From assembly GCF_026616205.1 (NCBI RefSeq), contig NZ_JANHGR010000003.1, positions 186,001 to 250,000 on the forward strand: a DNA stretch of 64,000 bases, read 5' to 3'. This document shows positions 1 through 64,000 of the stretch, in pieces. This DNA comes from Halolamina litorea (GTDB taxonomy: Archaea; Halobacteriota; Halobacteria; Halobacteriales; Haloferacaceae). A model generated the notes under the pieces. The model saw nothing but the letters and a program-made list of their open reading frames with translations. It was not told where the DNA came from and ran no database searches. The first letter of the stretch is position 1. Each line of letters starts with the position of its first letter. Position numbers and translations under genes: made by a program.

Positions 1-77
1 GCTAAGACGCTCCTACGCCGACTTGCCGGTGTATTACTTTGCCCCCTGACCGGGGAGAGACAAGGGGAGTCACCGTA

Positions 78-1334
78 ATGACCGAACCAGCAATCATCGG
101 TGTTGGAGCGACCAAATTCGGCAACGTAACGGAAGACGAACAACTGAAGGGAAAGACCTTCGAGGAGCTCTGTGCCGACGCCGCCTTCGAGGCGATGGAC
201 GACGCGAACGTCGACGCCGCAGACATCGACGGCTTCTACGTCGGAAACATGCTTCAGAGCACGAGCCAGGTATCGAGCCACGCAACCGTCCTGGCCGACT
301 GGCTCGGCCTCCAGCTCAAGGGCGGCTTCCACTTCGACACGGCCTGCTCAACCGGGAACACCGGCTTGGGCATCGCCCACGCGATGGTGAAAGCCGGCAA
401 GTACGACACCGTGCTCGTCCTCGGCGGCGAGATCACCAGCTCCGAACCCGTCGACCGGGACCAACTGCAACGCAAGCCCCTCGATCCACAGGAACTCTGG
501 TACCTCACCGACATCGGCGTCGACACGACGTACGCCTACAAGCACGCCTACGACGTGGCGACGGCCTACGGCGCCATCCCGACGATGGGGTTCGCCGAGC
601 GCCACGACCTCGACATGGAGGAGATGGACGAGCTGATGTATCACGTCAGTCGGCTCGCCAAGGAACACGCCTCGATGACGCCGAAGGCGGCGCGCCACGA
701 GACCTTAGAGGACATGGCTGCCGACCGCGGCTTCGAGGACCCCAAGGAGTTCTGGCAGAGCGACTACAACCCGTTCTTCGCGTGGCCGACGCGCCAGCTG
801 TCGGCGCTCACGGCCGTCGACGGGGCTTCGGCGTGTATCGTCACGAACGAGCCCGAGGCCTACACGGACAAGACCCCCGTCGAGATCACGGGGTTCGACT
901 GGACCACCAAGTCGTTCCCGTGGTACGGCGACCAACCGGGGCTCATGCCACAGGACGAGCGGGCGTTCGAGCGAGCTTACGCGATGGCCGACATCGACGG
1001 CTCGGATATCGACTACCTGTACGTCCACGACTGCATGCAGATCTACCAGCCCACGCTGGGTGAAGTCGCCGGCTATCTCGACGACCCGGTCTCGGCGTTC
1101 ATGAACGAGGAGACCCGCTACGACGGCGAGAAGCCCATGAACGTCACCGGCGGCCGCCACGGCGTCGGCCACGCGTGGGAGGCCTCGGCGGGCTTCGAGA
1201 CCTACGAGATCGTCAAACAGATCCGCGGCGAGATGGACCGCAAACAGATCACGCCGGAGCCGGAGACCGCGGTACAGCACAACCACGGCTACGGCATGCA
1301 CACGGCAGTCACCGTGATGGAGGCCGCCGACTAA
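78..1334 (+). CDS. Thiolase-family (SCP2/acetyl-CoA acetyltransferase-like) protein
   Basis: This is a 418-residue thiolase-superfamily enzyme. The nucleophile cysteine is probably Cys90 in the motif DTACSTGN, and the C-terminal glycine-rich loop reads GRHGVGHAWEASAG. That loop replaces the usual GHPxGASG, so Trp-Glu stands where classical thiolases have Pro-x-Gly. I chose the ATG at 78 over an in-frame start at 39 because the residues before it (PPDRGETRG) look non-coding. The next gene, 2 bp downstream, encodes a DUF35 OB-fold/zinc-ribbon protein. In archaea this pairing is known for acetyl-CoA thiolase and HMG-CoA synthase complexes, where the DUF35 protein helps channel acyl-CoA. The family is clear, but the acyl-CoA substrate cannot be read from the sequence. 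Confidence 0.85.
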   Translation: MTEPAIIGVGATKFGNVTEDEQLKGKTFEELCADAAFEAMDDANVDAADIDGFYVGNMLQSTSQVSSHATVLADWLGLQLKGGFHFDTACSTGNTGLGIAHAMVKAGKYDTVLVLGGEITSSEPVDRDQLQRKPLDPQELWYLTDIGVDTTYAYKHAYDVATAYGAIPTMGFAERHDLDMEEMDELMYHVSRLAKEHASMTPKAARHETLEDMAADRGFEDPKEFWQSDYNPFFAWPTRQLSALTAVDGASACIVTNEPEAYTDKTPVEITGFDWTTKSFPWYGDQPGLMPQDERAFERAYAMADIDGSDIDYLYVHDCMQIYQPTLGEVAGYLDDPVSAFMNEETRYDGEKPMNVTGGRHGVGHAWEASAGFETYEIVKQIRGEMDRKQITPEPETAVQHNHGYGMHTAVTVMEAAD

Positions 1335-1336
1335 CC

Positions 1337-1780
1337 ATGGCAGAACCAGTTATCACCGAGACACCGGAAGGGGTACCGCGAGTCGAACGCACGGCCAAAC
1401 GGTTCTACGACGGCCTCGAGGAAGGCGTCATCTGGGGCACGCACTGCAACGACTGCGAGGAACACTCGTTCCCGCCGATGACGGCGTGTCGGAGCTGTGG
1501 CAGCCGCGACATCGAGTTCACCGAGATGAGCGGTCGCGGCAGCCTACAGTACTACTCCAGCACGATGCTGCCGTCCTACCGCTTCCGCGACGAGGACCGG
1601 ATGGCCTACGGAATGGTCCAACTCGACGAGGGACCGTACTTCTTCACCAAAATCGAGGGAGTCGACTTCTCCTCGCCGGAGGCGATACAAGAGGGCAACG
1701 AGGAACTCCCGGTCGATGTGGTCGGCAAGCCCGAGGAGGTCGGCGGCAGTACGATCCTCGTCTTCGAGGTCGAGGAGTAG
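1337..1780 (+). CDS. DUF35 OB-fold/zinc-ribbon acyl-CoA-associated protein
   Basis: A 147-residue protein with an N-terminal rubredoxin-like zinc ribbon (CNDC and CRSC pairs at about residues 38-60) followed by a small OB-fold region. This is the DUF35 architecture. The ATG at 1337 follows the thiolase stop by two bases, so the two genes are almost certainly co-transcribed. DUF35 proteins are non-catalytic partners of archaeal thiolases that bind CoA and bridge enzyme subunits. The same role, forming a heteromeric thiolase complex with the upstream protein, is inferred here from gene order and domain type. Confidence 0.85.
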   Translation: MAEPVITETPEGVPRVERTAKRFYDGLEEGVIWGTHCNDCEEHSFPPMTACRSCGSRDIEFTEMSGRGSLQYYSSTMLPSYRFRDEDRMAYGMVQLDEGPYFFTKIEGVDFSSPEAIQEGNEELPVDVVGKPEEVGGSTILVFEVEE

Positions 1781-1824
1781 CCCGGCCTCCCTCCTCTCGC
1801 TCCTCCACGGATTCCGACCAACAA

Positions 1825-2148
1825 TCACCGACGGAGGGCAACGGCGACAGCACACTCCGTTTCGAAAGCGAGGCTCAGCAGCAGTTTTTCGCCGTCCCGA
1901 CACACCGCCCGCGGCTGGCCCCGCACGTCTCTGACGACTTCGACGTCGTCGCCGTCGGTCCAGCCCGTTCCGAGCGCTTTGAAGCTGGCTTCCTTCGCCG
2001 CGAACGTCACGGCGTACTGGGCAACGGTGGGGCTGTGAGACTCCGCGTACTCGATCTCCCGGTCGGTGAACGCCCGTCGCTTGAACGCCGGTGAGAGACA
2101 GCGTTCGGTCCGAGCCATCGAGACGACGTCGACGCCGATCCCACGCAT
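1825..2148 (-). CDS. acpS: Holo-[acyl-carrier-protein] synthase (4'-phosphopantetheinyl transferase)
   Basis: A 107-residue AcpS-type enzyme that transfers the phosphopantetheine arm from CoA to a serine of an acyl carrier protein. The N-terminal metal-binding motif reads GIGVDVVSMART (canonical GIGxDIxxIxR), and the second motif reads FAAKEASFKALGTG. Both catalytic signatures are therefore present in a protein slightly shorter than the usual ~120 residues. It starts 4 bp after the ackA stop, making it the last gene of a pta-ackA-acpS operon. The obvious substrate is the acyl carrier protein encoded at 7383-7649. AcpS is not expected in an archaeon lacking a fatty acid synthase, which makes the gene notable. 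Confidence 0.85.
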   Translation of the reverse strand: MRGIGVDVVSMARTERCLSPAFKRRAFTDREIEYAESHSPTVAQYAVTFAAKEASFKALGTGWTDGDDVEVVRDVRGQPRAVCRDGEKLLLSLAFETECAVAVALRR

Positions 2149-2152
2149 GAAC

Positions 2153-3337
2153 TCAGGCAGTGTCGGCGACCCTCGCCGTCTCTCGGGCGATCATCAGCTC
2201 CTCGTCGGTCGGGACGACCAGCACCGGTATCTCTGCGTCCGCCGTCGAGACGATCGCCCGCTCGCCGATCGCTGCCCGGTTCGCCTCGTCGTCCAGTTCC
2301 GTCCCGAGCCCCGGCGCCGTACAGACTCGCTTCCTGATCGTCGGCGCGTTCTCGCCGATGCCCGCCGTGAACACGAGCCCGTCGACGTCACCGAGGACCG
2401 CCGCGTATGCGCCGACGTACTTCACGATCCGGTAGACGAACACGTCGACGGCCAGCTCCGCCCGCTCGTCGCCCGCTCCCGCCGCTTCGAGTACCTCCCG
2501 GAGGTCGTCGCTCACACCCGAGAGGCCGGCGAAGCCGCTCTCGTGGTTGAGCACGTCGAACACTCTGTCGAGGTCCATCCCCACCTCGTCGACGAGGTAC
2601 TGGACGACCGCCGGATCGAGGTCGCCGGCTCGCGTGGCCATGAGCAGCCCTTCGAGCGGCGAGAACCCCATCGAAGTGTCGACGGAACGGCCGTTCTCGA
2701 TCGCGGCGACGCTGCAGCCCCCACCGAGGTGGCAGGTAATCAGGGTCGATTCCGAGAACGGTTGGTCGAGCATCGAGGCTGCCTCTTCGCCGACGTACTC
2801 GTGTGAGATGCCGTGGAAGCCGTACCGCCGGATCCGGTGGTCCTTGTAGTACTCGTTGGGAAGGCCGTACCGGTACGCTTTGGGCGGCATCGTTTCGTGG
2901 AACGCGGTGTCGAACACCGCCACGTGCGGCAGGTCGGGGAGGGCGGCCTCGGCGCCCTCTATCCCACGCAGGTTCGCCGGGTTGTGCAGCGGTGCGATCG
3001 AGGCGTAGCGTTCGATCGTCTTCACGACCGCAGAGTCGATCAGCTGTGGCTCTGATAAGGGCCCCCCGTGAACCACCCGATGGCCGACGGCTTCGATCTC
3101 CCCGGGCTCCTCAAGGGCGACGGCGTCTTCGCCGGTCAGCCGCGATAGCACCGCCTCGATCGCTGCCGTGTGGTCCGCGATGTCGGTCTCCTCCTCAGCG
3201 GTCTCACCGCCGACAGTCTGGCTGATGACCGTCTCGCCCTCGCCGACGTTCGTGACCGCCCCCTCCGCGACGGACATCTGGCCGTCGAACAGTTCGTACT
3301 TGACCGACGTGCTCCCGACGTTCAACACGAGGATCAC
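2153..3337 (-). CDS. ackA: Acetate kinase
   Basis: A 394-residue acetate/propionate kinase of the ASKHA fold, close to the normal family length. Visible signatures are the N-terminal phosphate loop NVGSTSVKYELF, the FDTAFH segment, GFHGISHEYV, the HLGGGCSVAAIENG phosphate-binding loop and the C-terminal TAGIGENAPTIR. It interconverts acetyl phosphate plus ADP with acetate plus ATP. The start is a GTG that overlaps the TGA stop of pta, so the two are translationally coupled. Haloarchaea normally form acetate with an ADP-forming acetyl-CoA synthetase, so a Pta-AckA pair is unusual and suggests acquisition from bacteria (inference). Confidence 0.93.
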   Translation of the reverse strand: MILVLNVGSTSVKYELFDGQMSVAEGAVTNVGEGETVISQTVGGETAEEETDIADHTAAIEAVLSRLTGEDAVALEEPGEIEAVGHRVVHGGPLSEPQLIDSAVVKTIERYASIAPLHNPANLRGIEGAEAALPDLPHVAVFDTAFHETMPPKAYRYGLPNEYYKDHRIRRYGFHGISHEYVGEEAASMLDQPFSESTLITCHLGGGCSVAAIENGRSVDTSMGFSPLEGLLMATRAGDLDPAVVQYLVDEVGMDLDRVFDVLNHESGFAGLSGVSDDLREVLEAAGAGDERAELAVDVFVYRIVKYVGAYAAVLGDVDGLVFTAGIGENAPTIRKRVCTAPGLGTELDDEANRAAIGERAIVSTADAEIPVLVVPTDEELMIARETARVADTA

Positions 3338-4344
3338 GCCTGATCACCCACGGCGAGCGCAGCAGTAATCGTCGCCGCCCCGACGATGTCGTCGACGGAC
3401 GCTCCCCGGGAGAGGTCGCTGATCGGCGCGGCAAACCCCTGCAGCACCGGGCCGTACGCGCTGGCCCCGGCGAGTTCCTGTGTGAGCTTGTAGCCGATGT
3501 TACCCGCGTCCAAATCGGGAAAGACCAGCGTGTTCGCCCGTCCCGAGACCGGGCCGATGTCGTCGAGTTTCCGTGCGGCGATCTCCGGGTTCAACGCGGC
3601 GTCGGCCTGTAGCTCACCATCAACGTAGCCGTTGTCAGTCCGATCGCGGGCGATCTCGGTCGCCTGCCGGACCTTGGTTACGTCCGGGTGGTCGGCGCTC
3701 CCTTTCGTCGAGAATGAGAGCATGGCGACGCGTGACTCCCACCCGAGCAGCGTCGCTGCGCTCTCACCGGTCGTTACCGCGATGTCGGCGAGCTCCTCGG
3801 CCGTGGGGTTCGCGTTCAGCGCCGCGTCGGCGAACACGAGCACGCCACCGTCGGGCGCCGCCATCACGAAGAAACTCGACGGGACCGAAACATCTGGCTT
3901 GAGCCCGATCACCTCCTTCCCCGCGGCGATGAGTTCGCCGGAGGTCCGGACACAGCCGCCAACTAAGCCATCGGCGTCACCGGTCCGCACCGCTAACCCC
4001 CCGAAGAACAGTTCGTTGCCGACGATCTTCAGCGCCGTCTCCATCGACACACCACGGATCTCGCCGTAGGCGGCGGCGTATCCCTCCCGATTGGCGGCCG
4101 TCGTCGGATCGATCACCTCGACACCGGATAGCGCGATCCCCTCCGCCTCGGCTGTGGCGTGGATGGCGTCGGCGTCGCCGAGGACTGTCGGCAGGGCCAG
4201 CCCACGGTCGTGCAGCGCCGCGGCGGCCCGGAGCACTCGCTCGTCCTCGCCCTCCGGGAACACCAGCCGCGTCCCCTGTCCGCTGACCCGCTCCGCGAAC
4301 CCGTCGAGAACCGATCGCTCGGCCTGCGGCTCTGTCTCAGACAT
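3334..4344 (-). CDS. pta: Phosphate acetyltransferase
   Basis: A 336-residue phosphotransacetylase of the PTA/PTB family, which converts acetyl-CoA and phosphate to acetyl phosphate and CoA. The N-terminus carries the typical GTRLVFPEGEDERVLRAA, and family signatures continue through GWESRVAMLSFSTKGS and VFPDLDAGNIGYKL. I start it at the ATG at 4344 (MSETEPQAE) instead of 4377, because the extra residues are basic and unlike the family. The stop overlaps the GTG of ackA. With ackA and acpS downstream it forms an operon for acetyl-CoA to acetate overflow or substrate-level phosphorylation. The high-confidence assignment is the chemistry; its physiological direction is not determinable. Confidence 0.93.
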   Translation of the reverse strand: MSETEPQAERSVLDGFAERVSGQGTRLVFPEGEDERVLRAAAALHDRGLALPTVLGDADAIHATAEAEGIALSGVEVIDPTTAANREGYAAAYGEIRGVSMETALKIVGNELFFGGLAVRTGDADGLVGGCVRTSGELIAAGKEVIGLKPDVSVPSSFFVMAAPDGGVLVFADAALNANPTAEELADIAVTTGESAATLLGWESRVAMLSFSTKGSADHPDVTKVRQATEIARDRTDNGYVDGELQADAALNPEIAARKLDDIGPVSGRANTLVFPDLDAGNIGYKLTQELAGASAYGPVLQGFAAPISDLSRGASVDDIVGAATITAALAVGDQA

Positions 4345-4489
4345 GCTCACCCGGCTGCCAGTCGCCGCGGTTCGCACGCCACGCTGGCGCTAAGTCGGCC
4401 GGTTCGTTTTCGGACGGTTCGTTCGTCAGCCGCGTCTGTCCCCCCAAAACTCGGGTCGGGGACACGGCGGGAAGCTCTCGGTCAGACAT
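4337..4489 (-). CDS. Possible 50-residue leader ORF overlapping the pta start
   Basis: An ATG at 4489 opens a 50-residue frame (MSDRELPAVSPTRVLGG...) whose TGA lies just inside the 5' end of pta, so the pta ATG is embedded in its last codons. Such a stop-start overlap is the arrangement used for translational coupling. There is no recognisable domain, and open frames arise easily by chance in GC-rich haloarchaeal DNA. It is recorded because it fills most of the 317-bp gap between pta and the gene at 4662. Confidence 0.25.
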   Translation of the reverse strand: MSDRELPAVSPTRVLGGQTRLTNEPSENEPADLAPAWRANRGDWQPGEHV

Positions 4490-4661
4490 GGTGATCGCTT
4501 GCGGCCGCTCAACAGCCCCCGCACGGCGAACTGTGCGACCGTCGCTCGTCCCCTCATCACGGCGGTAACACATCGTAATGAGCTTCCTAGCCGCCGGCCG
4601 CACAGCTGGACTGTTCGTCACCGACTGAACCGAGATGGCGTTCGGGCGACGACTATGGCGT

Positions 4662-4928
4662 ATGGCCATCCCCGACCCCGAACTGGTCGAACTGGAGGGC
4701 GAGTACTACCACGTCCGGTTCCGCGACCCCGACGAGTTCGACGAGATCCGGACCCCCGAGTGGGCGGCAGAAGCCGCCGACGAGGTCGAACCCGGGAGCA
4801 AGGTCCGCACCGGTCACCGCAAAGACAGCGACGACTGGGTGGTCCAGTCGGTGCTGGTCCCCGAGGCCGCCGGGAAGTCGAACGCGCGGTCTCAAGCTGA
4901 ACAGATCATCGAGAAACTCGAAGAGTAG
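4662..4928 (+). CDS. Small conserved-looking haloarchaeal protein, unknown function
   Basis: An 88-residue acidic protein beginning MAIPDPELVELEGEYYHVRF. An in-frame ATG 27 bp upstream would add MAFGRRLWR, which is basic and unlike the rest, so I prefer 4662. The body contains two beta-rich segments (YYHVRFRDP and WVVQSVLVPE) separated by a charged loop, and ends in an amphipathic helix (QAEQIIEKLEE). No signal peptide, membrane segment or metal ligands are visible. It is convergent with the BtrH-like gene and separated from it by five bases. I do not recognise a family with a known function. Confidence 0.7.
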   Translation: MAIPDPELVELEGEYYHVRFRDPDEFDEIRTPEWAAEAADEVEPGSKVRTGHRKDSDDWVVQSVLVPEAAGKSNARSQAEQIIEKLEE

Positions 4929-4933
4929 GCGGC

Positions 4934-5947
4934 TCACTCGCCGCGGTCGCCCAACTCCCGTCGTAGTGCCGAGAAGATCGACTCCTCCTGATCGGCGATG
5001 TCCGCGACGAAGGTGGCGGTCTCCTCGAAGCTCCCCGGTTGGGGGTTCTCGCGGTCGTCGATCTCGGCGAGGTGTTCGGCCACCGTTCGCCACTCCGACC
5101 CCACGTCGTCCATCCGATCGGCCAGTTCCCGAGGGAGCCCAGTTCGCTGACCCAGTTCGGCGAGTGACTCCGCGAAGAGCCCCCGATACGCGGTGCCCTC
5201 CCCGTGTTCGTCGATCGCTTGGCGAGCCGCTCGTACGGGCCGGGTCGAGTCCGAGCGGTCGCCCCACGTCCCGAGGTAGTCCGCGAACGAGCGTAGTGCC
5301 GGGAGCCCCTCCTCACCCGGCCCTCGGGCGTCTCGCTTGACTTCGAGCGGGGCGAGCATGTACGTCGCCGCCTGTCGGAGGCCGGCCGCGGCGGCGTCGT
5401 TGCCCTCCTCGCTCGCCCGTGCGTTCGTCACGACGAGGTACTCGTTCTCGATGGGGACGAACCGGTCGTGGCTCCACGCTTCCCGCAACGACTCGCGCGA
5501 GAGTTCCTGTAGCGACGGCACCGAGGCGTCAGAGAGCAGCACCGCCTCCTCGTCGTAGCCGACGACGGCGGCGGCGTGTGGCGGGACGTGCCCCGGCCCC
5601 TCGGCGAGGTAGTCCAGACTTCCCGGATCGAGGAACAGGATCGGCGGATCGTCGTCGTCGATGTGGCCCGTCACGTTCGCCCACGCGGTCTCGAAGTCGT
5701 CGCCCGCACGGAACGTGTGCGGGATTCCGAGCCGCTCGAAGAACGCCCGCTCCAGCCACAACGGACTGGTCCGGAACGTCACCCACGGCCGGTCGGGGTG
5801 TTCGTAGAGGACGAACGCCGGGCCGCCGCCGATACCGAAACACGCCGCCTCGGTGTAGTCCATCTCGTAATAGTCGGTAACGTTCCTGAGTGCCCCAGCG
5901 CCACAGTGGCTCCCGGGCTGGTGGTCGTAGCCATCGACGCGTTCCAT
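4934..5947 (-). CDS. BtrH-like (BtrH_N/DUF4872) acyltransferase or cysteine peptidase-fold protein
   Basis: A 337-residue protein starting at MERVDGYDHQPGSHCGAGAL. The N-terminal half matches the BtrH_N pattern: a Cys in HCGAGALRNV near residue 15, then FGIGGGPAFVLY, and a His in PHAAAVVGYDEE (about residue 130). These would be the Cys and His of a papain-like active site. The C-terminal half resembles DUF4872. In butirosin synthesis BtrH moves an acyl group from an acyl carrier protein to an aminoglycoside. Here an acyl carrier protein gene lies on the same strand 1.4 kb upstream and an acpS gene lies nearby. A role in moving an ACP-bound acyl group to a small molecule is inferred. A longer frame extends to 6283, but its extra residues overlap the neighbouring gene and look spurious. 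Confidence 0.75.
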   Translation of the reverse strand: MERVDGYDHQPGSHCGAGALRNVTDYYEMDYTEAACFGIGGGPAFVLYEHPDRPWVTFRTSPLWLERAFFERLGIPHTFRAGDDFETAWANVTGHIDDDDPPILFLDPGSLDYLAEGPGHVPPHAAAVVGYDEEAVLLSDASVPSLQELSRESLREAWSHDRFVPIENEYLVVTNARASEEGNDAAAAGLRQAATYMLAPLEVKRDARGPGEEGLPALRSFADYLGTWGDRSDSTRPVRAARQAIDEHGEGTAYRGLFAESLAELGQRTGLPRELADRMDDVGSEWRTVAEHLAEIDDRENPQPGSFEETATFVADIADQEESIFSALRRELGDRGE

Positions 5948-6068
5948 AGCTGACACGGGTCGCTTTGGTGAGTTAACGGTCGGGTTGGTGCACAGCAACC
6001 GGCGGCGGCTCGCCGCGACTGCCGCCGTCATCGGTGCCCCTGCCACCGCCGCCCCATCCCCGCGCCGA

Positions 6069-7283
6069 TCACTCCTCGAGCAGCCAGCCGAACCGTTTCT
6101 CCCAGAACTCCTCGTCGGGGTGTTTCTTGCTTCGGCCGTACGTTTTCCGTTCGCGGATCTGCCGTTCGAGCACGTCACGTGCCTCGTTGAGCGCGTGGTT
6201 CGCACCGTACCCCTCCCCGGAGGCGATATACTGCCCGCGGTCGGTGTGTAAGCGGATGCTGGCACGCAACAGCGGCGTCCCACGGAACTTCTCGTCGTGT
6301 TTGTGGAAGTGGATCCGGGCGTCTAGGACGGCCATCCCGCCGTCGCGGTCGTCGAACTTCTCGACCATCTCGACGATTTCCTCGTACTGGATATCGTCGA
6401 TCAGGTCGGAGCCGTAGAGTTGGACCGAGCGGCTCCCGCCGGCTTCCCACGTGAGCGCGTCGAGCACGTCGGTCTTGGTGACGATCCCGAAGGGATCCCC
6501 GTTCCGCGTGACGACCAGCGATGAGGCGTCGACGGCGAACATCTCCTCGACGGCCGTTTCGAGGGTCGCCTCGGGGTCGATCGTCCGAACCGGCGTGGTC
6601 ATCACGTCCCGAACCGGCAGGTCGAGGACTCTGGCGAGCTCCCCCTCGCGGGCCCCGAACCCGCCGTGGGACCGCCCGCTCCCGGAGGACATGTCGCCGC
6701 CGTAGGAGTCGATACCGCTCGGCCTCCCGCCTTTGCTCCCCTGTTCCGGGCGGACGGTGAGGTCGATCACGTCGTAGAGGCTCAGGATCCCGACCGCGTC
6801 CCCGTCCTCGACGACCGGGAGGTGGCTGATCCGGTGGTCCCGGAGGACGTGGAGGGCCTCGCCGAACGTTGAACCGGGGTCGAGGACGACGAGGTCGTCG
6901 CTGTGGGCTTCGGCGACGGTCGCGGCGTCGAGGAACGGCTTGACCGCCTCGAGGACGCCGTCGACGGTGACGACGCCGCTGAGTTCGCGGCCGTCGAACA
7001 CCGGCAGCAGCCCGGAGTCGCTGTCGATCATGAGTTGGGCGACTTTCCGTACGTCCTCGTCGGGGGCAAGCCGGGGGACGTGCCACGTCAGCGAGCCGAT
7101 CTTCTCGTCGGGCTGGTGGTGTGAGGTGGCGAGCTGCTTTCTCGTGACGACCCCCTCGAACTCGTCGCCGTGGACGACGACGCCTTTGACGGCGGCGTCC
7201 TCGAACGCCCCGGTGAGCTTCGAAACGCGGGTGTCGGGCGAGAACGATACGTACTCCTCGGAGACGATATCGGCGATATCCAT
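6069..7283 (-). CDS. Four-CBS-domain protein with C-terminal HPF/RaiA-like domain
   Basis: A 404-residue cytosolic protein. It carries four CBS modules arranged as two Bateman pairs: residues ~1-115 (MDIADIVSEEYVSFSPDTRV...), and ~120-290 (VVLDPGSTFGEALHVLRDHRISHLP... and VRDVMTTPVRTIDPEATL...). The last ~110 residues (from about DDIQYEEIVEMVEKF) carry RASIRLHTDRGQYIASGEG and ALNEARDVLERQIRERK, which resemble the S30Ae/ribosome hibernation factor fold. CBS domains usually bind adenine nucleotides. Fusion to a hibernation-type domain would make it an energy-sensing ribosome-associated factor (inference). It sits between the acyl carrier protein and the BtrH-like gene on the same strand, 99 bp downstream of the former. 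Confidence 0.8.
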   Translation of the reverse strand: MDIADIVSEEYVSFSPDTRVSKLTGAFEDAAVKGVVVHGDEFEGVVTRKQLATSHHQPDEKIGSLTWHVPRLAPDEDVRKVAQLMIDSDSGLLPVFDGRELSGVVTVDGVLEAVKPFLDAATVAEAHSDDLVVLDPGSTFGEALHVLRDHRISHLPVVEDGDAVGILSLYDVIDLTVRPEQGSKGGRPSGIDSYGGDMSSGSGRSHGGFGAREGELARVLDLPVRDVMTTPVRTIDPEATLETAVEEMFAVDASSLVVTRNGDPFGIVTKTDVLDALTWEAGGSRSVQLYGSDLIDDIQYEEIVEMVEKFDDRDGGMAVLDARIHFHKHDEKFRGTPLLRASIRLHTDRGQYIASGEGYGANHALNEARDVLERQIRERKTYGRSKKHPDEEFWEKRFGWLLEE

Positions 7284-7382
7284 AGCTATGAGTGCTCCGC
7301 AGTCCGGTCGCTGTTCGGTCGGTGGTTCCCAGTCCGGCCGCCCCTACCGCGGGACACGGACCTCCCGGCGAGGCGTCGACGC

Positions 7383-7649
7383 TCAGGCGTCACGAGCGTC
7401 GAGTTCCTGGCTGATCCAGTCGGATGCCTCCCCGACAGTCTCGTTTCGCCGCACGTCCGCCGCGGAGATCGGGAAGCCGAACTCCCCTTCCAGGGCGGCC
7501 AGCAGCGCGATGATGTCCATCGATTTCGCGTTGAGGTCGCCCACGAACTCGGTGCTCCGAGTAATGCTCTCGGCATCCTCGTTGAACACGTCCGCGACGA
7601 TGGTGGTGACGCGCTCATCGATGTCGATCGCTTCGTTTGGTTCCTTCAT
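7383..7649 (-). CDS. Acyl carrier protein
   Basis: An 88-residue protein with the four-helix acyl carrier architecture: helix I (DERVTTIVADVFN), a loop with STEFVGDLNAKSMD, helix II (IIALLAALEGEF), then ISAADVRRNETVGEASDWI. Ser43 in NAKSMD occupies the phosphopantetheine attachment site normally written DSL/DSM, with Lys in place of the usual Asp. I chose the ATG at 7649; the longer frame to 7838 adds residues unlike an ACP. An AcpS gene lies 5 kb away and a BtrH-type ACP-dependent acyltransferase lies two genes downstream, so the protein is probably converted to the holo form and used. No other biosynthetic enzymes that load it are visible in the window. Confidence 0.85.
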   Translation of the reverse strand: MKEPNEAIDIDERVTTIVADVFNEDAESITRSTEFVGDLNAKSMDIIALLAALEGEFGFPISAADVRRNETVGEASDWISQELDARDA

Positions 7650-7884
7650 CAGTGGTGTTCCCGACACTGGGTCAGGTCGCGTATCGAGGCCGCGCCCGAA
7701 AGTAATGAACACCCTACGGGTTCCTCCGCCCCTATCCCGGCGTATCGGGTCTGGGCGGACTGCCACGCCCACCCCACTCTCCGACATGATTCGCCCCACC
7801 GTTTCCATCGACCGAACTGACTGGCCGCTCTCGCGCACGCGCGGGAAGGACTCATAGGTGTCCGACCCGTACCTGTTCTAACCG

Positions 7885-9462
7885 ATGCTACGTACTCGCG
7901 GCGCTGCCCTCGTGATCGCCGTTCTCCTCGTGATCGCCGGCCTCCCGGGACTCACCGCCGGGGCGATCCCGGACAACCGCGTGACGATCACCGACACGAC
8001 GGTCTCCCCGGGGACGCCGACTGCCGGCGCCCCGACGACCGTCTCCGCAACCGTCCGGCTCTCGGCTGGAAGCGCCTCGGCAGCGACACTCGAACGCGTC
8101 GAGGTCGTCGACGGCAACGAGACTCTGGGCGCCGCGACCGGTCTCGGCTCGCTCACGCCCGGCGAGACGCTCTCCGTGCCGGTGACTGTGCGCTTCGACG
8201 AGCCCGGGTCGAAGAACCTCACCGTCCTTGCGACAGTTAGCGACGTCAACGACACGCTGACGACTGTCCGCCGGCCGCTCTCGTTGGTCGTCGAGTCCGG
8301 GGTGCCACAGGTGGAGACCGACCTCGGACGGCTCGTCGCCGGCGTCGACTCCCCGGGCGCCGTCGTTGTCTCGAACCCGACGACGGCGGCGATCCGGAAC
8401 GTCTCGGTCGAACTCTCCGGCATCGACGGCGAGCGCACCCGGCGAACCATCCCGACCCTCGGCGCGGGGGCGACCCAGACGCTGAACTTCAGCTTCCACC
8501 CGACCGCCGAGGGCACCCGTAACGTCACGGTCGACGTGGCGTACACCACCGCCGTCGGCACGCGCGCCGCGGAACGCGTGGAGCGCTCCGTCGAGGTCGT
8601 CCCGCTTTCGGAGGACGTTGGCGTCCGCGTCGAGCGCTCGGCGGCCGACCAACAGCCGGCGGCTGACGGCGGCGGTGGCGGCGGCCTCGCCGGCCTCGCC
8701 AGCGCCCTCGGCGGCGGCAACACCCTTCAGCCGAACGACGGCAGCGACGACGGCCAAGACACGACTGGCGTGGCCGTGACGGTGACGAACTTCGGGAACG
8801 CGCCGATCCGGGACGCCGTCGTCGTCCCGCAGCTCGCGAACGGGAGCATGGTCCCCGAGTTGGGTCGCATCGCTGTCGCCGACAGCATCGCCCCCGGGGA
8901 GAGTGCGAGCGTGTCGGTCGACCTTTCGGACGTTCGGGCCTCGACGCTCCGATTCGCCGTCGAGTACGACCTCGGCGACGAGTCCCGGGAGGTCGCCCGG
9001 CCGTACGACCTCGACCGCAGCACCGGCGCCGTCTCGATCACCGGGCTGAACCTCAGCGTGGACGGCGACGAACTCCGGATCGCTGGCAACCTCGGCAACG
9101 TCGGCGACGGCGAGATCCGCGGCGTCGTCGTCGGCGTCGGCGGGAACGAGTATGTCGTGCCGACCTACCCTGGCCGGGACCAGTTCATCGGGACCGTCGG
9201 TCCGAGTGAGTTCGCGCCGTTCGAACTGACCGCGGAGATCGACGCGGGGAACGCGACCAACGTCCCGGTCGAAGTGGCCTACACGACCGCCGGGGAGCGC
9301 CGGACGACGACGATCGACGCGGTCCCGCCAGCCCAGCCCGACGAACCCGAAACCGGGCTCCTCGGCGGGTTCCGCGCGCTCGACGGCGGGCTCGCCGGCC
9401 TCGGCCTCGGCGTCCTCGTGACCGTGCCGCTGGTCGTCTTCGGCGTTCGGCGATACCGATGA
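7885..9462 (+). CDS. Secreted CARDB/NEW1-like beta-sandwich protein with C-terminal membrane anchor
   Basis: A 525-residue exported protein. It has an N-terminal Sec-type signal (residues ~1-26, MLRTRGAALVIAVLLVIAGL) and several Ig-like CARDB-type beta-sandwich repeats rich in Thr/Val and NxT/NxS sequons. A glycine-rich linker (about residues 256-272) and one C-terminal transmembrane helix ending GVRRYR complete it. The stop codon overlaps the ATG of the next gene (ATGA), and it leads a three-gene operon with a LolD/MacB-type ATPase and a MacB/FtsX-type permease. A role as the extracellular partner of that ABC system is inferred from gene order. Its ligand is unknown. Confidence 0.8.
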   Translation: MLRTRGAALVIAVLLVIAGLPGLTAGAIPDNRVTITDTTVSPGTPTAGAPTTVSATVRLSAGSASAATLERVEVVDGNETLGAATGLGSLTPGETLSVPVTVRFDEPGSKNLTVLATVSDVNDTLTTVRRPLSLVVESGVPQVETDLGRLVAGVDSPGAVVVSNPTTAAIRNVSVELSGIDGERTRRTIPTLGAGATQTLNFSFHPTAEGTRNVTVDVAYTTAVGTRAAERVERSVEVVPLSEDVGVRVERSAADQQPAADGGGGGGLAGLASALGGGNTLQPNDGSDDGQDTTGVAVTVTNFGNAPIRDAVVVPQLANGSMVPELGRIAVADSIAPGESASVSVDLSDVRASTLRFAVEYDLGDESREVARPYDLDRSTGAVSITGLNLSVDGDELRIAGNLGNVGDGEIRGVVVGVGGNEYVVPTYPGRDQFIGTVGPSEFAPFELTAEIDAGNATNVPVEVAYTTAGERRTTTIDAVPPAQPDEPETGLLGGFRALDGGLAGLGLGVLVTVPLVVFGVRRYR

Positions 9463-10181
9463 GCAAGCACGTCCGCGAGGGTGACGCGACTGACGGGGCC
9501 GATCGGGGCCCCGTGGCCGACCCGCCGCCGCTCAGACTCGACGGCGTCACCAAGCAGTACGAGGGTGGCGGGGGCACCGTCACCGCACTCAACGACGTGG
9601 ACTTCACCGTCGAACGAGGCGAGGTCACGGCGGTCATGGGCCCCTCCGGGTCGGGGAAGTCGACGATGCTGAACATGCTCGGGCTGCTTGACGACCCGAC
9701 GACCGGCAGCGTCGAACTGCTCGGCGAGCCGGTCGCGGGCCTCTCGGCGGCCGAGCGAACCGACGTGCGCCGCGAGCGCGTCGGCTTCGTCTTTCAGGAC
9801 TTCCACCTGATCCCGACGCTGTCTGCCGTCGAGAACGTCCGGTTGCCGACGCGCTTCCTCGACGACGACTACACCGAGCGCGCGGTCGACCTGCTCACCC
9901 GCGTCGGGCTCGGGGACCGACTCCAGCACACGCCTGACGAGCTCTCCGGCGGGCAGAAACAGCGCGTGGCCATCGCCCGCTCGCTGATCAACGAGCCCGA
10001 CGTGTTGCTCGCCGACGAGCCGACGGGCAACCTCGACCGGGACACCGGCGAGGCCGTGCTCGCCGAGATCAACGTCATCGCCGCGGGCGGCGTCGGCGTC
10101 GTCGCCGTCACTCACGACGACCTCGTCGGCGAATACGCCGACCGGACCGTGGAACTGGTCGACGGGGTGCTCCGTGGCTGA
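9459..10181 (+). CDS. ABC transporter ATP-binding protein (LolD/MacB type)
   Basis: A 240-residue nucleotide-binding subunit with all motifs. The Walker A is GPSGSGKST at residues 61-69, the Q-loop follows in [14 protein letters not shown], the signature is [15 protein letters not shown] (from about 161), the Walker B is [12 protein letters not shown] and the H-loop is VAVTHDD. The first ~25 residues are an acidic extension typical of haloarchaeal proteins. It overlaps the upstream gene by 4 bp and the downstream permease by 8 bp, so the three act as one unit. LolD/MacB ATPases drive FtsX-type permeases in mechanotransmission or extrusion at the cell surface; the cargo here is not known. Confidence 0.93.
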
Positions 10182-11388
10182 ACTCGACGGCTCCGGCGAC
10201 GCCATCGCCGGGACCGGGGGGACTGCTGAGTCCGCGAACGCCGCCGTCGACTCAGGTCTCACGAAGCGTCTCGCACGGCGGTTCCCCGCCGCTTCGCTGG
10301 CGATCCGGAACCTCTCGCGCCAGCGGCTCAGAGCGGGGTTGGCGGCGCTCGGTATCGTCATCGGTGTCTTCGCCGTCGTCACGCTCGGGATGCTCGGCAC
10401 GGCGCTCCAGACCGCTGCACTGGCCGAACTCGGCGGGCTCGGGAACCAGGTCATCGTCAGCCCGGCCGACGGGGGCGACGCCCTCGGCCCGCGCGAACTC
10501 GCCGCGATCGAACAGGCCGCCGCCGGCGGGGGGACCGTCGTTCCGCTGAAGTCCGGCGGCGGGGCCGTCTCCGGCCCTGACGGCCAGTCTTTCGCCCAAC
10601 TCTATGGCACCAGCCAGCCAGCGGCCCTGTTCGGCGTCGGCGGCGTCCCCGACTACCTCCGGCAGGGCGCCGTCGTCGGCGACGACCTCGCCGAGGGGTT
10701 GGGCGCCCGAGTCGGCTCGACCATCGAGATCGAGGGGAACCGCTACCGGGTCGTCGCTGTGATCGATTCCGAGGGGACGTTCTCGCCGATCAGGCCCGAG
10801 TCAGCGGTCGTGCTCCCGCCCGGGGAGTTCGTGACCGACGATTACACGCAGGTCGTCGTGCAGGCCGACTCCGCCGACGACGCCCGGGCCATCGCCGACG
10901 GCGTCCGCGACCGCCTGAACGCGGGCGAGGAGCGTGTCTCCGTGCTCTCGTTGACCAGCGTGCTCTCCCGGATCACGGAGTTCTTCGCCCTACTCAACGG
11001 CTTCCTGCTCGCGGTGGCGGGCATCTCGCTGGTCGTCGCCGGCGTCTCCATCTTCAACGTTATGCTGATGACGGTCTCCGAGCGCCGCGGCGAGATCGGT
11101 GTGCTGCGAGCCGTCGGCATCCACCGCACCGAGGTGCTCCGGACGCTGCTGGTCGAGGCGACGCTGCTCGGCGTCGGCGGCGGCGCCCTCGGGACCGTCC
11201 TCGGTGCGGGCGTCGTTGTCGGCATCGCCCTCAACACGCGGCTGCCGCTCGACGCGGTGTTCGTGCCCACCAACGGTCTCGTCGCGCTCGGTGCGTTCGG
11301 ATTCGGCGTGCTGATCGCCCTTGTTGGCGGGCTCTACCCGGCCTACCGCGCCGCGTGGGAGCCGCCGGTGGAGTCCCTCCGGGGCTGA
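10174..11388 (+). CDS. ABC transporter permease (MacB/FtsX family)
   Basis: A 404-residue permease beginning at a GTG inside the end of the ATPase gene. After an acidic N-terminus, the first membrane helix lies near residues 50-75 (LAALGIVIGVFAVVTLGML). A large extracytoplasmic MacB-type core domain (about 80-270) follows. Three more helices come at about 275-300, 325-350 and 370-395, with the cytoplasmic motif MTVSERRGEIGVLRAVG that is diagnostic of FtsX/MacB permeases. Together with the two genes upstream it forms a complete surface ABC system. Confidence 0.92.
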   Translation: MAELDGSGDAIAGTGGTAESANAAVDSGLTKRLARRFPAASLAIRNLSRQRLRAGLAALGIVIGVFAVVTLGMLGTALQTAALAELGGLGNQVIVSPADGGDALGPRELAAIEQAAAGGGTVVPLKSGGGAVSGPDGQSFAQLYGTSQPAALFGVGGVPDYLRQGAVVGDDLAEGLGARVGSTIEIEGNRYRVVAVIDSEGTFSPIRPESAVVLPPGEFVTDDYTQVVVQADSADDARAIADGVRDRLNAGEERVSVLSLTSVLSRITEFFALLNGFLLAVAGISLVVAGVSIFNVMLMTVSERRGEIGVLRAVGIHRTEVLRTLLVEATLLGVGGGALGTVLGAGVVVGIALNTRLPLDAVFVPTNGLVALGAFGFGVLIALVGGLYPAYRAAWEPPVESLRG

Positions 11389-11472
11389 AACAGTAGCTCC
11401 CCGTCCCGACCCCCCGGGTATGTCCGCAATTCACCCCGGGTACGTCACCAATTCGGTGATTCCGATCGATCC

Positions 11473-12324
11473 TCACTCCAGAAACTCCCCGATCAGAGAA
11501 ACCACGTCCTCAGGCCGCTCACGCGGCGGCCAGTGGCCACAGTCGGGCAGGATCCTCACTTCCGCGTCGGGCATCAGCGTCCCGGCACGAACGGCCCACT
11601 CGACGGGAACGAGTGGGTCAGCCTCCCCGTGGATCACGAGCGTCGGGACCGACAGGTCTGGGAGGCGGTCGACGTAGTTCGTCCGCAGTCCGTTGGGGCC
11701 GACCTCGGCCCGCTGGAAGCGCCTGAACGTCCGGCCGGCGCCGGGCCGCTGGATCGCGGCCACGGCCTCATCGACCAGCCTCTCGGTCACGGCGTCAGCG
11801 TCGCCGACGATGGCCCGCAGGCTCAGCGCCACGAGCCACCGGCTCCGGCGGAGCATTCCCCACGTCAGTTCGGCGACGTACGGCAACCGGGTGAAGTAGT
11901 AGCCGAGCGATCCGCCGGGGACGCGCCCGCCGAGACCGTAGCTGTCGATCAGTACGAGCCGCGAGACACGCTCCGGGTGGCCGAGGGCGTAGCCCAGCGC
12001 CGCCCCGCCGCCCATCGACACCCCTGCGAGGGCCGGGGCGTCGAGGTCGAGTTCGTCGATCAGGTCGGCCAGCATGTGGCAGTAGTACGCCGTGGTCGGG
12101 GAGTCCGTCGGATCGTCACTTGCCCCGTAGCCGGGCCAGTCGGGCGCGTAGACGGTGAAGCGATCGCTTAGCAGGGGGAACAGCTCCCGCCACGACAGCG
12201 TCGCCGAGTCGAGACCGCCCCCGTGGAGGAGCACCAGCGGCGGTCCTTCGCCGGCGACGAAACAGCGGACGCCCGTCCCGTCGACGACGAGGCGTTCAAC
12301 CCGAGCCGACTCAAACGCCTCCAT
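11473..12324 (-). CDS. Alpha/beta hydrolase
   Basis: A 283-residue alpha/beta-hydrolase-fold enzyme with a complete triad. The nucleophile is Ser103 in GVSMGGG, the acid is Asp236 in HGEADPLVP and the base is His264 in DCGHWPP. The oxyanion-hole motif LLHGGG lies at residues 32-37. A cap region between about 130 and 215 holds the variable substrate-binding part. The substrate cannot be deduced; the family includes esterases, C-C bond hydrolases and epoxide hydrolases. It starts 5 bp after the remnant of a broken CBS gene on the same strand. Confidence 0.88.
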   Translation of the reverse strand: MEAFESARVERLVVDGTGVRCFVAGEGPPLVLLHGGGLDSATLSWRELFPLLSDRFTVYAPDWPGYGASDDPTDSPTTAYYCHMLADLIDELDLDAPALAGVSMGGGAALGYALGHPERVSRLVLIDSYGLGGRVPGGSLGYYFTRLPYVAELTWGMLRRSRWLVALSLRAIVGDADAVTERLVDEAVAAIQRPGAGRTFRRFQRAEVGPNGLRTNYVDRLPDLSVPTLVIHGEADPLVPVEWAVRAGTLMPDAEVRILPDCGHWPPRERPEDVVSLIGEFLE

Positions 12325-12329
12325 CCCGA

Positions 12330-13138
12330 TTAGGCCTGCAAAAGTTCCCCGATCGTTCGGTAGGTCGCTTCGAGATCAGTGATCGTCCGCCCCGTCTCGC
12401 CGATGCCGCGGTTCGTGTTCTCGATGATCGGCGTCGAGTGGGCCACATCGTTCCGGAGGTCGACCACGTCGGCGAGCGCGCTCCCGGCCTCGTGATCCGC
12501 CTCAAAGCCATACCGGCGCCAGCAGTCCTCCCTCGACGTGATCACGGTCACCAGCGTCGAGAACTGGGCGTAGTGGACCGGGTCGAGCGCGACCTCGGCC
12601 TTCCGGGCCTCGGTCTCCCGGTCCCGGATGTCGTCGATGACCGACGGCGGGATCGGGGCCGTCTCCATCCAGTCGGGGGCGTGGGTCGTGATGCAGTCAC
12701 GGAACGAGGTTTCGAGGCGCGAGAGCAACGAGTGAACTGCCTCGGGGTCAAGCCCCGAGGCACTCTGCCTTGACCGCTGTAGAACGGGACTCGTACAGCG
12801 CCGACAACAGCCGCTCGAAACCGGTGTCCGGGCTCATTATCACGCCCACGTCGAGCGGGTGGCACAGTTCGGCGACCGGCCGGTCGTCGTCGCCGACGCC
12901 GTCGAGCAGGTCGTCAGTCACGTAGCCCATCGGCTCGTCCCCGTCGTACACCGGCGCCGTGTCGAAGTCCCTCGATTCGAGCCACGCCGCGACCGACTTG
13001 ACCGATTCGCTCGCGTACTGTCCCGCCGGATCGGGGGTCGCGATCGCTCCTGCCGTACAGGTCGAAGACCCGCGCATAGTCACGAACTGTCACAGCGGCG
13101 TGAAGAGTGTACCCCTCACTCTTATTAGTTAGAAGCAT
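12330..13138 (-). pseudogene. Broken CBS-domain protein gene with HEPN-like C-terminus
   Basis: Three reading frames together seem to encode one protein. The start (ATG at 13138, ...VRDYARVFDLYGRSDRDP) is in one frame. The CBS-like middle is in a second frame at about 12748-13040 (KSVAAWLESRDFDTAPVYDG, GYVTDDLLDGV, LLSALYESR). The C-terminal ~130 residues (12330-12728, METAPIPPSVIDDI, YAQFSTLVTVI, VVDLRNDVAHSTPIIEN) are in a third. The C-terminal part resembles HEPN-like domains seen behind CBS modules. At the second break sits an inverted-repeat element (12732-12786) that also occurs at two other places in the window, which suggests insertion and decay of a mobile element. The C-terminal fragment could still be translated from a TTG at 12728. 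Confidence 0.55.
12732..12786 (-). repeat. Hairpin element, copy A (IS200/IS605 right-end-like scar)
   Basis: Read on the minus strand, a conserved lead (TTCTACAGCGG, then AAGGCAGAGTG) is followed by a perfect stem TGCCTCGGGG / CCCCGAGGCA with loop CTTGA, ending in GTTCAC. Copies B and C at 42895 and 43643 share the same lead, stem and GTTCAC end. It lies inside the broken CBS gene. The form fits the 3' end (right end/omega-RNA region) of IS1341-type tnpB elements, but no tnpB remains beside it. Confidence 0.5.
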
Positions 13139-13154
13139 AACTGAGCAACTGGAA

Positions 13155-13511
13155 ATGCGCAGTAAGAATACACACGTCCGATACGACGCCGTCCCGTACG
13201 GGGAGGTGGCTCACCTGCTCAGCGATTCCCTTCCGGGCACCGCGACCGTCCACCGGCACGAGGCCGCGGTGGACGCCCTCCGCCGGGCCGACGACGGGGC
13301 CGTTTTGGCCGCGGCTCCGACGGGGATGGCCGTCGGCGTCCGCTTGGCGTCGATACCGCTCACGGTCGTGGAGCTGTCGGCGGTTCCCGCCGAGGCGCTC
13401 ACGGGCGTCGAGTCGGCCGATCGACCCATTGCGGCCTACGAACTCCTCGCGTTCGGGCAGTTCCCCGAGCGGGCGAACCGCTCGCTCCGGGAGTTCGCTT
13501 CGTCACCGTAG
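13155..13511 (+). CDS. Small haloarchaeal protein of unknown function
   Basis: A 118-residue protein beginning MRSKNTHVRYDAVPYGEVAHLL. An AT-rich TATA-like stretch (CTTATTAGTTA, 13121-13131) lies about 25-34 bp upstream of the ATG at 13155, which fits a leaderless transcript. I therefore prefer this start over an in-frame one at 13107. The sequence has an alpha/beta pattern (GAVLAAAPTGMAVGVRLASIPLTVVEL) without membrane segments or catalytic motifs I recognise. It is divergent from the broken CBS gene and shares its intergenic region. Confidence 0.65.
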   Translation: MRSKNTHVRYDAVPYGEVAHLLSDSLPGTATVHRHEAAVDALRRADDGAVLAAAPTGMAVGVRLASIPLTVVELSAVPAEALTGVESADRPIAAYELLAFGQFPERANRSLREFASSP

Positions 13512-13617
13512 CGACCCACTGTGGATCCGCCACTCCGGGCGCTCGCCGACGCGTTCGGCCCGCAGCTGAGGTCGCCATCGCCGGTTTGGAGGCGTGCCGA
13601 GCCGAGAAAAACACCGT

Positions 13618-13950
13618 TCAGCGCCGTTCGAGCGGTTCGGGGGCGCCCTCGTCGCTCTGAAAGACGCGGACGTCGTACTCCTCGTCCTCTAGGGAGACGA
13701 CCGTGCCCCCGAAGTCCGAGCGGTACTCGCTGTAGTGGTTCCCGTCGTCGGCCACGAAGGTCCGCTCGTCAACGAGCCCGTGTCCCCGGAGTTCTTCGAT
13801 CCGCCGATAGATCGTCGCCCGAGAGAAGTCCAAGCGCTCTGTCAGCTCCTTCACCGAAGCGGGTCGTTGGGCAACTTCGGCCAGGATTCGCCGTGCCCGG
13901 CCGTCTCCGAGGGTGTCGAGCAGTTTTTCCTCCGACTGACCTCTGCCCAT
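13618..13950 (-). CDS. Winged-helix transcriptional regulator (ArsR/TrmB-like)
   Basis: A 110-residue single-domain regulator. The winged helix-turn-helix spans about residues 10-75, with DGRARRILAEVAQRPASVKEL leading into a recognition helix FSRATIYRRIEELRGHGLV and the wing RTFVADDGNHYSEYRS. The C-terminal ~35 residues form a beta-rich tail (GTVVSLEDEEYDVRVFQ). A short inverted repeat (TAGT-N5-ACTA, 13963-13975) lies 13-25 bp upstream of its ATG and could be an autoregulatory operator. The target genes are not known; it lies upstream of the archaellum region. Confidence 0.82.
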   Translation of the reverse strand: MGRGQSEEKLLDTLGDGRARRILAEVAQRPASVKELTERLDFSRATIYRRIEELRGHGLVDERTFVADDGNHYSEYRSDFGGTVVSLEDEEYDVRVFQSDEGAPEPLERR

Positions 13951-14004
13951 AAAGTTAGCAAATAGTACCTGACTACTTATGCTTTCTCAAACTCCGAGGA
14001 CGCC

Positions 14005-14014
14005 CTTATATATC
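14005..14014 (+). promoter_or_regulatory. TATA-box-like element upstream of the PadR-type regulator
   Basis: The stretch CTTATATATC is strikingly AT-rich in a GC-rich setting and lies about 60 bp before the ATG at 14075. This position allows a transcript with a short 5' leader. An inverted repeat (CCGCGA at 14033-14038, TCGCGG at 14063-14068) lies between it and the gene and could act as an operator. Confidence 0.5.
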
Positions 14015-14074
14015 AAATCTCTGTAGCTGATCCCGCGAAGTGGTGTTATCTACCGTTAGTCCTCGCGGACTGGT

Positions 14075-14647
14075 ATGACTCGAAACCCGGAGAGTTCTGA
14101 TCTTCACTCCCGCCCGACCGGGGAATCGACGCCTGACGACGCCGAACAGACGGCAGACGGACGGGTGGGAGACTTCGACACCGGCGTGACCGCCGAGCGG
14201 TTGCTCGACGAGCTGCAGTCCGGCCGAGAGGAAAACGCGGGGATGAGCGTGCGGCTCACGCCCGAACAGGAGTCCGAGGTCATACTCGATCGGGTGTTGA
14301 AGACGCTGTTCGACGACCCGGGGTTCGAGTTCGAGGAGCAGACGGTCAAAGAGAACCTCGAGGAGATCCTGCTGGTCTTGATCGCCCACCGCTCGTCGAA
14401 CACCCACGGCAAGAGCCTGATGGGCGACCTCACCGCCATCTTCGGGACCAGACTGAGTCCCGGCACCGTCTACCCACAGCTTCACGAACTGGAAGCGGCC
14501 GGGGCGCTCCGGGTTCAGGAACTGGTTCGGACGAAGGAGTATCAGGTCGAGGACGAACAGGTCCTCAGGGACCGCGTCACCGCAACGATGGAGCAGCACC
14601 TCGCGTTCGGACTCTTCTTGCAGGCCGCACTCGAAGAACTGCCGTAG
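14075..14647 (+). CDS. PadR-family-like transcriptional regulator
   Basis: A 190-residue protein. The first ~70 residues are acidic and low complexity. A PadR-type winged helix follows (about residues 90-165): VLIAHRSSNTHGKSLMGDLTAIFG, then LSPGTVYPQLHELEAAGALRV, which is the characteristic PadR recognition helix, and a wing with VRTKEYQVEDEQVL. A C-terminal helix (MEQHLAFGLFLQAALEEL) would give the dimer contact. It is adjacent to the archaellum genes, so control of motility is possible but is only inferred from position. Confidence 0.8.
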   Translation: MTRNPESSDLHSRPTGESTPDDAEQTADGRVGDFDTGVTAERLLDELQSGREENAGMSVRLTPEQESEVILDRVLKTLFDDPGFEFEEQTVKENLEEILLVLIAHRSSNTHGKSLMGDLTAIFGTRLSPGTVYPQLHELEAAGALRVQELVRTKEYQVEDEQVLRDRVTATMEQHLAFGLFLQAALEELP

Positions 14648-14677
14648 TCCCCACACCGGCGCAGACTCGTTTCTCTG

Positions 14678-15097
14678 CTACCTGTTCGTCGGGGGTGTGT
14701 CCGTCCGTGAGGGCTGAGTGGACACGTTCAGCTCGGTGTTTTCGAGTAGCGTCGCGATGACGGTTTCCGGTGGCGTCTCCCCGGCCACCTTATCGGCGTA
14801 CCAGCGCAGCAGCGCGTCGAACGCCACCGATACGTCGTTCGTTTCCACCGTCAGGTCGTCTTCGGCGCTCCCGAATCGCGCGTCGAGTTCGAGCGCGTAG
14901 GCGCCGTCGAGGTCAGCCAGCCCGCCAGTCGGGTCAGACCCCTGCAGCGCTGCCCCACGGCTCTCTCCGTCCCCGTGCGTGTCCTTCGAGCCGTCGGGGG
15001 TGACCACGTACCGGTCCTCCCCGAGCGACCTGATCTCCGCCTCGTTCGATGCGTGCGCTTCGTCCGCTCCCGTCTGGTTGGTGTGTTCGTCGGTCAT
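14678..15097 (-). CDS. Acidic haloarchaeal protein of unknown function
   Basis: A 139-residue, very acidic protein starting MTDEHTNQTGADEAHASNEA. The N-terminal half is disordered-looking. A segment EIRSLGEDRYVVTPDG and a C-terminal part LELDARFGSAEDDLTVETND...VAFDALLRWYADKV, VIATLLENTELNV form a plausible small folded domain. It lies on the same strand 144 bp downstream of the archaellin gene. Its neighbours suggest a link to motility, but I recognise no family with known function. Confidence 0.65.
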   Translation of the reverse strand: MTDEHTNQTGADEAHASNEAEIRSLGEDRYVVTPDGSKDTHGDGESRGAALQGSDPTGGLADLDGAYALELDARFGSAEDDLTVETNDVSVAFDALLRWYADKVAGETPPETVIATLLENTELNVSTQPSRTDTPPTNR

Positions 15098-15241
15098 CCG
15101 TCGGTTTGGGTGGCGCCGTCTCCCGCGCTTTCGACGCCGTCGACGCCGCGTGGGCGCTACGCCCGCGGCTCGTGATCGCTTGGTTCGGCGAAGAAAGGGG
15201 TCGGTTCCGGTGTTGTGGCCGCCCCGCAGCGGCCGTCCGGT

Positions 15242-15820
15242 TTACACCTGTGCGTAGTCGCCCGTCAGCACGTCCGGGACGTTCACGCCGTAGATCGTCG
15301 TCGCACCCGACTGGTCGACGATCCGGAGGTCGGCGTCGCTGCCCTCCGCGAGACCGTCACCGGCCTCGATACTCGCAGTGTCGATCTCGATCTCGATACG
15401 TTCGTCCGTGTCCTCGAGTACAGTGGCTTCAGTGCCGTCGAGGTCCACGGTCGTGAACGTCGTGCTGTCCGTGGTGCTTCCCTGACTCAACGTTTCGGAG
15501 CTCCCACTGCTCGTGTACTCGATCGTCGCCTCGGAGAGGTCGATCGGATCCGAGCCCGGCGACTTCTTCACGACGAGCGTGATGTTGCTGATGCTGTCAT
15601 TAGCACCGACTGCACCCGTCGCTGATACAACGTCGATCTGGTTGGAGACCTGTGCCTGTGCGTCCGCCCCAGTGTCCGATGCGCGGGATTGGAGGTCGTC
15701 AGCCGTCGTGACGAGGACGCCTGCGGCGACCGCGGCCACCAGTACCAGCGCGATGAAGATGATCAGTGTCCCGATACCGACCTGCCCACGGTCGGAGTCG
15801 TCGTGTGTTGGTAGTTTCAT
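15242..15820 (-). CDS. arlA: Archaellin (archaeal flagellin)
   Basis: A 192-residue archaellin. The class III (type IV pilin-like) signal ends in DRGQVGIGTLIIFIALVLVAA: cleavage by the prepilin peptidase ArlK/PibD is expected after Gly of DRG, leaving the hydrophobic helix that forms the filament core. The rest is an acidic, Ser/Thr-rich beta domain with several N-glycosylation sequons such as NDS and NIT. It is encoded divergently from arlCE. Only one archaellin gene is seen here; others may lie elsewhere. Two inverted repeats lie directly upstream. Confidence 0.92.
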   Translation of the reverse strand: MKLPTHDDSDRGQVGIGTLIIFIALVLVAAVAAGVLVTTADDLQSRASDTGADAQAQVSNQIDVVSATGAVGANDSISNITLVVKKSPGSDPIDLSEATIEYTSSGSSETLSQGSTTDSTTFTTVDLDGTEATVLEDTDERIEIEIDTASIEAGDGLAEGSDADLRIVDQSGATTIYGVNVPDVLTGDYAQV

Positions 15821-15831
15821 TGTCGTGTTTC

Positions 15832-15861
15832 ACACCTGTGGTGTCGTGGGTTCGTTCCCAC
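15832..15861 (-). promoter_or_regulatory. Two adjacent inverted repeats in the archaellin 5' region
   Basis: Twelve bases before the archaellin ATG there is a palindrome ACACC-TGT-GGTGT (15832-15844). Immediately after it comes GTGGG-TTCGTT-CCCAC (15846-15861). They could be an operator or hairpins in the mRNA leader. The function is inferred only from position. Confidence 0.35.
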
Positions 15862-16035
15862 CTCGACCGTTCCATGGCATCCACTTAGTGTAGCGAACGG
15901 TTTCGGGCGCCGAATCGGCCCCCGAATCGACCCCGGAATCGAGACTCGAAACGCGCCCCGAGTTGGACCGGCGGACTATACGCGTCGTGGTTCTCGGGTC
16001 GGGTAAGGACAGTATCGGTGCGGGCGAGGACCACC

Positions 16036-16992
16036 ATGTTCAAAGAGATCAGTCGTATGTTCGGATCGAACGACCCCGACACGCCGGAGGAATCGGACGA
16101 GACAAGAGACCAAGCGGGGCCCTCGGGCCAGGAGCCGACCGGCGCCGACGACGGGCTGGCTCCGGACGCTGGGGAACCCGGCGACGACGGCGGCGGCGGC
16201 GCCGACGAGGAACCGGACGTGACTGAACTCGACGTCCGGATCGACGAACTGAACGAGGAACTCGACTCGACGGACGCCTCGATCCGCGAACTCCGCTCGT
16301 CCCAGGAGGAGATGGCCGATTCCATCGACGAGATGAGCGACCGGGTCAGACAGCTCGTCGGCGTCTACGACCGGATCGCCGCCGAGGAGAACCCCTTCGT
16401 CGACGATCCGTCAGAGCCGGACCCAACGGCCGGCGGGTCGCCGATGTCGACGGGCGGCGAGGGGTGGAGCGGTGACTCCGTGATTGACGAGGGACACGCA
16501 CGCGAGGAAACTCCCGAGCCGACGACCGCCGGCGCGGAGGACGATGTCGTCTCCTTCGACGACCTCTGGGACGGGTCGGAGGAGTCAGCCGGTCGAGCCC
16601 CGCCACAAGAAGACCTGCAGGCCGAGAGCGACGCGGCCCCGATGGCGGAACAGCCTCCCGTCGCCGACCGAACGGCGTCGACCGCTGCCTCGGCGGCGGA
16701 CGACGCGTTGCTCCAGTCCATCCCCAACGGCTACGCCGGGGAGGTGCTGGTGATGGAGTGGCTCGCGACGCTGATGGAGCGCTCCGGCCCCGCGGGCGCG
16801 TTCCGCGCCATCGACTACTACGAGAACGTCGGCTGGATCTCGCCGACGGTCGAACAACGGCTCGTCGACGTGATCGGTGGGCCGGCCCTCGACGTGTTCG
16901 TCGACCCGACCCAGCCCCGCGAGCCGACGGCCGAGGAGCACGCCGTCTCACACGAGTACCTCCGCGTGATGGCGCGGCTGAACGAGATCTAA
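16036..16992 (+). CDS. arlCE: Archaellum protein ArlC/ArlE fusion
   Basis: A 318-residue protein of the haloarchaeal FlaC/FlaE fusion type. The start is the ATG at 16036 (MFKEISRMFGS); a frame beginning at 16018 adds non-typical residues. After an acidic linker comes a coiled-coil ArlC part (ELDVRIDELNEELDSTDASIRELRSSQEEM, about 60-110), then a long disordered region. The C-terminal ArlD/E domain follows (about 225-318: NGYAGEVLVMEWLATLM, YYENVGWISPTVEQRL). ArlCDE proteins link the motor to the chemotaxis input through CheF and form part of the cytosolic scaffold. Its stop overlaps the arlF ATG by one base. Confidence 0.9.
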   Translation: MFKEISRMFGSNDPDTPEESDETRDQAGPSGQEPTGADDGLAPDAGEPGDDGGGGADEEPDVTELDVRIDELNEELDSTDASIRELRSSQEEMADSIDEMSDRVRQLVGVYDRIAAEENPFVDDPSEPDPTAGGSPMSTGGEGWSGDSVIDEGHAREETPEPTTAGAEDDVVSFDDLWDGSEESAGRAPPQEDLQAESDAAPMAEQPPVADRTASTAASAADDALLQSIPNGYAGEVLVMEWLATLMERSGPAGAFRAIDYYENVGWISPTVEQRLVDVIGGPALDVFVDPTQPREPTAEEHAVSHEYLRVMARLNEI

Positions 16993-17435
16993 TGGGGTTC
17001 AGTGTCAGCGGCGCGACGGCGGTGCTCTTCGTCGGTCTCCTCGTGGGCGCGGCGACGCTGTACCCCGCCGTCGATCAGTACGCCGAGCGTACGGCGGACG
17101 CGGCGAACGCCGACGACGAGCGCCTGCTGACCCAGCGCAACACCGCCATCGAGACGGTGAACGCGACGTACAATGCCACCGCAGACGAACTGACCGTCGC
17201 CGTCCGAAACACCGGCGCGAGTACGCTCTCGGTCTCGAAGACGGACCTGCTCGTCGACGGCAGCTACGCTCGGTTCTCTGCGGCGAACACGACCGTCAGC
17301 GGCGATCCGGCGACCGACATCTGGGCACCCGGTCAGACCCTGCGGGTGACGCTCAGCGACCCCGCCGAACCGAGTCGAGTCAAGGTCGTCAGCGGGCCGG
17401 GGGTCGCCGTCACCGCCCCGGTGGAGGTGCGCTGA
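16992..17435 (+). CDS. arlF: Archaellum stator protein ArlF
   Basis: A 147-residue protein with a short N-terminal membrane helix (GATAVLFVGLLVGAATLYPAV) followed by an extracytoplasmic beta-sandwich resembling an archaellin domain (ATYNATADELTVAVRNTGAS). Order and size match ArlF, which together with ArlG forms the stator that contacts the S-layer. The ATG overlaps the arlCE stop, and arlG begins immediately at the next base after its stop. Confidence 0.9.
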   Translation: MGFSVSGATAVLFVGLLVGAATLYPAVDQYAERTADAANADDERLLTQRNTAIETVNATYNATADELTVAVRNTGASTLSVSKTDLLVDGSYARFSAANTTVSGDPATDIWAPGQTLRVTLSDPAEPSRVKVVSGPGVAVTAPVEVR

Positions 17436-17888
17436 ATGGCCAGCGCCTCGGTGTCGGAACTGATCATGTTCATCGCCGCCGTGAGCGTCGCCGCCGCCGT
17501 CTCGGGGGCCCTGGTTACCACGGTCGGGGGGATCTCCGGTTCCCTCGATGAGCGCGGCACCGACGTGGCCGCCGACATCGCCACCGACGTGGAGGTCATC
17601 AGCGACCCGGCCAGCGGGGCCGTCTACGACAGCGGGAACGGCCAGGTTCGACTCCTCGTCAAGAACACCGGGCGGCGGACCATCGAGACGGGCGGCACAG
17701 TCATCGAGGTGCTGCTCGACGGACGGTACGTCCCGCCCTCCGAGTACAGCATCGACGTCATCGGCGGCGAGAGTTGGCACGAGGGCGACGTCGTCCGGAT
17801 CGCCGTGAACGAATCGCTGTCGAGCGGTGACCACCGGGTCACCGTCATCGTCGAAAGCGAACGCGAAACCCTGAGGTTCACCACGTGA
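17436..17888 (+). CDS. arlG: Archaellum stator protein ArlG
   Basis: A 150-residue ArlG homologue: N-terminal hydrophobic helix (SELIMFIAAVSVAAAVSGALV) and a C-terminal beta-rich domain (GNGQVRLLVKNTGRRTIE, VLLDGRYVPPSEY). ArlG forms a filament capped by ArlF and anchors the motor. It overlaps arlH by four bases. Confidence 0.9.
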   Translation: MASASVSELIMFIAAVSVAAAVSGALVTTVGGISGSLDERGTDVAADIATDVEVISDPASGAVYDSGNGQVRLLVKNTGRRTIETGGTVIEVLLDGRYVPPSEYSIDVIGGESWHEGDVVRIAVNESLSSGDHRVTVIVESERETLRFTT

Positions 17889-18595
17889 ATCACCTCTCTG
17901 TCGGTCTCGAATCCCGTGACCGCGTCAACCGCGCCATCGGCGGCGGCTTCCCCGAGGGGAGTCTCGTCCTCGTCGAAGGCGGGACGGGCGCGGGGAAGTC
18001 GGCGCTGACCCAGCGGTTCGTCTACGGTCTCTGTGCGGAGGGGACGACCGTTGCGCTGGCTTCGACCCAACTCTCCACGGCGGCGTTCGTCGATCAGATG
18101 CACTCGCTCTCCTATGGCGTTGTCGACCACCTCCTCGACGGCCGGCTCCGGTACTTCCAGGTGCCGACCGACGGGGATCGCCCGCTCGTGGACCGACTCG
18201 TCGACCCGAGCGGCCTCTGGGACGCCCGCGTCGTCGCCGTCGATGGCTTCGGCACGCTCTGTCGGAACGACCGGGAGTTCTCCGGGTTGCTCGGATCGGG
18301 GGAGGAGGACCGGGCGATGGAGCGTCTCGTCGGTCGGCTCGACCCCGCGCTGGCCGCCGGCAAGGTCGTCCTGTTGACGGTCGACCCCGACGCCCTCACC
18401 GAGCGGTCGCTGCGTCCGCTGCGCTCGGCTGCCGACGTGTACCTCGACCTCCAGAGCGAGGCCGTAGGAAACGACATCCGGAAGAAGGCGCTCGTCCGGC
18501 GCTTCGCCGGCATGAAGAGTCCCGTCGACGACACCATCGGGTTCTCGGTCCAACAGGGCCGCGGACTCGTCATCGAATCCCGCACTATCGCATGA
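17885..18595 (+). CDS. arlH: Archaellum ATP-binding regulator ArlH
   Basis: A 236-residue RecA/KaiC-like ATPase. Walker A is GGTGAGKS at residues 32-39 and Walker B is in RVVAVDGFG (about residues 116-124). ArlH binds ATP and contacts ArlI at the base of the motor. The start is a GTG overlapping the arlG stop. It overlaps arlI by four bases, so the operon is tightly coupled. Confidence 0.93.
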   Translation: MNHLSVGLESRDRVNRAIGGGFPEGSLVLVEGGTGAGKSALTQRFVYGLCAEGTTVALASTQLSTAAFVDQMHSLSYGVVDHLLDGRLRYFQVPTDGDRPLVDRLVDPSGLWDARVVAVDGFGTLCRNDREFSGLLGSGEEDRAMERLVGRLDPALAAGKVVLLTVDPDALTERSLRPLRSAADVYLDLQSEAVGNDIRKKALVRRFAGMKSPVDDTIGFSVQQGRGLVIESRTIA

Positions 18596-20265
18596 GATCG
18601 AACACGCGACTCACCGACGACCTGCGTGCCGTGGCCGCCGAACAGCCACACGTCCGGGACCACCTCGAGTCGATCTACGAGCGTACCGGTACCTACCCCG
18701 TCTACGCGGAGGAGCCGACCGAGGACCATACCACGGACCCGAACGTCCTCTTCCCGGCGGAGCCACCGATCTACGCACACGTCCACGGGGGGCGGGGCCG
18801 GGACGAGACGTACTACTGCTTGGAGCCGACCCTCTCGGCCGACGAGCAGGCGCTGTACGAACGGGTCCGGACGGAGGTACTGGACCAGTCGGTCACGAAG
18901 CCCGCCCCCGCCGAAGACGACGACTTCACGACCCACCTCGACGAACTTATCGACGAGATACTCACCGTCGACGGCACCGGCGCGTCGTTCGCCGACCGGC
19001 TCCGTTCCTCGCTGCTCGGCGATCAGTTCGTCGTCGACCACGAGACCTACGAGCGGCTCCGGTACGTCCTCCAGCGCGATATCGTCGGTCTCGGCCCCCT
19101 CGAACCGGTGATGGCCGACCCGGAGAACGAGGACATCCACGTCATTGGCCCCCACGCCTGCTACGTCGAACACGGCGTCTTCGGCATGATCGAGACGACC
19201 GTCGACTTCGGCGACCGCGACGCGTTCAGCAACTGGATCCGGAACATGGGCGAGCGGATGAACTCCCCCGTCTCGGACTCGAACCCCGTGATCGACTCGA
19301 CGCTGCCCAACGGCTCGCGGATCAACATCATCTACTCAGACGACGTGAGCATCAAGGGACCCTCCCTCACCATCCGCCAGGGCGAGGACGTACCCCTCTC
19401 GATCTTCCAGATCACCAAGTGGGGCACGCTCTCGCCGGAACTCGCCGCCTACCTCTGGCTCTGCATGGAGAACGAACAGACCGTGTTCGTCGTCGGCGAG
19501 ACTGCCTCGGGGAAGACGACGACGCTCAACTCCATGTTCTCGTTCATCCCTCGGGACCACAAGATCTACACCGCGGAGGACACCGCCGAGGTGATGCCCC
19601 CACACGACAACTGGCAGCAACTCCTCACCCGCGAGGGCAACGGCGACGGCTCCGACGTAGACATGTTCGACCTCGTCGCCGCCGCCCTGCGGTCGCGTCC
19701 AGACTACATCGTTGTCGGCGAGGTCCGGGGCGCGGAGGCCCAGATGGCGTTCCAGGCCGCCCAGACGGGCCACCCAGTTCTCCTCACCTTCCACGCCAGC
19801 GACATCGTCTCGATGATCCAGCGGTTCACCTCGAACCCGATCAACGTCCCCGAGACGTTCATGGACAACTGCGACGTGGCGCTGTTCCAGAACCGCGTCA
19901 AGCAGGGCGACGACGTGCTCCGGCGCGTGACGAGCGTACAAGAGATCGAGGGTTACTCCGAACACGAAGGTGGCGTCGTCACCCGGGAGACGTTCTCGTG
20001 GGACCCCCGGGAGGACGAGGTCAGCTTCAAGGGCCGGAACAACAGCCACGTCCTCGAGAACGGGATCGCGCGGCTGTTGGGCTACGACGACACCCGACGG
20101 ATCTACGATGAACTCGACCGCCGCGCCGAAATCATCCGCCGGCTCATCGACGCCGACGTGACCGGCTACCACGAGGTCAACGACGCGATCCAGACGTTCC
20201 AGCGTGACGGCGCGGAGGCCCTGCCGATCGAACTGCACGGCCTCACGGGGAGGGTCGACGTGTGA
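18592..20265 (+). CDS. arlI: Archaellum motor ATPase ArlI
   Basis: A 557-residue secretion superfamily ATPase that powers filament assembly and rotation. Walker A is GETASGKTT at about residue 303, the Walker B region follows (RPDYIVVGEVRGAEA), and the His-box motif GHPVLLTFHASD is present. The N-terminal ~90 residues are the acidic extension usual in haloarchaeal ArlI. Neighbours arlH and arlJ overlap it by four bases on each side. Confidence 0.95.
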   Translation: MRSNTRLTDDLRAVAAEQPHVRDHLESIYERTGTYPVYAEEPTEDHTTDPNVLFPAEPPIYAHVHGGRGRDETYYCLEPTLSADEQALYERVRTEVLDQSVTKPAPAEDDDFTTHLDELIDEILTVDGTGASFADRLRSSLLGDQFVVDHETYERLRYVLQRDIVGLGPLEPVMADPENEDIHVIGPHACYVEHGVFGMIETTVDFGDRDAFSNWIRNMGERMNSPVSDSNPVIDSTLPNGSRINIIYSDDVSIKGPSLTIRQGEDVPLSIFQITKWGTLSPELAAYLWLCMENEQTVFVVGETASGKTTTLNSMFSFIPRDHKIYTAEDTAEVMPPHDNWQQLLTREGNGDGSDVDMFDLVAAALRSRPDYIVVGEVRGAEAQMAFQAAQTGHPVLLTFHASDIVSMIQRFTSNPINVPETFMDNCDVALFQNRVKQGDDVLRRVTSVQEIEGYSEHEGGVVTRETFSWDPREDEVSFKGRNNSHVLENGIARLLGYDDTRRIYDELDRRAEIIRRLIDADVTGYHEVNDAIQTFQRDGAEALPIELHGLTGRVDV

Positions 20266-21983
20266 GCGCCGAGGCCGAGCAGGGGGGCTGGGACGCGAAC
20301 CTCCGTGACTTCATCAGGTCGGTCGTCGACGCCTACCGCTTCATGGATATGTCCCCCGAACGGTACGCGCTGGTCGTGCTGGTGCCGGGGATCGCCGCCT
20401 CGCTCGCGGCCGGTGCTGCGGTCTTCGTCCTCTCGCCGCCGCTGTTCGTCGCCCTCCCGGCCGTCGTCCTCGGACTCCTGCCGCCGATGGGGGCGTTCGT
20501 CTACCCGAAGATCGTCGCCGACCGGAAGCGCCGGGAGATCCGCGAGCAGTTCCACATCTTCCTTACACACATCACCGTCCTCTCGACGACGAACATCGAC
20601 CGGGTCGAGATCTTCCGCACGCTGGCTCAGGTCGAGGAGTACGGCGCGCTCGCCGAGGAGATGGGCCGGATCACCGCGCTCGTCGACACGTGGAACCAGT
20701 CGCTCGACGACGCTTGCCGTCGCCGCTCCGAGCGGGTCCCCTCCGAACTCCTCGCTGACTTCCTCGAACGGATGGCCTACACTGTCGGCGCCGGACAGGG
20801 CCTCGACGAGTTCCTCCTCGACGAGCAGGAGTCGATCATTCAGGAGTTCGTCATCCGGTACGAGTCGGCCCTCGACAAGCTCGACGTGTTGAAGGAGCTC
20901 TACCTCTCGTTGATGCTCTCGGTGACGTTCATCCTCGTGTTCGCGACGGTGCTCCCGCTGCTGATCCCGGTGCCGCCGACGCTGCTGCTCGGGGGGATCA
21001 TCGTCCTGTTCGGTATCGTGCAGGCCGGCTTCGTCTTCATCATCCACACCGTCGCCCCGCGCGACCCCGTCTGGCTCGCCCCCGAGAGCGAGCACTCCCC
21101 GATGTACCGCGTTCGGCCCGCGCTGATCGCGGGGGTCGTGCTCTCGGTCGTGGCGGTCGTCGTCGTGCTTGCGGTCGGGCTCGGATACACGCCGCTGGCG
21201 ACGGACGTGCTGCCGACGCCCATCTATCTCGCCATCCCGACGACGCCACTGATCGTGCCTGGACTGGCCATGCGACAAGAGGAACAGAAAGTGGCCGAGC
21301 GCGACGAGGGGTTCCCCTCGTTCGTCCGCGCGCTCGGCAGCGTCGAGTCCGTCAAGCAGACCTCGACGGCGAACGTCCTGGAGTCGCTCCGGAAGAAGAA
21401 CTTCGGCGCGTTGACCGACAACGTCGACAACCTCTACAAGCGGCTCCGAACCCGGATCGACGCGGCGACCTCGTGGCGACTGTTCGCCGCCGAGACAGGG
21501 TCGTACCTCATCCAGAAGTTCGGCGACATGTACGTCGTCGGCCGTCGGATGGGGGGAGAGCCACGACAACTGGGGCAGGTCATCTCCACGAACTTCAACG
21601 AGGTCCTGCGCGTGCGGGAGCAGCGCCGCCAGGCGACGACGACGTTCGTCGGCATCGTCTACGGCATCACGGCGGCGTCGATGTTCTCGGCGTTCATCGG
21701 GCTGGGGATCGCCGAGCAGATGCTCGCCATCACCGCCGAGATCGCCGAGGGGAACGCCCAGTTCGTCGACTCGCTGTTCTCGACGGCCAGCTACGACATC
21801 GGCGTCATCGAGTTCCTCCTCCTGTTGGTGGTGTTGATGAACGCGCTACTCTCCTCGGTGATGATCCGTATCACCGACCGTGGTCACTACGTGAGCGGCC
21901 TCACGCACTTCGTCGCACTCGTCTGGACCGGCGCGTTGGTCGCAACGGGGACCCGGATCGTGGTGAGCGGACTGATCGCGTGA
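20262..21983 (+). CDS. arlJ: Archaellum membrane platform protein ArlJ
   Basis: A 573-residue polytopic platform protein with two type II secretion F-like modules. Each has a cytoplasmic helical domain (IREQFHIFLTHITVLSTTNIDR and EEQKVAERDEGFPSFVRALG) and groups of membrane helices around residues 40-85, 215-265, 285-330, 460-490 and 515-570. It starts with GTG inside the end of arlI. It anchors ArlI and receives archaellins for export. Confidence 0.94.
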   Translation: MSAEAEQGGWDANLRDFIRSVVDAYRFMDMSPERYALVVLVPGIAASLAAGAAVFVLSPPLFVALPAVVLGLLPPMGAFVYPKIVADRKRREIREQFHIFLTHITVLSTTNIDRVEIFRTLAQVEEYGALAEEMGRITALVDTWNQSLDDACRRRSERVPSELLADFLERMAYTVGAGQGLDEFLLDEQESIIQEFVIRYESALDKLDVLKELYLSLMLSVTFILVFATVLPLLIPVPPTLLLGGIIVLFGIVQAGFVFIIHTVAPRDPVWLAPESEHSPMYRVRPALIAGVVLSVVAVVVVLAVGLGYTPLATDVLPTPIYLAIPTTPLIVPGLAMRQEEQKVAERDEGFPSFVRALGSVESVKQTSTANVLESLRKKNFGALTDNVDNLYKRLRTRIDAATSWRLFAAETGSYLIQKFGDMYVVGRRMGGEPRQLGQVISTNFNEVLRVREQRRQATTTFVGIVYGITAASMFSAFIGLGIAEQMLAITAEIAEGNAQFVDSLFSTASYDIGVIEFLLLLVVLMNALLSSVMIRITDRGHYVSGLTHFVALVWTGALVATGTRIVVSGLIA

Positions 21984-22046
21984 GTGCCCGTATCGAGTGT
22001 CGATACGGTCCCCCCACTTTAGCCGACGGTGGCCGAACGACCGTCC

Positions 22047-22484
22047 ATGCCAGACGTGTCCGGAACACGCCCGTTCCTCGACGGGCCCCTCGACGTGGAC
22101 GGCTCCGAAACGCTCCTGCAGTGGATCAAGTACCTCGGGACGACGTTCGGCACCGCCGGCGCGCTCTGTTCGCTCCGGTACTACGAACAGCTGTCGTGGA
22201 TCTCCGCTGACGCCCGCCGCGAGGTCGAACAGCACCTCCAGGGGCTCTCTCTCGAGGAGACACACTCGAAGAAGTACGACGAACCCGGTCACCCGACCGG
22301 CCCGCTCTCCTCCCTCGCCGGGACCCCTTTCGGCGCCCACGCGAAGTCGCTGGCGTTCATCTCGACGCTGGCCGACGACGACCTGCAGGGCGCCATGCTC
22401 CGCGCCAGGCTGGCGAAACACCAGGTCGACGGCGAACTCTCCGAGACGGCGGACGGCTCGGACGACCCGACTCCCCCGGTGTAA
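22047..22484 (+). CDS. arlD: Archaellum accessory protein ArlD
   Basis: A 145-residue protein with the ArlD/E domain seen also at the C-terminus of ArlCE. The segment LLQWIKYLGTTFGTAGALC...YYEQLSWISADARREVEQHL matches VLVMEWLATLM...YYENVGWISPTVEQRL in ArlCE. I start at 22047 (MPDVSGTRPF) instead of 22029. It follows arlJ by 63 bp and is the last recognisable archaellum gene. It is expected to join ArlCE in the cytosolic ring that receives CheF/CheY signals. Confidence 0.87.
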   Translation: MPDVSGTRPFLDGPLDVDGSETLLQWIKYLGTTFGTAGALCSLRYYEQLSWISADARREVEQHLQGLSLEETHSKKYDEPGHPTGPLSSLAGTPFGAHAKSLAFISTLADDDLQGAMLRARLAKHQVDGELSETADGSDDPTPPV

Positions 22485-22663
22485 CTGTGGGCCGTGGCTG
22501 ACCGGACCGTCCCCGGCCGCTCGCTGCCCTCCCGGCCTGTGAGGACGTGAGGACCGACCTCAACTGGGCTGCGCCCGCCCGAGGGGTTCGGCACTCGGGA
22601 CCGAGGCGACGCACACCTATCAGGGGGAAACTATCAAGCGCTGACACTCCCTACTACGTCGCG

Positions 22664-23095
22664 ATGAGTTCTTCTCCGACGAGCCGGCAGATGGTGCGCC
22701 ACGCGCGAGAGCGACTTCCGGAGTGGGTGACGGACGCCCGCTCTCAGGTGTACGCCGAGCTGTTCGAGGGGGAGGATGCGGTACTGGACGAGGAGGAACT
22801 CCGCCTCCTCGACCGAATCGACTCGGACCTCACCCGCCGGGACGGGGACGGGATCTGGGGCGCCGACGAGTACGGCATCGTCGTCGAGGGGAGCCTCGAC
22901 ATCAACGAGCCACAGGTGGTCTGTACGTACCACCCGGAGATTCCCTACGAGGGGTTCCGCGGCGAGGAAAGTCTGCGAGAATCGACACGCCGGGAGCTTA
23001 ACGACGTCCTCTGGGACTACAGTGAACGCGTTTCGCTGCTCGTCCAAGCGGACCTCGACGAGTTCCTGCGCTCGAACCACCCGGACGAGGAGTGA
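22664..23095 (+). CDS. Haloarchaeal protein of unknown function
   Basis: A 143-residue acidic protein starting MSSSPTSRQMVRHARERLPEW. It is predicted mostly helical at the N-terminus, with a beta segment YGIVVEGSLDINEPQVVCTYHPEIPY in the middle and a helical C-terminus (ELNDVLWDYSERVSLLVQADL). There is no signal peptide or membrane helix. The 179 bp between arlD and this gene show no clear motif. I do not recognise a characterised family. Confidence 0.7.
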   Translation: MSSSPTSRQMVRHARERLPEWVTDARSQVYAELFEGEDAVLDEEELRLLDRIDSDLTRRDGDGIWGADEYGIVVEGSLDINEPQVVCTYHPEIPYEGFRGEESLRESTRRELNDVLWDYSERVSLLVQADLDEFLRSNHPDEE

Positions 23096-23181
23096 TCGCT
23101 CGCCCCAGCCACCGATCGTCTCGCGCCGACGTGGTGACCACCGAACGAATCTCTTTGGGGTGGTAGCACTCACCACCCAGC

Positions 23182-23574
23182 GTGATGGAGCTGTACGTCG
23201 ACCACGTCATGTCCCGGCCCGTGGAGACGATCGAGCCGACTGCCTCGCTCCGTGACGCCGCCGCGGCGATGATCCGCCACGACGTGGGGGCGCTCGTCGT
23301 CGTCGACGACAACGACCGGCTCGAGGGGATTCTCACGGCGACGGACTTCGTCTTGCTCGCTGTCGAGGGTGAACTGCCGCCGGACGAGCCGGTGGCGACG
23401 CCGATGCGTACCGACGTCATCACGGTGGAGCGCGACGCGCCCGCCAGCGAAGCCGTCGACGCCATGCTCGACCACCTGATCCACCACGTTCCGGTGGTCG
23501 AGAACGAGACAGTCGTCGGCATGGTCTCCACCTTCGACTTCACGGCACGGTTGGGGCGCTCGCTCGAACCCTGA
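23182..23574 (+). CDS. Two-CBS-domain protein
   Basis: A 130-residue protein consisting almost entirely of one Bateman module: CBS1 at about 1-60 (YVDHVMSRPVETIEPTASL...GALVVVDDNDRLEGILTATDF) and CBS2 at about 72-128 (PMRTDVITVERDAPASEAV...HVPVVENETVVGMVSTFDF). Such stand-alone pairs bind adenosine nucleotides or SAM and regulate partner proteins. No partner is evident from context. Confidence 0.9.
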   Translation: MMELYVDHVMSRPVETIEPTASLRDAAAAMIRHDVGALVVVDDNDRLEGILTATDFVLLAVEGELPPDEPVATPMRTDVITVERDAPASEAVDAMLDHLIHHVPVVENETVVGMVSTFDFTARLGRSLEP

Positions 23575-23653
23575 CTCGATGACCGCGTCGGGCGCCCGTT
23601 CGTCAGCTCGCCGCAAGCCAAGCCTACTTGCCCGCCCGCGGACAGCCCCACCC

Positions 23654-25060
23654 ATGGCTACCGAGAGCAGCCTCGACGCCGAGACAGAGCGTGCCGTCGA
23701 GGAGTACGTCGCGTCGTGGATGAGCGAGGACGGCGTTCCGGGCGCGAGCGTCGCGCTGATCGACGGCACCGAGTTGACCTACGCCGAGGGGTTCGGCGCT
23801 CGTGACCTCGACGACGACCTGCCGGCGACGCCCGAGACGCTGTTCGGGATCGGCTCCTGTACGAAGTCCGTCGTCGCCACCGCGGTCCTCCAGTGTGTCG
23901 AGCAAACCGACCTCGCCCTCTCGGACCCCGTTTCTGCGTACCTCCCGCACCTCAGATCGGCCCCAGGCGACCTGATCACCGTCGAGTCGCTGCTGAACCA
24001 CACCTCCGGCATGCCCAGCGACGGGAACCTCTCGGCGCTGGTGACCCGGCTGACCGATATCGGCGACGCCAACACGCCGCTCACCAGCGAGGCCGATTTC
24101 CGCCGGCACGTGCAGGGGAGCGCTGAGGAGCGCTACACCGAGGAGGAACACTTCTTCTACTACAACACCGGCTTCGCCCTGCTGGGGCTGCTCGTCGCCG
24201 AGGTGACGGGCGTGGCCTTCGAGCGATACGTCCGGAAAGAGGTGTTCAAGCCGCTCGGGATGGATCGCTCCTGTTTCACCCCCGAGCGCTTCGAGGCCGA
24301 GGAGAACCGAATGAGCGCCTACTACGAGGAGTCGACAGGCGACGGCACCGAGTGGCGCGAGGGAAGCCTCGGCTTCTCCGAGCCGATGTACGCGCCGGGC
24401 GGCATGGCCAGTTCGGTCGTCGAAACCTCGCGGTTCCTCCGGATGCTGCTCAACGGCGGCGAGTTCGACGGCGAGCGCGTGCTCCCCGAGTCGGCCGTCG
24501 ACGCCATGACGACGCCGACGGTGACCCGCTACGAGAACGTCGACGGCGTCGAGCGACAGTACGGCTACGGGCTCTCGATCCAGTCGTTCCTCGACGACAC
24601 GCTCGTCGGCCACGGCGGCATGATGGGGACCACGACGGCGTTCATCGGCTACCTCGAGAACGCTGAGGTGGGCGTCGTCGTCGCTTGCAACACCGCGCCC
24701 GCCCACCACCCGACGGTGACCGGCCACGCGCTGCTGTCGATCCTGCAGGGCGAAGACCCCGAGGAGGCAGTGCCCCGGCTGGCGCTGGAGGCCAAGGCCG
24801 ACTCGCTGGTCGGCGAGTACGAGTCCTACCGCGGCATCCAGAAAGCGACTGTCGAGCGCGAGGGGACGAACCTTGCCGTCGAGGTGCAGGGCCGACTCGG
24901 CGATCGGTCGATGACGCTGTTCCCCGAAAACGCTGACCCCGAGCACCTACGCTACTACACCGTCTCCGGGGACTCACGCGTCCCCGTGGAGTTCCTCGAC
25001 GTCGACGACGGGACGGACATGCTGCTCCAGCGCTGGCGGCTCCACCGCCAGCACGAGTAG
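23654..25060 (+). CDS. Serine hydrolase of the beta-lactamase/class C (AmpC-like) family
   Basis: A 468-residue serine beta-lactamase-fold enzyme. The SxxK motif is SCTK (about residue 74), the Tyr motif is YYNTGF (about residue 174) and the third motif is HGGMMG. The C-terminal ~110 residues form a lipocalin-like domain (LVGEYESYRGIQKATVERE...). I chose the ATG at 23654 because the longer frame from 23579 adds a basic segment. Archaeal members usually act as peptidases or esterases, not on beta-lactams. No signal peptide is visible, so it is probably cytosolic. Its 3' end overlaps the antisense RelE-like gene. Confidence 0.87.
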   Translation: MATESSLDAETERAVEEYVASWMSEDGVPGASVALIDGTELTYAEGFGARDLDDDLPATPETLFGIGSCTKSVVATAVLQCVEQTDLALSDPVSAYLPHLRSAPGDLITVESLLNHTSGMPSDGNLSALVTRLTDIGDANTPLTSEADFRRHVQGSAEERYTEEEHFFYYNTGFALLGLLVAEVTGVAFERYVRKEVFKPLGMDRSCFTPERFEAEENRMSAYYEESTGDGTEWREGSLGFSEPMYAPGGMASSVVETSRFLRMLLNGGEFDGERVLPESAVDAMTTPTVTRYENVDGVERQYGYGLSIQSFLDDTLVGHGGMMGTTTAFIGYLENAEVGVVVACNTAPAHHPTVTGHALLSILQGEDPEEAVPRLALEAKADSLVGEYESYRGIQKATVEREGTNLAVEVQGRLGDRSMTLFPENADPEHLRYYTVSGDSRVPVEFLDVDDGTDMLLQRWRLHRQHE

Positions 25061-25378
25061 GGGCGTCGGCGGGGCGCTCCCAACCCAGTCATCTCCCTTG
25101 TAGGCACCTTCGCGCTTCCGAACGCTCTCAACTCGAAGGACGCCCGATTCCCTGTCAAGGCGACATCCGAGTCGATGGCTCCCAACCCGGAGTTTCTGAA
25201 ACGGTGAGTTCGTGAGTGGCTCCAGAAAGTCACCCGGATTCCGCCACTCGGAGTCGACGACCTCCTCCAGTTTGTCGATGATGCGTTGCTGGCTCTCGCT
25301 GCCGATCTGTGAGAACTGTGTTTCTGCTCGTGGCGAGAACTCCCAGTCCCACCCGTCGTCACTCGCTGTCGTGCCCAT
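24974..25378 (-). CDS. RelE/ParE-family toxin with aberrant C-terminal extension
   Basis: The ATG at 25378 opens a 134-residue frame. The first ~88 residues match RelE/ParE toxins: WEFSPRAETQFSQIGSESQQRIIDKL, then FLEPLTNSPFQKLRVGSHRLGC, VLRVESVRKREGAYKG. RelE proteins normally end about there. The last ~45 residues are simply the antisense of the serine hydrolase 3' end, so the natural stop was probably lost at a recombination junction. The start overlaps the antitoxin gene by 20 bp, a typical antitoxin-toxin arrangement. Activity is uncertain because of the extension. Confidence 0.72.
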   Translation of the reverse strand: MGTTASDDGWDWEFSPRAETQFSQIGSESQQRIIDKLEEVVDSEWRNPGDFLEPLTNSPFQKLRVGSHRLGCRLDRESGVLRVESVRKREGAYKGDDWVGSAPPTPLLVLAVEPPALEQHVRPVVDVEELHGDA

Positions 25379-25640
25379 ACGTCGCTTTGATCTCCTCGCT
25401 TGAGACCCGCTCGTCGTCATCGAGCTGGGCTTCACTGATCGCCAGGTCCTTCCAGAGTCCAGCGCCTTCAGGGTGGTTGACGGAATCGCGGAGCGCATGC
25501 CGGATGAACTCACTCCGGCTGTTGAAGCCTCGCTCACGCCACGTCTCGTCGATGACGTCGAGGAACGAACGGGAGATTCGGACGTTCACCCGGTCGATCT
25601 CCGGATCTCCGTTCCCGGAATCTGCTTCTGACATACGCAC
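25359..25640 (-). CDS. Ribbon-helix-helix (CopG/MetJ-type) antitoxin
   Basis: A 93-residue protein (or 91 from the second Met) with a ribbon-helix-helix DNA-binding domain: strand DRVNVRISRSFLDVID and helices ERGFNSRSEFIRHALRDSV. The acidic C-terminal tail (DERVSSEEIKATYGHD) would neutralise the RelE-like toxin encoded downstream with a 20-bp overlap. A repeated GACATACG sequence (25630-25637 and 25653-25660) lies at and just upstream of the start and could be its operator. Confidence 0.82.
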   Translation of the reverse strand: MRMSEADSGNGDPEIDRVNVRISRSFLDVIDETWRERGFNSRSEFIRHALRDSVNHPEGAGLWKDLAISEAQLDDDERVSSEEIKATYGHDSE

Positions 25641-25660
25641 GTGTGTTGGGACGACATACG
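25630..25660 (-). promoter_or_regulatory. Candidate toxin-antitoxin operator with repeated GACATACG
   Basis: Two direct copies of GACATACG, 23 bp apart, flank the start of the RHH antitoxin gene and the CACGTG palindrome between them. RHH antitoxins commonly autoregulate by binding such repeats near their promoter. Function is inferred. Confidence 0.35.
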
Positions 25661-25781
25661 TAAAACGCTACTGCCAACCCAGTTTGACCCCCCCCCCGAT
25701 GAAGCGCGATAACTGGTCTTCCTGCCTCTCACGACGAGGCTGCCGCGTACAAGCGTATCTCCATTGATCGAACGCGTCAGC

Positions 25782-26306
25782 TCAGCCGGCGAACTCGGCG
25801 TCCCGAACTGCGACGAGGATCGAGAGTGTCTGTCCCGCGCCGACGAGTGCGATGGCGGGGAGAACTAGCCCCGCGCCGCTGCTCGCCGCGAACAGGAACG
25901 TGGCCGCCCCGAGACCGGCCAGAGCTGCAGCGACCGCGTAGCGCGCGTCCAGTCCGTCAGCGCCGCCGACCTGCCGAGCGGTCGGGACGAGCGCCACCGC
26001 CGGGAGCACCATCCAGCCGAAGACGGCGACGTTGACGCCGAGGTCGCTCCCGGCGGCAACGCCGTAGCCCCCGGCGACCGTCACCGGGATTCCGGCCACG
26101 ACGACGCCGAGCCACGCTCGGAGCACCGGATCGGCCCGCATCTCGCCCCACGAGAGGCCGGCGAAGGCGATCAGGAGCGCGGTCATCACGACGTGGCCGA
26201 TGAAGACCGAGCGTGGCGTGAGCAGCCCGGTGTGGGCGGCGGCGGCGAACGACCACGCCAACGGGACGAGCCCGGCGGGTGCGGTCGCGCGGATCGAGCG
26301 GAGCAT
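25782..26306 (-). CDS. Polytopic membrane protein, unknown function
   Basis: A 174-residue integral membrane protein starting MLRSIRATAPAGLVPLAWSF. Six hydrophobic segments are visible, including SVFIGHVVMTALLIAFAGL, WLGVVVAGIPVTVAGGYGV, VAVFGWMVLPAVALVPTA, VAAALAGLGAATFLFAAS and LVLPAIALVGAGQTLSILVAV. There are few charged residues in the helices and no recognisable transporter or enzyme motif. The longer frame to 26462 adds a basic stretch and is rejected. It may belong to the island or to its left flank. Confidence 0.7.
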   Translation of the reverse strand: MLRSIRATAPAGLVPLAWSFAAAAHTGLLTPRSVFIGHVVMTALLIAFAGLSWGEMRADPVLRAWLGVVVAGIPVTVAGGYGVAAGSDLGVNVAVFGWMVLPAVALVPTARQVGGADGLDARYAVAAALAGLGAATFLFAASSGAGLVLPAIALVGAGQTLSILVAVRDAEFAG

Positions 26307-26364
26307 AGCTGACAGGTGGCTCGCTGTCGCCAAAGTCGGTTCGGTGGGTGTGTCTCGGGCTCCG

Positions 26365-26538
26365 CTATTCCCGCGTCCGCAATCCCGCTTCGATCGCTGC
26401 GCCGAGTGCGACTCCGATCGCCAGCCACAGTCCGATGTTCTCCGTCGCAGAACCGATCGCAACTCCGATCGCCATCCCGATCACCATCCCTATTCCCGTG
26501 TCTGCTCCGCTCGTTTCAGACCCATCCTCCTCGTCCAT
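26365..26538 (-). CDS. Glycine-zipper-like small membrane protein
   Basis: A 57-residue ORF from the ATG at 26538: an acidic N-terminus (MDEEDGSETSGADTG) followed by two hydrophobic glycine-spaced segments (IGMVIGMAIGVAIGSAT and GLWLAIGVALGAAIEAGL) and TRE at the end. The repeated small-xxx-small spacing is typical of glycine-zipper membrane proteins common in haloarchaea. An AT-rich inverted repeat (ATTAT/ATAAT, 26544-26559) directly upstream could hold its promoter. No further function can be given. Confidence 0.6.
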   Translation of the reverse strand: MDEEDGSETSGADTGIGMVIGMAIGVAIGSATENIGLWLAIGVALGAAIEAGLRTRE

Positions 26539-26543
26539 GTACG

Positions 26544-26559
26544 ATTATTTAACCATAAT
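26544..26559 (-). promoter_or_regulatory. AT-rich inverted repeat/promoter candidate
   Basis: ATTAT and ATAAT arms separated by six bases stand out in GC-rich surroundings, just upstream of the small glycine-zipper gene. On the minus strand it contains a TTAAATAAT stretch that may serve as the TATA element. Confidence 0.3.
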
Positions 26560-26679
26560 GAGTGGTAAGTCTACCCTCCCTGCTTATCACGGTGTGACCA
26601 CCATCGCTTGCGCAGTCCGAGAACTGGCCTCCCGTCGAGACGGTAACCAACAGTTCGGCGCTTCAGCGTTGGGTACGAC

Positions 26680-27690
26680 TCAAGCTATCCGCTGTTCCCG
26701 CAACGGCGCGGCGAGCGTTTCGTCGACGGCGACCCAACCGTCGGGCGTCTCTTGGATCAGCCCGTACTCGTCGAGCTTCTTCCGATACTGCACCACCATC
26801 TGGCGCGTGTTCGACCCGCCGAGCTCCTCGTAGCCCTCGAAGATCTCCTGTGGGCGCACGGCACCGCTCTGCCTGATCGCCCGGTAGACGAGCTGGTGAT
26901 TGACGCCGAGGCTCTCCAACTGCTGTTTCCGGATACGCGCATGTGCGTGCTCGAAGCAGTCCTCGAGATCCTCCTCTCTCACCGTCGTGTGTCCGCGATC
27001 GATCCCGAGGTCGACGGCGCTCCGTAGCGCTTGAACGCCGAACCGCGCCGACCCGCCGGCTTCGGCGACGATCCGCTCTAACTGCCTGTCGTCGACGACG
27101 CCGTGCTGAAGCGCGACTTCCCGCCGGGCAGCAAGGATGGTGAACAGTGCGTCGTGGGAGTACGGGTCGAACTCGATGATCTCGCTGTAGCGGAGATAAT
27201 CGACGGCATCGGGAATTTGTCCGAGCGCGTTCGAGCGGCGGTGACCGATCAGGATCAGCGAGAGCCACTCGATGCCGGCGAGGTCACTCAGTAGTGCTGT
27301 CTCTTCGAGTCCGCCGATCTCGTCGAGGATGACGACGAACGGTTCATCGGGTGCGGCGATCAGTTCGCGGAGGCGCTCGGTGCTGGTGTTCTGCGTCGCG
27401 AGGACCGATGGGTGTTCATCAGCGATCTTCTTCAGCGCCTCCCAGCGCGTGTTCGAGACACAGGAGACGTACTCGGACTCGATGCTCCAGTTCCACCGGA
27501 GTTCGCGGAGGAGGTACTTCGCTGTCGACGTCTTGCCGACGCCGCTTGGGCCGATCTCCCAGCATGACTCGGCGGGTTTGCCTTCGGTCGCTGGCTCCAG
27601 AACGTTGCTGATGCGTTGGAGTTGGCGTTCGCGCCCTGGCATCGCCCGCGGGAGATGGTGTTCTTCGAGTTTGTCCGCGGCGACGTACAT
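26680..27690 (-). CDS. Orc1/Cdc6-type AAA+ ATPase
   Basis: A 336-residue Orc1/Cdc6 relative. The AAA+ Walker A is GPSGVGKT at residues 47-54 and the Walker B is VVILDEIGG with Asp123-Glu124. The sensor and lid regions follow (SARFGVQALRSAVDLGIDRGH), and the C-terminal ~80 residues form a winged-helix domain (HQLVYRAIRQSGAVRPQEIFEGYEEL, NTRQMVVQYRKKLDEYGLI). I chose the ATG at 27690. It is transcribed divergently from the operon holding a PolB2-like polymerase, so it is probably the initiator or loader of that replication-type module. Haloarchaeal genomes carry many such paralogues. Confidence 0.85.
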   Translation of the reverse strand: MYVAADKLEEHHLPRAMPGRERQLQRISNVLEPATEGKPAESCWEIGPSGVGKTSTAKYLLRELRWNWSIESEYVSCVSNTRWEALKKIADEHPSVLATQNTSTERLRELIAAPDEPFVVILDEIGGLEETALLSDLAGIEWLSLILIGHRRSNALGQIPDAVDYLRYSEIIEFDPYSHDALFTILAARREVALQHGVVDDRQLERIVAEAGGSARFGVQALRSAVDLGIDRGHTTVREEDLEDCFEHAHARIRKQQLESLGVNHQLVYRAIRQSGAVRPQEIFEGYEELGGSNTRQMVVQYRKKLDEYGLIQETPDGWVAVDETLAAPLREQRIA

Positions 27691-27833
27691 GGTTGAGTGG
27701 TGAGGCGTGGCTAGTACATAAAGGGTGGAACAGGGGGGTTGCAGAATGTTCCCCGATTGATAAACTCTCCGGTGGGTGGTTTCGAAACACCCCTTCTCGG
27801 CGTTATACTGTCCTCTCACACCATGGGTCGCAT

Positions 27834-28130
27834 ATGGCCACCACGGCTACGCAGTCGAGTCAGAAAGAACAGTTTTCGATCGACACCCGCGACCACGGGC
27901 ATCCCGACGGTCCGGCACACGTTCTCGTGGAGGTTTCGCCTGCCCAGCGTGGGGTTCTGATGGCGGTCTGTGCCGCTGGTGGTGCCGGGCGTTGTAGTTT
28001 TGATTTCTCCATCGACGACGGCGTCAAGGTGCAGAAAGCGTTTATCGGCGGTGAGCGTGCTGCCGTGGAGGAACTTCCGGCATGGGTCGATCCCATTCGA
28101 GAACGTATCGAAACAGAAATCGAGGGCTAG
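27834..28130 (+). CDS. Small protein at the head of the PolB2-like operon
   Basis: A 98-residue protein starting MATTATQSSQKEQFSIDTRD. A conserved-looking core (AHVLVEVSPAQRGVLMAVCAAGGAGRCSFDFSIDDG) and a helical C-terminus (LPAWVDPIRERIETEIEG) suggest a small alpha/beta domain; no known motif is recognised. It is the first gene after the divergent Orc1/Cdc6 promoter and lies one base upstream of the next small frame. Association with the replication module is inferred from position. Confidence 0.6.
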   Translation: MATTATQSSQKEQFSIDTRDHGHPDGPAHVLVEVSPAQRGVLMAVCAAGGAGRCSFDFSIDDGVKVQKAFIGGERAAVEELPAWVDPIRERIETEIEG

Positions 28131-28131
28131 G

Positions 28132-28299
28132 ATGCCTCACAGACTCAGTATCGACCGCAATGGGCCGACCTCGATATGGGAGGTCCATGGGGCAGTACGT
28201 TGGAGATCTGATGCGGGGACTCACGGGCAGCAAGGGTCCCCCTCAGACGGGAGAGGAATGGTCCAGTCGGAACCAATCAGGCTGTTCGGTACCAGCTAG
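28132..28299 (+). CDS. Possible 55-residue ORF in the PolB2-like operon
   Basis: An ATG one base after the preceding stop opens a 55-residue frame (MPHRLSIDRNGPTSIWEVHG...RLFGTS) that ends three bases before the next gene. The tight packing on both sides favours a real gene. The sequence is basic compared with neighbouring proteins and has no recognised domain. Confidence 0.4.
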   Translation: MPHRLSIDRNGPTSIWEVHGAVRWRSDAGTHGQQGSPSDGRGMVQSEPIRLFGTS

Positions 28300-28302
28300 A
28301 CG

Positions 28303-29001
28303 ATGGCCCGGAGAAACACCACGAACGGCAGGTCGTACAGCATCCCTGAGCTCCCCTCTCTCGAACAGGGTATCACCCTGCTTGAGTCAGACGGTGATGC
28401 CCGGCTCCCGCTGCAGACACTCATGGTGGACCACCTCCTGCTCGAACGTGGGCACGGAGTGTGGGTCGGGACTGGCCGGTACTGTACCACAGACACGCTG
28501 GCCGACGTCGCTCCTGACCGACGCGTTCTCGATCGCGTCGATGTCGCCCGAGGCTTCACCCCGTATCAGCATACGGCACTCATTCAGGATCTCGAGGGCC
28601 ATGTTGACGACGAGACGGCTGTGATCGTTCTTCCAGCTATTGATTCTCATTACCGGAGTGACGATGTCCACGGGTCCGGTGGCCAAGAGATGCTTGTGCG
28701 GGCGATCGCCCAGTTGGCGGCCGTCGCCCGACGCCACGAGGTCCCGATCCTCTGTACCCGAGCCAAGGCGGATGCATTCAGCGAGCCGCTTGAGGCAGCG
28801 GCGTCGTCGTCGCTAACGGTCCGAGAAACGTCGATGGGGCCGCGATTCGTCGGCGAGGAGTTCGAGACGCTAGTCTACGAACTCGACGGCGAGTGGGTCC
28901 AGACGACGATCGCGTTTTGGCAGGGAATACTCGAGGCTCGACAGCCGATCCACGAGACAGCGACGCTTACTGAGGGGGTGTTTGCTCGTGGGACGGTCTA
29001 A
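28303..29001 (+). CDS. RecA/RadA-like protein with degenerate Walker A
   Basis: A 232-residue protein with a RecA-like beta-alpha order. It includes LLLERGHGVWVGTGRYCTTDTLADVAP where a P-loop would lie, and ETAVIVLPAIDSHY in the position of a Walker B strand. Further strands follow (AIAQLAAVARRHEVPILCTRAKADAF). There is no GxxxxGK[ST], so ATP binding is probably lost or altered. It resembles RadB-like accessory proteins more than active recombinases (inference). It lies upstream of the polymerase gene in an apparent operon and may act as a polymerase- or recombination-accessory factor. Confidence 0.6.
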   Translation: MARRNTTNGRSYSIPELPSLEQGITLLESDGDARLPLQTLMVDHLLLERGHGVWVGTGRYCTTDTLADVAPDRRVLDRVDVARGFTPYQHTALIQDLEGHVDDETAVIVLPAIDSHYRSDDVHGSGGQEMLVRAIAQLAAVARRHEVPILCTRAKADAFSEPLEAAASSSLTVRETSMGPRFVGEEFETLVYELDGEWVQTTIAFWQGILEARQPIHETATLTEGVFARGTV

Positions 29002-29239
29002 CCCCACGTATCGCGACAACCTTCGCCACCTTGAGGATCGTTGGAGCGACTATCGGCGAGCACTCCGGCGCCGCGATCAGGAACACTTCGACCACCTCTG
29101 GGAACAGGCGGCGGGCTACGCCGATGCGGCCGGCTACCAGAACACTGGTCGGAACCTCGACCTCGTCCTCGTGTCGATCATTCTGGCTCAGGAACGCCGT
29201 ATCGCCGCCCTCGAGGACGCAAAGGGACTCGAAGAATGA
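28988..29239 (+). CDS. Small protein between RecA-like and PolB2-like genes
   Basis: An 83-residue protein from a GTG at 28988 (a TTG at 28982 is also possible). It contains a conserved-looking aromatic and charged segment (YRDNLRHLEDRWSDYRRALRRRDQEHF) and helices (AGYADAAGYQN, LDLVLVSIILAQERRIAALED). It overlaps the stop of the upstream gene and the ATG of the polymerase (four-base overlap), so it is translationally coupled to both. It could be a structural subunit or adaptor for the polymerase; this is inference from position. Confidence 0.65.
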   Translation: MGRSNPTYRDNLRHLEDRWSDYRRALRRRDQEHFDHLWEQAAGYADAAGYQNTGRNLDLVLVSIILAQERRIAALEDAKGLEE

Positions 29240-31347
29240 CGTACTGTATCGACTTTCCGGACTCCAGCACGGCTGTCGAGTGGTCGCTAACCGACTCAGG
29301 AGTGACGCGAAAGGAAGTGACCTATCACCCGCGGTTCTACGTCGCCACCGAGGGTGGTTCACTTGCGGAGATCGCCGAGTCGATTGCTGTTCATCCAGAG
29401 GTTACCGCAGTCAGTCAAGAACGGCACCGTCCTGGCTGGCGTCACGACGAGACAGCGATGCTGGCCATCGAAGTGTCAACGCTGGGGAGTATCCCTCGGT
29501 TGGCGTCGACGATCGCCGATGTCGGCAGACCCGGGACCTACCGCTGTTTCAACGTCGACCTCTCACGCGAATTTCGCTACTGTCTGGAGGCGGGAACGGA
29601 CCCGACACCCGACCGAGCGCCGACGGTGATGGAGCTAGACACACCGCCCATCACCAAGTCTGGAGGTATCGAGTCTATGACGGTGACAACCCCGGGTGGA
29701 GAGACTCATTGCTTGGAGCGCTCGCCGTCGACAATCGTCCGACAGGTAGAGAGACTGATCGAGGAGACTGATCCGGACGTATTGCATGTCTCTTCTGCCC
29801 AGGTCATCCCGGAACTGTTCGACGCCGCCGAGGGAACGCTCCGTCTGGGCCGAGAGCCAGGGTACACACAGTTAGCAACGGCAAGCACCTACGAGAGTTA
29901 CGGGCAGATCGGCCATTCACCCGCGCGGTACAACGTTCCGGGCCGGGTGGTCGCCGACGCCGCGAACTCGTTTTTCCTGACCGAGACCAACCTGCACGGG
30001 ATTCTGGATCTCGTTGAGCGCTCCCAAAAGCCCCTCCAAGAGGCCGCATGGGCGAGCATCGGGAACATCCTCACCGCGATTCAGATCCGTGAGGCGCTTG
30101 CTCAAGACGTACTCGTTCCATGGCGGGCGTGGCGCCCGGAGTTCTTCAAGACCGCTGCAACGCTTGATGCAGCCGACCGAGGTGGCTACACGTTCTCGCC
30201 AGACGTCGGCGTCCATGAGGATGTGTACGAAGTCGACTTCTCGAGCCTCTATCCGAACATCATGTGTACACGGAACATCTCGCCCGAAACAGTCTGCTGT
30301 GACTGTCACCCAGAACGAGAAGACGTTCCGGGACTTGGGTACAGCATCTGTCCGGAACCAGGCTATCTACCCGATGTGCTCCGGCCACTCATCGACGACC
30401 GTGACGAGATCAAGCGCCGTATCCGCGAGGGAGATGGCGATGTCGACGAACTCGAAGGGGCATCGGCGGCGATCAAGTGGATCCTCGTTTCGTGCTTTGG
30501 CTATCAAGGGTTCTCGAACGCGAAGTTCGGCCGGATCGAGTGCCACGAAGCCATCAACGCCTTCGCCCGAGAGATAATCCTCGACGCCAAGGCGACGTTC
30601 GAAGAGCATGGCTGGCGAGTTGTCCACGGGATCGTTGACTCACTCTGGGTGACGCCGATGGACGGACGAGAGCAAACGGATCTGGAGACGGTCATCAGGG
30701 CAATCTCCGACACGGCCGAGATTGAACTTGAGTACGAGGCCACCTATGACTGGATCGCGTTTTGCCCACGACGAAACGATAGTGTGGGGGCTCTCACCCG
30801 CTACTTCGGGAAGCGTGCCGGTGCTCCCGCCGATCAAGCATCAAGCTACAAGCGACGCGGGATCGAGGCCCGGCAGCGGTCGACACCGCCGTTCATCGTC
30901 GACGCCCAGCTGACGCTGATGAAGGAATTCGGGCGGACACGGTCTCCTGAAGCAGTCTGTGAACGGCTCCGTGAGTTCATCGAACGGTTGCAGGTGGGGG
31001 AGATAGAGCCTTCGCGATTGGCGATCACCAACCGCGTCTCGAAACGCGTCGATGAGTACACACAAACGACGAAGAACGTCGCTGCCTTGGAGCGGGCGTC
31101 GGATCAGGGGCTGGCAACGCATCCCGGGCAGGACGTGGCGTACGTCGTCGTCGACGACGAGACGTCAGGCCGAGAGAGGGTTGCCCTCGTGCATGAGGAG
31201 CCATCGGAGTATGATACTGTGTTCTACCGAAATCAGCTGTGCCGAGCTGCCGAGTCAGTGCTGGCGCCTGTTGGGTTCCGTCGGTCGGACATCGAGGCTC
31301 AACTATCTGAGCGCGTCGATGGGTCCGTTTCAGCGTATTCGACGTGA
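29236..31347 (+). CDS. Family B DNA polymerase (PolB2-like)
   Basis: A 703-residue family B polymerase. Motif A is DFSSLYPNIM with Asp334, motif B is KWILVSCFGYQG with Lys414, and motif C is HGIVDSLW with Asp468. In motif C the first Asp of the usual DTDS is Ile, so one of the two carboxylates is missing. I cannot find an intact exonuclease DxE in the N-terminal half (the closest is MELDTPP), so proofreading is probably absent. These features match the divergent archaeal PolB2 group. The enzyme is in an operon with a RecA-like and two small proteins and is divergent from an Orc1/Cdc6 gene. A role in element replication or translesion/repair synthesis is inferred. Confidence 0.88.
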   Translation: MTYCIDFPDSSTAVEWSLTDSGVTRKEVTYHPRFYVATEGGSLAEIAESIAVHPEVTAVSQERHRPGWRHDETAMLAIEVSTLGSIPRLASTIADVGRPGTYRCFNVDLSREFRYCLEAGTDPTPDRAPTVMELDTPPITKSGGIESMTVTTPGGETHCLERSPSTIVRQVERLIEETDPDVLHVSSAQVIPELFDAAEGTLRLGREPGYTQLATASTYESYGQIGHSPARYNVPGRVVADAANSFFLTETNLHGILDLVERSQKPLQEAAWASIGNILTAIQIREALAQDVLVPWRAWRPEFFKTAATLDAADRGGYTFSPDVGVHEDVYEVDFSSLYPNIMCTRNISPETVCCDCHPEREDVPGLGYSICPEPGYLPDVLRPLIDDRDEIKRRIREGDGDVDELEGASAAIKWILVSCFGYQGFSNAKFGRIECHEAINAFAREIILDAKATFEEHGWRVVHGIVDSLWVTPMDGREQTDLETVIRAISDTAEIELEYEATYDWIAFCPRRNDSVGALTRYFGKRAGAPADQASSYKRRGIEARQRSTPPFIVDAQLTLMKEFGRTRSPEAVCERLREFIERLQVGEIEPSRLAITNRVSKRVDEYTQTTKNVAALERASDQGLATHPGQDVAYVVVDDETSGRERVALVHEEPSEYDTVFYRNQLCRAAESVLAPVGFRRSDIEAQLSERVDGSVSAYST

Positions 31348-31522
31348 TTGGTGGCAAGGTTTCGCCCATAGAGAAATTTACGGCGACGACGAACTCCAAG
31401 GCTACTTCTGGGAGGTGGATGACCGCAAGTACTACTACATCGAGACGACCGGCGTTGGGTGGGGCATTGGTGACCTTCCTGACGAGTACAAGGACACCTC
31501 GGCATATACGAACCAAGTCTGA
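31319..31522 (+). CDS. Small aromatic-rich protein overlapping the polymerase 3' end
   Basis: A 67-residue frame (MGPFQRIRRDWWQGFAHREI...DELQGYFWEVDDRKYYYIE...AYTNQV) starting inside the last codons of the polymerase gene in another frame. The density of Trp and Tyr is unlike random GC-rich frames and favours a real protein. No domain is recognised. The overlap implies co-transcription with the polymerase. Confidence 0.5.
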   Translation: MGPFQRIRRDWWQGFAHREIYGDDELQGYFWEVDDRKYYYIETTGVGWGIGDLPDEYKDTSAYTNQV

Positions 31523-31595
31523 AGCTTGTGATGCGAGGTATGGCTCGCTCAACAAAGGGCCACGAGAACCGGAATGTCGAAACGGCCGACTCTCG

Positions 31596-32402
31596 TTACT
31601 GTTCTGAGCTCCGGATTTCCGATTGTAACGACTCTGCAAGGGCATACGGGTGCTTGATCGCTCGCGCCCGAATGCGGGACGCACTAGATTCACCAGCAGA
31701 CTCGATCACAACGTGACCGATACCGAACAACCGCTCCATAGCCGTCTGGCTTTCCTGAGTCGCCTGGATTCGTGAGAGGGGAATCGCCTTACTTCGGACG
31801 CTCAGCAACCGATAGCTCTGTATGAAACGTTGGCTCGTAAGGTAATATCGGGTGAGAGAGTTGATCCAGAACTGAACCATCCCCGTTGCGTAGGCATACA
31901 GTCCGAGAAGCATCAGTGCAACCGGATAGGCTAGCGGAACCGAGGGATCGAAGAAAATCACGACGCCCCCGAGTACCAGCGTCATCCCGACTGTTCCACG
32001 GATAGTGGCGACTCGCTTTGTCGGCGTTGTCGTTGCGAGGACGCTCTCATCTTGGTATGTTCGCGGATTTGGCGGCGACGATATCTCCGTAGCGATTCCG
32101 CCAGCCCAGACGGCCAAGCCGATAACGAGCGGCAGGTAGCCGATCTCTGTTGGAAGGGGCGTATTGCCCGCTAGCAAGACGCCTCCCCCAACGACGAACG
32201 GAGACCCACTGAGGAAACTCCAAAGCAGGACATGATGTTCGAACACTTGACTCAGTCGAGTGCTCATCGTCGCAAGAAGCCCTGCTGACAAAGCAGAGCT
32301 CGCTTCCGGCTCAGAGTCACTACCGGACTCGAGTGGGACTAGTTCGACCGGCTCGTTAGCCTGACTCTCTTCAGGTTGGTCGGATAGAGATTCGTTATCC
32401 AT
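31596..32402 (-). CDS. Membrane protein with a bacterial-type PH domain
   Basis: A 268-residue protein. An acidic cytosolic N-terminus (about 1-45) is followed by four hydrophobic segments (HHVLLWSFLSGSPFVVGGGV, IGYLPLVIGLAVWAGGI, GTVGMTLVLGGVVIFF and PVALMLLGLYAYATGMV). The C-terminal ~85 residues match a bacterial PH-domain (YdbS/YdbT-like) fold: YYLTSQRFIQSYRLLSVRSKAIPLSRI, then FGIGHVVIESAGE. Such proteins usually sit in the inner membrane and scaffold other factors. The upstream gene on the same strand encodes a secreted beta-propeller protein, two bases away, so they are probably co-expressed. Confidence 0.72.
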   Translation of the reverse strand: MDNESLSDQPEESQANEPVELVPLESGSDSEPEASSALSAGLLATMSTRLSQVFEHHVLLWSFLSGSPFVVGGGVLLAGNTPLPTEIGYLPLVIGLAVWAGGIATEISSPPNPRTYQDESVLATTTPTKRVATIRGTVGMTLVLGGVVIFFDPSVPLAYPVALMLLGLYAYATGMVQFWINSLTRYYLTSQRFIQSYRLLSVRSKAIPLSRIQATQESQTAMERLFGIGHVVIESAGESSASRIRARAIKHPYALAESLQSEIRSSEQ

Positions 32403-32404
32403 TG

Positions 32405-34162
32405 TTAGTTGTCCTTCAGGACGGTGTACGCGACGCCAACGATCGAGACAATAAACCCGACTGCAGACAGGACCCACGCAGAAATCGGTCCTTCAAGCAG
32501 TCCATCCCCCTGGAAGAACAGTCCTCTTTCCGCTCCGAAGAGAGACTGGCTCTGAGCGGAGCTCTCTGGGGGCTGTGTGGTGGCCGAGCTGGTGTCCGTT
32601 GCCGAGTCTGGTGGGCGCTCAGACCCTGTTTCAGTTGGTGTGTCTCTTGAGGAGGTTGGTGTTGCTTTTTGCACAGTGACCGATTTTGTCACCGACTGTG
32701 TGGAGCTATCAGTATTAGTCACCGACAGCATCACTTCGAATTCGCCGGCGGATTCGAATTCGTGCTGTACTGTCGGGCCGGTCGCATCAGCCACCCCGTT
32801 TCCATCGAAATCCCATTCAAATCGGGAGATCTCCTCGTCGTCGCTACTTGCTGTCGCATCGAACTCGACAGTCTGGCCGACGACAGGAGATGCTGGCGAG
32901 ACTTTGAATGCCGGTGTCGGTGGCTCATTTGGTGGTGCGTTATGGATCGAGTATAGGTATCCATCTGCCCCCGGAACGTACAGTACACCGTCAGCAACGG
33001 CGAGTTCTCCCCAGACGTTGGTCTCCAGGTCTAGCGTCCATGCCTCTGCGCCCGTGTCTATGTTGTAGGCGTGGACTGTTCCGCTCAGATCTGCTACGTA
33101 CGCATACGTTTCATCCGCCACGACAGACGCGTTCGTATTTGCGGATATTCGAGCCTTCCAGTTGAGATCTCCATCGACGAAGTCGTTCGCATATACGTAG
33201 GTAACCTCGTTATCCCGATCGCTAGCCGCTGTCACTACGGTTCGGCCAATCACAGCAGAGGACATCGACTCGTTAAAGTAGACTTCGTCATCTGAGATCC
33301 CGTAACTCCACGAAGTACTCCCATCTGACGTGCTAGCTGATGAAATGCCACCGAAACTGGACCCGATGAGCGAGCGTTCGCTGAGTGCTGGAGAGCTCGT
33401 CAGATATGCTCCTTCAGACCAGACTACTTCCGCCTCTTGAACATCGATCGCAATCAGACCATCTGATGCGGGAACATACACTGTATCCCCACCGATAGCT
33501 GGCGAAACTGGCTGGAACGCGGTGACATCTCGGTCTGCGACCCCAAACGGACCCGCAATGTACACTTCCTCTCCGTCATGGTTGAGGACATGTAGGTGTG
33601 GGAAGTCGCCGGCTCCACCAGTTCCAAGGAACGCGATATAGTCGTTCGTTGCCGTGATCGGGTGATAGAGAGCGGCGTCTGGACTGGCGTACGACCACAA
33701 TTCAGCACCGTCGGTGCTGAGCGCATAGAGCTGGCCGGTGTTGTCACCTGCGTATACCTGACCTTGACGTACTGCGATTCCCGCCCTCACTCCGCCTTCC
33801 GCTTCGAACTCCCATTGGATAGAGCCATCCTCTCGATCGACGCTGTAGACCTTGCCATCTTCGCTCCCGAGATAGACAGAGTCCCCAACAACTGCAGGAG
33901 CACTCGCGATTGCGCCTAGCGTAGAGGCACGCCATTTGGTTTCCACGGGTGACTGCAATGGTGTCGATGCTGTTGCAACTCCTGTATTGGCAGTCGTTCG
34001 CTGGAACTCATGCCAGTCACTTGCGTCAGAATCAACCTGTCTGGCCGGCGCTTGCCGCGAAGATGCCCGGCCGATAGACAGAGACGAAAGAGCCGCCCCA
34101 GAAGCACCGATTCCTAACCCATAGAGGAGTCGGCGGCGTGTGGTGGCATCCGTGACGTTCAT
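32405..34162 (-). CDS. Secreted PQQ-type beta-propeller protein with PKD domain and C-terminal anchor
   Basis: A 585-residue protein from the ATG at 34162 (a start at 34174 adds only four residues). The N-terminus has a Tat-type signal (TTRRRLLYGLGIGASGAAL). About residues 60-415 form PQQ-like beta-propeller blades with the repeat type VYSVDREDGSIQWEFEAEGG and LYALSTDGAELW. A PKD domain follows (about 420-505, ending EVMLSVTNTDSSTQSVTKSV). Then come a Thr/Ser-rich stalk and a C-terminal membrane helix (WVLSAVGFIVSIVGVAYTV). It is probably an envelope-anchored protein facing the outside; no catalytic function can be read. It precedes the PH-domain gene by two bases. Confidence 0.82.
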   Translation of the reverse strand: MNVTDATTRRRLLYGLGIGASGAALSSLSIGRASSRQAPARQVDSDASDWHEFQRTTANTGVATASTPLQSPVETKWRASTLGAIASAPAVVGDSVYLGSEDGKVYSVDREDGSIQWEFEAEGGVRAGIAVRQGQVYAGDNTGQLYALSTDGAELWSYASPDAALYHPITATNDYIAFLGTGGAGDFPHLHVLNHDGEEVYIAGPFGVADRDVTAFQPVSPAIGGDTVYVPASDGLIAIDVQEAEVVWSEGAYLTSSPALSERSLIGSSFGGISSASTSDGSTSWSYGISDDEVYFNESMSSAVIGRTVVTAASDRDNEVTYVYANDFVDGDLNWKARISANTNASVVADETYAYVADLSGTVHAYNIDTGAEAWTLDLETNVWGELAVADGVLYVPGADGYLYSIHNAPPNEPPTPAFKVSPASPVVGQTVEFDATASSDDEEISRFEWDFDGNGVADATGPTVQHEFESAGEFEVMLSVTNTDSSTQSVTKSVTVQKATPTSSRDTPTETGSERPPDSATDTSSATTQPPESSAQSQSLFGAERGLFFQGDGLLEGPISAWVLSAVGFIVSIVGVAYTVLKDN

Positions 34163-34193
34163 CTGAAGCCTCATTTCTGGTCACGATACATAT

Positions 34194-34207
34194 ATCGGAC
34201 GTATTGC
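34194..34207 (-). promoter_or_regulatory. AT-rich palindrome/TATA element upstream of the PKD/PQQ protein
   Basis: CGATA-CATA-TATCG is a perfect inverted repeat lying 20-45 bp before the probable starts of the minus-strand propeller gene. Its AT-rich core is placed where a haloarchaeal TATA element for a near-leaderless mRNA is expected. It could double as an operator. Confidence 0.45.
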
Positions 34208-34302
34208 TGCTGGATTCGGGAGAGGTGAAGGGAAGGGCTCTATGCAGATGCCTTACTGGATGAGTAAGCGATAAGTCATGATTCGTTAGTATACAAACTA
34301 CT

Positions 34303-34641
34303 GTGAGCGATCGGAAGCAACTGACCCCCACCCAACAAGCGATATTAAACAAGGCCAAAGAGAACCCAGGCTGGCAGAACACCGAGATAGCCGAGGCCGT
34401 CGGTTGTTCGGATTCTCATGTTTCGAGAACCCTGAACAAGTGGAGTCCCAACGAGATGGATAGTGACGGGACAGTCCCAAAGAACGACTCCCCCTCATTG
34501 ATTGGGACTCTGCTCTGGGCGACATGGTGGCTTATCAAGATCTCCGTATGGGTATTGCTGTGGCCGATTTCGGTTCCGTACTTCGCATGGAAGTTGTATC
34601 GGAAAGCGGGCACAGACAACGGTTCACCCGAAGGCTCCTAG
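34303..34641 (+). CDS. HTH protein with membrane anchor
   Basis: A 112-residue protein starting from a GTG (MSDRKQLTPTQQAIL). The N-terminal winged-helix/MarR-like HTH is clear (NPGWQNTEIAEAVGCSDSHVSRTLNKW, residues ~20-48). The C-terminal part has one long hydrophobic region (LIGTLLWATWWLIKISVWVLLWPISVPYF, about 65-95) and a basic end. A DNA-binding domain tied to the membrane suggests a sensor-regulator or a tether. It is divergent from the PKD/PQQ gene and lies 45 bp upstream of a two-helix membrane protein, with which it may act. Confidence 0.7.
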   Translation: MSDRKQLTPTQQAILNKAKENPGWQNTEIAEAVGCSDSHVSRTLNKWSPNEMDSDGTVPKNDSPSLIGTLLWATWWLIKISVWVLLWPISVPYFAWKLYRKAGTDNGSPEGS

Positions 34642-34686
34642 CATACTTCCGAACCGATAAGTGTGAGTTCTTCACTCGTTACGGAT

Positions 34687-35748
34687 ATGCCGGGTGAGTC
34701 CCCCGATATCTTCGATATTGACTTCAGATCCATTCTGACCTTTGTTGTGGTAGCAGCGGTGCTGATCGCCTTGGGCATCCTCGTGAGGGCAGGGTTTGGA
34801 GACTCTGGGCTGACGATTCTAGACTTCGCCATCTCCGGGCTCTTTTCTGCAGCCTTGGTAATCCTATACTCGCGCCAGGCAACGATCATGGAGGGACAGA
34901 GTGATCTGATGAGGCAAGAAGTGAACCGGGAAGCGAGGCAGCAACATTCAGAAACTCTCAGAAAGCGCGTCGAGATCTGGCATGGAAATCCGGAACGGGA
35001 AGTCGGCGATTCCCCGATCGATACTCCAACGTTGAATACACCCACTATTGGGTCTAGATCGTTCAATTCCGCTAGTGCAGCTTTTTCGGCGGCATTCCCG
35101 ATGGACCAGACTTTCCACGTGATTCCAGAGCGCCTGCGTGGAGACCGATACCTCGAAGACCTGCTCGAAAACCATGCTCCAGATCTGCGAGAGATTGTGG
35201 AGAAGTTGCTCAGACTGGAGCAGGAGTTCAATGAGACACGAGGTGATTTCGAGAACGACTTCGAGGTAGAGATTCAGGGAGAATACGAGAGATACACAAT
35301 ACAGGAAACCGACCGTTTGTCAGGGTGGATATTCGACCTTCTTGTCGAGCAAAATAGGGGGCTCATTGACGACGCAGTTGAGAAAGGAAGGACAAAAGTC
35401 GAAAATTCGACGGCGAGAGAGCACCCTGAGAAATCTAAGATCTGGTTCCAAATCGAAGTTGGGGGAGGACGAAGTTTCTCAATTTTGGCGGCTGACGTGA
35501 CCGAAGACGAAGTAGCTGACATCCATGATCTCCGGACGGAGGTCAAGAAGGACGGTATGGAGGTGATGAACCACGTATTCGAGCAAATCAGAGACAATGC
35601 TCCATACGAGGCAGCCTCTGAGGGTGGCAGAATCCTTGATGAGGGGAAGGAAGCTACCGATAACCTCGAAAGAACGCTGATTGAATACCATGGTCGGCCG
35701 ATAATCCCTGGCGACTGTAAGTACCTGGACGAAGCGAAGCTAGAGTAG
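34687..35748 (+). CDS. Two-helix membrane protein with large cytoplasmic domain, unknown
   Basis: A 353-residue protein (start ATG 34687; a GTG at 34663 would add eight residues). Two N-terminal transmembrane helices lie at about 18-38 (ILTFVVVAAVLIALGILV) and 48-68 (LDFAISGLFSAALVILYS). A basic/charged cytosolic part follows (RQATIMEGQSDLMRQEVNREARQQHSETLRK), then a helical middle with coiled-coil character (LREIVEKLLRLEQEFNETRGDF) and a C-terminal alpha/beta part (IWFQIEVGGGRSFSILAADV). It is less acidic and AT-richer than core genes, consistent with transfer. No known family is recognised; a two-helix effector of a defence or stress system is only a guess. Confidence 0.65.
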   Translation: MPGESPDIFDIDFRSILTFVVVAAVLIALGILVRAGFGDSGLTILDFAISGLFSAALVILYSRQATIMEGQSDLMRQEVNREARQQHSETLRKRVEIWHGNPEREVGDSPIDTPTLNTPTIGSRSFNSASAAFSAAFPMDQTFHVIPERLRGDRYLEDLLENHAPDLREIVEKLLRLEQEFNETRGDFENDFEVEIQGEYERYTIQETDRLSGWIFDLLVEQNRGLIDDAVEKGRTKVENSTAREHPEKSKIWFQIEVGGGRSFSILAADVTEDEVADIHDLRTEVKKDGMEVMNHVFEQIRDNAPYEAASEGGRILDEGKEATDNLERTLIEYHGRPIIPGDCKYLDEAKLE

Positions 35749-36180
35749 GGTTTTCTCGGTTACACCGGCAAAGCCTGGTCCACCAGTGTGCTTGCAGTTC
35801 TCCATTTCCCCCTTAGCTAAGCATGTGCGTCCAAAGTTTGCTTAGAGCGCTGTGTGATCGGTGGTAATTTATGCTACTTCTCAATTGCCACACCCTTTAA
35901 TCAGAATTCCTGATGGGTTAACTTTGGAACCAAGTGACGCTCACGACATCCCGCCTTCGGGAGTCGTTGTCGTTGGTTGCGGTAATCGACTCCTCGGAAG
36001 CGAGTGTCACGATCAAAGAGTTGATCACCGGCGACGGTGTTGCGAGGTGATCATGCTGGAACTGGGTAACCCGAGATGTCTGCCGGACAAAACCGTAAAC
36101 AAGTGATTTCATGAATTGTGAAGAGCGTCGCTAGTGTACCGGCACACTAGGCTTTTCACCGACCACCACCATGTTGTGCT
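35749..36180. other. Intergenic region without recognisable gene
   Basis: A 432-bp AT-rich stretch. Short open frames of about 64-81 residues exist on both strands but have no recognisable motifs and cross each other. The only clear structure is the palindrome at 36131-36150 in front of the AbrB/PIN pair. I see no tRNA, IS end or repeat here. Confidence 0.5.
36131..36150 (+). promoter_or_regulatory. Palindrome upstream of the AbrB-type antitoxin (candidate operator)
   Basis: CTAGTGT and ACACTAG are perfect inverted arms around a CCGG core, 31 bp before the ATG of the antitoxin gene. Antitoxins with AbrB/VapB DNA-binding domains bind such palindromes to autoregulate, so this is the most likely operator. 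Confidence 0.5.
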
Positions 36181-36429
36181 ATGAGCAGTGATCGCATCGA
36201 CGCTGAAAGCAAAGTCTCAGGGAACCAGGCGAACATCCCTGCCCGAATCCGACGGGAACTCGATATCGACGACGGTGACCACCTCCGATGGCATGTCGAG
36301 AACGGGACGCTTCGCGTTGAGGTTGTCCAACAGGAGACGGGAACGTTCGCCAACTTCGACGGTTATGATGGAGATGAGGAGACTGACGTGACCACAGACC
36401 ACGACGCTTGGGGCGTCGACGCCGGGTAG
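36181..36429 (+). CDS. AbrB/MazE-type antitoxin (VapB-like)
   Basis: An 82-residue protein with a SpoVT/AbrB swapped-hairpin domain at residues ~8-48 (AESKVSGNQANIPARIRREL, then DGDHLRWHVENGTLRVEVV), followed by an acidic disordered tail that would wrap the toxin. It ends at the base before the PIN toxin ATG. Together they form a VapBC-type antitoxin-toxin operon. Upstream is a near-perfect palindrome (36131-36150) that could be its operator. Confidence 0.85.
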   Translation: MSSDRIDAESKVSGNQANIPARIRRELDIDDGDHLRWHVENGTLRVEVVQQETGTFANFDGYDGDEETDVTTDHDAWGVDAG

Positions 36430-36864
36430 ATGCCGCGAGCGCTACTAGACACCAGCGTCCTATTTGCAGCGACGTACCGCCGTGACAACGCTCATTCTGC
36501 AGCGCTACCGGTTCTTCGCGGCGTCGACGATGGGTCACTCCCCGAAGCGGTTGTGTTGGACTTCGTGCTTGCAGAAACCCTGAATGGGCTTACAACCCAT
36601 GCAGGTCACGATGCTGCGGTTGATTTGCTCGATCGGGTCGAGGAGAACTCTCATTTCCACATCGAGTCGCTGAGCTCCGACGCAAGAACGACAGGAAAAG
36701 CCCTCTTCAGACGGCACGAGTCACTCTCGTTTGTCGATGCCTGCATCGTCGCGTACATGCAGACTGAGGGTCTCGGCTATCTCTATGCGTTTGACGATGA
36801 TTTCGACGCTGTCGATGATGTCTATCGGCTCGATACAGCCGTGAATCCGTATAAACCGGATTGA
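36430..36864 (+). CDS. PIN-domain ribonuclease toxin (VapC-like)
   Basis: A 144-residue PIN-domain protein. The acidic metal-binding residues are visible: Asp7 in LLDTSVLFA, Glu near residue 50 in LAETLNG, Asp near residue 100 in SFVDACIVAY and the Asp cluster FDDDFDAV near residue 120. It immediately follows the AbrB-type antitoxin with no gap. VapC toxins cleave RNA, often tRNA or rRNA; the substrate here is unknown. The complete catalytic set argues for an active toxin. Confidence 0.88.
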   Translation: MPRALLDTSVLFAATYRRDNAHSAALPVLRGVDDGSLPEAVVLDFVLAETLNGLTTHAGHDAAVDLLDRVEENSHFHIESLSSDARTTGKALFRRHESLSFVDACIVAYMQTEGLGYLYAFDDDFDAVDDVYRLDTAVNPYKPD

Positions 36865-36965
36865 ACGACTGAAACTGTCTCCAGCTGTTCACAGCGCCCA
36901 GTCGCACAGTACGACGATATCGAGATCCACCACTCGCTTCTCGGTGACGAGGCATCAACGCCGTA

Positions 36966-37736
36966 CTAGCTGTCACCGTTGTCGTTCTCATCGTCGTCAT
37001 CGCTGTCCTCATCGTCACGGTGGTAGATATCCGGCCAATCGTACTCAGGGCCCTCCAACGGCTCTGGGGGCATGCGGTCCCAGAGGTCCGGCATCTCCTG
37101 TTCAAACCGATAGGTGACAGGTTGCAGTGGGATTGGCTCATATAGGCGATTGAGGAGACCAATCGACGGGAGCCATGGGATGTCTGCTGGCCGGATATCG
37201 GAGTATAGACGCACGTACAGGAGTGGGATGATGGGCTTCCCACCATCGGGTGGCGGTGAGAGGTCGAGACCAATCGTCGTCATTCCCGTTTTGGCGCTCA
37301 TGACCGACGCGTTCCACCGGAACACTTCCTCACGTCGCTCTTGGAGGTAAGACAGTCGTGGGTCGAATGTTTCGGCCTCCATCGAGAGTGCGTCGTACTC
37401 TTCGACGTCCCCTTCGGGGTAGTCGATCGACAGCATGGACGGCGTGTAATGGAGCTGTGTGGCATCCAGTAGAACAGGGAATGGAGAGGCGTTTGAGATC
37501 ACCAGTGCAAGGTCGCCTTCCATCTTTTGGAAGCCGACGCCGAGTTTCGGTGTGATTGTGTAGTGGGCAGCGAGTCGGATGCCAGCCCATAGGAGTGCGT
37601 ACGCTGCAGTCCCGATGCTGGTGGCAGTTGCGATGACCGCCAGGATACCGATTGCGGGCGTGATGAGGAACAATATCACTGAAAGAATCCCGGCAGCGAT
37701 ACTCAGCAAGTCAGCGGTGAGGATACGCCAGCGCAT
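36966..37736 (-). CDS. Membrane-anchored protein of unknown function
   Basis: A 256-residue protein with two N-terminal transmembrane segments (LLSIAAGILSVILFLITPAIGI and ATATSIGTAAYALLWAGIRL, within residues ~8-55). A soluble beta-rich domain follows (VGFQKMEGDLALVISNASPFPVLLD, MTTIGLDLSPPPDGGKPIIPLLYVRLY). It ends in a very acidic tail of Asp and Glu residues (DDEDSDDDDENDNGDS). The soluble part may bind other proteins or nucleic acid-associated factors; no family is recognised. It lies alone between a PIN toxin and a Fic gene in the island. Confidence 0.65.
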   Translation of the reverse strand: MRWRILTADLLSIAAGILSVILFLITPAIGILAVIATATSIGTAAYALLWAGIRLAAHYTITPKLGVGFQKMEGDLALVISNASPFPVLLDATQLHYTPSMLSIDYPEGDVEEYDALSMEAETFDPRLSYLQERREEVFRWNASVMSAKTGMTTIGLDLSPPPDGGKPIIPLLYVRLYSDIRPADIPWLPSIGLLNRLYEPIPLQPVTYRFEQEMPDLWDRMPPEPLEGPEYDWPDIYHRDDEDSDDDDENDNGDS

Positions 37737-37977
37737 GGTGTTCTAGTTAGGTGATTGGCAGCAAGTAGCTTTGTCTGGTATTGGGAATCGAATCCTCCGG
37801 AGGGGGTGAGGGTGACCAATTATCGGGCTGTCCTTGAGTTTTGTATCCACGCCACCATACGACCGCATTGAATGCAATCACCTGTTTTATTTTCATACTT
37901 AGTCGATCATAGCGGCTCAACCATTCATTTGCACCCAGTAGATTGATTTTGTGCGCGGGTTTACTGGGTGAGTATGC

Positions 37978-39153
37978 ATGCGACAGCCAGAACTCGATTC
38001 TAACGCTCCTGGCGAACTGATCTCCTATGGGCGGCGGTCCTACTACAAGCCGGATCCGCTGCCGCCATCTCGAGAGCTCGATCTCGGGGATGATTTCTAC
38101 GAGACGCTCTCGGAAGCGACATTCTGGCTCGGGAAACTCAGTGGAGTGAGTCTCGAACTCGACTTCCCACCAGTACTCTACACGTCACTCCTCCGTAAGG
38201 AAGCCATGGAATCCGCGGAAATCGAAGGCGCCGATGTTGACTATGACGCTCTCTACAGTCTCGAAACGCGCTCCTTTGACGCCGGCGAGGACGAGACTAG
38301 TGTTGAATCCACGACGGCCCAAACGAAGGACACGCAGGAAGTCCTCAACTACGAAGACGCTATCGAGGATGGTATCGAGGCACTCGACCGGGACGACGCG
38401 TTAACCGTTGAACGGCTGCACGAATTCCACGAGACGCTTCTCACTGGCGTTCCAGACGATCGGGCTGATACCGGCACTCTTGGCGCATACAAGACGAAAC
38501 CGAACCATATCGGTGACTTCCTCCCACCCGTTCCAGACAAAGTTGATGGGTTGATGGATGCGCTGTTCACCTACTACAGAACTGGCGGAAGCTACCACCC
38601 GCTCGTCGATATCGCGCTCTTCCATTACCAATTCGAGACGATCCATCCGTACGGGGATGGGAACGGTCGTCTCGGACGGCTCCTCATCACGCTCCAACTG
38701 TACGATGCTGGCTATCTCGAACGCCCGAACCTCTACCTCAGTGAATACTTCAATCGAAACAAGCCAACGTACGTCGACCGGTTGGAGGGCGTTCGATACA
38801 ATGGCAATTGGGAGGCTTGGCTATCGTTCTTTATCGAGGGTATTGCCCGACAGGCTCGTGAGTCCGTTGATCGAACACTCTCGCTCACCCGCCTCAAGCG
38901 TCGGTACGACGACGCGTACGGCGGCAAATCCTACACCAAGAATCAACTCGCAGTGAAGCTCTTCGAACAGCCGTACATCACCAGCAAGACTGTGCAACGA
39001 CTCTTCGATGTCAAGCAACCGACGGCGTCGCGAGCGATCAACGCGCTCGTTGATGAAGGCGTTCTCGAGGAAGTGACCGGGAAGGGGCGCAATAAGGAGT
39101 ATCGCGCTCGAGAGATTTTCGATATTCTCGAGCAGCCACCGCAGACCTACTGA
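37978..39153 (+). CDS. Fic/DOC-family AMP-transferase-type protein
   Basis: A 391-residue Fic protein. The Fic core carries HPYGDGNGRLGR with catalytic His223 (canonical HxFxxGNGRxxR). The N-terminal helix holds SAEIEG at residues 79-84, matching the inhibitory motif (S/T)xxxE(G/N). With the inhibitory helix N-terminal to the Fic core this is a class II Fic protein. The C-terminal ~80 residues form a winged helix (TSKTVQRLFDVKQPTASRAINAL, VLEEVTGKGRNKEYR), a frequent partner of Fic domains. Fic proteins usually AMPylate target proteins, and the target here is unknown. It may be a toxin or a regulator in the island. Confidence 0.9.
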   Translation: MRQPELDSNAPGELISYGRRSYYKPDPLPPSRELDLGDDFYETLSEATFWLGKLSGVSLELDFPPVLYTSLLRKEAMESAEIEGADVDYDALYSLETRSFDAGEDETSVESTTAQTKDTQEVLNYEDAIEDGIEALDRDDALTVERLHEFHETLLTGVPDDRADTGTLGAYKTKPNHIGDFLPPVPDKVDGLMDALFTYYRTGGSYHPLVDIALFHYQFETIHPYGDGNGRLGRLLITLQLYDAGYLERPNLYLSEYFNRNKPTYVDRLEGVRYNGNWEAWLSFFIEGIARQARESVDRTLSLTRLKRRYDDAYGGKSYTKNQLAVKLFEQPYITSKTVQRLFDVKQPTASRAINALVDEGVLEEVTGKGRNKEYRAREIFDILEQPPQTY

Positions 39154-39353
39154 CGCTAGTGGTGACGTGCCAGGTGATGGGGCCAACGTTTTCCCAGCGC
39201 TTGTCGATAAGGCGCGTTGACGATGGACAGCAGTCGCTGCAACGAGCCTGCGTGTCTCCAGCTGGCGACGATGGGCCCACAGCTCAGGGTGACCGCCAAA
39301 GTGACTCACGTGCATCGGCGATGCCTCGTTTCAAATCTGCAAGGGTCTTAGCT

Positions 39354-39446
39354 TCAACCCCACGAGGGTACGTCTGAAACCCAGATACCGCTGTTGACCA
39401 TCACCTTCACAACCTTCATGCCAGAAAACGTCCGCCGCGCCGTCAC
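39354..39446 (-). pseudogene. Truncated hicA toxin gene
   Basis: A GTG overlapping the hicB-like stop opens TARRTFSGMKVVKVMVNSG, which closely resembles the N-terminus of haloarchaeal HicA toxins (FSGxDVVKVMVNSG). After 30 residues the frame ends in a stop (39354-39356). The remaining ~50 residues of a normal HicA, including its catalytic His, are missing from this frame. The gene is most likely a decayed toxin that left its antitoxin behind. Confidence 0.55.
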
Positions 39447-39724
39447 TCGAAGATCTCCGAGTCTTCGATAGACCCGCTTTCGTTGTTTTCCGGGTCGACC
39501 CCGATCTCTCGGAGTTCTTCCTCGGTCGGCGCGTGGCCTTCACCATGGAACCCCGCAATCGCCTCATCGAGGTTATCGAGCGCAGCTCCCCGAGTTCGGC
39601 CCTGTGAGGAGAGGGCCGTTTCCTCATCACGGGCGACCCACCACTCCTCATCTTCAGAGAGGGTGAGCGTGATTGTCTGGGCCGCAGCCGGGTCGTCGAC
39701 ATGGGCCGGCGTGTCGGTGCTCAT
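39443..39724 (-). CDS. HicB-family antitoxin
   Basis: A 93-residue protein from the ATG at 39724 (MSTDTPAHVDDPAAAQTIT). The core matches HicB antitoxins: TLTLSEDEEWWVARDEETALSSQGRTRGAALDNLDEAIAGFHGEG, a partial RNase H-like fold. An acidic C-terminal tail follows. The paired hicA gene directly downstream is truncated, so the antitoxin is an orphan. A frame to 39742 adds six non-typical residues. Confidence 0.82.
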   Translation of the reverse strand: MSTDTPAHVDDPAAAQTITLTLSEDEEWWVARDEETALSSQGRTRGAALDNLDEAIAGFHGEGHAPTEEELREIGVDPENNESGSIEDSEIFE

Positions 39725-39870
39725 AGAGCAGGCTATCCTCACTTCCCTGAACTACCTTGTGCTCACCAAGTGAGATACACCGCACGGTCCGTCCTAGTGA
39801 ATGACTCGGCCTGACTTGGACATGATTATGAACCGTCAAAACTTAGTGTTCAACTGTTAAGCAATGCCAC

Positions 39871-41649
39871 GTGAGACGACGAGAACTGTTGTCGAAAGGG
39901 CTATCACTCTCGCTCGCGCTCGGAGCCGGTGTTACCACCGTGCGAAGCGAGCAGTCCCCAGCGACGGGGTCGGAGTTGTGGCGGAGTCTCGGCGGCGATA
40001 CGCGGAGTTCCGGCTACAAGCCGGAGGCCTCCGTGCCGACTGAGGGCGCACAGGCAACCTCCCTCGAACCCGTCGCGGACGCGACTCAGCGTCTCGGCGA
40101 TGAGATCGACGACTGGTGGTACTGGGCCTATCGGTACAGCACAATCGCAGCCGACGAGTCGCACGTGTACTACACCGGTGGGTTCGACCACGACGCCGTC
40201 GAGGGTGGCGTCGTCGCCGTCAACCGGGCGACCGGAGAGACAGCCTGGCAGTTCGGGCCGAAAGAGGCGGCCGCGTGGTTCCGAGGTGGGATCACCGTTC
40301 GAGGCGACACGGCAGTCGTCGGCGGGATCGATGGCGAGAGCGAGAAGGGAATCTTGTTCGGTATCGACACCACTTCCGGCACGGAACGGTGGCGACAACG
40401 CGTCCCCGGTGCCGTGTGGATGCCACCGGAGTGGTATGACGACACGGTGTACGTAGCCAGTCGCGCGGTCCAGTACACCGGTACTGATCGAGCCCTATTA
40501 GCTGTCGATCCGACAGACGGCACCATCGAGTGGGAGGTTCCGCAATCGGAACTGCCGGACCGGATGCTTCGGACCAGTCCGGTCGTCGACGACACTGGTG
40601 TGTACATCGCCGCGAACTGGCAGACGATCGCGGCGTACACACACGACGGCAGTCAGCGGTGGACGACGAAGATCAGGGGACCGATCATAGGCTCTCCAGC
40701 TGCCGACGACAAGAGGGTGTACGCGACGCGGCAACGGTACGGCCAAGGGTACGGAGATGAGAACACGGATGTCGTTGCACTCGACAAGTCGAACGGGCAG
40801 ATCGACTGGCGGTACCAGACGGAGAGCAAAGAGGCACAACATAGGCCTGCCGTCACCAACGACTCCGTCTACATCGTCAACTCCGATAGTACCGTGATCT
40901 GTCTCTCGAAGACGGGTGATCTGCGGTGGAAGACGAAACTACCCGGAACGCCAGGTACCCCACCAACCGTCGCCGACGGGTTGGTGTTCATCGGGCACAG
41001 CGAGCAACTCAACCCCGGAGTGGTCGCACTCCGGACCGAGAACGGGAGACAGCGGTACAGCTATTTGACCGACCGCTACGGACCGATCGGCGAAATCGTC
41101 GTGGTCGACGGCGCCATCTGGGTGTTAGAGGCGAACAACCGGCTCCACCGGCTCGAGCCGGGGTCACAGCGCGACACGACATCGGCGCCGACCGCCGATA
41201 TCGACATGCCGGAGTCGCCCACTCTCGTCGGTTCCGCCGTCGAACTCAGTCCGGTCGTCCCAGAGACGGTAGACCTCCAGGCGACAGACTGGTTCGTGAC
41301 GACCCCCAGCGAGGAACGCGCTCGCCTGAGCGACCCTGAGCGGGACGCAGAAGATCCGGTGTCGTTCCAGCCGCCGACGCCCGGCGAGTGGACCGTCGAA
41401 CTGTGGGTGCAGAACGAACACGACAACTGGGGTCGAGCACGCGAGTCATTCCTCGTCAGAGAGCCGACCCCGACCCCGACCCCGACGGAGACGCCGACAG
41501 AGACGCCGATGCCCACGACCACGACCGAGGGGCCGGGTTTTGGCGTCGTCTCCACACTTCTCGGTGCGGGCGGAGCGGCATCGCTTCTGCGTCGTCTCGG
41601 TGAGGGGAGCGAGAACTCGGCTCGAAGTGCCGAACGGGACGAGAACTGA
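39871..41649 (+). CDS. Exported PQQ-type beta-propeller protein with PGF-CTERM sorting signal
   Basis: A 592-residue protein starting from a GTG (MRRRELLSKGLSLSLALGAG). The twin-Arg signal is followed by PQQ-like propeller blades (about 45-440), for example LFGIDTTSGTERWRQRVPG, VVALDKSNGQIDWRYQ and VICLSKTGDLRWKTKLPG. An Ig-like segment lies at about 450-530. A Thr/Pro-rich stalk (TPTPTPTETPTETP) precedes the C-terminal PGF-CTERM motif (GPGFGVVSTLLGAGGAASLLRR). PGF-CTERM proteins are processed and lipid-anchored by archaeosortase A. It probably faces the cell surface. The molecule bound by the propeller is unknown. Confidence 0.85.
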   Translation: MRRRELLSKGLSLSLALGAGVTTVRSEQSPATGSELWRSLGGDTRSSGYKPEASVPTEGAQATSLEPVADATQRLGDEIDDWWYWAYRYSTIAADESHVYYTGGFDHDAVEGGVVAVNRATGETAWQFGPKEAAAWFRGGITVRGDTAVVGGIDGESEKGILFGIDTTSGTERWRQRVPGAVWMPPEWYDDTVYVASRAVQYTGTDRALLAVDPTDGTIEWEVPQSELPDRMLRTSPVVDDTGVYIAANWQTIAAYTHDGSQRWTTKIRGPIIGSPAADDKRVYATRQRYGQGYGDENTDVVALDKSNGQIDWRYQTESKEAQHRPAVTNDSVYIVNSDSTVICLSKTGDLRWKTKLPGTPGTPPTVADGLVFIGHSEQLNPGVVALRTENGRQRYSYLTDRYGPIGEIVVVDGAIWVLEANNRLHRLEPGSQRDTTSAPTADIDMPESPTLVGSAVELSPVVPETVDLQATDWFVTTPSEERARLSDPERDAEDPVSFQPPTPGEWTVELWVQNEHDNWGRARESFLVREPTPTPTPTETPTETPMPTTTTEGPGFGVVSTLLGAGGAASLLRRLGEGSENSARSAERDEN

Positions 41650-42013
41650 TCAAGAGCCCTCTCGAAACGGCGAACCCCTCTCGGACCCTTGTCGTCGTAT
41701 TTCGAACTCCCCCTTCGGTTGCTGAATCGGGGAACGACTCACGGATTCAGAAACCGGCGAACAACGGTACGAAGTTGAGTACGAAACGAGGCGGACGAAA
41801 ACACCCGTGTTGTGCTGACTGTTCTCTCTATGCAGCACGCTGCCCGCCGACTCTCGACACAACTGCAGTGGCCGGGAACGCGACGGAGACGGGGATCCAA
41901 CGGTAGGAGGCATTAGCGCTCGAGTCCCGTTCCTCGGTCCCGACGCACACGCTTCGGGTTTCACCAAGCTGATCGCGTGGAACTATACCGGCCCGCCGGG
42001 ACGCATACGGACG
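41650..42013. other. Intergenic region, no convincing gene
   Basis: A 364-bp stretch between the PGF-CTERM protein and the PqqB-like gene. A 105-residue minus-strand frame (41650-41967) is open but has a basic, low-complexity sequence and no motif. I see no tRNA or IS end. It may contain the right junction of the island. Confidence 0.4.
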
Positions 42014-42805
42014 ATGGAGATCCACGTTCGAGGGACGGCACAGGACGGGGGCGTGCCCCACCTCGGCTGTAGCTGTTCGCGCTGTACTGACGCTCGAAGC
42101 GACCGGACTGCCGTACGCTACCCGGCCTCGCTCCGCGTCGATGCGGGACAGTCGCTGTTGGTCGACGCCTCGATGGACGTTCGTCATCAAGTCGTCGGCG
42201 ACGTCGATGGCGTCGTGTTCACACACGCTCATCTCGGGCACTTCCCCGGGATCCTGCAGTTCGGGCGGGAGGTCCTTGACGCCGACGCGCTTCCGGTCTA
42301 CTGCACCGAGGGGCTCGCCGAGTTCGTCCGGACCAATCAGCCGTTCACCAAGCTCGTCTCGAACGGGAACGTCGACCTCACCCCCGTCGGCGCCGACGGC
42401 ACGATCGACCTCCCCAAGGGCGAGGTGCGGCCGTTCCCCGTCCCCCACCGGGACGAGTTCGGGACCGGAACGCTCGGCCTCGAGTTCCGTGGCTCCCGGT
42501 CGCTCGTCTACGTCCCCGACATCGACGACTGGGACGACCGAACGCTCGCTCGCATCGAGGCAGCCGACATCGCCGTCCTCGACGGCACGTTCTGGGGGAC
42601 CGACGAGGTCAGCGGGCAGGCGGACGTCCCACATCCGCCGATCGAGGAGTCACTCGCGGCGCTGCCGCTCTCGGAGACGGACGTCTACTTCACCCACCTC
42701 AACCACACGAACCCGGTGCTCGACGCCGATTCGCCGGAATCAGCGACCCTCCGCGAGGCGGGGGCCGGCGTCGTCGAGCCGGGACAGCGGTTCGACCTCG
42801 GGTAG
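42014..42805 (+). CDS. PqqB-like metallo-beta-lactamase-fold hydrolase
   Basis: A 263-residue MBL-fold protein of the PqqB type. The N-terminal Cys-rich zinc segment is AQDGGVPHLGCSCSRCTDAR. The first metal-binding loop, THAHLGHFPG, is altered from HxHxDH. Later ligands lie in VPHRDEFGTG, YVPDIDDWD and YFTHLNHTNPVLD. PqqB family members assist cofactor synthesis in bacteria, but no other PQQ genes are visible here. A different small-molecule hydrolase or oxidase role is likely. The ATG at 42014 was chosen by alignment to this N-terminal motif. Confidence 0.8.
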   Translation: MEIHVRGTAQDGGVPHLGCSCSRCTDARSDRTAVRYPASLRVDAGQSLLVDASMDVRHQVVGDVDGVVFTHAHLGHFPGILQFGREVLDADALPVYCTEGLAEFVRTNQPFTKLVSNGNVDLTPVGADGTIDLPKGEVRPFPVPHRDEFGTGTLGLEFRGSRSLVYVPDIDDWDDRTLARIEAADIAVLDGTFWGTDEVSGQADVPHPPIEESLAALPLSETDVYFTHLNHTNPVLDADSPESATLREAGAGVVEPGQRFDLG

Positions 42806-42894
42806 AGTCGGGTATCCTGCATGCCGCTCGTGCCCAAAGCCTGTATGGATTCGTGGGGACCGTGTTGGACACCGAGAGTGTTTCGCGTACTTGA

Positions 42895-42950
42895 GTTCTA
42901 CAGGCGGGGCAGGCCGAGTGCCTCGGGACTTGCCCCCGAAGGCGGTTCAC
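42895..42950 (+). repeat. Hairpin element, copy B (IS200/IS605 right-end-like)
   Basis: GTTCTACAGGCGGGGCAGGC is followed by GAGTGCCTCGGGACTTG and CCCCCGAAGGCGGTTCAC. The lead, the stem and the final GGTTCAC match copies A (12732) and C (43643). The 209-bp gap around it contains no intact gene. It fits the right end of an IS1341-type element with its tnpB deleted, although a conserved non-coding RNA is another possibility. Confidence 0.5.
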
Positions 42951-43014
42951 TGAGAAGCGAGAGCGCGAACGCGATTACCGGTTAACAGAAACGTGAGCGA
43001 ACGTTGATCCCTGT

Positions 43015-43623
43015 ATGCAACGGCTGGGTGCACTCTTTCGGCCCGTCGAACGATACGCGAATACACTCTCCACGAAAACCCACAGCGCTGTCGCCGCTGT
43101 ATCGTTTTTCACCTTCGTGGGGGTGATCGCGCTGGGGTTCGCCCCGGTGACTCGCCGGATCGAGACGTCTGGCTACTCCACGGCAGACCTGCAGGCTGCG
43201 ACGACTCGGACGGAAGTAGACACGATACTGCGAGCGTTCGAACCGGTCATGGAGTCCGTGATCCTGCTCTCGGTCCTCGATTACGTCTTTATCGTCGCGG
43301 GGTTCTTCCTGTTTTTCTCACTCCATTCGCTTTCCCTGAAGACGCTAGCGGGCCACGACCGGCTCGCCCTGGCCCCGAAGATCGGGATGTGGTTGACGGT
43401 CCTCTCTCGACTTCTCGATTCTCTGGAGAACTTCTGGGTCATCCTCATCTACACGAACCCCGACGACTACGCGACCGTCCTGATCACCCTGATGAACCGC
43501 TCTGAAGCGTTGAAGTGGGCGGTCGTCAACGTCGAATATCCGATGCTCGGCATCGCTATCGCACTCGCACTGCTGACACGCTTCACTTCACTGTTCGACG
43601 GTCGGTCAGAGACCCGACAGTAG
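43015..43623 (+). CDS. Four-helix membrane protein facing the heliorhodopsin gene
   Basis: A 202-residue integral membrane protein. Four hydrophobic segments are visible at about 25-45 (SAVAAVSFFTFVGVIALGF), 83-108 (ILLSVLDYVFIVAGFFLFF), 123-140 and 170-190 (YPMLGIAIALALLTRF). A long loop between helices 1 and 2 may be extracytoplasmic. No known family is recognised. It is convergent with the heliorhodopsin gene, with a 68-bp gap containing hairpin copy C, so a functional link is not implied. Confidence 0.68.
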   Translation: MQRLGALFRPVERYANTLSTKTHSAVAAVSFFTFVGVIALGFAPVTRRIETSGYSTADLQAATTRTEVDTILRAFEPVMESVILLSVLDYVFIVAGFFLFFSLHSLSLKTLAGHDRLALAPKIGMWLTVLSRLLDSLENFWVILIYTNPDDYATVLITLMNRSEALKWAVVNVEYPMLGIAIALALLTRFTSLFDGRSETRQ

Positions 43624-43642
43624 GTGCTCTTCGATTCTCCGG

Positions 43643-43695
43643 GTCTACAGATCGCCAAGGCGACCCCTTCGGGGCTTGACCCCGAGGCGGTTCAC
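43643..43695 (+). repeat. Hairpin element, copy C, at the heliorhodopsin stop codon
   Basis: GTCTACAGATCGCCAAGGCG leads into CCCTTCGGGGCTTGACCCCG and AGGCGGTTCAC. The TTCAC end coincides with the complement of the heliorhodopsin stop codon (43692-43694). Because it lies between two convergent genes, the stem could act as a bidirectional terminator, but its sequence identity to copies A and B points to a common mobile origin. Confidence 0.45.
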
Positions 43696-44471
43696 ACCGG
43701 GGCGTTGAGGGCGCCGAAGAACACCTGCCACGCCAGCAGTGACTTCGCGACGAGGCTGAGGACGATGTACGTCCGCTCGCCGAAGAGGTAGTCCTCCCAC
43801 TTCCAGGTCTCGCGGTACTGGAGCACCATGTTGATCGCGAACAGGTTGAAGAACACGAAGAGGCTGACGTAGATCACGATCACGAAGTCCGGTGGACCAC
43901 CGCCGTCGCTGCCGAGGATGGTGGCCACGATGGTGATGGCGATGACGACCCAGGGGACGAGGCCGGCGAAGGTCCCGATGATGTAGGCTGTCCAGTCGGT
44001 CGTCTCGGTGGTCTGGTTGTGGAGTTCCATCATCAGCCCCATGAGGTTCATCACGGCGACGAGCGAGAATAGCGAGACGAGTGTGCCGAGGTCCCAGACG
44101 CCGGCGAGCATCGCGATGACGACGATCATGACGGAGGCGCTGACGGAGTACTCGTACCAGCGGTACGGGTTCATGCCGCGTTCGAGGTAGCTCACGTAGG
44201 AGTCGTAGAGGACAGTCGCGATGAGCAGGTGAGCGAGCGCCGAGAGCAGTAGGAACGCGGCGACGAGGTACGACAGTTGGATGGTCGTCCACGGTTCGAG
44301 CGCCGGTGTGAGCCGCTGGCTCGTGGGGTCGAACTCGAGGCTGGTGACGGTGATGGTCCACTTGAGCGTGGTGCTCAGGTAGACCATCAGCGCCCCCTGG
44401 ACGAAGTGGAGGACGGCCATCACGGCGTTGAACTGGCGGAGCCGTCGATACGTCTCGCTGTCTCGTGCCAT
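43692..44471 (-). CDS. Heliorhodopsin
   Basis: A 259-residue seven-helix retinal protein. The retinal Schiff-base lysine is Lys243 in LSLVAKSLLAWQVF, a hallmark of heliorhodopsins. The probable counterion is Glu107 in RWYEYSVSAS, at the same position as in the type protein. Hydrophobic helices span the whole length, the N-terminus is short and cytoplasmic by the inverted topology known for this family, and MMELHNQT lies before helix 5. Heliorhodopsins do not pump ions as known; roles in sensing or enzyme regulation are proposed. No obvious partner gene lies in the same operon. Confidence 0.92.
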   Translation of the reverse strand: MARDSETYRRLRQFNAVMAVLHFVQGALMVYLSTTLKWTITVTSLEFDPTSQRLTPALEPWTTIQLSYLVAAFLLLSALAHLLIATVLYDSYVSYLERGMNPYRWYEYSVSASVMIVVIAMLAGVWDLGTLVSLFSLVAVMNLMGLMMELHNQTTETTDWTAYIIGTFAGLVPWVVIAITIVATILGSDGGGPPDFVIVIYVSLFVFFNLFAINMVLQYRETWKWEDYLFGERTYIVLSLVAKSLLAWQVFFGALNAPV

Positions 44472-44622
44472 CCTAAATGCATGTTCTACTGTGGTAATGA
44501 ACGTATGGGTCGGATTCCCACGCCTCGGGCCCGAATCAGGGGCGCCACGACGGCCGCCGCGAACGCCGGGTCCGGGTATCGACGACCAGAATCCGTATGG
44601 TGCCGCCGAATCTACGCCGGTT

Positions 44623-44811
44623 GTGCCGAGTAAGCCACGCTTCGAACTCTACACGGACAGCGCCGGCGAGTGGCGGTGGCGACTGGTCGCGACGAACGAG
44701 GAGATAATCGCCGCCAGCGGTGAGGGGTACGTCTCGAAACAGGGCGCCCAACGCGGCATCGAGAGCGTCAAGCGAGCGGTCCCGAGCGCCGAGGTCCGGG
44801 ACGTCTCCTGA
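44623..44811 (+). CDS. DUF1508 (YegP-like) protein
   Basis: A 62-residue protein from a GTG at 44623. It matches the single-repeat DUF1508 domain: KPRFELYTDSAGEWRWRLVA, then TNEEIIAASGEGYVSKQGAQ and RGIESVKRAV. Haloarchaea encode many of these small beta-alpha proteins, whose function is unsettled. I reject the longer frame upstream because it crosses the promoter of the divergent heliorhodopsin. Confidence 0.82.
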   Translation: MPSKPRFELYTDSAGEWRWRLVATNEEIIAASGEGYVSKQGAQRGIESVKRAVPSAEVRDVS

Positions 44812-45056
44812 GGGGAGGGGGGGCTCGCTAACGCCCGAACCGCCCGAAAAACGGCCCTGTAAGCCTCCTCGGCGCCGTATCCTTCGTCGAGCGCTATTCG
44901 GAGTATTTCGACGGGAGAAGGACTCTAAACCCCCGATACCGTCCGTTTCGAGGACAATGTGCGGTTTATCCTCCGGTCCCGGGAATAGGGGGGTAGAACA
45001 ATGACTCAGCGCCGATCTGCCGGACACGCGGGACGCGTCTTGCGTAGGGGCGGGCC

Positions 45057-46064
45057 GTGAACACGCTCCTCGTCGCCACTCTGTTTGTCGTCGTCTCAAC
45101 GGGCGTGATCTGGAAGGGGAGCGAAGCGCTCGAGGCGTCGGCCGAGCGGCTCAGCAAACACTACGGGCTCCCGGTCGCCGTCCACGGGGCCGTCGTCGTC
45201 GCCGTCGGGTCGAGCTTTCCGGAGCTCAGTTCGGTCGTGATCAGCACGACCCTCCACGGGGAGTTCTCGCTTGGCGTCGGCGCCATCGTCGGGAGCGCCA
45301 TCTTCAACCTCCTCGTGATCCCGGCGCTCTCGACGCTCTTCAGCGACGGCCTCGACTCGACTCGCGACCTCGTCCACAAGGACGCACAGTTCTACATCAT
45401 CAGCATCCTCGTGTTGTTCGTGACGTTCGCTCTGGGCGCGACCTACGTTCCCGGCGGCACGAACCAAGCGGCGGTGCTGACGCCGGCGCTTGCCGTGTTC
45501 CCGTTGCTGACGTACGCCGTATACGTCTTCCTCCACTACCAAGACGTCCAGGAGCACACCGATCTCGAGGTCGTCGACATCGCGCCGGCACGCGAGTGGG
45601 GCCGGCTCCTCCTCTCCCTCGCGGTGATCGCCGTCGGCGTCGAGGGGATCGTGCGTGGGGTGCTCGACTTCGGCGCGTTCTTCGACACACCGACGTTCCT
45701 CTGGGGGGTCACGGTTATCGCCGTCGCGACGAGCCTCCCCGACACGTTCGTCAGCGTCCGGGCGGCACGGCGAAACGAGAGCGTCACCAGCCTCACGAAC
45801 GTCCTCGGGAGCAACACGTTCAATCTCCTCGTCGCGATCCCCATTGGGGTGCTCATCGCCGGCGCGACGACTGTGAACTTCCTCGTCGCCGTCCCCCTGA
45901 TGGCGTTCCTCGGGGTGGCGACGTTCGTGTTCATGGTCTTCGCACGGACCGGCCTCGAGATTTCGAACCCCGAGGCGTACGCCTTCCTCGTCCTGTACGG
46001 CGCGTTCCTGGTCTGGATGGGGCTAGAAACCGCGGGCGTCGTCCAGCTCGTCCGGGGGCTGTAG
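45057..46064 (+). CDS. Sodium/calcium exchanger (CaCA superfamily)
   Basis: A 335-residue exchanger with the two inverted alpha repeats. Alpha-1 is GSSFPELSSVVISTTLHGEF...GAIVGSAIFNLLVIPALS (about 45-90), and alpha-2 is ATSLPDTFVSVRAARRNESV...NVLGSNTFNLLVAIPIGV (about 225-270). Ten hydrophobic segments fit the family topology. It probably exchanges Na+ or H+ against Ca2+ at the membrane. The GTG start was chosen as the first start in the hydrophobic N-terminus. No operon partner is obvious. Confidence 0.9.
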   Translation: MNTLLVATLFVVVSTGVIWKGSEALEASAERLSKHYGLPVAVHGAVVVAVGSSFPELSSVVISTTLHGEFSLGVGAIVGSAIFNLLVIPALSTLFSDGLDSTRDLVHKDAQFYIISILVLFVTFALGATYVPGGTNQAAVLTPALAVFPLLTYAVYVFLHYQDVQEHTDLEVVDIAPAREWGRLLLSLAVIAVGVEGIVRGVLDFGAFFDTPTFLWGVTVIAVATSLPDTFVSVRAARRNESVTSLTNVLGSNTFNLLVAIPIGVLIAGATTVNFLVAVPLMAFLGVATFVFMVFARTGLEISNPEAYAFLVLYGAFLVWMGLETAGVVQLVRGL

Positions 46065-46204
46065 TGGAACGGGGCCCCTGTTGTGACCCCTCTCCACGTC
46101 CGACTCTCGTCCCCCTTCGATGCATGATCGTATGGTACACCTTCATTACCGTGGGGAATTCAGGGAGAAGAGAGTTAGCAGAAACGACTTCGCCCTCCAC
46201 TTAC

Positions 46205-49200
46205 ATGTCCCTGCCTACAGACCCGGCGATGATTCTCGCCGCAACCCCCGCCAGCGAGATCGAACCCCTCCTCACACGACTTGAGGGAACTCACTCACGG
46301 ATCACTGCTCGGGCTGCCGAGTCAGCATCTGCCGCCGCAGAACTACTGTACAGCTGTCCCCCCGACCTGCTGTTCGTGCCCGTCGAGGCTCGGGACGGCC
46401 GCTGGCGGGAAACGGTCGACGTTGCCCGGGACGTGGGGGTGGACTGCGTCGTCGTCGATACGGACCAGTTGCTCTCGCCGTCAACGGCGCTTGAGGCCGG
46501 TGCAACGGAGTACATCCACACGCTCGACGATCAGTGGCTCCCGTTGTACACAGAGCGTTTCGCTGGGCTCCTGACCCGCCGGGAGCCCGCTGGCGGGACC
46601 GAACTCCCTCACACCGTCGGGCTCGCCGGGCTGAACGAGATCGACGACGTGATCTATCTCTTCGACGCCGACGGTCGGCTTCGGTGGTGGAACGAAGCCC
46701 TCTCGGAGGTCACTGGCTACACTGATCCCGAACTCGCCGGGATGGAACCGACGGACTTCTTTGACGGCGAAGACCGCGACACCATCTCGGCAGCCTTCTC
46801 ACGAGCACTCTCGGGTGAACGGGTGATCGTTGAGGCGCATCTCGCCACCAAACGTGGCGAGCGGCTCCCCCACGAGTTCACTGCCACTCGGTTGGATCGG
46901 GAAGCGTGGGAACAGGGCTACGTCTGTGGGGTCGGGCGCGACATCGGTGAGCGCCTCACTCGGGAGGCGGAACTCCGGGCAACCGAACGCCAGATGAACG
47001 CGATCTTTCAGGACCCGTTGACGTTCATCGGCGTCCTCGACAGGGACGGCCACCTCCTCACGGCCAACCGGACCGCCTTAGAGTACATTGACACTACACA
47101 GGGGGCGGTCGAGGGTGAGCCGTTCTGGGAACTCCCGTGGTGGACGGAGTCGTCGACGCCCCAATCCGTCGTCGAGGGCGCGATCGAACGCGCGCGACGG
47201 GGAGAGTCGACCCGGTTCGAGGCCGAACACCGTCGAAGCGACGGTGCGGTCGGCACGTTCGACTGCGTGGTTCGCCCTGTCACCGACGACGACGGCGAGG
47301 TCGTCTCGGTGTTGGCCGAGGCGATCGAGATCACCGAGCGAGAACAGTTACGCTCCGAGCTCGACGAGGTCCTCGACCGGATCAACGATGCGATGTTCGC
47401 CCTCGACACCGACTGGCGCATCACCTACGTCAACGACCGCGCCCTCGAACTGACCGACTCCGTCAAGGACGACCTCCTCGGGTCGGTGTTCTGGGAGGCG
47501 TTCCCGGAAGCGATCGGTACCGACTACGAACGGTACTACCGGCAGGCGATGGAGACACAGCAACAGGTCTCCTTCGAGGCGTACTTCGAGCCGGTCGACA
47601 TGTGGACCGGTGTCCGTGCGTACCCGTCCGACACCGGGCTCTCGATCTACTACCACGACATCACCGAGCAACGTCGGGCTCAGCAGGAGCGGGAACTGCT
47701 CGCGACGGTGACGCGGATCGCGGCCGAGGCGACATCGTTCGACGACGCTCTCGAAGACGTACTCAAAGTCGTTTGTGCCGAGAGCGAGATCGTCTACGGG
47801 GAAGCGTGGGTACCCAACGACGGATCTCTGAGCCCGGAAGCGACGTACTACAGCGGGTCGGTCGACGCCACCTTCCGCGACGTGACCGCGGAGACCCGGT
47901 TCGAACGAGGCGAAGGGCTTCCCGGGCGTGTCTGGGAGCGCAACGAGCCTGAGTGGATCAAGGACCTTGCCGACGTTCCCGACTCGACGTTCGCCCGGCG
48001 CGAAGCGGTTTCATCGACCGACCTCCGGACGGCCTTCGCCGTCCCGATCGCCGTTGACGGGGAGGTGGTCGCGGTGTTGGCGTTCTTCCTGGGCCACTCG
48101 CGGGACACCGATTCCCGGTTCATCGACTCGATCACCACGATCGCGATGGATATCGGGACCGTCATGGCCCGGCAGCGAACGAGGGACGAACTCGAACAGG
48201 AACGTCAGTTCCAGGAGCGACTCTTCGATACGAGCCCCGTCGGCATCGTCGTCGTTGGCGCCGAGGGCGAACTGGTCCGAGTCAATGACCCAGTCAGTGA
48301 CGTCCTCGGCTGGGCTGAGTCCGAGATCGCTTCCAGATCGTTCGCCGCCGAGGAGTGGGAGATCACGGACGCCGCCGGCGACGCCATCCCGACGGCGCAG
48401 TTGCCCGTCGCACGCGTGTTCCGGACCGGGGAGCCGATCATCGGGGCCGAGCACGCGATTCGCCAAGCTGACGGCACTCGTATCTGGCTTCGCGTCAACG
48501 CGGCCCCGCTCATCGACGCCACCGGCGACGTCGAACACGTCATCGCGACGGTACAGGACATCACGGAGGAGCGAGCACGCGAACACGAACTCCAGCGACA
48601 GCGGGAACAGCTGTCAGTCATGAACCGAATCCTCCGACACGACCTCCGGACGCATGCGAACGTCGTGCTCGGGCAGGCTGGGTTGCTCGAGCGTGGGGAG
48701 GTGTCAGTCTCGGATGCGACCGCAAAGATCGTCGATCGGATGGAGGGGCTGCTGGAGACTGCCGAGAAGACCCGTCGGTCGGCGTCCCTCGTCAAACTCA
48801 CCGAGACCGCCCCCCGAACCGTGGCCGATCTCTTGGCGGACTGTGAGCGTGAACTCTCGAACCGCGTGGCGTCGTACACCCTCGAGATCAACGCCGATGC
48901 GCCTCGGTCCACTCTGATCGACGCGACTGACGGCGTCGTTCTCGGCCTCGTCGAACTCCTCGAAAACGCAGTCGAACACGGCGACGCCGACAGTCCAGTC
49001 GTCGTCAGCACCGAACACTCGACCGAGGAGTCGGTCGTGATCCGTATCCGAGACCATGGGCCGGGGATTCCCCGCCCCGAACTTCGTGTCCTGCGAGGCG
49101 AGGCCGAAACGCCACTTGTCCACTCGTCGGGTACCGGTATCTGGCTCGCAAAGTGGTTGATCGAGGCCCATGACGGGACGCTCGCTATCGACGCTGTCGA

Positions 49201-49246
49201 GAACGGCGGGACGGTGTGTACCGTCACGTTCCCGCTCAGTAATTGA
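46205..49246 (+). CDS. Multi-PAS/GAF sensor histidine kinase with degenerate receiver-like N-terminus
   Basis: A 1013-residue soluble kinase. Domains in order: a receiver-like fold at about 1-120 lacking the phospho-acceptor Asp (PPDLLFVPVEA), PAS at about 135-250, PAS at about 265-385, PAS at about 390-500, GAF at about 505-660 and PAS at about 665-790. A HisKA-like helix with His812 in RHDLRTHANVVLG comes next, then a HATPase domain (NAVEHGDADSPVV, DHGPGIPRPE). Start chosen at 46205 (MSLPTDPAM); the frame upstream to 45596 is antisense-like and overlaps the exchanger gene. Inputs are probably cytosolic redox, light or small molecules. No response regulator gene lies beside it. Confidence 0.88.
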   Translation: MSLPTDPAMILAATPASEIEPLLTRLEGTHSRITARAAESASAAAELLYSCPPDLLFVPVEARDGRWRETVDVARDVGVDCVVVDTDQLLSPSTALEAGATEYIHTLDDQWLPLYTERFAGLLTRREPAGGTELPHTVGLAGLNEIDDVIYLFDADGRLRWWNEALSEVTGYTDPELAGMEPTDFFDGEDRDTISAAFSRALSGERVIVEAHLATKRGERLPHEFTATRLDREAWEQGYVCGVGRDIGERLTREAELRATERQMNAIFQDPLTFIGVLDRDGHLLTANRTALEYIDTTQGAVEGEPFWELPWWTESSTPQSVVEGAIERARRGESTRFEAEHRRSDGAVGTFDCVVRPVTDDDGEVVSVLAEAIEITEREQLRSELDEVLDRINDAMFALDTDWRITYVNDRALELTDSVKDDLLGSVFWEAFPEAIGTDYERYYRQAMETQQQVSFEAYFEPVDMWTGVRAYPSDTGLSIYYHDITEQRRAQQERELLATVTRIAAEATSFDDALEDVLKVVCAESEIVYGEAWVPNDGSLSPEATYYSGSVDATFRDVTAETRFERGEGLPGRVWERNEPEWIKDLADVPDSTFARREAVSSTDLRTAFAVPIAVDGEVVAVLAFFLGHSRDTDSRFIDSITTIAMDIGTVMARQRTRDELEQERQFQERLFDTSPVGIVVVGAEGELVRVNDPVSDVLGWAESEIASRSFAAEEWEITDAAGDAIPTAQLPVARVFRTGEPIIGAEHAIRQADGTRIWLRVNAAPLIDATGDVEHVIATVQDITEERAREHELQRQREQLSVMNRILRHDLRTHANVVLGQAGLLERGEVSVSDATAKIVDRMEGLLETAEKTRRSASLVKLTETAPRTVADLLADCERELSNRVASYTLEINADAPRSTLIDATDGVVLGLVELLENAVEHGDADSPVVVSTEHSTEESVVIRIRDHGPGIPRPELRVLRGEAETPLVHSSGTGIWLAKWLIEAHDGTLAIDAVENGGTVCTVTFPLSN

Positions 49247-49339
49247 CCGCTTTCGGTGTACCTCTGTGGCGGCCCCCTCTGTACTCCGAACCCGTGCCTC
49301 GCTGAGAGACCGCCCGGTCGTGGACGGACCCAGGCGAGA

Positions 49340-50584
49340 TCACTCCGCGACGACCGTCGCCAACCAGACTGTCACGAGTGCGCCAGCGAGCGCGACGACG
49401 GCGATCCCGCCGAACGCCGCGGTCGGGCCGCTGGCGTCCACGATGTAGCCGAACGCCGGCGGGGCGATCGCGCCGCCGAGCATCACCCCGACGCTGACCA
49501 CCGCGAAGTTCGTCCCGACCGTGTCGTCGGCAGAGAGGTCGTCGGTCAGGCCGTCACGGGCCGGACCGGCGAGACTGCGGGCCGCACCGACGCCGAGCAG
49601 CGCGGCCACGGCGACGATCCCCGGGATGAGGCCGGACGCCAGTAGCGCAACGAAGCCCGTGACCGCCGCGAAGCTCGCGACCATCACCGGGCCAGGGGCG
49701 ATCCTGTCGGTCAGGTCCCCGCCGAGGACGATGGCGACGGCGCCGACGACGAACATCCCCGTGAGTGCGAGGTTCGCCGTCTCCGGGGTGACGCCGTATA
49801 CTCGGTCGAGGAAGACGACGGCGTAGGTGTTCACCCCCCACGACGCCGTCGAGGTCAGGAGCGCCAAGAGCGTGAGCCCCATGATCCCCGGCGAGTTCGC
49901 CAGCGCCCGGAGCGCGGCGACAGCGCGGGTCGACAGCGACTCGTCCGCGGCGTCGTCGTCTGCCGCTGCGGTCCCGACGTTTGGCCCTGTCACGTCGTCG
50001 CCGACTACGAACCGGAGAATCGCTGTCGCCACCAGCGCGTAAAGGAGGCCGACCCCGCCGACGACGCCGACGGCGTGGCGCCACGTCAGCCCGACGTTGG
50101 TAAACAGGCTGAACAGCACCGGTGGGGTGGCGAAGCCGAGCGCCCCGCCGACACCGTAGACCGAGAACGCCCGCCCGCGGAGCCCGTCGGGCGTCGCGTC
50201 CGAGAGCAGCGGGTAGTGGGCCGGGTGGTGGCCGCCGACGCCGACGCCGATCAGCACCTGCCCGAGCACGAGTGCCGGGAAGTCGGGGGCGACGGCGACA
50301 ACCAACACTCCGAGCGCGCCTGCGACTGAGGAGAGTGCGAACGCGATGGTCCGGTCCCGGGCGTCGGCGAGCCAGCCGAACGGGAGTTGGAACACCGTGT
50401 TCGAGGCGCCTTGGACGCCGATGGCGATACCGAGCATCGTCAACGACACCTCGAACTCACTCGACAGTGTAGCCAGTATCGGCGGGAACAGCACCAGGTA
50501 GGCGTGATTGACGTACTGTGAGCCGCTGATGAGCCCCACGACGGTCGCAGTTTCACTCGACGCGTCACGGACGCTGTTGGCCAT
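49340..50584 (-). CDS. Major facilitator superfamily transporter
   Basis: A 414-residue MFS protein with twelve predicted transmembrane helices in two six-helix halves. Loop 2-3 between the first helices holds the usual signature type GWLADARDRT. A long acidic central loop lies near residues 190-215 (VVGDDVTGPNVGTAAADDDAADES). The start at 50584 (MANSVRDASSETA) is preferred over 50632. Possible substrates include sugars, organic acids or drugs. It is divergent from the P450 gene, which might act on the same molecule (inference). Confidence 0.87.
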   Translation of the reverse strand: MANSVRDASSETATVVGLISGSQYVNHAYLVLFPPILATLSSEFEVSLTMLGIAIGVQGASNTVFQLPFGWLADARDRTIAFALSSVAGALGVLVVAVAPDFPALVLGQVLIGVGVGGHHPAHYPLLSDATPDGLRGRAFSVYGVGGALGFATPPVLFSLFTNVGLTWRHAVGVVGGVGLLYALVATAILRFVVGDDVTGPNVGTAAADDDAADESLSTRAVAALRALANSPGIMGLTLLALLTSTASWGVNTYAVVFLDRVYGVTPETANLALTGMFVVGAVAIVLGGDLTDRIAPGPVMVASFAAVTGFVALLASGLIPGIVAVAALLGVGAARSLAGPARDGLTDDLSADDTVGTNFAVVSVGVMLGGAIAPPAFGYIVDASGPTAAFGGIAVVALAGALVTVWLATVVAE

Positions 50585-50766
50585 TACTCGGATCGAGGCG
50601 GCCCCGGTTCCCAACCCTACGGCTGCCGGCAAGCCGTGCGGGCTTTTCGCCGGACACGGCGCCGGAGATGGGTGTCGGGGAACCGATCACGTTCCGAGTC
50701 GGGTTCGTGTCGATCGGGTGCGTAGGCGCCGCGTAATTTTCCCCGGCCCCGTCGAAGCTGTTCCCC

Positions 50767-52011
50767 ATGAGTGCAGCCGACATCGGTGGGCTCCAGACCT
50801 TCCCGGCGGAACTGCAGGACCGAGCGGCGTGGCTCGAGCCCTTCGAGTGGTACGCCGAGATGCGCGAGCGGGCGCCGGTTCGCTACGATCCGGACCGTCG
50901 CACGTGGGACGTCTTCCGGTACGACCACGTCAAGGAGATCCTCGCCAACGACGACGGCCGCTTCTCGACGAGCCCGCGGAACATCGACGGCTTCGAGGAG
51001 CCACCCGAGGACGAGGGGTTCCTGCTGGACACGATGTTGCTGCAGGATCCGCCCCGGCACGACGAGCTTCGGAGCGTCGTCGACGATGCGTTCGAGCCGC
51101 GGGCGATCCGGGAACTGGAGCCACGGATCCGGACGCTAACCAGTGAGCTGCTCGACGAGGCGCTCGCCGGCGCCGACGGCGAACTCGACCTCGTGGACGC
51201 CATCGCCTACCCGCTCCCGGTTATCGTCATCGCCGACCTCCTCGGGATCCCGAGAGAGGACCGCGACCGGTTCAAGCGCTGGTCCGACACCATCGTTCGG
51301 GGCGCCGACAGCGGCGTCGACCCGGAGTCGTTCGTCGAGGAGCAGCGTCAAGCGGGTCAGGAGATGGCGATGTACTTCCTCCAGCAACTGGAAGACCGAC
51401 GGCAGAACCCCAAGGACGACCTCCTCACCACGATCGCCACCGCCGAGGGAGAGGGTGGGAAGCTCTCCCACCGCGAGGCGTTGGGGATGTGTATGCTGCT
51501 GCTGATCGCGGGGAACATCACGACGACACATCTCATCACGAACGCCGTCCGCTGCTTCGACGCCCACGATGGGGACCTGTTCGACAGCCTTGCCGACGGA
51601 GCACGGGAGCTCACCTCCGCCATCGAGGAAGTCCTCCGGTACCGAGCCCCGGTGCAGGCGATGACCCGCGTGCCGCTGGAAGACGTCGAAATCGGCGGCG
51701 AGACGCTCGAAGCCGGCGACGGTGTCGTCGTCTGGCTCGGCTCCGCCAACCGTGACGAGCGACAGTTCGCGAACGCCGACTCGTTCGTCCCCGGCCGATC
51801 CCCGAACTCCCACCTCGGGTTCGGCCACGGGCGTCACTACTGTCTGGGCGCGCCGTTGGCCCGCCTAGAGGCGAACGTCGTGCTCGACGAACTGACCGAC
51901 CGAATCTCCGCGGTCGAGGTTGCCGACGCCGACCTCACCCCGGTCCGGAGTTCGTTCATCTACGGCGTCGAGTCGTTGCCGATCCGGTTCGAGAACTCGG
52001 CGTCGTGGTGA
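50767..52011 (+). CDS. Cytochrome P450
   Basis: A 414-residue P450. The heme-ligand loop is GFGHGRHYCLGAPLARLEA with Cys359. The helix K motif is EEVLRYR (ExxR), and the helix I oxygen-activation segment reads LLIAGNITTTHLI. There is no membrane anchor, consistent with a bacterial-type soluble P450. It needs an external ferredoxin and reductase, none of which is adjacent. The substrate is unknown. Confidence 0.93.
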   Translation: MSAADIGGLQTFPAELQDRAAWLEPFEWYAEMRERAPVRYDPDRRTWDVFRYDHVKEILANDDGRFSTSPRNIDGFEEPPEDEGFLLDTMLLQDPPRHDELRSVVDDAFEPRAIRELEPRIRTLTSELLDEALAGADGELDLVDAIAYPLPVIVIADLLGIPREDRDRFKRWSDTIVRGADSGVDPESFVEEQRQAGQEMAMYFLQQLEDRRQNPKDDLLTTIATAEGEGGKLSHREALGMCMLLLIAGNITTTHLITNAVRCFDAHDGDLFDSLADGARELTSAIEEVLRYRAPVQAMTRVPLEDVEIGGETLEAGDGVVVWLGSANRDERQFANADSFVPGRSPNSHLGFGHGRHYCLGAPLARLEANVVLDELTDRISAVEVADADLTPVRSSFIYGVESLPIRFENSASW

Positions 52012-52072
52012 TGGTTCGGTCCGTGTGGCCCCCGGAGCGTGGCTGGTGACCCTGTTGGGAGACGCTCCGCCC

Positions 52073-52933
52073 CTACCGACCCACTCTGCCTTCCTCCTCA
52101 CCGGACTGTCGGCGAGCGAGGATAACCGAGCTCGCAGCCGCTCTCCCGACGCCCCCGGCGACGGAGCCGATCAGTTTCCGCCGCAGGAACGAATCCCCTG
52201 TCGCGCCGAGGATCGTGAGGTCGTGGCTGACGGTTTCGTCCGTGATCGCCCCCGCGACGTGGTCGCTCTCCCGTATCGTCGTCGCGACCTCGACGGTACT
52301 CCCCTCGAGTAACGCCGCGGCCTCGTCAAGCACGGTCTGTGCCTCCTGTCGACGTTCATCGGTCGCCGTCGGGGGGAGTACGTGAAGCAGATTGACAACG
52401 GCATCTTGTTGCTCGCCGATCGTGCCCGCAAGCTCGACGGCGAGCTCCCCGTGTGGCCCGCCGGCAACGGGAACCAGTATCGAGTCGACCCCGCTCGTCT
52501 CGCCGCGGATGCGCTCGACAAGGACGTCACACTGCGCTTCGCCAAGCACCCGATCGAGGAAGCGACCCAGTACGATGCCACGGCGGCGCGGGCGGCCACG
52601 CCAGCCCATCAGGAGTGTATCGGCATCGTTGTCGTCGACGGCGCCGACGATCCCGGTCGCTACGTCCCGCGCGTAGCGCAGCCGTGACTCCACCGGTACA
52701 TCGGCAGCTTCGAGCTGTTCGGTCGCCCGGTCGATCAGCGTCCGTTCTTCGCCGTCGTCCTTGACGAGCCTCCTTCCCTCGGAGATCGGCACCTGTGGGG
52801 GAACCTCGATGACGTGGATCACGACGACGCGCATCGATCGACCGCACGCGATGTCGATTGCGGTGTCCAACAGCCGATCGACCGTCTCACGGTTCGCGAC
52901 GGGAACTAACAGCGTCTCTGTGTCTGGGGGCAT
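52073..52933 (-). CDS. Tandem universal stress protein (UspA)
   Basis: A 286-residue protein with two UspA domains: residues ~1-145 (LLVPVANRETVDRLLDTAIDI...TLLMGWRGRPRRRGIVLGRFLDRVL) and ~150-280 (ILVPVAGGPHGELAVELAGTI...LTILGATGDSFLRRKLIGSVAGGV). The G-x2-G-x9-G(S/T) ATP-binding motif is only partly present, so nucleotide binding is uncertain. It is convergent with the P450 gene. Confidence 0.9.
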   Translation of the reverse strand: MPPDTETLLVPVANRETVDRLLDTAIDIACGRSMRVVVIHVIEVPPQVPISEGRRLVKDDGEERTLIDRATEQLEAADVPVESRLRYARDVATGIVGAVDDNDADTLLMGWRGRPRRRGIVLGRFLDRVLGEAQCDVLVERIRGETSGVDSILVPVAGGPHGELAVELAGTIGEQQDAVVNLLHVLPPTATDERRQEAQTVLDEAAALLEGSTVEVATTIRESDHVAGAITDETVSHDLTILGATGDSFLRRKLIGSVAGGVGRAAASSVILARRQSGEEEGRVGR

Positions 52934-53272
52934 CCGTGTAGAGCTGTTTCAACTGTGTGTCCATTAACCGCTACGCTGGCCGCGAACAGTCCCAAGTCCC
53001 TCTCGTTTGCCAACCGACCAGCCCGCCGCTACGCTCCCGGACGGCCTTCGACGATGGTGCCGTCGCCGCCGACGGCCAGCACCGTCCGGTCGACAAGCAG
53101 TTCGGTGCCGTAGAACAACACGTCCAGGTCCAGACCGGGCCGGATCGATTTCCCCTCCCGGTCGATTCCCCCCACAAACGGGCCACGACGGCAAAAATGA
53201 TGTACGCAGACGCCCCCCTATCCCGCCCGAGGCAACAGCGGGCTTATCCCCCGCACTTTCGTACTGGCGGAC
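52934..53272. other. Intergenic region with one small candidate ORF
   Basis: A 339-bp gap between the UspA gene and the aldehyde dehydrogenase. Its only plausible coding content is a minus-strand frame at 53029-53175. I see no RNA gene, repeat or IS end. Confidence 0.4.
53029..53175 (-). CDS. Possible 48-residue protein
   Basis: From a GTG at 53175 the minus strand reads VGGIDREGKSIRPGLDLDVL and continues with YGTELLVDRTVLAVGGDGTI up to GRPGA. The regular alternation of hydrophobic and polar residues resembles a small beta-rich protein. It is short and has no known domain, so it stays a candidate. Confidence 0.35.
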   Translation of the reverse strand: MGGIDREGKSIRPGLDLDVLFYGTELLVDRTVLAVGGDGTIVEGRPGA

Positions 53273-54829
53273 ATGTACGAGCACCGAGTCGGCGCGAACC
53301 GACTCGCATCCCTCCGGGAGGACCTCGTCGTGACCGGCGAGCGTGAGCAACTGGACGTGATCGAGCCGTTCAGCGGCGACGTGCTGGCGTCGATTCCCGC
53401 GGGCACCGAGGCGGACGTGGACGCTGCCGTCGAACGCGCCCGCGCCGCACGCACGGCGTGGGCCAATCGACCGGTGGAAGAGCGAGCGGCCGTGCTGGAG
53501 CGCTACGCCGAGCGCGTTCTCGACGACCAGGCCGAACTGCTCGATATGGCCCAACTTGAGACCGGGAAGACCCGTCGGGACGCCTTCGAAGAGGTGCTCG
53601 ACGTGGCACAGACGGCCACTCACTACGCCGATGCCGGCCCCGACCTCCTGACGAGCGAGCGCCGTCGCGGCGCGCTCCCGGGACTGACGAAGACGACGGT
53701 CCACCGCCAGCCGAAAGGTGTCGTCGGCATCATCGCGCCGTGGAACTACCCCGTCACGCTCGCCGTCTCCGACGCCCTCCCGGCGCTACTTGCGGGCAAC
53801 GCCGTCGTCCTCAAACCGGCCGAGGAGACCACCCACTCGGCGCTGCTGGCCCGTCGCCTCCTCGTTGACGCCGGCCTCCCGCCGGAGCTGTTTCAGGTCG
53901 TTTCCGGCACCGGCGAGCGCGTCGGGGCAGGCCTCGTGGATCGGGTGGACTACGTCTGTTTCACCGGGTCGACCGAAGCCGGCCGCAGCGTCGCCGAACG
54001 GGCGGGGCGGGCGCTGATCGACTGCTCGCTCGAACTCGGCGGGAAGAACCCGCTGCTCGTCCTCGACGACGCCGACCCGGAAACGGCTGCCAACGGGGCG
54101 ATCCGGGCCTCCTTCCCGAACGCCGGGCAGCTCTGTATCAGCACCGAGCGGCTCTACGTCCACGAGTCGGTGTACGAACCGTTCCGCGACGCCTTCGTCG
54201 CCGCCACCGAAGACCTCGACCTCGGCAGCGGGTTCGAGTTCGGCGCGGACGTGGGGTCGCTGCAGTCCGCCGCCCAACTCGAAAAGGTCGAACGCCACGT
54301 CGACGACGCCGTCGAGAAGGGGGCGGACGTGCTCGCCGGCGGCCGCGCCCGCCCGGACATCGGCCCGTTCTTCTACGAGCCGACGGTGCTCGAAGGCGTC
54401 ACCCCCGAGATGACCCTCTACGACGAGGAGACGTTCGGGCCGGTGGTGAGCCTCTTCCCCGTTCACAGCGTCGAGGAGGCCATCGAACGGGCGAACGACT
54501 CGCCGTACGGGCTGAACGCGTCGGTCTGGGCCGGCGACCGGGACCGGGGCGAGCGCGTGGCCGAACGCATCGACTGCGGCACCGTGAACGTCAACGAAGG
54601 CTACGCCGCCTCGTGGGCGTCGGTGGACGCGCCGATGGGTGGCGTCGACGACTCGGGGATCGGTCGCCGACACGGGGACGACGGACTGTTGAAGTACACC
54701 GAACCACAGACGGTGGCCGTCCAACGGGGCGTCCGTATCGACTCCGGGCCGCTGCCCGATGCGGTTTGGGCGCGCCTGATGACCGGCGCCGTCAAGCTAC
54801 TCAGTCAGGTACCCGAGCGGTTCCGGTGA
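53273..54829 (+). CDS. NAD(P)-dependent aldehyde dehydrogenase (succinate-semialdehyde type)
   Basis: A 518-residue ALDH. The catalytic Cys lies in NAGQLCIS and the general base Glu in ELGGKNPLL. The cofactor loop FTGSTEAGR and the NAD(P) loop KPAEETTHSAL are present. The motif EETFGPVVSLF closes the active site. Its overall sequence is of the succinate-semialdehyde dehydrogenase/benzaldehyde dehydrogenase type, but the exact substrate is uncertain. It stands alone, with a Prefix (MYEHRVGANRL) longer than usual. Confidence 0.9.
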   Translation: MYEHRVGANRLASLREDLVVTGEREQLDVIEPFSGDVLASIPAGTEADVDAAVERARAARTAWANRPVEERAAVLERYAERVLDDQAELLDMAQLETGKTRRDAFEEVLDVAQTATHYADAGPDLLTSERRRGALPGLTKTTVHRQPKGVVGIIAPWNYPVTLAVSDALPALLAGNAVVLKPAEETTHSALLARRLLVDAGLPPELFQVVSGTGERVGAGLVDRVDYVCFTGSTEAGRSVAERAGRALIDCSLELGGKNPLLVLDDADPETAANGAIRASFPNAGQLCISTERLYVHESVYEPFRDAFVAATEDLDLGSGFEFGADVGSLQSAAQLEKVERHVDDAVEKGADVLAGGRARPDIGPFFYEPTVLEGVTPEMTLYDEETFGPVVSLFPVHSVEEAIERANDSPYGLNASVWAGDRDRGERVAERIDCGTVNVNEGYAASWASVDAPMGGVDDSGIGRRHGDDGLLKYTEPQTVAVQRGVRIDSGPLPDAVWARLMTGAVKLLSQVPERFR

Positions 54830-54890
54830 CCGCGTCAGGCGCTGCTCAGGGCTTTCACGGGCCGCCTTCGACACTGCCGTAACTGCAACC

Positions 54891-55919
54891 TCACGGTCCA
54901 ATGTGTTTGGTCCCGGTCAGTTCCTCGATGATCCGCTCCTGTTGGTCCGCGAGCTTGATGAGGTGACAGAGGGGGTTCCCCGGGTGGACGACCGGGTTCT
55001 CGAGTACCCCGACGAGGAGCCCGGTGAACGGCGCCCCGACGACCGTTTCGTCGGTCTTGAACGGGTTCGTGATCCGGCAGATGGTTTCGCCCTCGTGGAC
55101 GAGGTCGCCGCGCTCGAACTGCATCTCGACGATGCCGCCGGCGTCGGCCCGGAGCCACGTTTTCTCGCCCCAGTTCTCGACGATGGTCCGCCAGCCGGGC
55201 CAGCGGACGGTCTCTTGTGGGTAAATGCCGTACTCGGCGAACACACTTCGGACCCCTTCGAGGGCGTGGTCGATCAGGTCGCGTTCGAACCGGTGGGCCT
55301 CGCCCATCTCAAGGGTGATCGTCGGGACGCCGTCCTCGGTCGCCTCCCGGCGGAGCATCCCCGGCGAGCCCTCCCCGGCCATGATGAGGCTCGTGCCGAA
55401 CGCCCGGGCGAGCCGGGCGGTAGCGTCGTCGCCCATGTCCGCCCGGACGTGGAACATGTTGGTCCGCCCCCGCGTCGACGTGTGGAAGTCGAGGCCGAAA
55501 TCGCAGGGCGCAACGAAGTTGCTGTAGATCTCGTGGGCGATCCGGCTTGAACTCGTGCCGTCCCGCTTCCCCGGGAACGAGCGATTGAGGTCGTGATCGT
55601 AGATCGGTAGGTACCGCTCCTGTGTCGTGAACCCTTGGACGTTGAGGACGGGGAGACAGACGATGGTCCCACGCACGTTCCCGTGGTCCCACTCCTGTGC
55701 GACCTCGCGAACCACCTCAATCCCGTTGAGTTCGTCGCCGTGAGCCGCCGCCGAGAGGAACGCCGTCGGACCGGGCTCGGCGCCGTTGATGACCGTCACG
55801 GGGATCCTGACGGGGTCGGCGAGGTACGTCTCACTCACCGGGAACCGGAACTGCTCGGTCTCGCCCGGCTGGACCTCTCCGCCGTCGAAGGTGAACGTAT
55901 CCGCGTGCTGGTTGTTCAT
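54891..55919 (-). CDS. Succinylglutamate desuccinylase/aspartoacylase-family zinc hydrolase
   Basis: A 342-residue M14-like deacylase. The zinc ligands are in AAAHGDELNGIEVV (His and Glu) and the third His in LDFHTSTRGR. The Arg and Asn in DHDLNRSFPG are the substrate-binding pair, and the catalytic Glu probably lies in ITLEMGEAHRF. The C-terminal part is a lipoyl-like beta domain (IVEMQFERGDLVHEGETICRI). It removes an acyl group from an N-acyl amino acid or similar; the exact substrate is unknown. It is convergent with the aldehyde dehydrogenase. Confidence 0.88.
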   Translation of the reverse strand: MNNQHADTFTFDGGEVQPGETEQFRFPVSETYLADPVRIPVTVINGAEPGPTAFLSAAAHGDELNGIEVVREVAQEWDHGNVRGTIVCLPVLNVQGFTTQERYLPIYDHDLNRSFPGKRDGTSSSRIAHEIYSNFVAPCDFGLDFHTSTRGRTNMFHVRADMGDDATARLARAFGTSLIMAGEGSPGMLRREATEDGVPTITLEMGEAHRFERDLIDHALEGVRSVFAEYGIYPQETVRWPGWRTIVENWGEKTWLRADAGGIVEMQFERGDLVHEGETICRITNPFKTDETVVGAPFTGLLVGVLENPVVHPGNPLCHLIKLADQQERIIEELTGTKHIGP

Positions 55920-56391
55920 TGCTGTCAGTAAACACGTTTTCCAACTACTAAACCACGAGCGCGAGAGGGCGGGGCGTCGCTATACGGGAGACCTTGTTGG
56001 CTATTCCTGGCTTTCAGCAGGACCGAATCGAGTCGGGTACCGAACTTTGGCGAAGCGGGGCGCTCTCTGGATGGTAGAGCGCCCACCTGTAGGAGCAGGC
56101 GGGCTTGGGATCCGTGATCTAGGCGGAACCCGTTTCGATCGAACCGACGTAGTCGGATAACGGTGCCGCTCCGAGGGCACTCACCGTGAACTCCGTTCGA
56201 TGGGCTGGGACCACCTCGACCACCGAGCCATCGGTCAAAATGCGCTGGAACCAACGGACAGGCCTTGGGGAGGAACGCCGAGGAGAACGGTCGGTCTGTG
56301 GGTCGTGACCGTCATCGATGTGGCAACCCGACTGATCGGACTTTGTAACCTGTGCAACAGATGTTTGCCGTCTGGGCCGCAATACTCGTGG
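55920..56391. other. Intergenic region, no recognisable gene
   Basis: A 472-bp stretch between divergent genes. A minus-strand frame ending near 56119 reads TDGSVVEVVPAHRTEFTVSA, which looks protein-like but has no clear start or domain. It may be the 3' remnant of a gene. A segment near 56055-56110 has tRNA-like base pairing at first sight but no canonical D or T arm. No further features are supported. Confidence 0.4.
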
Positions 56392-57195
56392 ATGGACCAT
56401 ACAGCACCGACGAACGGCCTCGCGGCCACGTTCGAGGGCGACGGCGTCGCGCTCGGCGTGCTCGACAACACGTACAGCCCGACGCTCGTGGAGTTCTACG
56501 GCGAACTCGATCTCGACTTCGTCTGGATCGACCTCGAACACGGTGGCCCGGATCCCTGGGACGCGACCCTGATGGAGGACCTCCTCCGCGCCGCCGAACG
56601 GACGGGGGTCGAACTGCTCCTTCGACTCCCCGACACGGAGCCGACACTGGTCCGGAAGGCGCTGGATCTCGGGTTCCGTAACGTCTTTCTCCCGCGCGTG
56701 GAGACGGCGACGGAGGTCCGTGAGGCGGTCAAGTCCGCTCGGTTCCACTACGACGGCGAGCCCGGTGATCGCGGACTCGCCTCACCGCGGGCCAGCCGTT
56801 GGGGGCTCGTCGACGACTACACCACGGCCGAGGATCAGGAGACGCTCGTCGGCGTGACCGTCGAGACCGAGGAATCCCTCGAGAACCTCGAGGAAATCCT
56901 CGCGGTCCCCGAACTGGGGTTCGTCTTCGTCGGCCCGCTCGACCTCTCGGTTTCGTTGGGTCATCCCGGGGAACTCGATCACTCGGAGGTGCAGGAAGCC
57001 GTCGAGACGGTTCGTTCAGCGGCCGTCGATGCCGGCGTTCCCGTCGCCGGCCTCGGGTTCGGGATCGACGACGTCAATGAGAAAGCGGCCAACGGCTACG
57101 ACATGCTGAACCTCGGGACCACGACGGGGGCGCTGAAAGGGGTCGTGACCGACTGGTTCGACGCCTACACGGGCGAACGGACGGCGAGTCGGTAG
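56392..57195 (+). CDS. HpcH/HpaI-family class II aldolase
   Basis: A 267-residue TIM-barrel aldolase. The metal- and substrate-binding residues are in FVWIDLEHG (Asp and Glu-His), FLPRVETATEVREAV (Glu after the barrel strand), FVFVGPLDLSVSLG (Asp) and GVPVAGLGFG. HpaI-type enzymes cleave 4-hydroxy-2-oxo acids to pyruvate and an aldehyde. Start chosen at 56392 because the upstream residues of the longer frame are unlike the family. It has no catabolic operon beside it. Confidence 0.87.
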   Translation: MDHTAPTNGLAATFEGDGVALGVLDNTYSPTLVEFYGELDLDFVWIDLEHGGPDPWDATLMEDLLRAAERTGVELLLRLPDTEPTLVRKALDLGFRNVFLPRVETATEVREAVKSARFHYDGEPGDRGLASPRASRWGLVDDYTTAEDQETLVGVTVETEESLENLEEILAVPELGFVFVGPLDLSVSLGHPGELDHSEVQEAVETVRSAAVDAGVPVAGLGFGIDDVNEKAANGYDMLNLGTTTGALKGVVTDWFDAYTGERTASR

Positions 57196-57327
57196 TCCGG
57201 CCACACGGGCCTCACCGGCTCCGGCATGGCTTCGCCAACAGCGGAAGCGACCGAGGGACGAGTAGCCGTTTACCTCGGACGTACCCCCGTCCCGGGTGCC
57301 GGATTACAATGGACATCCCCCCTCTCC

Positions 57328-58560
57328 CTACTCCAAACGTGGGCTGAGCATCTCGTCAACGACGTGCTCGATCTGGCTGTCGTCGGTGAGGTTGTCGAGG
57401 ACGGTTTCGGCCTTGACTTCCAACTCGTAGCGGTTCGTTTTCCCGAGTCCCTGTCCCCGGCCACGGGTGTCCTTTGAGAGGATTCCCGAGTCGCCGAGGT
57501 CGTTAAGCTTGTCACGGAACCGCCGCTCGGAGATCGCCGTGGCGTCGATGTGGTCACAGAAAACTTCGTAGAGGTTGTGGAGGTCTTTCGTCTCTGAGAC
57601 CTCGTTGCCGATGATCGTCGCGTGCGTGACGGTCAAGAGCGCGAGCGCACGCTGGAGTGGGAGCGATTGGATACCCCTCTCGACGGCCGCCTGCTCGAGG
57701 TACTGGTGGGCGCCGCGAACATGCTGTTCGGTGACGGACGATTCGCCGGCGTCATCGGCGAAGCGGCACGCCCGGAACAGCAGTTTAATCGCCTCTCGGG
57801 CGTCGCCGGAACCTTGGGCAGCGAGTGCGCTAGTCAGCGGGATCACGTCGCCGGTGAGTATGTCGCTGTCGAGTGTGGCGAACGGCTCGTCTTCGTCGCT
57901 GACCTCTGTGTCCCGAAGGGCACCAGCCGCACGGCGTGCGAGGATATCCCGGAGTTGGTTCGCGTCGTAGGGTGCAAACTCGATCTCGTCCTCGCCAAGC
58001 GAGGAGCGGACGTCGGCGTCGAGACCCTCTCGGAACTGGAGATCGTTCGTGATACCGATGATCAACAGTCGGACGTCGTCTGGTTCGGCTCGCGGGAGTT
58101 CGTAGAGGATGTAGTCGTCGCTGCCAATGGCGTCGATCTCGTCGAGGATCACGATCACTGTCCCGCTGATCGCTTCCAGTTCGTCGATGATCATCGACAG
58201 CAGCCTCTTTTTCCGGTAGCCGCTCGGGAGTTCTTCACCAGGTCCGAAGCGTTTCTCGCGGAGTTCTTTCAGCAGATGCGCCATCACGTGGTAGCTCTTG
58301 TCGATCCCCTTGCAGCGGACGTGGACCACATGGAGATCAAGGCCCTCCTTGTCGGCGTACTCCTGCAGTTGGCCGGTTTGAGAGAGATACCGACAGTCTT
58401 CCCCTGACCGGTCGGACCGAACACGAACGCGTTCAATGGCGTTGAGCCCATCGTCGCCGCCTCCCGTTCGGAGCAGTGCGTATCCCCGACAGAACTTCCG
58501 CCGTTCCAGCTCGACGGGCGGATGCCGGACACGATTTCGGGGAAGTTCGGGTATATGCAC
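57328..58560 (-). pseudogene. Orc1/Cdc6 gene with frame-displaced Walker A region
   Basis: The frame from about 58390 down to 57328 encodes an Orc1/Cdc6 body: GTVIVILDEIDAIGSDDY (Walker B), LLIIGITNDLQFREGLD (sensor I), GDAREAIKLLFRACRFAD (sensor II) and a C-terminal winged helix (ISERRFRDKLNDLGDSGILS). The matching P-loop, LNAFVFGPTGQGKTVGISL, exists only in another minus-strand frame at about 58375-58435, so a frameshift separates it from the body. In the body frame the N-terminal ~60 residues (HIPELPRNRVRHPPVELERR...) lack a P-loop. The gene is therefore probably inactive unless the break is a sequencing error. Residue numbering is uncertain. Confidence 0.65.
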
Positions 58561-58584
58561 GCTCGCTGCCTATGAACAACTGCC

Positions 58585-58785
58585 ATGGTTCCGAACGTCG
58601 ACCTCGACCCATCTGGGAGGCCCCTGCTGATCGCCGGCATGCTGTGGGCTCTCGCGAGCGCCGCGACCGCGGCTTGGGTGTTCAGCATGGGGGATGTCGT
58701 GACGGCCCTCGGACTGACCGTGCTCGTCGGGGCTGGGCTCCTCTTAGCGGGGATCGACCTCTCGCCGAACGCCACGCCGCCGTGA
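58585..58785 (+). CDS. Small two-helix membrane protein
   Basis: A 66-residue protein (MVPNVDLDPSGRPLLIAGML...) with two hydrophobic helices, LIAGMLWALASAATAAWVF and VVTALGLTVLVGAGLLLAG. It is divergent from the damaged Orc1/Cdc6 gene. Its stop overlaps the GTG of the next small membrane protein, so both are co-translated. No family is recognised. Confidence 0.62.
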   Translation: MVPNVDLDPSGRPLLIAGMLWALASAATAAWVFSMGDVVTALGLTVLVGAGLLLAGIDLSPNATPP

Positions 58786-58982
58786 CGGTCGATACGGAGG
58801 TAGCCGACGCAGCGACGTGGAGCCTCGTCCTCGCGGGCGTCGTCGTCGCGTTTCTCGTCGGCGTCGGTCTGTTGCAGTTCTCGATGACTGGGAACGTCGG
58901 GAAGCTCGCACGCAACGTCAGCATCGGGTCCCTCCTGTCGCTGTTCGCCGTCGGGTTCTACCGGAAGTGGCACCGGGCCTGA
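58782..58982 (+). CDS. Small two-helix membrane protein, coupled to the previous gene
   Basis: A 66-residue protein starting from a GTG that overlaps the stop of the upstream gene. It has two hydrophobic segments (WSLVLAGVVVAFLVGVGLL and IGSLLSLFAVGFYR) and a basic C-terminal end (YRKWHRA). The pair may form one membrane complex; this is inferred from translational coupling and similar size. Confidence 0.6.
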   Translation: MTVDTEVADAATWSLVLAGVVVAFLVGVGLLQFSMTGNVGKLARNVSIGSLLSLFAVGFYRKWHRA

Positions 58983-59084
58983 TCGAGCCTCTCGATACAC
59001 GTCGCCCGCTCCCGTGTCGCGCGGCTCCGTTTTCCGAATCGTTCCTGACAAACCGTTCCTGAGAAAGGGTCCGCCCGCGTGGCC

Positions 59085-60095
59085 TCAGGAGTAGGCCTCG
59101 GGCTCGTCAACCGGCCCATCGAACGCCGAGTAGAGAACCACGAAGTAGACTGCGACCAGCGGTAACAGCAGCGCCGCCCCGATAGTCGTCAGATTGAGGG
59201 GGAGTGGGGATACGATGGCGGCCTCTGCGGTTCGGCCCACAGCGGGGTCCACCAGCGGGTAGAGCAGCGTGGCCACCAACGCCACGAGTCCGTACACCTG
59301 GCCAGCGACGGCGGCGAACGCCACGTAATGTCGCCCCCGGCGGCTGGCAGTCACGTAGACGGCTGCGAGCACCACTGTCACACCGAGCAACGTGAGCGTC
59401 GTCGGCGCAGTGACGTCGATGTGGGACGCCGAGCGGCCCAGTAGGAGGGCCGCGACTGCGAGAACGAGGTAGGCGACCTGTGCCACGTGGCCGAACAGGC
59501 GCGTCTCCAACCGGAGGTCCCCGCGGGTCTTCAGTCCGAGGAACGCGGCGCCGTCGACGACGGTCAGGGCGACGACCGCCAGCCCGATCGTCAGGCTCGC
59601 CGCGGAGGCGACGCCTCGAACTCCGAACAGCCAGTTGCCGACGAACACGCCGAGAGTGAACGGGGCAGCGAGGCTGCCCACGATGAACGCCCGGCCCCAG
59701 TACCGCTGCCACTGGCGGTCGTGGCGCTGTTCGTACATCTCCGGAGCTAAGCCACGCAGGATGAGCGACCCGAGGATCGCGAACATCAGGAGGTAGTGGC
59801 GGCTGAACAAGTCGCCGTAGACTACCGGGAACACGGCGAAGAGGAGACCGCCGAAGACGACGAGCCACACCTCGTTCCCGTCCCAGAACGGCCCGATCGC
59901 CGAGAGTAACTGCTCGCGCTCGCCGTCGTCGTCACGCGTAGCGAACAGCGCGCCGACTCCGAAGTCAAAGCCATCGAGCGCGAGAAACGTCCCGAAGACG
60001 ACGAAGAGCAGTCCGAACCAGAGCCGCGTCAGCGGCAGGCCGAACAGCGGGCCGTCGGCGAGCGTCGACAGCGGTAGGGCAGTGGGCTCAATCAT
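59085..60095 (-). CDS. cydB: Cytochrome bd ubiquinol oxidase subunit II
   Basis: A 336-residue CydB with nine predicted membrane helices. Family features are the N-terminal LWFGLLFVVFGTFLALDGFDFGVG and GPFWDGNEVWLVVFGGLLF. It overlaps cydA by eight bases, which couples their translation. With CydA it forms a quinol-oxidising, oxygen-reducing terminal oxidase with high oxygen affinity. Confidence 0.93.
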   Translation of the reverse strand: MIEPTALPLSTLADGPLFGLPLTRLWFGLLFVVFGTFLALDGFDFGVGALFATRDDDGEREQLLSAIGPFWDGNEVWLVVFGGLLFAVFPVVYGDLFSRHYLLMFAILGSLILRGLAPEMYEQRHDRQWQRYWGRAFIVGSLAAPFTLGVFVGNWLFGVRGVASAASLTIGLAVVALTVVDGAAFLGLKTRGDLRLETRLFGHVAQVAYLVLAVAALLLGRSASHIDVTAPTTLTLLGVTVVLAAVYVTASRRGRHYVAFAAVAGQVYGLVALVATLLYPLVDPAVGRTAEAAIVSPLPLNLTTIGAALLLPLVAVYFVVLYSAFDGPVDEPEAYS

Positions 60096-61485
60096 CGTTC
60101 GGAACGGTCACCCCCCGGTTGCCGTCGCCCGTCGGCGTCGCAGCGCGGGTGGGTGCTTCCTCGCGGATCAGCCGCGTCAGGACGTAGCTGTAGAGAACGA
60201 GCAGGGCCGAGTACACCCCGACGAAGCCGACAAGCGTGGCGAGTGCCTCAGCCCCGGTGAGGCCGGGGGAGACGCCGGCGCTCGTCTTCATCACCCCCTG
60301 GATCACCCACGGCTGCCGGCCGACCTCTGTGACGATCCAGCCCAGTTCGACGGTGAGGATACCGAGGAGCGACGAGCCGACCAGCGCCTTTGCCAGCAGG
60401 TCGTCGTCGAAGAGTCGACCCTGATACCACCGGATTCCGCCCCAGAACGCGAGCAGGATGAACCACATCCCGAGCCCGACCATCGCACGGAACGCCCAGA
60501 AAACGATGGCGACCGGTGGGGCCTCCGTGGGAATGTCGTTCAAGCCGGTGATCGAGGCGCCCGGATCACCCCCACTCGCCAAGATCGACGCGACGAAGGG
60601 CAGTTCGATCACGAAGAGGTTCTCCGCGCGCGGGTCGGTGATGTCCGAGAAGCTTGTCGGAAACGCTAACAGTTTCAGACCGACTGATGAATCGGTATCG
60701 TATTGCGCCTCCATCGCTGCGAACTTCTGCGGTTGGGTCTCGGCGACGTGTCGGCCGTAGGCGTCGCCGTGGATCGCTTGCAACGGGGCGGAGATCAGGA
60801 GCACGGCGAGTGCGATCTTCATCGTCTTGCGCCAGAACGCCGTGTCGCGGTTCATCCAGACGAAGTAGGCGGCGACGCCCGCCATGAACAGTGCGACGGA
60901 GAGCACGGCCGCGTTCTGCATGTGGACGTACATCCACGGGAACCGCGGGTTCGCGTAAGCCGCGATGGGGTCGACAAGCGAGACGACCGGCTGGCCGTTC
61001 TGCATCGCCATCTCGAACCCTCGTGGCGTCTGCATCCAAGAGTTCGCGATCAGTATCCAGAGCGCGGACAACCACGTCCCGAGGCCGACGAACACGCTCG
61101 AGAGCATGTACAGTCGATCGGTGACTCGATCGCGACCAAAGACGAAGATTCCGAGGAACGTTGCCTCCAGCATGAAGGCCATCATCCCTTCGATCGCAAG
61201 AGGGCCGCCGAAGAGCTCGCCGGCCGCAGTCGAGAAGGCGGCGAAGTTCGTCCCGAACTCGAACTCGAGGACGATCCCGGTCACGGTCCCGACGACGAAG
61301 CTGATGGCAAACACCTTGGTCCAGAACTCGCGTAGCTGTTGGTACACCTGTTCGTCCGTCCGGATCTCTTTCCACGTGAAGTATATCAGAAAGGGCGCAA
61401 GCCCCATGCTCATCACTGGAAAGATGATGTGGACGATCGTCGTCACCGCAAACTGAAGTCTGCTGGCGATGACTGCGTCGATCAT
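60088..61485 (-). CDS. cydA: Cytochrome bd ubiquinol oxidase subunit I
   Basis: A 465-residue CydA. The heme-ligand His19 lies in VTTIVHIIFPVMSMG, and a further His is in MYVHMQNAAVL. The conserved motif GRQPWVIQGVMKT (GRWPW-like) precedes the periplasmic quinol-binding loop, and the membrane Glu residues are in FGTNF and LEATFLGIFVF. Nine helices are visible. The oxidase is tolerant to sulfide in bacteria, which fits the neighbouring sulfide:quinone oxidoreductase. Confidence 0.94.
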   Translation of the reverse strand: MIDAVIASRLQFAVTTIVHIIFPVMSMGLAPFLIYFTWKEIRTDEQVYQQLREFWTKVFAISFVVGTVTGIVLEFEFGTNFAAFSTAAGELFGGPLAIEGMMAFMLEATFLGIFVFGRDRVTDRLYMLSSVFVGLGTWLSALWILIANSWMQTPRGFEMAMQNGQPVVSLVDPIAAYANPRFPWMYVHMQNAAVLSVALFMAGVAAYFVWMNRDTAFWRKTMKIALAVLLISAPLQAIHGDAYGRHVAETQPQKFAAMEAQYDTDSSVGLKLLAFPTSFSDITDPRAENLFVIELPFVASILASGGDPGASITGLNDIPTEAPPVAIVFWAFRAMVGLGMWFILLAFWGGIRWYQGRLFDDDLLAKALVGSSLLGILTVELGWIVTEVGRQPWVIQGVMKTSAGVSPGLTGAEALATLVGFVGVYSALLVLYSYVLTRLIREEAPTRAATPTGDGNRGVTVPNDD

Positions 61486-61541
61486 ATATTGTGTGTGAAT
61501 GCCGCTGGTAGTCGTCCGGGCGACCCTCCCTCAGTAGCGCG

Positions 61542-62228
61542 TTACTCCGACTGTGTCACGAACCACCAGTCATACGCTTCCATGTCCTCCGCCGCTTCGG
61601 CCTCTGCTGTCCGGGCCTCGGCCTCGTCGACGGTGCTGGGCGGCGAGAGGAGGAGGCGATCACCGAAGGTCTCGTTTTCGGGCCAGTCGGCGGGGACGGC
61701 GATATCCTCCGCCTCGTCGCTTCGCTGCAGTGCGCGCAGCGACCGGAGGATCTCATCGATGTTCCGGCCGATTTCCATCGGGTACGTCAACACGAGTCTG
61801 ACTGTTCCGGTGGGGTCGACGAGGAAGACGCTCCGGACGGTCGCGGTGCCCGCGCCCGGGTGGATCATCCCGAGCGACTGGGCGACCGTGCCCTGATCGT
61901 CGGCGATGATCGGGAACTCGATGTCCACACCGATGTTCTCGCCGATCCACTCGGTCCACTTGATGTGGGAGTGGACGCGGTCCACCGACAGGCCGAGCAG
62001 TTCGGCGTTCAGCTCCTCGAACTCCCCGCGGCGCTGTTCGAAGGCGACGAACTCCGAGGTACACACCGGCGTGAAGTCCCCGGGGTGGCTGAACAGCACC
62101 AACCAAGACCCCTCGTAGTCATCGGGAAGGGACACCTCGCCCTGACTCGTCTCCACCGTGAGTCCGGGGAACTGGTCACCGATCCCCGGTGCAGTGACGC
62201 CGTCAGCTGCCGCAGGTCGCTCACTCAT
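61542..62228 (-). CDS. 1-Cys peroxiredoxin (Prx6-type)
   Basis: A 228-residue peroxiredoxin. The peroxidatic Cys56 lies in HPGDFTPVCTSEF, and there is no other cysteine in the protein, so it is a 1-Cys enzyme. The dimerisation and substrate segments are VDRVHSHIKWTEWI and RLVLTYPMEIGRNIDEILR. Length and C-terminal extension fit the Prx6/archaeal group. It detoxifies hydrogen or alkyl peroxides in the cytosol and lies 56 bp upstream of cydA on the same strand. Confidence 0.92.
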   Translation of the reverse strand: MSERPAAADGVTAPGIGDQFPGLTVETSQGEVSLPDDYEGSWLVLFSHPGDFTPVCTSEFVAFEQRRGEFEELNAELLGLSVDRVHSHIKWTEWIGENIGVDIEFPIIADDQGTVAQSLGMIHPGAGTATVRSVFLVDPTGTVRLVLTYPMEIGRNIDEILRSLRALQRSDEAEDIAVPADWPENETFGDRLLLSPPSTVDEAEARTAEAEAAEDMEAYDWWFVTQSE

Positions 62229-62343
62229 TACAGCCGTAACTCGGGGACAGGCCGGTTAAACGAGGATTCAACGGGCTATTCTTTCGGACCACGGGCGGGA
62301 TTTTTCGGGAACGGAGAATAATTGCCGCGACCGGGGCCGCGGC

Positions 62344-63177
62344 TCAGTCGTCACCGAGGTCGGCTTGCCCGAGCGCCCGCAGTGCCGCGACCAGCCGCCC
62401 GAGCGCCCGTCGGACGTCAGCGTCGAAGAGTGCGCCGACGAGCCCGAAGAAGCCGACCGGCTTCGGGTCTTCTCGTGTGAACCCCTCGACAGTGGCGTCG
62501 ACGGCGTCGGTGACCACCGGATCGCCGAGTGTCTCCATGGTGGTAATCATGTTGCCAGCGTTCCGGCCGAGCTGATACATGTCCACCTCTTGTTCGCCGT
62601 GCACGTCGCTGAAGCCCGCGACGGCCATCCGGAACTCGCGGATGAGGTCCCGGTTGTCCTGTGCGACCTCCTGTAGCTCCGGCGTGAGTTCGGTCGCCAG
62701 GTCGTGGGTCGCATCGAGGAGGTCGAGCAGTTCCGTCAGCGTCTCGGCGTTGTCGCCGAGGCGTTCGAGCAGTATCAGCGTCTGCTCGTCTTCGAACGAG
62801 CCGCGGAGCCGCTCGACCGTCTCCCGGTTCTCCCGGACCGCGACCAGCAGCTCTGGCACGAGGTCGTCCGTGAGCTCTTTCGACACCGCGAGGATGTCGA
62901 GTAGCTCGACAAGCGTGTCGGCCTCGGTGCCGACTTTCGTGAGGAGCGTCAGCGTCTCCTCGCGCTCGAAGGCGAGTCGGAGTTCACCGAGGGGCTCCCG
63001 GTTCTCGTGAACGGCCTCCCGGAGTTCGGGGGTGAGGTCTCCCGCGAGGTCCTCGGCCGTCAGCAGGAGCCGGAGTAGCTCGGCGAGTTCCGCGTCGTTC
63101 TCTTCGACGACGCGTGCGAGTTCGCGGTCGCCCTCGATGGGGGCGGTCGTGTCGGCGGTGTTTTCATTGGATGCCAT
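62344..63177 (-). CDS. DUF1641-domain protein
   Basis: A 277-residue helical protein of repeated amphipathic segments. LRLLLTAEDLAGDLTPELREAV, LLDILAVSKELTDDLVPELLVAV and LLDLLDATHDLATELTPELQEVA are three copies of the same 75-residue unit. The C-terminal part (MYQLGRNAGNMITTMETLGDPV...VGFFGLVGAL) carries the DUF1641 core. The start ATG at 63177 lies two bases after the sulfide:quinone oxidoreductase stop. DUF1641 proteins accompany such oxidoreductases, possibly as membrane-associated partners. Confidence 0.83.
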   Translation of the reverse strand: MASNENTADTTAPIEGDRELARVVEENDAELAELLRLLLTAEDLAGDLTPELREAVHENREPLGELRLAFEREETLTLLTKVGTEADTLVELLDILAVSKELTDDLVPELLVAVRENRETVERLRGSFEDEQTLILLERLGDNAETLTELLDLLDATHDLATELTPELQEVAQDNRDLIREFRMAVAGFSDVHGEQEVDMYQLGRNAGNMITTMETLGDPVVTDAVDATVEGFTREDPKPVGFFGLVGALFDADVRRALGRLVAALRALGQADLGDD

Positions 63178-63179
63178 TG

Positions 63180-64000
63180 TTAGGGGAGGGGGTCGTACCC
63201 TCGAAGCCACGCGTTCCAGTACACGCTCGGCAGGACGTTGATGTCCAGAATCCAGTTTGCCCGGCTCTCGACGGGCGCCGAGATGCTGTTCTCGTAGTCG
63301 AACTCGGCGATCATCGCCTTCCCCTTCTTCGTCAGGAGGGGGCAGGCGGCGTAGCCGTGGTACTCGGCGGTCATCCGACCGTCGTTCATGTGGGCGACGA
63401 GGTTGTCGACGACGACGTGGGCCTGCTTCCGTGCCGCAGCCGCCGTCTTCGCGTTCGGCGTGTCGCCGGCGTCACCGATACCGAAGACGTCCGGGTACTC
63501 GGTGTGTTGCATCGTGTTCTCGTCGACAGTGACGTACTCACCACCGTGTTCGTCGTCGCCCTCGGTGAGCGGCGAGTTCTCGGTCAGCGCCGGTTGGCCG
63601 AACTGCGGCGGCACGGGCGCGTAGAAGTCGTACTCTTGGGTTTCACCCTCGATGGAGTGTATCTCCTGGGCCTCGAAGTCGATCTCCTCGACGGTGAAGT
63701 TGCCGCGGAACTCGATGTCCCGCTCGGCCCAGATTTCTTCGAGCTTCTCGCGGTACGGGGAGACCCCGAAGACGGCGTCGCCGGGCTTGGTCATCACCAC
63801 GTCGACGTCGTCGCGAATCCCCTGTCGCCGGAAGTAGTCCTCGGCGAGCATCGTCATCTTCAGCGGCGCACCACCGCATTTGAACGGCGTGTCAGGGACG
63901 CTGACGACGAACGTGCCGCCGTCGAACGATTTCAGCCCCTCCCGCATGTCCATCGCCGCCTCGAAGTAGTAGAACGGGAAGACCGACTCGGTCTCTTCCC
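63180..64000 (-). CDS. Sulfide:quinone oxidoreductase, C-terminal part (cut by window end)
   Basis: At least 272 residues of an FAD-dependent disulfide-reductase-family enzyme; the N-terminus with the FAD fold lies beyond the window end. The active-site Cys lies in FKCGGAPLKMTM, which matches the PxKCxGAP of sulfide:quinone oxidoreductases, and a second Cys is in YAACPLLTK. The FAD-binding region PDVFGIGDAGDTPNAKTAAAA is complete. It oxidises sulfide and reduces quinone at the membrane, and its neighbour DUF1641 protein supports that assignment. Confidence 0.85.
   Translation of the reverse strand, partial: EETESVFPFYYFEAAMDMREGLKSFDGGTFVVSVPDTPFKCGGAPLKMTMLAEDYFRRQGIRDDVDVVMTKPGDAVFGVSPYREKLEEIWAERDIEFRGNFTVEEIDFEAQEIHSIEGETQEYDFYAPVPPQFGQPALTENSPLTEGDDEHGGEYVTVDENTMQHTEYPDVFGIGDAGDTPNAKTAAAARKQAHVVVDNLVAHMNDGRMTAEYHGYAACPLLTKKGKAMIAEFDYENSISAPVESRANWILDINVLPSVYWNAWLRGYDPLP

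Follow-up and report, generated by a model that had tools for sequence, protein, structure and literature searches.

Genes and features at the locus

The window analysed here is a 64,000-nucleotide stretch of the Halolamina litorea genome (contig NZ_JANHGR010000003.1, positions 186,001 to 250,000), in which the region from 26680 to 31522 comprises three separate things and not a single module (Table 1). These are a PolB2 mutasome operon, a divergent orc1 gene with a small neighbouring gene, and a gene fragment. A previous sequence-only reading placed the genes correctly, and the Orc1/Cdc6 protein, the divergent family-B polymerase and the RecA-like protein without a P-loop are all recovered, the last being a Rad51/RadB-like protein that is missing Walker A. 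The same reading held that all genes are coupled by short overlaps. This applies to iRadA and PPB2 (14 bp) and to PPB2 and polB2 (4 bp), but the 98-aa ORF is separated from orc1 by 143 bp and from iRadA by 172 bp.

Table 1. Coordinates of genes and candidate regulatory features in the window
Feature	Position	Strand	Remarks
Orc1/Cdc6 paralog, 336 aa, short type	26680..27690	-	P-loop intact (GPSGVGKT); TIGR02928, E 9e-36
TATA-like box CTTTAT of orc1	27718..27723	-	27 bp before ATG
orc1 promoter element GGGGAACATTCTGCAACCCCCC	27733..27754	-	With G-string; half-sites diverged
Imperfect palindrome GGGTGGTTTCGAAACACCCC	27774..27793		Upstream of 98-aa gene; candidate operator or ORB
98-aa small protein gene	27834..28130	+	Relatives mainly within genus
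Degenerate remnant GTCGGAACCAATCAGGCTGTTCGGTACC	28266..28293	+	Upstream of iRadA; congeners have CGGAACNNNNCGGAAC there; scores like control promoters
iRadA, Rad51/RadA paralog without Walker A	28303..29001	+	RadB 3e-5; Rad51 0.005
PPB2 (arCOG07300)	28988..29239	+	GTG start; N-terminus MGRS; family comparison, PMC11791011
PolB2	29236..31347	+	NCBIfam NF004418, 965 bits (cut-off 692)
Gene scrap, C-terminal ~48 residues of lipoprotein-like family	31319..31522	+	Outside mutasome homology block

The PolB2 mutasome operon

The genes from 28303 to 31347 form the operon iRadA-PPB2-PolB2, which encodes an already-described translesion-synthesis complex whose linkage to orc genes has also been reported (Makarova 2014, PMC4104785; Timinskas 2025, PMC11791011). 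Compared with the archaeal PolB2 (Dpo2) mutasomes of those studies, the window has the same three proteins in the same order, a degenerate DxD motif with Ile for the first Asp, an iRadA without Walker A, and a PPB2 with the MGR[T/S] arm. An orc gene is a frequent neighbour of such operons and is present here as well. However, the adjoining Orc comes from another lineage and is divergently oriented, and the promoter lacks the usual element.

PolB2 retains the Asp of motif A (DFSSLYP), has a degenerate exonuclease site, and carries GIVDS at motif C, as do all 64 of 64 PolB2 relatives; this sequence agrees with the IID of S. islandicus (PMC11791011). Walker A (GxxxxGK[ST]) is absent from 60 of 60 members of the iRadA family, and PPB2 begins with MGRT or MGRS in 48 of 60 relatives. 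The proposal that the ORF at 28988 is an unrecognised polymerase subunit is right in that it encodes a polymerase partner, but one already known as PPB2 (arCOG07300, with its MGR[T/S] N-terminus).

The operon is conserved. All three genes are present in about 58 of the 61 loci analysed, and their order is retained in nearly all 61; the non-random gene order anticipated earlier exists for iRadA-PPB2-PolB2, with the window Orc1 standing outside it. PolB2 mutasomes occur in 246 of 392 Halobacteriales genomes, on both main chromosomes and plasmids. The genes are under purifying selection, with dN/dS values of 0.10–0.25 against four congeners. The 3.0-kb mutasome block behaves like a unit, since blastn homology with four congeners covers only about 28317–31336. 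A search for related loci based on iRadA gave one locus, in Halorussus, and a phage search with PolB2 gave only distant Leptospira LE1 phages.

By analogy with the Sulfolobus orthologs, PolB2 (a catalytically unusual family-B polymerase), iRadA (a P-loop-less Rad51 paralog) and PPB2 (a small helical partner) would extend mismatched or lesion-terminated primers, and the role of the complex would be damage tolerance accompanied by mutagenesis. In the literature, the physical complex and its translesion activity are based on models and on experiments in Sulfolobus, where PolB2 mutasomes are one of the main routes of damage-induced mutagenesis.

The ORF at 31319 had been regarded as a possible second polymerase subunit coupled to polB2. 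The two do overlap, by 29 bp, but the ORF is a remnant of an unrelated, lipoprotein-like gene of which just the end is left. It corresponds to the C-terminal ~48 residues of lipoprotein-like ORFs of 441–492 aa found elsewhere, and its GC3 is 0.38 versus 0.70 for polB2.

The adjoining orc1 gene and its 98-aa neighbour

The window Orc1 belongs to a clade of seven sequences found only in this genus (support 100/100), and the clade of mutasome-linked Orc proteins (support 95/96) leaves it out. It was accordingly rejected as the conserved mutasome Orc, and its lineage is not linked to the mutasome in other genomes. Four of six clade members have the TATA-like CTTTAT at the corresponding position, and a fifth has ATTTAT.

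The 98-aa protein has a predicted beta-rich fold (pLDDT 80) for which no structural match was found, and a plasmid search with it gave no match. Its relatives adjoin Orc or ParA genes or carry a tandem CGGAA operator. As it is absent from all other mutasome loci, it was rejected as a mutasome component or polymerase subunit. Orc1 and the 98-aa protein belong to a genus-restricted, plasmid-like unit, neither being adjacent to the mutasome in relatives.

The search for an origin repeat near 27691–27833 did yield inverted, G-string-bearing elements. The palindrome and the G-string element flank an AT-richer stretch, and elements resembling GGGTGGTTTCGAAACACCCC precede the 98-aa relatives at two other loci (L154 and L155) as well as members of the Orc clade. 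Judged by sequence, these elements would fit an operator as well as an origin recognition box (ORB), and they also stand at promoter distance to both orc1 and the 98-aa gene.

The earlier view, which joins Orc1, the polymerase and the small proteins into a single module for replication or repair carried by an integrated element, is very improbable. The tight packing and divergent orientation of the genes are in its favour, as are an independent divergent Orc-mutasome pair at another locus (L065) and an island-like drop in GC content from ~0.62 to ~0.51–0.58 between about 31 and 39.5 kb. However, the mutasome homology block ends at 28317 and 31336 within the genus, the Orc1 and 98-aa genes lie apart from the mutasome in congeners, and the last ORF is only a scrap. 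A repair core does stand, namely the PolB2 mutasome (PMC11791011, PMC4104785). What finds no support is the integrated element, since the mutasome block is a unit by itself that is widespread on chromosomes and plasmids, and Orc1 derives from a separate lineage.

A tandem YYGGAA element precedes mutasome operons and short Orc genes

Comparison across haloarchaea revealed an apparently undescribed promoter element, YYGGAA-N3-YYGGAA-N14-YTTAT, located about 60 bp ahead of the start codon of mutasome operons and of genes for a single family of short Orc proteins (~335 aa). Promoters or operators are nowhere mentioned by Timinskas 2025 (PMC11791011). The 95 mutasome or orc promoters contain 44 pairs of YYGGAA with a 9-bp period, versus 0 in 680 other promoters from the same loci. 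The geometry is fixed: 94 of 115 instances have a spacer of exactly 14, and the main half-site period is 9 bp (10 bp in Halolamina). The element mostly occurs singly and not as an inverted pair. In plasmid-type mutasomes, irad is preceded by a diverged form of it, CCTGAAACGCGGAAGC.

Placement of the element is nearly exclusive to these genes. A scan of 293 genomes gave about 97 matches, spread over 73 genomes from 35 genera, compared to one match for a reversed-pattern control, and most of the matches checked stand before a mutasome or short Orc gene, often on different replicons. Of 40 regions outside the known loci, the match immediately precedes an orc gene of the family or an irad gene in about 30, mostly at 25–48 bp, including in genomes without PolB2. 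No broader regulon beyond orc and the mutasome emerged, the genes at leftover motifs being mixed or without a family. Because the simple gene caller used missed some genes or misplaced their starts, some matches without a labelled gene may precede uncalled orc or irad genes.

The short Orc as a candidate regulator of the mutasome

The presence of the element before both mutasome operons and short Orc genes, which often lie on different replicons, suggests a regulatory role for the short Orc, acting on the mutasome and on its own gene in the manner of Orc1-2 of Sulfolobus. We propose that in haloarchaea generally a short, non-initiator-like Orc/Cdc6 paralog controls the iRadA operon by binding the tandem half-sites 14 bp upstream of the TATA box. 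With the half-site pair located both at the gene for Orc and at the iRadA operon, the two would be switched together. The stimulus would be DNA damage, as it is for Orc1-2 in the Sulfolobus damage response. We place the probability of this reading, in which the window genome has neither regulator nor element and its mutasome has been relocated, at roughly 0.7.

Across 392 genomes, PolB2 and the short Orc tend to co-occur (211 with both, 35 with PolB2 only, 65 with the short Orc only and 81 with neither; odds ratio 7.5, with genomes counted without phylogenetic correction). The exceptions include the 35 of 246 PolB2 genomes missing the short Orc, a genome with the operator in which the short Orc was not found (G008, 81% complete), and a locus with the Orc and no operator before iRadA (L051, in G038). 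No short Orc was present in viral contigs. The plasmid orc1 gene of Halobacterium salinarum NRC-1 (VNG_RS11090), whose promoter reads TCAGAAGATTCGGAAAC...ATTAT, falls in the mutasome-linked short Orc clade. Both this gene and polB2 are dispensable (PMC1906834), which for orc1 is more in keeping with a regulator than with an initiator.

Alternatively, the tandem YYGGAA sequence might be an origin recognition box and the short Orc a replication initiator, with mutasomes at or near origins by chance. Haloarchaeal origins adjoin orc genes and contain G-string-bearing ORBs in inverted arrangement (PMC3528665), the GGAAAC part of the element resembles ORB halves, and an element adjoining an orc gene could be an ORB instead of a transcription operator. 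Against this stand the fixed spacing of the element from the TATA box (14 bp) and from the start codon (~60 bp), the rarity of inverted pairs, and the dispensability of the NRC-1 gene. Moreover, in four genomes (G140, G102, G424 and G264) the irad operator is either on another contig than the Orc gene or ~1.9 Mb from it, so that irad genes far from any such orc, by megabases or by being on another contig, still have the element. We consider an origin function unlikely.

The proposed short Orc regulator resembles Sulfolobus Orc1-2 (PMC9738581, PMC10470591) in being a non-initiator-like paralog with a proposed element in its own promoter and PolB2 genes among its presumed targets. The promoters on which Orc1-2 acts comprise that of its own gene and others of the damage response, and dpo2 is induced along with them. 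In contrast, its element is a single ANTTTC hexamer, whereas the haloarchaeal one is a tandem repeat with fixed TATA spacing and, as far as the sequences show, a small putative target set (the Orc itself and the mutasome). The Halobacterium UV-B motif TTTCACTTTCA (PMC2556686) is likewise a short tandem repeat upstream of TATA, about 50 bp before the start codon of damage-induced genes, but differs in sequence and in the genes it precedes (radA1, top6B, vng17 and vng280). In LexA-linked bacterial PolB2 operons, a regulator gene similarly lies beside iRadA-PPB2-PolB2 (PMC11791011), although that regulator is unrelated to Orc.

Loss of the cognate Orc and operator in the window genome

In each of the six other Halolamina genomes examined, the cognate Orc occurs with CGGAAC-N4-CGGAA(C/G) in the same position, and all four congeners with a mutasome have the operator before iRadA. 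The cognate, mutasome-linked Orc is absent from the window genome, no tandem YYGGAA site is present near the locus, and the iRadA promoter scores like controls for the operator (p 0.43). The window orc1 promoter carries a different element. The cognate Orc and the operator are both gone, and the mutasome is relocated beside an Orc of another, genus-restricted lineage and the 98-aa gene that partners it. Transcription of the operon probably comes from the side of the 98-aa gene or starts at a weak promoter belonging to the operon.

It is conceivable, if rather doubtful, that the regulator was swapped, such that the adjoining Orc now controls the mutasome through the divergent promoter region between orc1 and the 98-aa gene. 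The cognate Orc and operator are gone together, yet the mutasome genes are still under purifying selection. Furthermore, the orc1 and 98-aa gene promoters have palindrome and G-string elements in common, the same elements precede 98-aa relatives in genomes holding the window Orc clade, and the relative in a genome with only the other Orc (G424) carries the tandem CGGAA operator. However, the 172 bp before iRadA contain no obvious copy of the element, the arrangement is seen in one genome only, and the constraint may predate the relocation. Equally tentative is the broader proposal of a haloarchaeal LexA-like mutagenesis switch built on Orc1 and acting across replicons through tandem YYGGAA, with the window mutasome handed to a second Orc lineage that uses another operator.

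Under the reading that we favour, in which the short Orc controls the mutasome, the precisely spaced operator common to the mutasome and one Orc family is a candidate for mutasome regulation outside Sulfolobus. It also suggests a reason why haloarchaea have many Orc genes, namely that some may encode promoter regulators and not initiators. The window genome would then represent a natural loss of regulator and operator, which helps to tie one to the other.

The mutasome operon and its neighbours

The iRadA-PPB2-PolB2 operon of the window (G000:C3:186001-250000, from a genome of 3.02 Mb assembled in four contigs) is the already known PolB2 mutasome. Its PolB2 scores 965 bits against the NCBIfam subfamily model NF004418 (cut-off 692). 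Among 64 aligned sequences the motif A Asp is kept and motif C reads GIVDS, with one GIIDS; the same Ile-for-Asp change occurs as IID in PolB2 of S. islandicus (PMC11791011). Walker A is absent in all 60 iRadA members, which bears out the sequence-only reading of a RecA-like protein without a P-loop, and the PPB2 N-terminus is MGRT or MGRS in 48 of 60. Of 392 Halobacteriales genomes, 246 have a PolB2 match better than 1e-30. Comparison of the window mutasome with four congeners gave dN/dS values of 0.10-0.25, and therefore this copy has been under constraint. Sulfolobus work, as cited in PMC11791011, assigns mismatch extension and targeted mutagenesis to the mutasome. Four Leptospira LE1-type phage records (L187), KF114879.1 among them, encode family-B polymerases with 31-32% identity to PolB2 across three quarters of its length.

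The flanking genes are unrelated to the mutasome. DNA homology with the four congeners is confined to about 28317-31336, and in none of the four does an Orc directly adjoin the mutasome. The window Orc1 forms a clade with six same-genus sequences (support 100/100), none of which adjoins a mutasome. Relatives of s98, a 98-aa protein, show 58, 54, and 43% identity within the genus and weak matches elsewhere, and are located near an Orc or adjoining ParA. The 67-aa ORF, previously proposed as a polymerase subunit, matches instead the C-terminal region of lipoprotein-like ORFs (exactly the last ~48 residues in four of six relatives tested) and has a GC3 of 0.38; judged from its sequence, it is a gene remnant at the junction. 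The earlier observation of genes coupled by short overlaps is mostly explained: the overlaps are present from iRadA to the 67-aa ORF and the iRadA-PPB2-PolB2 order is kept in nearly all of 61 loci, but the Orc unit is unrelated and the terminal ORF is a gene scrap. An independent divergent pair exists at L065, a locus from another family, where an Orc starts about 190 bp from iRadA on the opposite strand.

The 267.8-kb contig that contains the window carries another Orc, a canonical one of 409 aa (G000:C3:157489-158436, L096), and the window is therefore probably located on a secondary replicon. GC content falls to about 0.51-0.58 at 31000-39500, compared to 0.62-0.65 around it, possibly an acquired island beginning at the mutasome.

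Features of the mutasome region (window positions)
Feature	Position	Strand	Remark
Orc1	26680-27690	-	
G-string element	27733-27754		promoter distance to orc1
Palindrome	27774-27793		promoter distance to s98
s98, 98-aa ORF	27834-28130	+	
iRadA	28303-29001		overlaps PPB2 by 14 bp
PPB2	28988-29239		overlaps PolB2 by 4 bp
PolB2	29236-31347		
67-aa ORF	31319-31522		overlaps polB2 end

A tandem YYGGAA element

A tandem YYGGAA repeat, followed by a TATA-like YTTAT box, is seen upstream of mutasome operons. Pairs with a 9-bp period number 44 in 95 mutasome or linked-orc promoters versus 0 in the 680 remaining promoters at these loci, and periods of 10 and 12 bp are also enriched (12 and 12 versus 1 and 0). 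A scan of 293 genomes with YYGGAANNNYYGGAAN{12,16}YTTAT returned about 97 matches, spread over 73 genomes and 35 genera, compared to one for the reversed pattern. In about 30 of 40 regions outside the known loci, the match immediately precedes irad (the iRadA gene) or a short orc (about 330-345 aa), mostly 25-48 bp from the called start. Such placement also occurs in genomes lacking PolB2 (G005, G061, G077, G093, G192). Of 115 instances, some from loci retrieved with the 12-16 pattern, 94 have a spacer to YTTAT of exactly 14, and lengths of 8-11 and 17-21 gave none. In most irad promoters the pair begins 59-63 bp upstream of the called start codon.

No description of this element turned up in the literature searched, which does not by itself prove novelty; the UV motif published for haloarchaea, TTTCACTTTCA, differs (PMC2556686). 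The irad promoter at L051 (G038) is without the tandem repeat and has CTTCACTTTCACC, which resembles that NRC-1 UV motif.

The Orc1-s98 intergenic elements have similar counterparts before s98 relatives at loci L154 and L155, whose source genomes own an Orc of the window clade. In G424, where no window-clade Orc was found, a tandem CGGAA element lies 44 bp upstream of the start of the s98 relative. These three cases are suggestive of a possible operator-Orc specificity.

A candidate regulator and its loss

Apart from the mutasome, only one gene has the element regularly: that of the short Orc (~335 aa). Short Orcs group separately from canonical Orcs (support 100/98), and within them a mutasome-linked clade (95/96) contains the plasmid Orc1 of H. 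salinarum NRC-1, whose promoter holds TCAGAAGATTCGGAAACGACACCCTTCCAATTAT. PolB2 and short Orc co-occur (211/35/65/81 of 392 genomes; odds ratio 7.5, ignoring relatedness), and in NRC-1 both orc1 and polB2 are dispensable (PMC1906834). Operator and short Orc are often distant, on different contigs in G140, G102, and G424 and ~1.9 Mb apart in G264. Orc1-2 of Sulfolobus binds the ANTTTC motif of its own promoter; further damage promoters contain this motif too, and induction of dpo2 accompanies that of this network (PMC9738581, PMC10470591). From the element at its gene, the co-occurrence, the dispensability in NRC-1, and this precedent, we infer that the short Orc would be the haloarchaeal counterpart of Orc1-2. 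The annotated pNRC200 orc1 (L318, 308 aa) is shorter than its tblastn match, which covers 330 of 337 query residues; this reflects either a frameshift or a truncated annotation.

Each of the six other Halolamina genomes has one orthologous short Orc (100/100), with CGGAAC-N4-CGGAA(C/G) and CTTAT in its promoter. Four of them, with a mutasome at a shared site, carry the same element before iRadA and an extra 12-bp-period copy 54 bp further upstream. The window genome has no short Orc ortholog (the best match is its Orc1, 30%). The score of its iRadA promoter is similar to that of control promoters (p 0.43), and all that remains, at 28266-28293, is GTCGGAACC...TTCGGTACC. This is most simply read as joint loss of regulator and operator, with the mutasome genes staying under constraint. 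Genomes G266 and G115 likewise have the mutasome and lack both short Orc and element; G008 (81% complete) has mutasome and element without a short Orc. In G132, which is without PolB2, both operator copies of a Halolamina mutasome promoter are kept (L164:1382-1799), 44 bp upstream of the gene for an orphan protein of ~100 aa, which is followed by an integrase-like gene.

Several short-orc/operator cassettes of other haloarchaea are followed by nuclease genes: PD-(D/E)XK Cas4-like (L234:3749-4867, L241:3499-4626), PLD/DrmC-like (L237:3303-4454), and PDDEXK_4 (L255:2776-4155). A DrmE-family gene is located two genes from orc1 in NRC-1. The role of the cassette may extend from mutasomes to defence genes. 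The regulatory element that emerged from the comparison of loci is strong, simple, and open to testing, and no description of it was found.
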